Assembly (NCBI RefSeq): GCF_023653455.1
Contig: NZ_JAKEDR010000066.1
Span: 1 to 16,587, forward strand
Origin: Paraclostridium ghonii
GTDB taxonomy: Bacteria > Bacillota > Clostridia > Peptostreptococcales > Peptostreptococcaceae
Reading direction: 5' to 3'
Length of the DNA: 16,587 nucleotides
Below the pieces are notes generated by a model. The model saw nothing but the letters and a program-made list of their open reading frames with translations. It was not told the DNA's origin and ran no database searches. Both the position numbers and the translations under genes were made by a program. Below are positions 1-16,587 of the stretch, piece by piece. Numbering within the stretch: position 1 is the first letter of the stretch; each line of letters begins with the position of its first letter.

Positions 1-419
1 ACTTTAATTCTGATTTTGAATTTATAAGTGGATTATCTTCAACAAGTTCTAATACAGGCATACGAATTCTTAAGTCTAGGCTTGAAACGCAAGACATTGC
101 AGGGTTTAAGAAGTGGCTTCAAACTAATAATGTAACAGTTATATATCAATTAGCAAAAGAACAAGTATATGAAGTTAATCCACTTGACTTAGAATCATTT
201 GAAAGTGAAACCATGATTTCAATAGATAGTGGAGTTGTAGCACCTTATGCAAGTTGGAAGATAACTTCCTATTTACCTAACTTTGTAAGGAATTTATCAA
301 GCCAAGTTAGACAATTACAAGACCAAGTATATAAAACTAATGTAGCTAACTTTACAGTAGCACTTAATACATTAGATACAAAATTAAGATTAAACAAACT
401 AGAATCACCTAATGATTAG
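1..419 (+). CDS. Phage tail / tail-fibre protein, C-terminal part (partial)
   Basis: An open frame runs from position 3 to a TAG at 417-419 with no start, so the gene begins left of the window; about 138 residues are visible. There is no transmembrane segment. The last third (motifs such as VRNLSSQVRQLQDQVYKT) is heptad-like and could form a coiled coil, as in trimeric tail or fibre proteins. Function is inferred mainly from place: in Gram-positive siphoviruses the last large tail or receptor-binding gene is followed by one or two tiny genes, then holin and endolysin, exactly as here. The first internal Met lies at 213, but the frame stays open upstream, so that is not the real start. It could be another tail-tip or baseplate component. 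The order is clear; the exact role is not. Confidence 0.65.
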   Translation, partial: FNSDFEFISGLSSTSSNTGIRILKSRLETQDIAGFKKWLQTNNVTVIYQLAKEQVYEVNPLDLESFESETMISIDSGVVAPYASWKITSYLPNFVRNLSSQVRQLQDQVYKTNVANFTVALNTLDTKLRLNKLESPND

Positions 420-454
420 GTGTTATTTTTATGTCCTTGAAAGGAGGTGATTGT

Positions 455-631
455 ATGAGTTTAGAGCAAGCTATTGATTTTTTAGCAAAAAACTGTCCCC
501 AAATATTTGCTCCAATAGTAGCAGAGATGGATAGGCTAAAAAATGAAAATACAGATTTAAAATCTGAAATTAAATTAATGCAAGAAATGTTAAATGAATT
601 ATTAGTACAAAATATGTCACAAAATATATAA
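455..631 (+). CDS. Small coiled-coil protein of the tail-lysis junction
   Basis: This is a 58-residue product. The start is ATG 455 because AAGGAGG sits at 441-447, about 7 nt upstream; an in-frame ATG at 431 lies before that site and is unlikely. The N-terminus (MSLEQAIDFLAKNCPQIF) is mildly amphipathic. The middle (EMDRLKNENTDLKSEIKLMQ) is a clear heptad pattern, so a short coiled coil is likely. No transmembrane segment and no named family that I recognise. It sits between the tail gene and another small gene, where phages often carry XkdX-like or tail-accessory proteins. A structural or chaperone role is only a guess from location. Confidence 0.7.
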   Translation: MSLEQAIDFLAKNCPQIFAPIVAEMDRLKNENTDLKSEIKLMQEMLNELLVQNMSQNI

Positions 632-651
632 TCAATAGGAGGAAATAATAT

Positions 652-831
652 ATGAGCAGTGCAAAATACATAGCAAATCAAATAATAGTAGGTGAAAAAA
701 ACGGAGGTTTACCATATTACGTGGTAGAGCCACCATCATATTGGAGCAAATACCAAGAGGAAGTCAATAAATTTCTTAAGGAAGAAGGTTACGAGCATTT
801 AATAGTAGATAAAATAGAGGGACTTAAATAG
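652..831 (+). CDS. Small hypothetical phage protein before the lysis genes
   Basis: This 59-residue product is easy to miss because of its size. It has an AGGAGG site at 637-642, 9 nt before ATG 652, and starts 20 nt after the previous stop. The product begins MSSAKYIANQIIVGEK, has a central PYYVVEPPSYW stretch rich in aromatics and proline, and ends in a charged helix-like segment. No transmembrane segment or metal motif. Its stop codon (TAG 829-831) lies inside an intrinsic terminator hairpin at 817-837, so it is probably the last gene of the tail operon. I do not recognise the family. Confidence 0.7.
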   Translation: MSSAKYIANQIIVGEKNGGLPYYVVEPPSYWSKYQEEVNKFLKEEGYEHLIVDKIEGLK

Positions 832-842
832 TCCTTCTTTTT
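816..842 (+). terminator. Intrinsic terminator overlapping a stop codon
   Basis: GAGGGACT (817-824) pairs with AGTCCTTC (830-837), one G-U wobble, with a 5-nt TAAAT loop and a T-rich tail (838-842). The TAG stop of the preceding gene (829-831) spans the loop and the right arm, so a terminating ribosome would cover the hairpin. It separates the tail genes from holin/endolysin. Confidence 0.7.
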
Positions 843-873
843 GTTTCACTAAAGATAAGGAGGAATTAGAAAC

Positions 874-1161
874 TTGGAAAATATATTTATGCAATACGGA
901 GTTCTAGGGGCAGTAGTATTAGCTTTAGGAAGTTTTTCTGCTGGACTTATAAATAATATATTAAAGGAAAATAAATCCGATAAGGAAAGACATTATCAAG
1001 AAATTAAGGACCTGCAGGAAATGTATAAAGAAGAAATAGAAAAATATAGAATTGATTCAAATAAAGATAGGGAAGTTTATGTTCAAAGTATGGATAAGGT
1101 AGTCGGGAAGCTTGATACACTTGAAAAAGATGTTGAAATAATTAAAAATAAATTAGCTTAA
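874..1161 (+). CDS. Holin, BhlA/UviB type
   Basis: This 95-residue product starts at TTG 874, preceded by AAGGAGG at 857-863 (10-nt spacing). An in-frame ATG at 889 would lie 25 nt from that site and would cut into the membrane segment. One hydrophobic segment (about residues 9-28, GVLGAVVLALGSFSAGLI) is followed by a highly charged helical tail (about 31-95) with coiled-coil character. That is the layout of the BhlA/UviB family of clostridial and Bacillus phage holins and bacteriocin-release proteins. Role: makes membrane lesions that give the endolysin access to peptidoglycan at the end of infection. The amidase gene starts 13 nt after its stop, so the two form a lysis cassette. UviB-type proteins are also linked to bacteriocin release, so exact pore behaviour is inferred. 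Confidence 0.8.
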   Translation: MENIFMQYGVLGAVVLALGSFSAGLINNILKENKSDKERHYQEIKDLQEMYKEEIEKYRIDSNKDREVYVQSMDKVVGKLDTLEKDVEIIKNKLA

Positions 1162-1174
1162 TAGGAGGAGATTT

Positions 1175-1960
1175 ATGAGTAAAGTATATATAGATTTAGG
1201 GCATGGTGGAGCAGATAGTGGGGCAATATGTAGGTCAAAAAATGTATTTGAAAAGAATATAGTATTAGAGGTTGGAAAGCTTGTAGAATCTAAATTAAAG
1301 GCTTGTGGGATAGATGTAAAACTGTCACGTTACAATGATATAACTAAGAGTTTGGTACAACGAACTACAGAAGCAAATAATTGGGGAGCTGATATTTTAG
1401 TTTCAATACACGTAAATGATGCTGAAAACATTTCTGCCCAAGGTGTAGAAACTTATTGCTATAAATTTGCTTATAGAAATCTAGCTGATTGTGTACACGA
1501 AGAACTTATAAAGGATGGCTTATACACTAAAAATCGAGGTATTAAAGAGGGTAATTTACATATGGTTAGAGAATCTAAAATGTCAGCTTGCTTAGTGGAG
1601 TTATTTTTCATAAACAACGAAGATGATATTAACAAGCTACTTAACAAAAAAGATGAATTTGCAAATGCTATAGCTAAAGGGATATGTAAGTACTTAGGTA
1701 TAAATTATGCAGGAGGTAACGCAATATCTCCAAATGAAGGATTTAAAAATGGAGATTATTCGGGTAAAAAAGCTAGAGTAATTGCAAACACTCTAAATGC
1801 GAGATATGATAGAGGAACTCAATATAATGTAATAGGTCAAGTTAAATGTGGAGATATTGTTAATTTACAATATTGTTTAAATGATTGGGTAAGCATAGAA
1901 GGATTTAAGGGTAATAAAGGACTTGGCTATGTAAATTCTAAGTATCTGCAATTATTATAA
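1175..1960 (+). CDS. Endolysin: N-acetylmuramoyl-L-alanine amidase with SH3-like C-terminus
   Basis: This 261-residue product starts at ATG 1175 with AGGAGG at 1164-1169. Residues 1-175 form an Amidase_3 (zinc amidase) domain: DLGHGG supplies H10, E26 follows in NVFEKN, SIHVND supplies H79, and VELFF supplies the catalytic E142. A Gly/Ser/Asn linker (about 179-196) leads to an SH3-type bacterial cell-wall-binding domain (about 198-261) with the usual W238 and a GYVNSKYL end. It cuts the bond between MurNAc and L-Ala of peptidoglycan. No signal peptide is present, consistent with holin-dependent export; the holin gene lies 13 nt upstream. All expected metal and catalytic residues are present, so it should be active. 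Confidence 0.93.
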   Translation: MSKVYIDLGHGGADSGAICRSKNVFEKNIVLEVGKLVESKLKACGIDVKLSRYNDITKSLVQRTTEANNWGADILVSIHVNDAENISAQGVETYCYKFAYRNLADCVHEELIKDGLYTKNRGIKEGNLHMVRESKMSACLVELFFINNEDDINKLLNKKDEFANAIAKGICKYLGINYAGGNAISPNEGFKNGDYSGKKARVIANTLNARYDRGTQYNVIGQVKCGDIVNLQYCLNDWVSIEGFKGNKGLGYVNSKYLQLL

Positions 1961-1983
1961 TAATTACTGTTATTAAGCTAATT

Positions 1984-2027
1984 AAAAAGGAGTACTCTAA
2001 AATTGAGTACTCCAACTTTTTTATTTT
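1984..2027. terminator. Bidirectional intrinsic terminator
   Basis: GGAGTACTC (1989-1997) and GAGTACTCC (2005-2013) form a perfect 9-bp stem with a 7-nt loop. A T-rich tail follows on the plus strand (2016-2028) and an A-run precedes on the left (1984-1988), which is a T-run on the minus strand. It lies between convergent genes and serves both; the end of the minus-strand gene (stop at 2021-2023) lies in its tail. Confidence 0.9.
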
Positions 2028-2278
2028 TTGTTAGGTGCTTCACTTATCATTAGATCATTTAATTCACCTTGTAATTGTCTAAGCCTGTTACCACATTTAA
2101 CTGCTTTTGGTACAAAATAAAGCATTAATGGAATCCCTATTATCGTAAATAATAGTAGTACAATTAAAAATTTTAACCTATTGCTTTGGATTATCAATTC
2201 GTTCATTTCTTGCTCGATTAATAGCTGCTCTTTAGATGCCCCCTGTGTAAGCTTAGATGGTATAACTAAATTTTTCAA
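2021..2278 (-). CDS. Small membrane protein, unknown role
   Basis: This 85-residue product has one strong hydrophobic stretch at about residues 36-57 (KFLIVLLLFTIIGIPLMLYF), long enough for one membrane pass or a tight hairpin because of the central GIP. An acidic amphipathic helix lies before it and a charged helix after it. I chose TTG 2278 because AAGGGG (2294-2289) lies 10 nt upstream; an in-frame GTG at 2287 (88 residues) would be only 1 nt from that site. It is monocistronic: a promoter candidate lies at 2312-2340 and the bidirectional terminator at 1989-2013. No family recognised. Lying between the lysis and segregation modules it could be a lysogenic-conversion or exclusion protein, but nothing in the sequence proves this. 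Confidence 0.65.
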   Translation of the reverse strand: MKNLVIPSKLTQGASKEQLLIEQEMNELIIQSNRLKFLIVLLLFTIIGIPLMLYFVPKAVKCGNRLRQLQGELNDLMISEAPNKK

Positions 2279-2311
2279 AATATACACGCCCCTTATTCCC
2301 TTTTTACTATA

Positions 2312-2348
2312 ATACTAACAAAACATTAAAAAGTTAACAAGCTTGTTA
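2312..2348 (-). promoter_or_regulatory. Promoter candidate with 14-bp palindrome over the -35
   Basis: On the minus strand, TTGTTA (2340-2335), a 17-bp spacer and TAGTAT (2317-2312) form a plausible promoter for the small membrane protein. The -35 lies inside the perfect palindrome TAACAAGCTTGTTA (2335-2348), a likely operator. The same palindrome followed by a T-run could alternatively act as a weak terminator for parM. The rest of 2288-2420 holds no gene. Confidence 0.45.
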
Positions 2349-2420
2349 GTTTTTATTATACATACATATGTACGTATTTTATGCTTTAGTACTTTAAAAG
2401 TTTAATAGGGGGATAGCTTT

Positions 2421-3314
2421 TTATTTCATCATTTTTCTATATCCATTCGCATTAGCAAAAACATGAGTTTGTATATCATCCATGACGATTATTCCTTGTA
2501 TGTTTTGTTTGAAGGCATTTCCCAATAGTTTTGCACCTCCACCCATTACTACAACGGCTTCTGTGCTTATTGGATAGTTTAGTTTTAATTCATTGTATAT
2601 TTTTGCAAAAAATTCTTTAGAAGCATTTATATTTACATTAATATCTTGTTTTTCACCTTTAAAATAAAACCCTTTATCTATGTAATCTTGTACTTTGTCC
2701 CTACCTACAGTCACTTCACTTTCAAATCTTACATCTTTTTCGATAGATTTAGATATTGCATCATATATGTTTATAGTTCCTATATCCATAGAGTGTGGTT
2801 TAGTAGCTCTATTCTCTTTAATCAATGCTATATCAGTTGTTTTCCCCCCTATATCAACTATTACAATATCTCTATTGCCTACTTTTTCTTGGATGTTTTT
2901 CCCAAAATACAAATATCCTGTTATCCCTTCAGGAAATACTTTTACGCTATTTATATAGATTTTTCTTTTAGTATCTCCAAATTGAATATTATATTCTTTA
3001 TCTTGTAATTTATCTATAATTGTTTGCTTGAATTGAGTGTATTGCTTTATTGGTAATCCAAGCGCTAAGTCTACATTATCTTCATCTGTAGATTTGCATA
3101 TAGCTCCTAATAGTAGAGGAAGAAAATTTTCTTTTTCAAACTTTTTAGGATTAATTTCTTCTTCACCTTCACCTAAAAAAAATGTTTTGCCATCTAAAGT
3201 TAATCTGTCAGCGTTTGTTCCATATTCTCCTACTGTTGTAACTTTGCTCTCAAAGATTATCCCTTCACTTGTTTTTACTGCAAAATTTCCTATATCTATA
3301 CCTAATTTAGCCAT
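2421..3314 (-). CDS. parM: ParM-like actin ATPase for plasmid segregation
   Basis: This 297-residue product has the actin/Hsp70 fold signatures in order: phosphate-1 loop GIDIGNFAVK (residues 5-14, D7), phosphate-2 loop VDIGGKTTDIAL (153-164, D154) and adenosine motif VVVMGGGAKLLG (254-265). Length fits plasmid ParM/Alp proteins rather than MreB or FtsA. Role: forms ATP-dependent filaments that push sister plasmid copies apart, with a DNA-bound adaptor (ParR) at the centromere. The start at ATG 3314 has GGGAGGA about 6 nt upstream. The gene lies 21 nt after the ParR-like gene in one operon, behind the repeats at 3566-3690. This means the phage genome is kept as a low-copy plasmid in the lysogen. 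The adaptor-before-filament gene order is the reverse of R1 and pSK41. The exact ParM subfamily cannot be told by eye. Confidence 0.9.
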   Translation of the reverse strand: MAKLGIDIGNFAVKTSEGIIFESKVTTVGEYGTNADRLTLDGKTFFLGEGEEEINPKKFEKENFLPLLLGAICKSTDEDNVDLALGLPIKQYTQFKQTIIDKLQDKEYNIQFGDTKRKIYINSVKVFPEGITGYLYFGKNIQEKVGNRDIVIVDIGGKTTDIALIKENRATKPHSMDIGTINIYDAISKSIEKDVRFESEVTVGRDKVQDYIDKGFYFKGEKQDINVNINASKEFFAKIYNELKLNYPISTEAVVVMGGGAKLLGNAFKQNIQGIIVMDDIQTHVFANANGYRKMMK

Positions 3315-3335
3315 TTTTTATTCCTCCCATATAAT

Positions 3336-3548
3336 TTAATTATCCAAATCAAAGTTAAATCCTTCTGCGGGATCGTCAACTTGTTCATTTTTTTCAGAGA
3401 AGATAAATTCTCTCTCAATGTCATTTTTATTCATTACTTCCCAAACGAGTTCTTTTATATAACCCGATGCGGAAAGTTTGCTATCTAAAAATTTTTCGAT
3501 TGCTTTTTCTTTTTCGTTATTCTTAAATGTCAATACAACTCTACTCAA
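3336..3548 (-). CDS. parR: ParR-like ribbon-helix-helix centromere-binding protein
   Basis: About 70 residues. The start is probably TTG 3548, with AGAGGTG about 7 nt upstream; a GTG at 3557 in the same frame overlaps that site and is less likely. The N-terminus (SRVVLTFKNN) looks like a beta-ribbon, followed by two helices (about residues 10-22 and 26-40, the second SASGYIKELVWEVMNK), which is the ribbon-helix-helix pattern. The C-terminus is acidic and ends in an aromatic/acidic FNFDLDN, similar in kind to ParR tails that cap ParM filaments. It lies just upstream of parM in the same operon and just downstream of AT-rich direct repeats. It should bind those repeats, repress its own promoter and couple DNA to ParM. 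It is shorter than typical ParR (about 100 residues), so the name is an inference from fold and position. Confidence 0.7.
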   Translation of the reverse strand: MSRVVLTFKNNEKEKAIEKFLDSKLSASGYIKELVWEVMNKNDIEREFIFSEKNEQVDDPAEGFNFDLDN

Positions 3549-3565
3549 ATTTTCCACCTCTTTTC

Positions 3566-3690
3566 AAGTTTTGTAAAATTTGTTAATACTTACTTAAATT
3601 TTATAAAGTTTTGTAAAATTTGTCAACAAAAATAAATTGAATTTTTTATAAAACTTGTTAACGTTTGATTAAATTTTGCAAACTTTTAAC
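3566..3690 (-). repeat. parC-like centromere/operator repeats with parR promoter
   Basis: Three direct repeats are read on the minus strand at 3661-3641, 3626-3606 and 3586-3566. The last two differ at one base of 21 and the first matches at about 17 of 21 (core TTAACAAATTTTACAAAAC). A more degenerate relative lies at 3690-3670. A promoter is built into them: TTGACA (3626-3621), a 17-bp spacer, TAAAAT (3603-3598). A protein bound to the repeats would cover the -35 and spacer, as expected for an autoregulated parC/parR. There is no coding content. Confidence 0.7.
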
Positions 3691-3720
3691 AAATAAAAAA
3701 GACTAGGTTTCCCTAGCCTT
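3691..3720 (-). terminator. Intrinsic terminator of the small-gene operon
   Basis: On the minus strand, AAGGCTAGG (3720-3712), a GAAA loop and CCTAGTCTT (3707-3699) form a 9-bp stem with one G-U pair, then a T-rich run (3698-3691). It lies directly after the stop of the 3726-4070 gene and insulates the par operon from it. Confidence 0.85.
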
Positions 3721-3725
3721 AAAAT

Positions 3726-4070
3726 TTATTTTTTATTTGCCTTATTATATTTTGGAAACTCTCCAAATTTTTCAGCGGTACATTCAAAATCATTTTCTTT
3801 TAAATTCCATATAGTGAGTTCTTCTGTATATACCTTTACTTTATAATATGGGGTGTTTCTATGTTCAAATTTTTTACTATAAAATTGTCCTAAAACTTCA
3901 CATCCTATTAATCTATCTATATAACAATTTGATTGTCTGTATATTAATTTATCTCCGACATTGTATTTCCATTTTAAATTATCAATAGATTTTTCGTATA
4001 TAATATTTTTTGTATAATTTACAGAAACACAAGTAACCATAGCTAATATTATTGCTATCAAAAGCCACAT
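3726..4070 (-). CDS. Membrane-anchored or exported hypothetical protein
   Basis: This 114-residue product has an N-terminal hydrophobic segment (WLLIAIILAMVTCVSV, about residues 2-17) that can serve as a signal anchor. No clear cleavage site is seen; C14 is not in a convincing lipobox. The remaining 95 residues are mixed beta/charged with several Tyr and Trp (KWKYNVGDKLIYRQ, YYKVKVYTEELTIWN), suggesting a small soluble beta-rich domain, which would be extracellular if the anchor is N-in. The start ATG 4070 follows AAGGGGGAG at normal spacing. It is the last gene of the minus-strand run before the terminator at 3691-3720. No family recognised. Exported proteins in this part of phage-plasmids are sometimes superinfection-exclusion factors; this is speculation. 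Confidence 0.7.
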   Translation of the reverse strand: MWLLIAIILAMVTCVSVNYTKNIIYEKSIDNLKWKYNVGDKLIYRQSNCYIDRLIGCEVLGQFYSKKFEHRNTPYYKVKVYTEELTIWNLKENDFECTAEKFGEFPKYNKANKK

Positions 4071-4111
4071 TGGTATTCTCCCCCTTGAAAGAATTATTTT
4101 ATCTCTTCAAA

Positions 4112-4324
4112 TCACATTTTAATATCATAAAACTCGCTATCATCCCACATGCCTTGTTCGCACTTCAATGACCTTAGATAATCACCATTGTAATATCTTT
4201 TAGCATTAGTTTTACATCTGCGTTTTATAACTTTCTTTTGTATTCTAAATTCCTCTTTTGGTATTCCTATTCTAAACATGTACCATTTAAGTGTTTTGAT
4301 TTCTTGCTTTTGTATTTTATTCAT
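4112..4324 (-). CDS. Small basic hypothetical protein
   Basis: This 70-residue product is strongly basic in its first two thirds (FRIQKKVIKRRCKTNAKRYY) with an acidic tail (DDSEFYDIKM). Start ATG 4324 has GGAGG at normal spacing. The basic patch suggests nucleic-acid contact, but I see no zinc, HTH or ribbon-helix-helix signature. An inverted repeat TATACC-N5-GGTATA lies upstream in the 60-nt gap to the next gene and might regulate it. Family not recognised. Confidence 0.65.
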   Translation of the reverse strand: MNKIQKQEIKTLKWYMFRIGIPKEEFRIQKKVIKRRCKTNAKRYYNGDYLRSLKCEQGMWDDSEFYDIKM

Positions 4325-4384
4325 TCTCTAATCCTCCAATAAATATTATATTTTATACCAACTCGGTATATTTTTACCTTTTAA

Positions 4385-4573
4385 CTATATCTTTTTACCC
4401 TTTCTGCCTGCTCTATTATCGTTTTTCTTTGCTCCTAATATTTTACTAATTGATTGGTCGCCTGTTAGATTCTCGTTTAATATGCAGGCTAATAAGGCAC
4501 AGTAGTTAAGATAATTATAAGTGTCCCTTATATCAGCCTTTTCAAAATCGCTTATTTCCCTTTTTACTTTCAT
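4385..4573 (-). CDS. Small hypothetical protein
   Basis: This 62-residue product starts MKVKREISDFEKADIRDTYN. Start ATG 4573 is preferred: AGGGGG lies 6 nt upstream, while the upstream in-frame ATG at 4630 would overlap the previous gene by 47 nt and has no good ribosome site. The N-terminal half is helical and charged, with a Cys-containing hydrophobic patch (YCALLACIL). The C-terminus (GRKGKKI) is basic. The previous gene's TAG stop adjoins its ribosome site, so coupling is likely. Function unknown. Confidence 0.65.
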   Translation of the reverse strand: MKVKREISDFEKADIRDTYNYLNYCALLACILNENLTGDQSISKILGAKKNDNRAGRKGKKI

Positions 4574-4583
4574 TAGTTGCCCC

Positions 4584-4829
4584 CTATCTAATCCCCTTTG
4601 TTTTGTATTTATAATAATTCCTAACCCCACATAATTCCAAATGTTCTATGACTTCAATATGTTTGTGTTTTTTATTATTATGGAACTCTTCTTTTTCAAA
4701 AATCACCTCTTTATTACACTTAATGCACCTATGAACTTCGAATGTTTTAATTCCATACTGGAAGAATGTAGGTTGATATAATTTATAAAATAATCCTTCT
4801 AGCTTTATTTTGTGTAATATGCATATCAT
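4584..4829 (-). CDS. Hypothetical protein with a single CxxC motif
   Basis: This 81-residue product has start ATG 4829 with AGGGGGGAT upstream. A single CxxC (C35-I-K-C38) in HRCIKCNKEV resembles half of a zinc knuckle; nearby His residues (H50, H54, H56) and C67 could complete a metal site. The rest is basic and aromatic. Similar short CxxC proteins are common in phage early regions and their roles are mostly unknown. It lies in the run of six small minus-strand genes between the par locus and the Rep candidate, 17 nt after the preceding stop. Confidence 0.65.
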   Translation of the reverse strand: MICILHKIKLEGLFYKLYQPTFFQYGIKTFEVHRCIKCNKEVIFEKEEFHNNKKHKHIEVIEHLELCGVRNYYKYKTKGIR

Positions 4830-4846
4830 TATTTAATCCCCCTATT

Positions 4847-5146
4847 TCATATCAATTCTTTAACTCTATTTATCAAATCTTCCTTTTGATCTAGTAAAAA
4901 TATTTTAGTATCTTCTGTATCGTACAATTCAAAGTGTGCTGGCATACCAAATCCCATTGTAGGATATTTCTCAAAGTAAATGCTTAAACATAAATTTTCA
5001 TTTTTTAGTATGAAGATAAAACTTCTTCTATCACCACACCTCATATCTTCAAAGAATCTAACTCCGTATCCTTTTGATTTTGCTATATCTGCTATAGTAT
5101 TAAAAGTTTTACATTTGCTTTTATTTGTGTATGCCCCTAAGACCAT
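4847..5146 (-). CDS. Hypothetical soluble protein
   Basis: This 99-residue product has no membrane segment; the alternating pattern (RSFIFILKNENLCLSIYFEK) suggests a beta-rich fold followed by a C-terminal helix (LLDQKEDLINRVKELI). Start ATG 5146 is preceded by AGGGGGG. That ribosome site lies inside the end of the upstream overlapping gene (5122-5301), so translation may be coupled. No recognisable family or motif. A small intracellular accessory protein is all that can be said. Confidence 0.65.
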   Translation of the reverse strand: MVLGAYTNKSKCKTFNTIADIAKSKGYGVRFFEDMRCGDRRSFIFILKNENLCLSIYFEKYPTMGFGMPAHFELYDTEDTKIFLLDQKEDLINRVKELI

Positions 5147-5301
5147 TTAAATCCCCCCCTATATAATTTTGTATGAACATCCATAATATGCTTATAGTTA
5201 TCTTTACATCTATCATTTAATGCAAACTTATAGGCTAGCAAAAAAGAAGTATTATTATCATATAGGCTTATAAAATCTTTATCTTTTGTTATTTGCTCCA
5301 T
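5122..5301 (-). CDS. Small hypothetical protein overlapping the next gene
   Basis: This 59-residue reading frame starts MEQITKDKDFISLYDNN and stops at 5122-5124, overlapping the next gene by 25 nt in another frame. The product is mixed charged, probably helical, with a Cys and two His in the middle (DRCKDNYKHIMDVH). The weak point is the start: AGGGG lies only 2 nt before the ATG, though another AAAGGGG is 14 nt upstream. It fills what would otherwise be a gap of about 250 nt in a tightly packed operon, which supports it. Confidence 0.5.
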
Positions 5302-5364
5302 ATCCCCTATTTAAACCCCTTTCATTCTTAGTTTAATAGTTTTATATTAAAACTTGTTTTGTTT

Positions 5365-5390
5365 TATCTAAAAGGCTTTCATAGCCTTAT
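5365..5390 (-). terminator. Possible weak terminator after the Rep candidate
   Basis: AAGGCT (5372-5377) and AGCCTT (5383-5388) form a 6-bp stem with a 5-nt loop just after the Rep stop at 5400. On the minus strand only TTTTA follows, so termination may be partial and let transcription continue into the small genes. Confidence 0.5.
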
Positions 5391-5399
5391 TTTAAATAT

Positions 5400-6041
5400 T
5401 TATATTCGAATCTTATCAGCTTGGTTAATTTCAATTATTTTTTCAAGTTCTTCTTCGCTATAATCTAAAAAGCTTTCTTCAAAATTTCTGAATTTATTTT
5501 TATTTCCCGAAATTTTAGGGTTATATTTTTCTTTATTTTGTTGTATACTTTTGTTATAAGAATAATTTTTAGTAGTAGTAGAAGTCGGTACTTGTAGTAG
5601 GGTATCGGCTTTTTTGTGTTCTGTTTCCCCTTCTTCTTCAATTAATTTATAATATTTATCTGTAAATCTAAATACAGTTTTCTCGCTCCCCAATTCCCCT
5701 ACTGTTGCAAATTCAATTAATCCTAAAAATTTGTAAGACTTAACTTTCTTTTTTGTGTTTTCAGTCATTTTTAAAAATCTTTCATTCCAGTCCAAAGGTT
5801 TAACTCCTAAGTAGTAAAGACATTTTCTTTGTATTGCTTCTTTTTTCAATCTTAAAAACGGTAAATCATCAGCAACTTTTTTCCATGAAATCCAATTCCA
5901 ACACTTACTATCTTTTATGTGTTCTTCCATTTTGCCACTATTTTTAAAATGTGCTATATAGTCTAATATTATTAGTTCATCAGCTTCTATATTTAAATCT
6001 AAAAGCCTTTGCTGCTCATAGTTAAATATTCTTTTTTTCAT
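5400..6041 (-). CDS. Candidate plasmid/phage replication initiator (winged-helix)
   Basis: This is a 213-residue product with no membrane segment. Residues about 15-125 look like a winged-helix DNA-binding domain: an N-terminal helix (ADELIILDYIAHFKNSGKM), a conserved-looking WISWKKVADDLPFLRLKK segment, a recognition-helix stretch and a wing (YKFLGLIEF, then KTVFRFTDKYYKLI). This pattern occurs in initiator or replisome-organiser proteins of Firmicute plasmids and phages. A low-complexity Thr/Ser/Asn linker (about 145-175) leads to a C-terminal segment that may recruit host replication proteins. It is coupled by an ATGA overlap to a ribbon-helix-helix protein and lies beside the iteron/DnaA-box region at 6338-6572, supporting a Rep role. 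A transcription regulator is the alternative. Confidence 0.55.
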   Translation of the reverse strand: MKKRIFNYEQQRLLDLNIEADELIILDYIAHFKNSGKMEEHIKDSKCWNWISWKKVADDLPFLRLKKEAIQRKCLYYLGVKPLDWNERFLKMTENTKKKVKSYKFLGLIEFATVGELGSEKTVFRFTDKYYKLIEEEGETEHKKADTLLQVPTSTTTKNYSYNKSIQQNKEKYNPKISGNKNKFRNFEESFLDYSEEELEKIIEINQADKIRI

Positions 6042-6175
6042 TTACTTTTCACCTTCCCATCTTTTCTGATTAAATCAAGTACGTATTCTTGGAAAGTCAC
6101 CCCCTCCTTTAAAAGTTCAATCCTCAGCTTCATGTAATAATCTTCGTCAATTCTTATAGATACTTGTTTTTTCAT
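6038..6175 (-). CDS. Ribbon-helix-helix (CopG/Arc-type) regulator
   Basis: This 45-residue product is too short for most gene finders. It begins MKKQVSIRIDEDYYMKLRIE: KQVSIRID is the DNA-binding ribbon, followed by two helices (about 11-24 and 28-38, VTFQEYVLDLIRK) separated by a Gly turn. That is the classic CopG/Arc layout. AGAGGTGA lies 6-7 nt before ATG 6175. Its TGA overlaps the ATG of the Rep candidate (ATGA, 6041-6038), so the two are translationally coupled. A promoter (TTGCAA-17-TATACT) lies upstream. In many plasmids a small CopG-type protein represses rep and sets copy number; that is the inferred role here. Confidence 0.8.
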   Translation of the reverse strand: MKKQVSIRIDEDYYMKLRIELLKEGVTFQEYVLDLIRKDGKVKSK

Positions 6176-6215
6176 TTTTTGTCACCTCTATATTCTTTAT
6201 TTAGCTTATGTAATA

Positions 6216-6244
6216 AGTATAGTACATTGTTAACAAGTTTGCAA
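6216..6244 (-). promoter_or_regulatory. Promoter of the RHH-Rep operon
   Basis: On the minus strand, TTGCAA (6244-6239), an exact 17-bp spacer and TATACT (6221-6216) match the sigma-A pattern well. The spacer contains CTTGTTAAC (6237-6229), a 9-mer also found at the parC region and at the 2335 palindrome, so a shared regulator may act here. Confidence 0.65.
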
Positions 6245-6337
6245 GTTATTTTATTGTAATTTTTCCCAAGTTTTCGAGTTTTATTTTGTCTATATAAAAC
6301 TATATTAATAGTATTATAAATAATAGTACTATACTAT

Positions 6338-6432
6338 GTTCATGCGAACATGGGGGTACTGTTCATGCGAACATGGGGGTCGTGTTCACGTGAACATAGG
6401 GTACTGTTCATGCGAACATGGGGGTCGTGTTC
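6338..6432 (+). repeat. Four palindromic iterons (origin candidate)
   Basis: Four units start at 6338, 6361, 6384 and 6406 with lengths 23, 23, 22 and 23 bp; a fifth is cut off after GTTC at 6429-6432. Each unit has GTTC-N4-GAAC (GTTCATGCGAAC three times, GTTCACGTGAAC once, a perfect palindrome) followed by a G-rich ATGGGGGT or ATAGGGT and ACT or CGT. The units are GC-rich in an AT-rich setting and spaced about two helical turns, so a protein would bind one face. They lie between the Rep candidate and the DnaA-box repeats. Confidence 0.85.
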
Positions 6433-6542
6433 CTATAGTAAAGAAATTTTACTTCATAGTAATTGCAATAGGTGCAGACTTATTTTAGAAAGTTGGATTC
6501 CATCTATCAAGGTAATTGTAATGTTTTCAGATTTGCACATTG

Positions 6543-6572
6543 ATTGTGGATATTGTGGATATTGTGGATAAT
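6543..6572 (+). other. Three tandem DnaA-box-like 9-mers
   Basis: ATTGTGGAT is repeated three times head to tail (6543, 6552, 6561). The last reads TGTGGATAA (6563-6571), the exact complement of the DnaA box TTATCCACA; the first two (6545 and 6554) have one mismatch. With the iterons 110 bp away this is a likely plasmid origin using host DnaA. The remainder of 6176-6656 is AT-rich and non-coding. Confidence 0.7.
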
Positions 6573-6603
6573 TAATATACCTCAAAAATGGGGTATCAAA
6601 ATT

Positions 6604-6640
6604 TGATTTGTTGCATATAATACACTAAGACAACAAATTA
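6604..6640 (+). promoter_or_regulatory. Early plus-strand control site
   Basis: TATAAT at 6616-6621 is a good -10, but no good -35 is seen 16-18 bp upstream. It lies between TTTGTTG and CAACAAA arms (about 6607-6637), a possible operator, and overlaps one TTGCATAT element (6611-6618). It precedes the 6657 gene, so an activator-dependent or repressed early promoter is plausible. Confidence 0.4.
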
Positions 6641-6656
6641 AAAGGGGGATTTCACA

Positions 6657-6884
6657 ATGAACAAAATTTATATATTAGAAGGGAAAAATGGGGAGGTATT
6701 AACAATTTTGAGTAATAAAGAAGAAAAAACATATAGTGAATTTAGAGAGGATTGTTTAGCGGCATCTTGTGAAAATGACAATGATTTTTATAGTGTTAAA
6801 GATATATTAGTAAATATGTATGGATATGAAGTAGTAGATGTTATTGGAGGATTTGAAACAAATAAAAAGAAAGGAGCATTTTAA
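6657..6884 (+). CDS. Hypothetical early protein
   Basis: This 75-residue acidic product begins MNKIYILEGKNGEVLTILSN, a likely beta-hairpin start, and ends in a basic tail (NKKKGAF). Start ATG 6657 has AAGGGGG about 9 nt upstream. No metal or membrane motif (two Cys, C33 and C38, are isolated). It is the first gene to the right of the candidate origin and is followed one nucleotide later by a Cys-rich mini-gene, so the two form an operon. The family is not recognised. Confidence 0.7.
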   Translation: MNKIYILEGKNGEVLTILSNKEEKTYSEFREDCLAASCENDNDFYSVKDILVNMYGYEVVDVIGGFETNKKKGAF

Positions 6885-6885
6885 T

Positions 6886-7023
6886 ATGTATAAAAATTTA
6901 GAAGAACATTTAAATGATAGTGATAGATTTGGAACTTGTGAAGAATGTGAAAATTTAACTTGTAACTCAAAATTAGAGGAGTTTGAAGGTATATGTGAAG
7001 AATGTTACTACAAAGATAAGTAG
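6886..7023 (+). CDS. Cys-rich mini-protein, possible zinc ribbon
   Basis: This 45-residue product has ATG 6886 with AAGGAG at 6871-6876; the in-frame ATG at 6838 lies inside the previous gene and is not needed. Two CxxC pairs (C18-EE-C21 and C37-EE-C40) plus C26 are spaced as in a small zinc ribbon. It is very acidic (many Glu), unlike a DNA-binding zinc protein, so protein contact is more likely. Its start lies one nucleotide after the previous stop. Confidence 0.7.
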   Translation: MYKNLEEHLNDSDRFGTCEECENLTCNSKLEEFEGICEECYYKDK

Positions 7024-7068
7024 GAGGGGTATAACCTTCCTATTTGAGTTATGGGGAGGTTTTGAAAG

Positions 7069-7257
7069 ATGGATGATAATTTATATGACGAGCTAAAGAA
7101 AAGTGGTTTAAAAATGAGTTATGTCGCAAATAAGTTAGGTATGAATAGAAGAACCTTGTATGGGAAATTAAAAGGCAATGGGAAGTACAAATTAAAAGAA
7201 AGTGAGAAAGAGATTATAAAAGATTTAATTAGAAGGGTTAATGATGAATTTAAATAA
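7069..7257 (+). CDS. Small helix-turn-helix protein
   Basis: This 62-residue product has a helix-turn-helix at about residues 13-36 (KMSYVANKLGMNRRTLYGKL), with the usual A-x3-G turn and basic recognition helix, as in Fis/HTH_8 or simplified Xre folds. A charged C-terminal helix (ESEKEIIKDLIRRVNDEF) may dimerise. Start ATG 7069 follows GGGGAGG at good spacing. It precedes the FtsK-like gene; a long N-terminal version of that gene would overlap it. Probable regulator of this operon, target unknown. Confidence 0.75.
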   Translation: MDDNLYDELKKSGLKMSYVANKLGMNRRTLYGKLKGNGKYKLKESEKEIIKDLIRRVNDEFK

Positions 7258-7357
7258 AATAGCATGGAATAATTGGAGCAAGGAGACAGAACAAAAAAGG
7301 GATATAAGTCCTAAAAGGTATTGTGAGGGAAATAAGACAATTAAGGGGGCAACTAGT

Positions 7358-8482
7358 ATGAGTGACAAAAATGCTTTAGAGCCGTTGGCTGATGGATTAG
7401 TTGAAGGAATAAATCTGCTTGGGACTGTAGCGATTCAAGCCTCGGTAAATGTAATTGCGTTAAGTTCCAAAGGAATTTCCGAGTTGATAAAGCTTGTGGT
7501 AGATGTGACCAATATAGGCTATCAATGTGCAACAGGGACTTACGATTACGAGGTAGCAACTACTGACGAAGCTGAAAAGACAAAATTAAAAAGTATAACT
7601 GATATAGAGTATAAAAAAATAGATTATGAGTATAAACCTATACAAACTAAATATTTAGAGTTATCAAGCTTCGATTGTGGTTTAAAAGAGTTTGTTAAAT
7701 TCAAAAGGAATAACGAGGTAGAAGATAATTCCCTTAAGTGTTTTATAGGAGAAAATGAAAATGGTAAAACGCAGGAATTGGATTTGTTTAAAGATGGAAG
7801 TTTGTTAATAGGTGGAGCAAGTAGATTTGGGAAAACAAGTTTAATTTATTCGATACTCTTAAGCTTCATGGATAGATACGACCCTAATTATCTAAGAATG
7901 GTTCTAGTAGATTTTAAAGAAGTTGATTTAGTTCGACTGGATAAATATAAACACATAATATCAAACTGTATTACAGACGTTAATAAGCTAAATAACTTAC
8001 TAACTTGGTGTGAAAATGAATGTAAAAACAGGGCTGAAAAGTTTAGGGAGAATGATGTATCTAACATACAAGATTTTAATAAAATAAGTGAAATAAAGAT
8101 GCAGCCAATAATTGTTGTTATTGATGAAATCGCACAAGTTTTGATAGGAGATAAAAAACAAACAGATAAAATTAAAGATAGAATATTTAAATTAGTATCT
8201 AAATCCATGTGTTTTGGAGTTTATTGGATAGTTTGCACGCAAGAGCTTTCAAGGGAGACACTTGGAAGAATGAAGATTAACTTTACTCAAAGTATTGGCC
8301 TTAAATGTGCTGATAAAATAGCTTCTGATATGATTATAAAGGATGGAAACTTAGAAGATATAAAAATAAAAGGTAGAGCAAAGATAGAAAATAGCGAAGG
8401 TATAACAGAGTTTCAAAGTTATTGGACTACTAAAGAAGATTTTGAAAGGATATTAAAGAATAAAAGGAAAGGGAGTGACTAA
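7358..8482 (+). CDS. FtsK/SpoIIIE-like DNA-translocase ATPase
   Basis: This is a 374-residue product. I chose ATG 7358 because AAGGGGG (7343-7349) is 8 nt upstream; the frame is open back to ATG 7241 (413 residues) but that start overlaps the previous gene. Residues about 15-50 are mildly hydrophobic (amphipathic, perhaps membrane-associating). The motor domain follows: Walker A GGASRFGKT (152-160, K159), Walker B IIVVIDE (251-257, D256-E257) and a sensor-like VCTQE (292-296). This is the FtsK/SpoIIIE/TcpA class that moves double-stranded DNA. It lacks the four N-terminal membrane helices and the gamma domain of chromosomal FtsK. The next gene, a GIY-YIG protein, starts directly at its stop. 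It may pump or transfer the element's DNA; no relaxase is seen here. Confidence 0.82.
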   Translation: MSDKNALEPLADGLVEGINLLGTVAIQASVNVIALSSKGISELIKLVVDVTNIGYQCATGTYDYEVATTDEAEKTKLKSITDIEYKKIDYEYKPIQTKYLELSSFDCGLKEFVKFKRNNEVEDNSLKCFIGENENGKTQELDLFKDGSLLIGGASRFGKTSLIYSILLSFMDRYDPNYLRMVLVDFKEVDLVRLDKYKHIISNCITDVNKLNNLLTWCENECKNRAEKFRENDVSNIQDFNKISEIKMQPIIVVIDEIAQVLIGDKKQTDKIKDRIFKLVSKSMCFGVYWIVCTQELSRETLGRMKINFTQSIGLKCADKIASDMIIKDGNLEDIKIKGRAKIENSEGITEFQSYWTTKEDFERILKNKRKGSD

Positions 8483-8893
8483 ATGGCTTATGTATATAGG
8501 TTTATAAATTCCAATAATAGTGTTATATATGTTGGTTATACAGGGCAAACATTGGATAAAAGAATGAGCCAGCACTTTAAAAAGGGGCATTTACCTAAAA
8601 AGTGTTACAATTCGATTGCTCGAATAGAATATATAAGATATTCAACTAAATCAGATGCAATGATCGCTGAAACATATATGATAAACAAGTATAAACCTAT
8701 ATATAATCGTTTAAATAAGCAAGGTGATGCAATTACATTAGACCTTGAATTTGAAGAGAATTGGAAGGTATACAGGACATATAAGGCGACTAAAGAATAT
8801 AAAGCAAGTGGTTGTAGTGGATGTATAGTTGTAGTTGGTGTAATAGCTCTACTATTATACGCTATAGGATTTTTTTTATTTAGTATTATATAA
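8483..8893 (+). CDS. GIY-YIG nuclease-like protein with C-terminal membrane segment
   Basis: This is a 136-residue product whose ATG directly follows the FtsK-like stop (TAA-ATG), so translation is coupled. Residues 1-78 form a GIY-YIG domain: Y3-V-Y5 at strand 1, Y16-V-G18 at strand 2, then R27, H31, E63 (IAETYMI) and N75 (PIYNRL), all in the expected order. A linker (79-110) leads to CSGC and a strong hydrophobic segment (about 115-136, IVVVGVIALLLYAIGFFLFS), a C-terminal membrane anchor. GIY-YIG enzymes nick or cut DNA; a membrane-tethered form beside a DNA-pumping ATPase is unusual. The catalytic Tyr, Arg and Glu are present, so activity is possible. A terminator at 8935-8966 ends this operon. 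Confidence 0.85.
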   Translation: MAYVYRFINSNNSVIYVGYTGQTLDKRMSQHFKKGHLPKKCYNSIARIEYIRYSTKSDAMIAETYMINKYKPIYNRLNKQGDAITLDLEFEENWKVYRTYKATKEYKASGCSGCIVVVGVIALLLYAIGFFLFSII

Positions 8894-8934
8894 TAAATGT
8901 AGATTAAATTTTATTGAGATTACACTTAATAAAG

Positions 8935-8966
8935 TGGTCGGCAGAGGTGTCGGCTATTTTTTTTAT
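8935..8966 (+). terminator. Intrinsic terminator
   Basis: TGGTCGGC (8935-8942) pairs with GTCGGCTA (8949-8956) through G-C and G-U pairs around a 6-nt loop, followed by a run of eight T and more T-rich sequence. It ends the FtsK/GIY-YIG operon. Confidence 0.65.
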
Positions 8967-8998
8967 TTTTAGATATGAATAATTGTTAATGAAAAAAG

Positions 8999-9027
8999 TT
9001 GCATATTTTAAGCGTTTTGCATATACT
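8999..9027 (+). promoter_or_regulatory. Promoter of the first Xre gene
   Basis: TTGCAT (8999-9004), a 17-bp spacer and TATACT (9022-9027). TTGCATAT occurs twice here, at 8999 (over the -35) and at 9017 (over the -10), so the element may be the operator of the Xre protein encoded just downstream. Confidence 0.65.
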
Positions 9028-9060
9028 ATTATATATAAAAATTAAACAAGGAGGTAAAAA

Positions 9061-9258
9061 ATGAACTTAGATAGATTAAAAGAGCTTAGAAAAGAACAAA
9101 AGCTAAGTCAAGAGCATATCGCAAGGGCTTTAGATATATCTCTTAGAAGTTATCACATGAAAGAAAATGGAGAAAACTCATTTACGTTTGATGAAATTAT
9201 AAAAATAGCTAATATATTAGACTTGGATGTAATTGATTTTGTTAGGGAGATTTTATAA
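9061..9258 (+). CDS. Xre-family transcriptional regulator
   Basis: This 65-residue single-domain Cro/CI-type HTH spans residues 4-60: LKELRKEQKLSQEHIARALD (helices 1-2), ISLRSYHMKENGENS (recognition helix), then FDEIIKIANILDLDVIDFV. AAGGAGG lies just before ATG 9061. It has its own promoter carrying two TTGCATAT copies, and the next promoter (9303-9332) carries another, so it probably represses itself and the downstream micro-gene operon. With no extra domain it acts as a simple dimeric repressor. Confidence 0.85.
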   Translation: MNLDRLKELRKEQKLSQEHIARALDISLRSYHMKENGENSFTFDEIIKIANILDLDVIDFVREIL

Positions 9259-9302
9259 TCTTCTTTTTAAATAAAAATGTGCAATTTTTTTCAATAAATA
9301 AC

Positions 9303-9332
9303 TTGCATATTTAATATAAAATAGGTTATAAT
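9303..9332 (+). promoter_or_regulatory. Promoter of the micro-gene / recombination operon
   Basis: TTGCAT (9303-9308), an 18-bp spacer and TATAAT (9327-9332). It carries the TTGCATAT element over the -35, as does the Xre promoter. It drives genes from 9372 onward. Confidence 0.7.
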
Positions 9333-9371
9333 AGAGATATAAAGTTAAACAAAAAGAAAGGGGTTTTGGGA

Positions 9372-9503
9372 ATGAGTAGACAATGGGTAGAGGAAGCAAT
9401 TAAAGATAGATTAGAGGAAGCAAAACAAGAAGGCAATATAGAAGAAGTAAAGGAACTTGAAAGCCTCTTAAAAAAGAGAATAGAAAGGGGTTTAGGGAAA
9501 TGA
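9372..9503 (+). CDS. Micro-gene: 43-residue helical protein
   Basis: The product begins MSRQWVEEAIKDRLEEAKQE and is almost wholly charged and helical (coiled-coil-like). AGAAAGGGG lies about 8 nt before ATG 9372. Its TGA overlaps the next ATG (ATGA at 9500-9503), a strong sign of a real coupled gene. Function unknown. Confidence 0.65.
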   Translation: MSRQWVEEAIKDRLEEAKQEGNIEEVKELESLLKKRIERGLGK

Positions 9504-9640
9504 GGATAAAAGATACTTTAAATATTGACCCATATAGCTTTGAAGAAGAAGAGGAAGAGATTGACGAAGATTTAGAAATGTGGGAATTAGAGGAGCTAAA
9601 TAAAAACTATAAATTTGGTACTAATAGCTGGGATTTATAA
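9500..9640 (+). CDS. Micro-gene: very acidic 46-residue protein
   Basis: The product has an uninterrupted run of six Glu (EEEEEEIDEDLEMWELEEL, about residues 15-33), so it is highly acidic. It is coupled to the previous gene by ATGA. Acidic phage micro-proteins can mimic DNA or inhibit host enzymes, but nothing here proves that. Family not recognised. Confidence 0.6.
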   Translation: MRIKDTLNIDPYSFEEEEEEIDEDLEMWELEELNKNYKFGTNSWDL

Positions 9641-9656
9641 GAAGGGGTGTGATAAA

Positions 9657-9833
9657 ATGAAAACAGAGAAATACGTTGATTGGAAGAGAGCAAATAAGCT
9701 AGAAGGGGAAATAAAAGATTTAGAAAATGAGTTGACAATGGCAACTTTAAATAATAGAAAGCAAGACGCTGAATGGATAAAAGACGATTTAAGAGAATTG
9801 AAACAAGAATTAGAAAATTTATATTGGTGCTAG
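9657..9833 (+). CDS. Small coiled-coil protein
   Basis: This 58-residue product has start ATG 9657, with AAGGGG about 9 nt upstream; the longer frame from 9615 overlaps the previous gene. The sequence (KLEGEIKDLENELTMATL, then WIKDDLRELKQELENLYW) makes two amphipathic helices joined at NNRKQD, probably a helical hairpin. Its TAG lies inside a 10-bp hairpin (9826-9854). Function unknown. Confidence 0.65.
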   Translation: MKTEKYVDWKRANKLEGEIKDLENELTMATLNNRKQDAEWIKDDLRELKQELENLYWC

Positions 9834-9854
9834 AGTTTGAAAGGCTCTAGTACC
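9826..9854 (+). promoter_or_regulatory. Strong hairpin across a stop codon
   Basis: GGTGCTAGAG (9826-9835) pairs with CTCTAGTACC (9845-9854), ten pairs with one G-U and a 9-nt loop. There is no T-run, so it is not a usual terminator. It covers the stop of one gene and ends just before the AAGGAGG site of the next, a possible translational control or RNA-processing element. Confidence 0.5.
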
Positions 9855-9869
9855 CGATAAGGAGGTCAA

Positions 9870-10103
9870 ATGAAAAATAAATTGGATTGGATAGTAAAAA
9901 GAAGACATGAAATACAAGTTAAATACTTAGAACTAGCACAAATTACTTGGAATAGCGATTTAGAGGCTAGCAAAAAAGATTCTAAAGTTAGATTAGAATA
10001 CAAAAAGTACAGGAATGAAGATAGACACCTTGAACGTATGCAACAAATGATTGAAAGCTTAATAGAAGATGCAGAGTGGTATGAACAAACTTTTATAAAG
10101 TAG
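9870..10103 (+). CDS. Small charged helical protein
   Basis: This 77-residue product has ATG 9870 just after AAGGAGG. It starts MKNKLDWIVKRRHEIQVKYL; the whole chain is helical with alternating charge, and a middle part (SDLEASKKDSKVRLEYKKYR) is strongly basic. No HTH or metal motif. It could bind nucleic acid through its basic face. It lies in the micro-gene operon before the ERF recombinase. Confidence 0.65.
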   Translation: MKNKLDWIVKRRHEIQVKYLELAQITWNSDLEASKKDSKVRLEYKKYRNEDRHLERMQQMIESLIEDAEWYEQTFIK

Positions 10104-10116
10104 GGGGATAAAGCAA

Positions 10117-10212
10117 ATGAGAATGAGGGTTTGGAATATGCTAAGTGTAAAGCAGAAGAAGCAGTTATTGGCTAGATTAAGACTAAATTTAATAATAAAG
10201 GAAGGTAAATAA
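10117..10212 (+). CDS. Possible 31-residue basic peptide
   Basis: ATG 10117 is preceded by AGGGGG at normal spacing. The frame runs 31 codons (MRMRVWNMLSVKQKKQLLAR and a short rest) and stops 1 nt before the ERF start. It is basic and amphipathic. The short length keeps confidence low, but it fits the tight operon spacing and the ERF ribosome site lies in its end. Confidence 0.4.
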   Translation: MRMRVWNMLSVKQKKQLLARLRLNLIIKEGK

Positions 10213-10213
10213 A

Positions 10214-10783
10214 ATGGAAAGTAATATTTATAGTAAATTAATGGAAGTAAGGGTTAAGTTCCATAAATTAGAACTTAAAAAAAGTGGTCATAACAAATTT
10301 GCAAACTTTAAATACTTTGAGTTAGGGGACTTTTTAGTTCCTGCAACTCAATTACTACAGGAAGCGAATTTATGCACTATAGTAACATTTGACAACGATC
10401 TAGCTAAGATGGTTTTAATAAATGGAGATAATCCAACGGAGCAAATAACATTCACAAGTCCAATGCGGGACTTAAATTTAAAAGGTGCAAATGATATGCA
10501 AAGTTTAGGAGGTGTTGAAACATATCAGACTAGATACTTATATGTTCAGCTTCTTAATATAGTAGAAAGTGACAGTTTTGACGCCGTAAGTGGAACTGAT
10601 GCCAATAAGCAGGTTAAGAATGAGTTACTTGAAAAAGTGTATGATATAGCTAAGTCAAAAGGATTCGATAAAGAAGCAGTAGATAAGCATATACAAGGTA
10701 AGGGATTTAATAAATCAAACTTTAATAATGAAGCTTTTAAGGTAATGTATGAAGGATACAGTAAAATGCAAGTTCAACAATAA
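10214..10783 (+). CDS. ERF-family single-strand annealing protein
   Basis: This is a 189-residue product. The N-terminal two thirds (about 1-125) follow the ERF superfamily pattern: KFANFKYFELGDFLVPATQL (about 28-47), then a beta-rich core and QSLGGVETYQTRYLYVQLLN (about 96-115). In phage P22 and many Firmicute phages, ERF proteins anneal complementary strands and start homologous recombination, with roles in genome circularisation and repair. The C-terminal third is a charged helical tail. Start ATG 10214 follows AAGGAAGG. It lies upstream of an ERCC4-type nuclease and primase-helicase, forming a replication/recombination block. Confidence 0.82.
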   Translation: MESNIYSKLMEVRVKFHKLELKKSGHNKFANFKYFELGDFLVPATQLLQEANLCTIVTFDNDLAKMVLINGDNPTEQITFTSPMRDLNLKGANDMQSLGGVETYQTRYLYVQLLNIVESDSFDAVSGTDANKQVKNELLEKVYDIAKSKGFDKEAVDKHIQGKGFNKSNFNNEAFKVMYEGYSKMQVQQ

Positions 10784-10789
10784 AAAATA

Positions 10790-10824
10790 AAGTGCTAGTA
10801 GACATAATTGTATTACTGGCACTT
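10790..10824 (+). promoter_or_regulatory. Inter-gene hairpin, terminator-like
   Basis: AAGTGCTAGTA (10790-10800) and TACTGGCACTT (10814-10824) pair over 11 bases with one G-U; the loop is 13 nt. Only a delayed TTTT follows, so it may act as an attenuator or RNA-stability element between ERF and YopX genes. Confidence 0.5.
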
Positions 10825-10851
10825 ATAAAGTAATTTTAGGAGGGTTTGAGT

Positions 10852-11244
10852 ATGAGAGAATTAAAATTTAGAGTGTGGGATTTAGACAATAGAATGATGA
10901 TTAAAAATAGTGAATGTTTAAATAACACATTAGCGATATGTTTTGACCATGAAGGAGTAACTGCATACGAACAAGGTATGTGTGGAATCAGAGAAATATT
11001 TAATTTTAAACTAATGAAATATACGGGATTAAAAGATAAAAACGGAAAAGAAATATATGAGGGTGATATAGTTGAAAGAGAATATGATTATGTGACTGAA
11101 ACAATAAAATTTACAGGAATTGTAAAGTTTTACGATGGAGCTTATTGTATTGACAATGATAAAAATGCACATATGCTTTTTAGTGAACTTGAGATTAATA
11201 AAATAATTGGGAATATATACGAGGATGAAAATTTGTTAAAATAG
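10852..11244 (+). CDS. YopX-domain protein
   Basis: This 130-residue product has AGGAGGG (10838-10844) 7 nt before ATG 10852; an in-frame TTG at 10846 is too close to it. It starts MRELKFRVWDLDNRMM and has the central LMKYTGLKDKNGKEIYEGDI block (about 57-76) and the GNIYEDENLL end typical of the YopX family (named from Bacillus phage SPBc2). YopX proteins occur in many phages and their role is unresolved; the fold is small and beta-rich. The gene sits between ERF and ERCC4 nuclease genes, consistent with an early phage function. Confidence 0.9.
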   Translation: MRELKFRVWDLDNRMMIKNSECLNNTLAICFDHEGVTAYEQGMCGIREIFNFKLMKYTGLKDKNGKEIYEGDIVEREYDYVTETIKFTGIVKFYDGAYCIDNDKNAHMLFSELEINKIIGNIYEDENLLK

Positions 11245-11276
11245 CATGAAAATAACGCCATAAAATAGGTAGTTTT

Positions 11277-11357
11277 ATGTCGTTGTTTAATAAATGGCTT
11301 ATTATCAATGGTTTGGCTGATTATGAAAAAAATCATGTCAGTTATTTTGGTCAGTAA
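11277..11357 (+). CDS. Possible 26-residue peptide
   Basis: ATG 11277 opens a 26-codon frame (MSLFNKWLIINGLADYEKNH then six residues). Its start lies in the right arm of a hairpin (11255-11283) and its ribosome site is weak. It ends within the hairpin of a possible terminator. It is the only open frame in the 144-nt gap between the YopX and ERCC4 genes. Confidence 0.25.
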   Translation: MSLFNKWLIINGLADYEKNHVSYFGQ

Positions 11358-11369
11358 AGACCATTTTTA
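11348..11369 (+). terminator. Weak intrinsic terminator
   Basis: TGGTC (11348-11352), a 6-nt loop and GACCA (11359-11363) are followed by TTTTT (11364-11368). The stem is short, so termination is probably partial. Confidence 0.4.
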
Positions 11370-11388
11370 GGGGGATTTTGAGTAGAAA

Positions 11389-11937
11389 ATGAGTATAAAT
11401 ATAAATAATTGTCAAATAAAAATGATAGTCGATAGCAGGGAAAAAAGTTGGCTTCATATAGCCGATACTTGGCAAAAAAATAAAATTGACTATTACATAA
11501 AAGATAAAGGACTTAAAACAGGAGATTATTCAATTGCGGTAAAAACTCAAAGTGGAAAAGTTATAAGTTTTGAAGATAAAGTTGTTGTTGAAAGAAAAGC
11601 TAATTTAACAGAGTTATGTGGCAACTTAACAGATAACAGAGATAGTGAAGGGAAGAATAGATTTATAAGGGAACTTGAAAGAGCAAAAAAAAATGGGATT
11701 AAGTTAATACTATTAATAGAAGATTCACAAGGCTACGACAAGGCATTAAGAGGATTTTTCAGAGAAGATAAACCAAGTAAGATGAATAGCAATGGATTCG
11801 TAGGAATGTTAATGGCATATAAGGCTCGATACGATTTTGAAGTGGTTTGGATAGACAAAGATTTATCAGCTTCATATATTTACAAAATGTTGTTTTATGA
11901 GGCAAGAGAGTATTTGAAAAACATTAATGAAATATAA
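11389..11937 (+). CDS. ERCC4-type (XPF-like) nuclease
   Basis: This 182-residue product has the ERCC4 nuclease core: IVDSRE (13-18, D15), GDYSI (45-49, D46) and VVVERKA (65-71, E68-R69-K70), matching the GD-xn-ERK motif, then a helix with D85 and basic residues. Such enzymes cut branched DNA or flaps; the single-domain phage forms probably act in recombination or replication-fork processing. There is no helix-hairpin-helix domain, so partner or DNA targeting must come from elsewhere, perhaps the ERF protein encoded nearby. Start ATG 11389 follows TAGGGGGA at somewhat long spacing (about 12 nt). All catalytic residues visible, so likely active. Confidence 0.85.
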   Translation: MSININNCQIKMIVDSREKSWLHIADTWQKNKIDYYIKDKGLKTGDYSIAVKTQSGKVISFEDKVVVERKANLTELCGNLTDNRDSEGKNRFIRELERAKKNGIKLILLIEDSQGYDKALRGFFREDKPSKMNSNGFVGMLMAYKARYDFEVVWIDKDLSASYIYKMLFYEAREYLKNINEI

Positions 11938-11963
11938 TTTTTATTTAGAAATGGAGAAAAAGT

Positions 11964-12155
11964 ATGAGAGAAGAAGAAAAAATAGAATTAGCTAGAAAAG
12001 TAGCGCCATCTACAAAATTATCACCAAGCCAATTTCTTGAAATTATAAATGAAATTATTGATATCCAAAAATATGGTACTTGCATTAAGTTTGAAATAGA
12101 CGAAGATTATATACATAGAGTTATTTGGGCTAAAACTGTGACAGGAAGATTATAA
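11964..12155 (+). CDS. Small hypothetical protein
   Basis: This 63-residue product starts MREEEKIELARKVAPSTKLS and looks helical, followed by a likely beta segment (TCIKFEIDEDYIHRVIWAK). The upstream site is only GGAG. It is the last gene before a clear terminator (12189-12213), so it closes the operon that begins at the 9303 promoter. Function unknown. Confidence 0.6.
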   Translation: MREEEKIELARKVAPSTKLSPSQFLEIINEIIDIQKYGTCIKFEIDEDYIHRVIWAKTVTGRL

Positions 12156-12188
12156 ATATAAATAAAATAATTCATTTATTATATGTGT

Positions 12189-12213
12189 AAAGAAGGGTAA
12201 AACCTTCTTTTTT
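12189..12213 (+). terminator. Intrinsic terminator
   Basis: AAAGAAGG (12189-12196) and CCTTCTTT (12203-12210) form an 8-bp stem with a 6-nt loop and run on into TTTAA. It separates the recombination operon from the second Xre/primase unit. Confidence 0.85.
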
Positions 12214-12249
12214 AATGTAGAAAATAGTAATATATTTCCATGTAAAGCG

Positions 12250-12278
12250 TTGAATTGAACACCGTTTTGGTGTATAAT
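12250..12278 (+). promoter_or_regulatory. Promoter with internal palindromic operator
   Basis: TTGAAT (12250-12255), an exact 17-bp spacer and TATAAT (12273-12278). The spacer holds the hyphenated palindrome ACACC-GTTTT-GGTGT (12259-12273), placed so that a bound repressor would block RNA polymerase. The Xre gene begins 32 nt after the -10, suggesting autoregulation. Confidence 0.75.
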
Positions 12279-12309
12279 ATTTACATAGACTTAAGGAAGG
12301 GGTGATAGA

Positions 12310-12492
12310 ATGAACAATATAAAAATATACAGAGAAAAATTAAATATCACTCAAAAGGAAATGGCTGAAAGGCTTGGAATTACTCAACAAGCATATAGCC
12401 GCAAAGAGAGGGGAGAGCGTTCGTTTTCGATTGAGGAAGCTATAATGTTAGAAGATATTTTAAAAGTCCCTGTAAAGGATTTATTCAACTAA
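12310..12492 (+). CDS. Xre-family regulator next to the primase
   Basis: This 60-residue Cro/CI-type HTH covers nearly the whole protein: KIYREKLNITQKEMAERLGI (about 4-23), QQAYSRKERGERSF (recognition helix), EEAIMLEDILKVPVKDLF. Start ATG 12310 follows AAGGGGTGA. It lies 26 nt before the primase-helicase gene with no terminator between, so it likely controls its own and the replication gene's expression through the palindrome at 12259-12273. It resembles the first Xre protein in size but not closely in sequence. Confidence 0.87.
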   Translation: MNNIKIYREKLNITQKEMAERLGITQQAYSRKERGERSFSIEEAIMLEDILKVPVKDLFN

Positions 12493-12518
12493 ATTATTTG
12501 TTTTAAGAGGGGGTAAAT

Positions 12519-15176
12519 ATGTCAAATTTAAATTTATTAGAAGCTATTGAAGTATTAAAAGGGGATAGTGATAACTTAATAAGAATTATTGAACACTATG
12601 GAACAGATATAAAAAACAATCAATGCAAATGTCCTTTTCATAAAGATAAAAACCCTTCGATGGGTATAAAGGGAGGTCATTACAAATGTTTTACGGCTAG
12701 TTGTGGTGCTAGTGGAGATTTAATAGATTTTATAAGGAATAAAGATGGGATGGACACACTAGAAGCTACTAAAAAAGCTATAGATATTTTAGGACTTCCA
12801 ATAACGATTGAAAAAGATAAACTTGATAAACTTAAAGAATATATAGAGAAGGATAAGAGTGTTCACTTTACAGATGATTCTTTTAAATTAGATGGAATAT
12901 ACTTTTACAAAAATAAAGACAATGATCCAGTACTTGCAAGACTTAAATATAAAAATAAAGAAACTTGCAAAAAGAAATTTAGACAAGCGAATATAATCGA
13001 TAAGGGCGATTACTACTCACTTGACTTTAGAAAAGACCACGAAAAACATAACTTACTTTATAATATGCCGATGCTACTTAAAAATATACATGAAAACAAA
13101 GAAGTTTTTATAGCTGAAGGCGAAAAAGACGCTGATAATATGAGAAGGTTGGGATTTGTCGCAACTACGTGTAGAGAGATAAATTCGGTTGACGATGAAG
13201 TTTTAGAGCCTTTGTATGGTGGGAAATTAGTTGTATTAAATGATAATGACACGGCTGGGAAAACACATTTAAGCAATCTTAGAAAAAGGCTTATAAAAAA
13301 TGTTAAATCCTTTAAGAATCTAAAATTAAAAGAGATAATTGATATAGGCGAAAAAGCCGATATATCGGACTTTATAGACGCTAAATTCAAGGAAGGGTTA
13401 TCAACTAAGGATGTACGTAAAATAATCCTTGAGAAGGTCAATAGAACGCTTGACGAGTGTAATACATTAGAACTTCAACAAAATTTCAAGGGGATATACA
13501 AAACATTTACTAAGACTGATAAAGAGGGGAATACAACTACTGAAAGGATATATCTAACAAACTTTAATGTTGAAAGTCTTGTAAGAGTTGAAAATATAGA
13601 TACTGATGAAGAAATGATAGAACTTGTAATCACTTCAAACTTGGGAGAAAAGAAAACAATTAAAGGTAAAAGTAATAAAATATTCTTAGATCCGAAAAAC
13701 TTCAATAGTTTCATGAACATGGGATTTTACTTCGATGGGAAACCAAAGGACCTAAATACTTTTAAGGCATGGGTTAATAAATACTTCTTACTTGAAAAAA
13801 GAAACGAATATTTGCTTACAGGCATAAGGGATATAGACGATAAAAAGATGCTTATAACTCCAAGTGGAGCAGTTTTATCAGATGGAAAAATTGACACAAA
13901 TTATAAAGCCGATAATCACATAACTCAAATAGATTATACTAACACTAAAAGACTAACTAAAGAGCAAGCTATTGAACTTTCAAAGCACTTATTTAGCTTC
14001 AATACACCTAAAAATTGTTATAATATAGTAGGAAGTTTAGTATCTAATATGTTTAATAGCATCTATAGAGAAGCAAAAGGAATAAATGTTCATGTTACAA
14101 GTTATGTTGGGGAGAGTGGAAGTGGAAAATCCTTTACAATTGACAATATAACAAGACCTTTACTTGGTTTGGATAATGACACTCTAGTCTTTAGTGCAAT
14201 AATGAAGCACGGACTTTTAAGAGCTATGAATGATACTTATATGACTACTATAATTGATGAAGTTAAACCATCACAAAGTAGTGAGTTTCAAAGACAATTA
14301 CTATCAAACACAATTAGATCAGTAACAGGAGAATCTACAGTAATAAAAGGAACACAAAATCAAGGGATTAAGACATATAAATATAATTCAAGTTTAGTAA
14401 TAGCAGGCGAGGAAGCACTAGACGAAACGGCATTAAAGAACAGATGTAATATAATTTGGTTTAGCTGCAATGATATGACAGAAGAAATAATAAATCATGG
14501 TAATTACTTTATTACCAAAGAAGGAAAAGAAGCCTTAAAGAGTTTAGGATTAGAAATATATCTTTATATTATGAACAACTATAATGCGGATAGCTTAAAT
14601 AAAGTCCTAGAAGCCATCGAGAGCGATTTCAAACAAGAAAGCAAGATACACCCTAGAATACAGTCAACTTTTAACAATACAATACTTGGATATATAACAG
14701 TTAAACATATCCTTAATAGTATAGGAGGTAATGAAATCAATTTAGAGAGTTCGGAACAAGTTGGCAAACTAATATATCAAAATCTTAAAGAGAACGTATT
14801 AGATGGGGAATTTGCAACTAAGCAAGTATATGATGAAATATTAGAAGCTATTGACGACTTAGCAGGTAGCAAAAATGGAATAGAAGAAGATTATCACTAT
14901 AAAACAGATAGAACGTTTATAAAGCTTGATATAAAAGCCATCTATCCAATACTTGAAAGCTATTATAGAAGCAGGGGGAAACAACTTAAAATAGATTGTA
15001 AGTCTTTTATAAAGATGCTTACTAAATCAAAGTATGTAAGTGGAGATAATAAAGAATACTATAAAGTTGTTAAGCTAAATGGTAAAGCTAAAAGATGCTA
15101 CTTTTTAAACAAAGAAGCCTTAACAAATTTAGATATGCCTATACTAAATCCAAATATAGAATGGGAAGAAATTTAA
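12519..15176 (+). CDS. Phage primase-helicase (CHC2 zinc finger, TOPRIM, AAA+)
   Basis: This 885-residue product has three parts. A CHC2-type zinc finger lies at residues 36-62 (C38-x2-H41 and C57-x4-C62). A TOPRIM primase centre follows, with AEGEKDA (199-205, E200) and VVLNDNDTAGK (238-248, D242 and D244). After a middle domain (about 310-490) comes a P-loop helicase-like domain: Walker A GESGSGKS (531-538, K537), Walker B TTIIDE (576-581) and an SSLVIAGE strand (624-631). It should lay RNA primers and unwind DNA at the fork, as in other phage replicons with primase-helicase fusions. Start ATG 12519 follows AGAGGGGG. The GTTACTA-rich region immediately follows its stop, suggesting an origin it may act on. 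Confidence 0.9.
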   Translation: MSNLNLLEAIEVLKGDSDNLIRIIEHYGTDIKNNQCKCPFHKDKNPSMGIKGGHYKCFTASCGASGDLIDFIRNKDGMDTLEATKKAIDILGLPITIEKDKLDKLKEYIEKDKSVHFTDDSFKLDGIYFYKNKDNDPVLARLKYKNKETCKKKFRQANIIDKGDYYSLDFRKDHEKHNLLYNMPMLLKNIHENKEVFIAEGEKDADNMRRLGFVATTCREINSVDDEVLEPLYGGKLVVLNDNDTAGKTHLSNLRKRLIKNVKSFKNLKLKEIIDIGEKADISDFIDAKFKEGLSTKDVRKIILEKVNRTLDECNTLELQQNFKGIYKTFTKTDKEGNTTTERIYLTNFNVESLVRVENIDTDEEMIELVITSNLGEKKTIKGKSNKIFLDPKNFNSFMNMGFYFDGKPKDLNTFKAWVNKYFLLEKRNEYLLTGIRDIDDKKMLITPSGAVLSDGKIDTNYKADNHITQIDYTNTKRLTKEQAIELSKHLFSFNTPKNCYNIVGSLVSNMFNSIYREAKGINVHVTSYVGESGSGKSFTIDNITRPLLGLDNDTLVFSAIMKHGLLRAMNDTYMTTIIDEVKPSQSSEFQRQLLSNTIRSVTGESTVIKGTQNQGIKTYKYNSSLVIAGEEALDETALKNRCNIIWFSCNDMTEEIINHGNYFITKEGKEALKSLGLEIYLYIMNNYNADSLNKVLEAIESDFKQESKIHPRIQSTFNNTILGYITVKHILNSIGGNEINLESSEQVGKLIYQNLKENVLDGEFATKQVYDEILEAIDDLAGSKNGIEEDYHYKTDRTFIKLDIKAIYPILESYYRSRGKQLKIDCKSFIKMLTKSKYVSGDNKEYYKVVKLNGKAKRCYFLNKEALTNLDMPILNPNIEWEEI

Positions 15177-15520
15177 AAGTTACTAAAATAGTTACTAAAA
15201 GTTACTAAGTGGTTACTATAATTTTTTTAAAAATAGTAACCTCTAAAACTATTGAAAATACTTAAGTATATAAATATATATATAATATAGTTACTAAAGT
15301 TACTAATATATTAATATAGTAGAGCCTTATTGTAAGCAATTTAAGGGTTTTACTATATATAAATAAAAAGCATAGTGCTATGGCAAAAATATAGTAACTT
15401 TAGTAACCTATATAAAATTAGTTCAAATAATGTAGATTTTGCAATGCTTATAGGTAGTTACTAAAGTGGTTACTATATGCAATTTTTGATAGTAACTTTT
15501 ACATTTAAAATAGTAACCGA
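15177..15520. repeat. GTTACTA repeat region, candidate lytic origin
   Basis: Thirteen copies of GTTACTA lie in about 340 bp. On plus: 15179, 15191, 15201, 15212, 15290, 15299, 15457, 15469. On minus (seen as TAGTAAC): 15234, 15392, 15401, 15490, 15511. The 15-bp arm at 15290-15304 is the exact inverse of 15393-15407, flanking a segment of about 88 bp; 15201-15220 is nearly repeated at 15457-15477. The region is very AT-rich with no gene. Position after the primase-helicase suggests an origin or a multi-site operator. Confidence 0.8.
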
Positions 15521-15538
15521 TAAATCAAAGGGGGATTT

Positions 15539-15910
15539 ATGAGGGATTTATTAAAAAAGATTAAAAAGGCTAACTTTTATGATCTAAAGGCTATTGGTGA
15601 ATTTGAAGATAAAAAATTGTGTACTTTAGAGGATAGTAAAAATTTTAATTACAAAGAAACTAAGTTATTCAAGGAACTTAACAAGCTTGATGAAAATAGG
15701 TTAGACTATGTAATAGTTTATATTCTTACAGGGAGAGAATTAAGCAGGTACTATGGGACAACTTTAAAAATAAAATTCACTGAATATGTAGATTATTTTA
15801 ATGAATGTGATATAATCAATAAAAACCATAAATTGGAAAAAATAAAGTATGTTTGTTTTAAGAGTCAAAAGCTTAATAATTACATAGATACAGTACTTAA
15901 GTACATTTAA
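15539..15910 (+). CDS. Hypothetical protein downstream of the repeat region
   Basis: This 123-residue product has AAGGGGGA just before ATG 15539. It begins MRDLLKKIKKANFYDLKAIG, mixed helical, and has a later segment with several Tyr (DYVIVYILTGRELSRYYGTT). There is no membrane segment or metal site (four Cys, scattered). I do not recognise the family. Position next to a possible lytic origin suggests a replication accessory role, but it is only position. A DNA-binding role is not excluded (basic N-terminus). Confidence 0.65.
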   Translation: MRDLLKKIKKANFYDLKAIGEFEDKKLCTLEDSKNFNYKETKLFKELNKLDENRLDYVIVYILTGRELSRYYGTTLKIKFTEYVDYFNECDIINKNHKLEKIKYVCFKSQKLNNYIDTVLKYI

Positions 15911-16016
15911 ATGTTATTTTTTAAACCATTTTTTTTATTTAATTTTATTTTGAAATGTGTTATCTTTAAGTTAGTTCACAATTAATAAAAAAAACAGGTT
16001 TTAAGGAGTGTTTGAA

Positions 16017-16511
16017 ATGAAAGCTAAGGGGAAAAAGAATGAACTAACTACAGATAAAAAAGTTCAAGATATGGATTTATTGGCTCGGATGGTTCAAGAG
16101 AGTGTAGCGGCGGCAACAAAGGCTACAAGTACAGTTTTAGTTGAATATATGAATAATTTTCAAGAGGAAATAAAGCAAGAAGTTTACAATATTAAAGATA
16201 TTATAACTGAGCAGGAAATAAGACATGCAAAGCAAATGGAAAAAACTCAAAAACAAATGGATGAAGCGAAGGATTTAATTGGCTTAAGACAAAAAAATGT
16301 TGCATCTTTAGTAAAACTATTAAAAGCTAGATTAACAGACCTTGCAGGCGAACGAGTGAGTGCAGAGAGCTATTATTATGTAACTGCTAAAGAAAAGCTT
16401 TTTAGGAAGTACGGAGTTCAATATTGGGAGCAATTTCCGATTCATCTTTACAACGCCGTACACGCCGATATAGACAGTATAGACGATTTAGATAATATTT
16501 ATTTCGAGTAG
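16017..16511 (+). CDS. Coiled-coil protein with ORF6C-like C-terminus (antirepressor-related)
   Basis: This is a 164-residue product. ATG 16017 is favoured over GTG 16008, because AAGGAG (16003-16008) overlaps the GTG and is 8 nt from the ATG. The first part (about 15-95) is a long charged helix (VEYMNNFQEEIKQEVYNIKD and on). The C-terminal part (about 95-164: VKLLKARLTDL, then YYYVTAKEKLFRKYGVQYW and a final helix) resembles the ORF6C domain of phage antirepressors, which usually follows an N-terminal DNA-binding Bro/AntA domain. That N-terminal domain is absent here, so it may be a partner-binding fragment or a stand-alone regulator. The TAG stop sits in the terminator hairpin. Confidence 0.6.
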   Translation: MKAKGKKNELTTDKKVQDMDLLARMVQESVAAATKATSTVLVEYMNNFQEEIKQEVYNIKDIITEQEIRHAKQMEKTQKQMDEAKDLIGLRQKNVASLVKLLKARLTDLAGERVSAESYYYVTAKEKLFRKYGVQYWEQFPIHLYNAVHADIDSIDDLDNIYFE

Positions 16512-16534
16512 AGAAATCTACTCTTTTTTATTTT
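16506..16534 (+). terminator. Intrinsic terminator overlapping the stop codon
   Basis: GAGTAGA (16506-16512), a GAAA tetraloop and TCTACTC (16517-16523) form a perfect 7-bp stem, then TTTTTT (16524-16529) and more T. The TAG stop (16509-16511) lies in the left arm. Confidence 0.9.
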
Positions 16535-16569
16535 GTCGAAAAGTTTTTTAATAAATTTTATAAAACCAC

Positions 16570-16587
16570 TTGCATATTATATACGCT
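16570..16587 (+). promoter_or_regulatory. Promoter -35 / TTGCATAT element at window edge
   Basis: TTGCATAT (16570-16577) repeats the element of the promoters at 8999 and 9303. Any -10 falls outside the window, so a gene controlled in the same way probably starts to the right. Confidence 0.35.

Follow-up and report, generated by a model that had tools for sequence, protein, structure and literature searches.

Among the described systems closest to the locus presented here is SNIPE, an inner-membrane GIY-YIG nuclease that, according to the accessible part of the report, cuts phage DNA at injection (PMC13190303). The same part of the report states that removal of the membrane segment makes SNIPE toxic except when the nuclease carries a mutation, and that the predicted transmembrane segment is absent in 34% of SNIPE homologues (PMC13190303). 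A different arrangement is found in DUF4297-HerA, where, according to the available sections of the paper, a nuclease joins with a ring motor into a single active anti-phage machine (PMC11291478). In the present work, we describe a pair formed by a small FtsK/SpoIIIE-type motor and a GIY-YIG protein with a predicted membrane tail. The pairing is real and conserved and is of the known motor-plus-nuclease kind, and its role is proposed from sequence context; judging by titles and abstract openings, no account of such an FtsK/GIY-YIG pair was found in the literature covered, which excludes most subscription papers and preprints.

The pair lies in the window, the whole stretch of DNA that was analysed, whose 16,587 bases are the entire contig C338 of a 3.53 Mb genome in 374 contigs. 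On the forward strand, an FtsK/SpoIIIE-type motor ORF (413 aa, 7241..8482) is followed by the gene for a GIY-YIG nuclease with a C-terminal membrane tail (136 aa, 8483..8893), and the two abut as originally predicted, the FtsK stop codon TAA (8480-8482) passing without a gap (0 nt) into the GIY-YIG start codon ATG (8483-8485). Like SNIPE, the downstream protein is predicted to combine a membrane anchor with a GIY-YIG nuclease domain that has a catalytic Glu and lies in the cytoplasm. The SNIPE anchor, however, is N-terminal and accompanied by DUF4041, whereas the window protein is anchored at its C-terminus within only 136 aa and is paired with FtsK; no motor partner is named for SNIPE in the accessible text. 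Membership of SNIPE (PD-Lambda-1) was ruled out, with no DUF4041 detected by Pfam and no PD-Lambda-1 match at E 0.1, and at the same threshold the GIY-YIG protein matched no PADLOC model. The locus also resembles DUF4297-HerA, Sir2-HerA and HerA-NurA, in which a DNA motor of the FtsK/HerA superfamily is paired with a nuclease or effector encoded by an adjacent, conserved gene, although here the nuclease is a GIY-YIG protein with a membrane tail and the motor is FtsK/TcpA-like.

The GIY-YIG protein matches PF01541 over residues 1-75 (E 7.7e-15). A search of ~5.8 billion proteins, restricted to those of similar length, yielded 36 homologues, which together with the window's own protein gave an alignment of 37 sequences. 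Within the GIY-YIG domain (approximately residues 1-78, 8483..8716), the residues singled out in the original prediction (Y5, Y16, G18, R27, E63, and N75) are invariant in 37/37 sequences, as is H31; the motif listed there as Y16-V-G18 holds at its two ends, but V17 is variable and is replaced by I in some homologues. A degenerate nuclease was thus ruled out by the invariance of the catalytic residues. The strong hydrophobic C-terminal segment noted earlier is likewise borne out, with a best 19-residue Kyte-Doolittle mean of 2.92 at residues 115-133, and a transmembrane helix is predicted at residues 111-135 (8813..8887) from hydropathy and from a predicted helix in the structural model. Every one of the 37 aligned family members has such a tail (19-residue mean of at least 1.6), and the more distant GIY-YIG proteins of loci L003, L011, L126, L124, and L125 are also tailed (hydropathy 2.22-2.83). 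Lys or Arg precedes the hydrophobic segment in 37/37 sequences, and none or one follows it in 34/37, so that by the positive-inside rule the nuclease domain is probably cytoplasmic. The model (mean pLDDT 87.6) consists of a UvrC-type GIY-YIG domain, a linker, and one long helix (111-135). Among solved structures it comes closest to the N-terminal domains of UvrC (1yd6, with a TM-score on the target of up to 0.75), although UvrC itself is a multi-domain repair protein without the C-terminal tail of the window protein. A GIY-YIG homing endonuclease was also rejected: past the catalytic domain there is no C-terminal DNA-recognition region but a short linker leading into a hydrophobic helix, and within its phage group the gene occupies a fixed slot rather than that of a mobile insertion.

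The upstream ORF matches PF01580 (E 2.6e-23) and, over residues 2-409, PHROG 1358 ('FtsK/SpoIIIE-like', E 3.4e-67). The motor had been taken to start at 7358, but the ORF opens at 7241 and 7358 is an internal ATG with a ribosome-site-like sequence, from which the protein would be 374 aa long; both starts are possible. The intervening 39-residue N-terminal extension is present in 9/24 of the FtsK proteins found and, compared with locus L051, shows fewer non-synonymous than synonymous changes per site (0.185 against 0.407, on only 19.7 synonymous sites). Walker A (G192-T199, 7814..7837) and the acidic pair of Walker B (D295-E296, 8123..8128) are intact, with G192, G197, K198, and both acidic residues invariant in 25/25 rows of the alignment, which includes the window's own protein twice. 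A standard FtsK/SpoIIIE chromosome translocase was rejected: the Walker motifs are intact, but no match to the C-terminal gamma (winged-helix) domain, FtsK_gamma, was found on the motor (Pfam, E 0.1). An AlphaFold model is confident from approximately residue 150 to 410 and poor N-terminal of that; this N-terminal part contains only weakly hydrophobic helices, whose best 19-residue mean is 1.58 in the window and up to 2.02 in relatives. In PADLOC, the motor matched mad8, SspH and, at E 0.066, QatB, all at the level of the motor fold only.

In structure, the motor model comes closest to the E. coli FtsK motor, followed by TcpA of pCW3, with HerA a weak match, and positions 112-366 of the FtsK profile align with TcpA of pCW3 (E 1.2e-24). 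The motor thus resembles TcpA in both sequence and fold, and this resemblance favors mobilization or transfer, in which a coupling motor of the TcpA/TdtA type would pump the element's DNA across the envelope while a membrane nuclease, Replic_Relax-like in relatives, would prepare or trim it. The accessible text on streptococcal mobilizable elements, which generally have TcpA ahead of a relaxase (PMC5357655), and that on Thermus, in which membrane-localized TdtA and an adjacent NurA-like nuclease act in DNA donation (PMC5365140), agree with such a function, the Thermus pair being a membrane motor beside a nuclease. Unlike TcpA and TdtA/NurA, however, the window pair has a GIY-YIG nuclease with a membrane tail, and no relaxase, type IV secretion gene, or other secretion-system family was recognized among the window ORFs searched, which include some but not all of the small ORFs of this partial contig. 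The missing FtsK_gamma domain also counts against transfer, as does the typing of a related plasmid (CP124686) as non-mobilizable, and a tail-anchored hydrolytic nuclease would make an improbable transferred relaxase. We regard transfer as an unlikely function of the pair, although it is the main rival of the reading proposed below.

The same pair was sought in other genomes and proved to be conserved, recurring on phages and plasmids related to the window element. With every contig or genomic site entered a single time, we collected 17 loci of the GIY-YIG/TM family, in 16 of which an FtsK gene adjoins the GIY-YIG gene or lies within 1.1 kb of it. In 12/17 it is directly upstream on the same strand, separated by 0-21 nt: 0 in the window, 4 in L006/L051, 11 in L007, L010, and G054:C59, 12 in L008/L056, L009/L057, and G054:C55, and 21 in each of L052, L053, L054, and L055. 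In another 4/17 it is on the opposite strand at a distance of at most 1.1 kb (239 nt in L003, 628 in L011, 693 in L126, and 1,064 in L125), and for the GIY-YIG/TM gene of the remaining locus, L124, no FtsK was found within ~9.6 kb. When near-identical loci (L007/L010, L056/L057, and L052-L054, which are 98-100% identical) are collapsed, FtsK is present in 12/13. The tail is seen in 16/17 loci (Kyte-Doolittle mean of at least 1.98); the GIY-YIG gene of G054:C59 ends at the contig edge after 60 residues, which places its tail region outside the contig. Among 41 FtsK loci in viral contigs, the seven closest (E 3e-35 or better) all have a GIY-YIG/TM gene directly downstream, whereas none of the other 34 (E 3e-24 or worse) shows a GIY-YIG match in an ORF below 300 aa; pairing with GIY-YIG is thus a property of a defined motor sub-family.

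Of 21 control GIY-YIG ORFs outside the family, none has a tail (maximum hydropathy 1.34) and none has an FtsK match in the surroundings examined for each, the 21 including the near-duplicates L151/L152 and L154/L155, the similar L144/L147, and four UvrC-sized ORFs. Absence of FtsK carries less weight for the controls L135, L136, L026, and L027, whose flanks are short (~0.7-1.5 kb on each side), and L150, L153, L015, L018, and L020, which gave no GIY-YIG ORF at threshold, are outside the 21 counted. Five other GIY-YIG ORFs scored for a tail reached at most 1.17, one of them being the same gene as one of the 21 controls. Two tail-less GIY-YIG ORFs, L010:15329 and L052:6337, even share their phages with the pair, at ~8 kb and 3 kb, respectively, from FtsK. 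Chance juxtaposition of the two genes was ruled out by the contrast between FtsK close by in 16/17 family loci and in 0/21 controls. The structural reading of the original prediction, a membrane-tailed nuclease coupled to a DNA motor, is therefore supported by the conserved pair, the catalytic residues, and the tail.

Within the order, the GIY-YIG/TM family is rare. A genome search with the GIY-YIG alignment at E 1e-3 matched 184/197 genomes, mostly through UvrC, and at E 1e-16 it matched 8/393 genomes of the order, including the window's own; in three of these eight (G002, G217, and G277) the GIY-YIG proteins have no tail. The GIY-YIG protein of L126, used as a query against phages, gave no match.

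The genes around the pair were compared across eight codirectional loci (window, L051, L010, L056, L052, L055, G054:C55, and G054:C59). A small protein of cluster c4 (73-75 aa; 75 aa in the window, 6657..6884, forward strand) is encoded upstream of FtsK in 8/8, with 47-97% identity among the six aligned. Downstream of the GIY-YIG gene, 6/7 of the loci whose contig continues encode an HTH-cluster protein, the exception being L055, and G054:C59 ends before this point; in the window this is a Cro/CI-type HTH regulator (9061..9258, forward strand, PF01381 E 4.3e-11). A 62-aa Fis-type HTH protein (7069..7257, forward strand, PF02954 E 3.7e-6), whose gene overlaps the start of the FtsK ORF, is common only to the window and L051 among the loci of this comparison. 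Between the window/L051 group and the L010/L056/L052/L055 group, identity is 31-35% for FtsK, 51-60% for GIY-YIG, and 47-52% for c4, and on two contigs of genome G054 the GIY-YIG proteins are 97% identical (60 aa compared) while the motors upstream are 57% identical. Since GIY-YIG identity exceeds FtsK identity both across groups and in G054, it appears that the nuclease was retained and that the motor diverged or was replaced. The low identity of the motors may, however, be ordinary divergence, because ERF in the same genomes drops to 27-30% identity; the ERCC4-type nuclease drops to 46-51%. Relative to L051, NG86 dN/dS values, which are rough given near-saturated synonymous sites, are 0.087 for FtsK, 0.118 for GIY-YIG, 0.030 for ERF, 0.046 for the ERCC4-type nuclease, and 0.066 for c4, so that, of the five, GIY-YIG is under the weakest constraint.

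The window contig is phage-like and partial, and the setting is a phage, most likely of Peptostreptococcaceae. It encodes a tail-fibre end (PHROG 6782), an amidase, a ParM-like actin (PHROG 691), and, by PHROG search, an ERF annealing protein, an ERCC4-type nuclease, and a primase-like protein, and whole-window near-identity DNA searches against phages and plasmids gave zero matches. No integrase was recognized by Pfam, PHROG, and further searches among the five window ORFs of at least 200 aa; since a ParM-like gene is also present, the element, as far as this partial contig extends, is probably a phage-plasmid. FtsK homologues function in segregation, and the pair could accordingly help to maintain an extrachromosomal prophage, for instance by acting in segregation or by resolving dimers at the division site, for which the ParM-like actin and a small RHH-like protein would be fitting company. 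These two genes are, however, on the strand opposite to the pair, with ParM ~4 kb away, relatives of the pair reside on chromosomal contigs (L125 and L126), and a hydrolytic nuclease would linearize circles rather than resolve them, which together make maintenance the most doubtful of the functions considered.

In the window, the slot c4-FtsK-GIY-HTH is followed in the same direction by the ERF, ERCC4-type nuclease, and primase-like genes. This fixed arrangement would suit a function early in infection, in which phage or host DNA is processed at the membrane, for example by resolution of branched or concatemeric DNA or by degradation of host DNA, and GIY-YIG folds do include structure-specific nucleases such as Slx1, itself a weak structural match to the model (E 0.7 or worse). 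In the window, however, a terminator-like hairpin with a T-run (8931..8960, forward strand; fold z-score -3.1 for 8890-8975) stands between the pair and the recombination genes, a membrane tether would be odd for bulk DNA processing, and a related FtsK/Replic_Relax cassette seems dispensable in Bacillus phages (PMC9476937, see below). Processing is for these reasons judged rather improbable.

The Bacillus phages in question, 268TH002 and 268TH007, are 96% identical and differ mainly by a 2,525-bp stretch containing FtsK, a replication-relaxation protein, an HTH regulator, and a hypothetical protein (PMC9476937), which indicates that FtsK motor cassettes can be gained or lost. The window pair resembles the cassettes of Bacillus SpaA1, 268TH007, and pBMV_1 in that a small FtsK and an adjacent nuclease-like partner occur on phages or plasmids, and in 268TH007, where the record has FtsK and replication-relaxation annotated as neighbors, an HTH regulator is close to the FtsK cassette, as at the window pair. 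The partner differs, being GIY-YIG/TM in the window and Replic_Relax-like in the Bacillus cassettes. In the more distant elements, these included, FtsK is followed by a Replic_Relax-like gene, with or without a GIY-YIG/TM gene nearby: by profile, the gene directly after FtsK is Replic_Relax-like in six distinct loci (L126, L127, L129, L132, L133 of SpaA1, and L134 of pBMV_1), the match being weak for L133 (21.6 bits) and L134 (25.3 bits). Both kinds of partner occur close to FtsK in L003, L011, L126, and L125, in three gene orders, with the Replic_Relax-like gene split into two ORFs in L003 and L011 and unbroken in L126 and L125.

These recurring partners add to the case for transfer, to the extent that their assignment holds. 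The Replic_Relax-like proteins are 185-231 aa long and, on our reading of the alignment, appear to begin with a winged-helix-like part and to carry a D...ExE pattern resembling that of PD-(D/E)XK enzymes. Of six searched against Pfam (L127, L129, L132, L126, L003, and L125), three match Replic_Relax below the family cut-off (E 8.7e-5, 5.9e-4, and 0.074), two have no match, and one matches an unrelated family. All three proteins tested against PHROGs match PHROG 9996 (function unknown), and two of the three weakly match a 'replication initiation by nicking' PHROG. A viral scan with one Replic_Relax-like protein returned no relative.

A link to defence is offered by prophage L125 of genome G032, the single case among the relatives with a SNIPE homologue as a neighbor. 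Its 499-aa protein (L125:4262-5758) matches PD-Lambda-1 (SNIPE) at E 1.9e-82, whereas the GIY-YIG/TM protein of L125 matches no PADLOC model. The gene order starts with a Rha/ORF6C phage regulator, two HTH-cluster genes, an ImmA-type peptidase, and the PD-Lambda-1/SNIPE homologue, continues through two genes without a Pfam match to FtsK and, after an ORF of 100 aa, to the Replic_Relax-like gene, and ends with GIY-YIG/TM, an ORF of 48 aa, and a serine recombinase, so that the FtsK group is two genes away from the SNIPE homologue. The stretch of a prophage between immunity genes and recombinase often houses accessory and defence genes. This neighbor, together with the published SNIPE precedent, tilts the genomic context towards a defence function at the membrane, while other aspects of the context point elsewhere, namely the TcpA-like motor, the Replic_Relax-like partners, and the fixed position close to recombination genes.

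We propose that the pair is a membrane-held motor-nuclease module that cuts DNA there, with superinfection exclusion as its most likely purpose, a reading that we favor over the others while giving it somewhat less than an even chance. From the features above we infer a membrane location, physical contact between the two proteins, nuclease activity, a target, and a biological role as follows. The GIY-YIG nuclease would be held on the cytoplasmic side of the membrane by a tether that would keep it away from most of the chromosome. The FtsK ring would grip double-stranded DNA and, through a presumed contact, feed it to the putatively active nuclease, so that DNA of a competing phage or plasmid would be caught and cut during or just after its entry through the membrane, resulting in superinfection exclusion. 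The pair would in this way merge two ideas, the membrane tethering of SNIPE and the motor-nuclease union of DUF4297-HerA, with a tail to hold the nuclease in place and a motor to deliver DNA. More tentative is the specific mechanism in which the ring captures entering DNA and reels it onto the tail-anchored nuclease, a SNIPE-like logic with a motor of its own and an independently placed anchor.

Several observations count against exclusion. Within its phage group the pair is constant rather than variable and keeps to a fixed slot near recombination and primase genes, which resembles an early phage function more than a defence gene that can be swapped. The accessible text on SNIPE mentions no need for a motor of this kind, and the word FtsK does not occur in the paper (PMC13190303). 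The absence of a PADLOC match for the GIY-YIG protein, the possibly ordinary divergence of the motors, the rarity of the family, the weakest constraint being that of GIY-YIG, the lack of FtsK within ~9.6 kb at L124, and the presence of only one SNIPE neighbor were weighed in the same direction.

If the proposed role of superinfection exclusion is confirmed, cutting of DNA at entry by membrane-tethered GIY-YIG nucleases would have arisen in more than one architecture, and phages would be seen to couple a membrane-tethered entry nuclease with a DNA pump. The sole category given by PHROGs to the small FtsK of PHROG 1358 is 'moron, auxiliary metabolic gene and host takeover'; the proposed role, if true, would suggest a function for the small FtsK proteins of phages and plasmids.

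The FtsK gene of the window has two possible starts, each preceded by a ribosome-site-like sequence, and the second lies downstream of an in-frame extension of 39 codons (7241-7357), the first ~20 residues of which are still recognisable in the distant homologue P0058. Upstream of the rightward operon lie four copies (6331-6432) of a palindrome-bearing repeat built on a TGTTCATGCGAACA-type core and spaced at 22-23 bases. This array, which is flanked on its other side by divergent RHH-like and replication-type genes, resembles a set of iterons, operators or centromere repeats. The presence of a ParM-like actin (2421-3314, minus strand; PHROG 691 match) and a 45-aa protein that, by our own reading of its sequence, is ribbon-helix-helix-like (6038-6175, minus strand) suggests plasmid-type maintenance. 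The 885-aa primase-like protein (12519-15176), which was matched by an RT-associated DnaG-like model of PADLOC (E 3.6e-20), is probably an ordinary phage primase.

Among the related loci, L124 carries the gene for a GIY-YIG protein with a C-terminal predicted transmembrane helix (GIY-YIG/TM; 9885-10316) without FtsK, in an island that also encodes a Prim-Pol protein and an integrase. L129 has a related island, in which FtsK and a gene for the other partner type, Replic_Relax-like, occupy a similar place. In L125, a prophage whose host belongs to the same bacterial family as that of the window, a homologue of the membrane-bound anti-phage nuclease SNIPE/PD-Lambda-1 (4262-5758; E 1.9e-82) lies close to FtsK, Replic_Relax-like and GIY-YIG/TM genes.

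The phage L010 encodes a 234-aa protein (15329-16033) that begins with a GIY-YIG domain and continues into a region resembling the winged-helix part of Replic_Relax-like partners. This raises the possibility that the two partner types recombine with each other.
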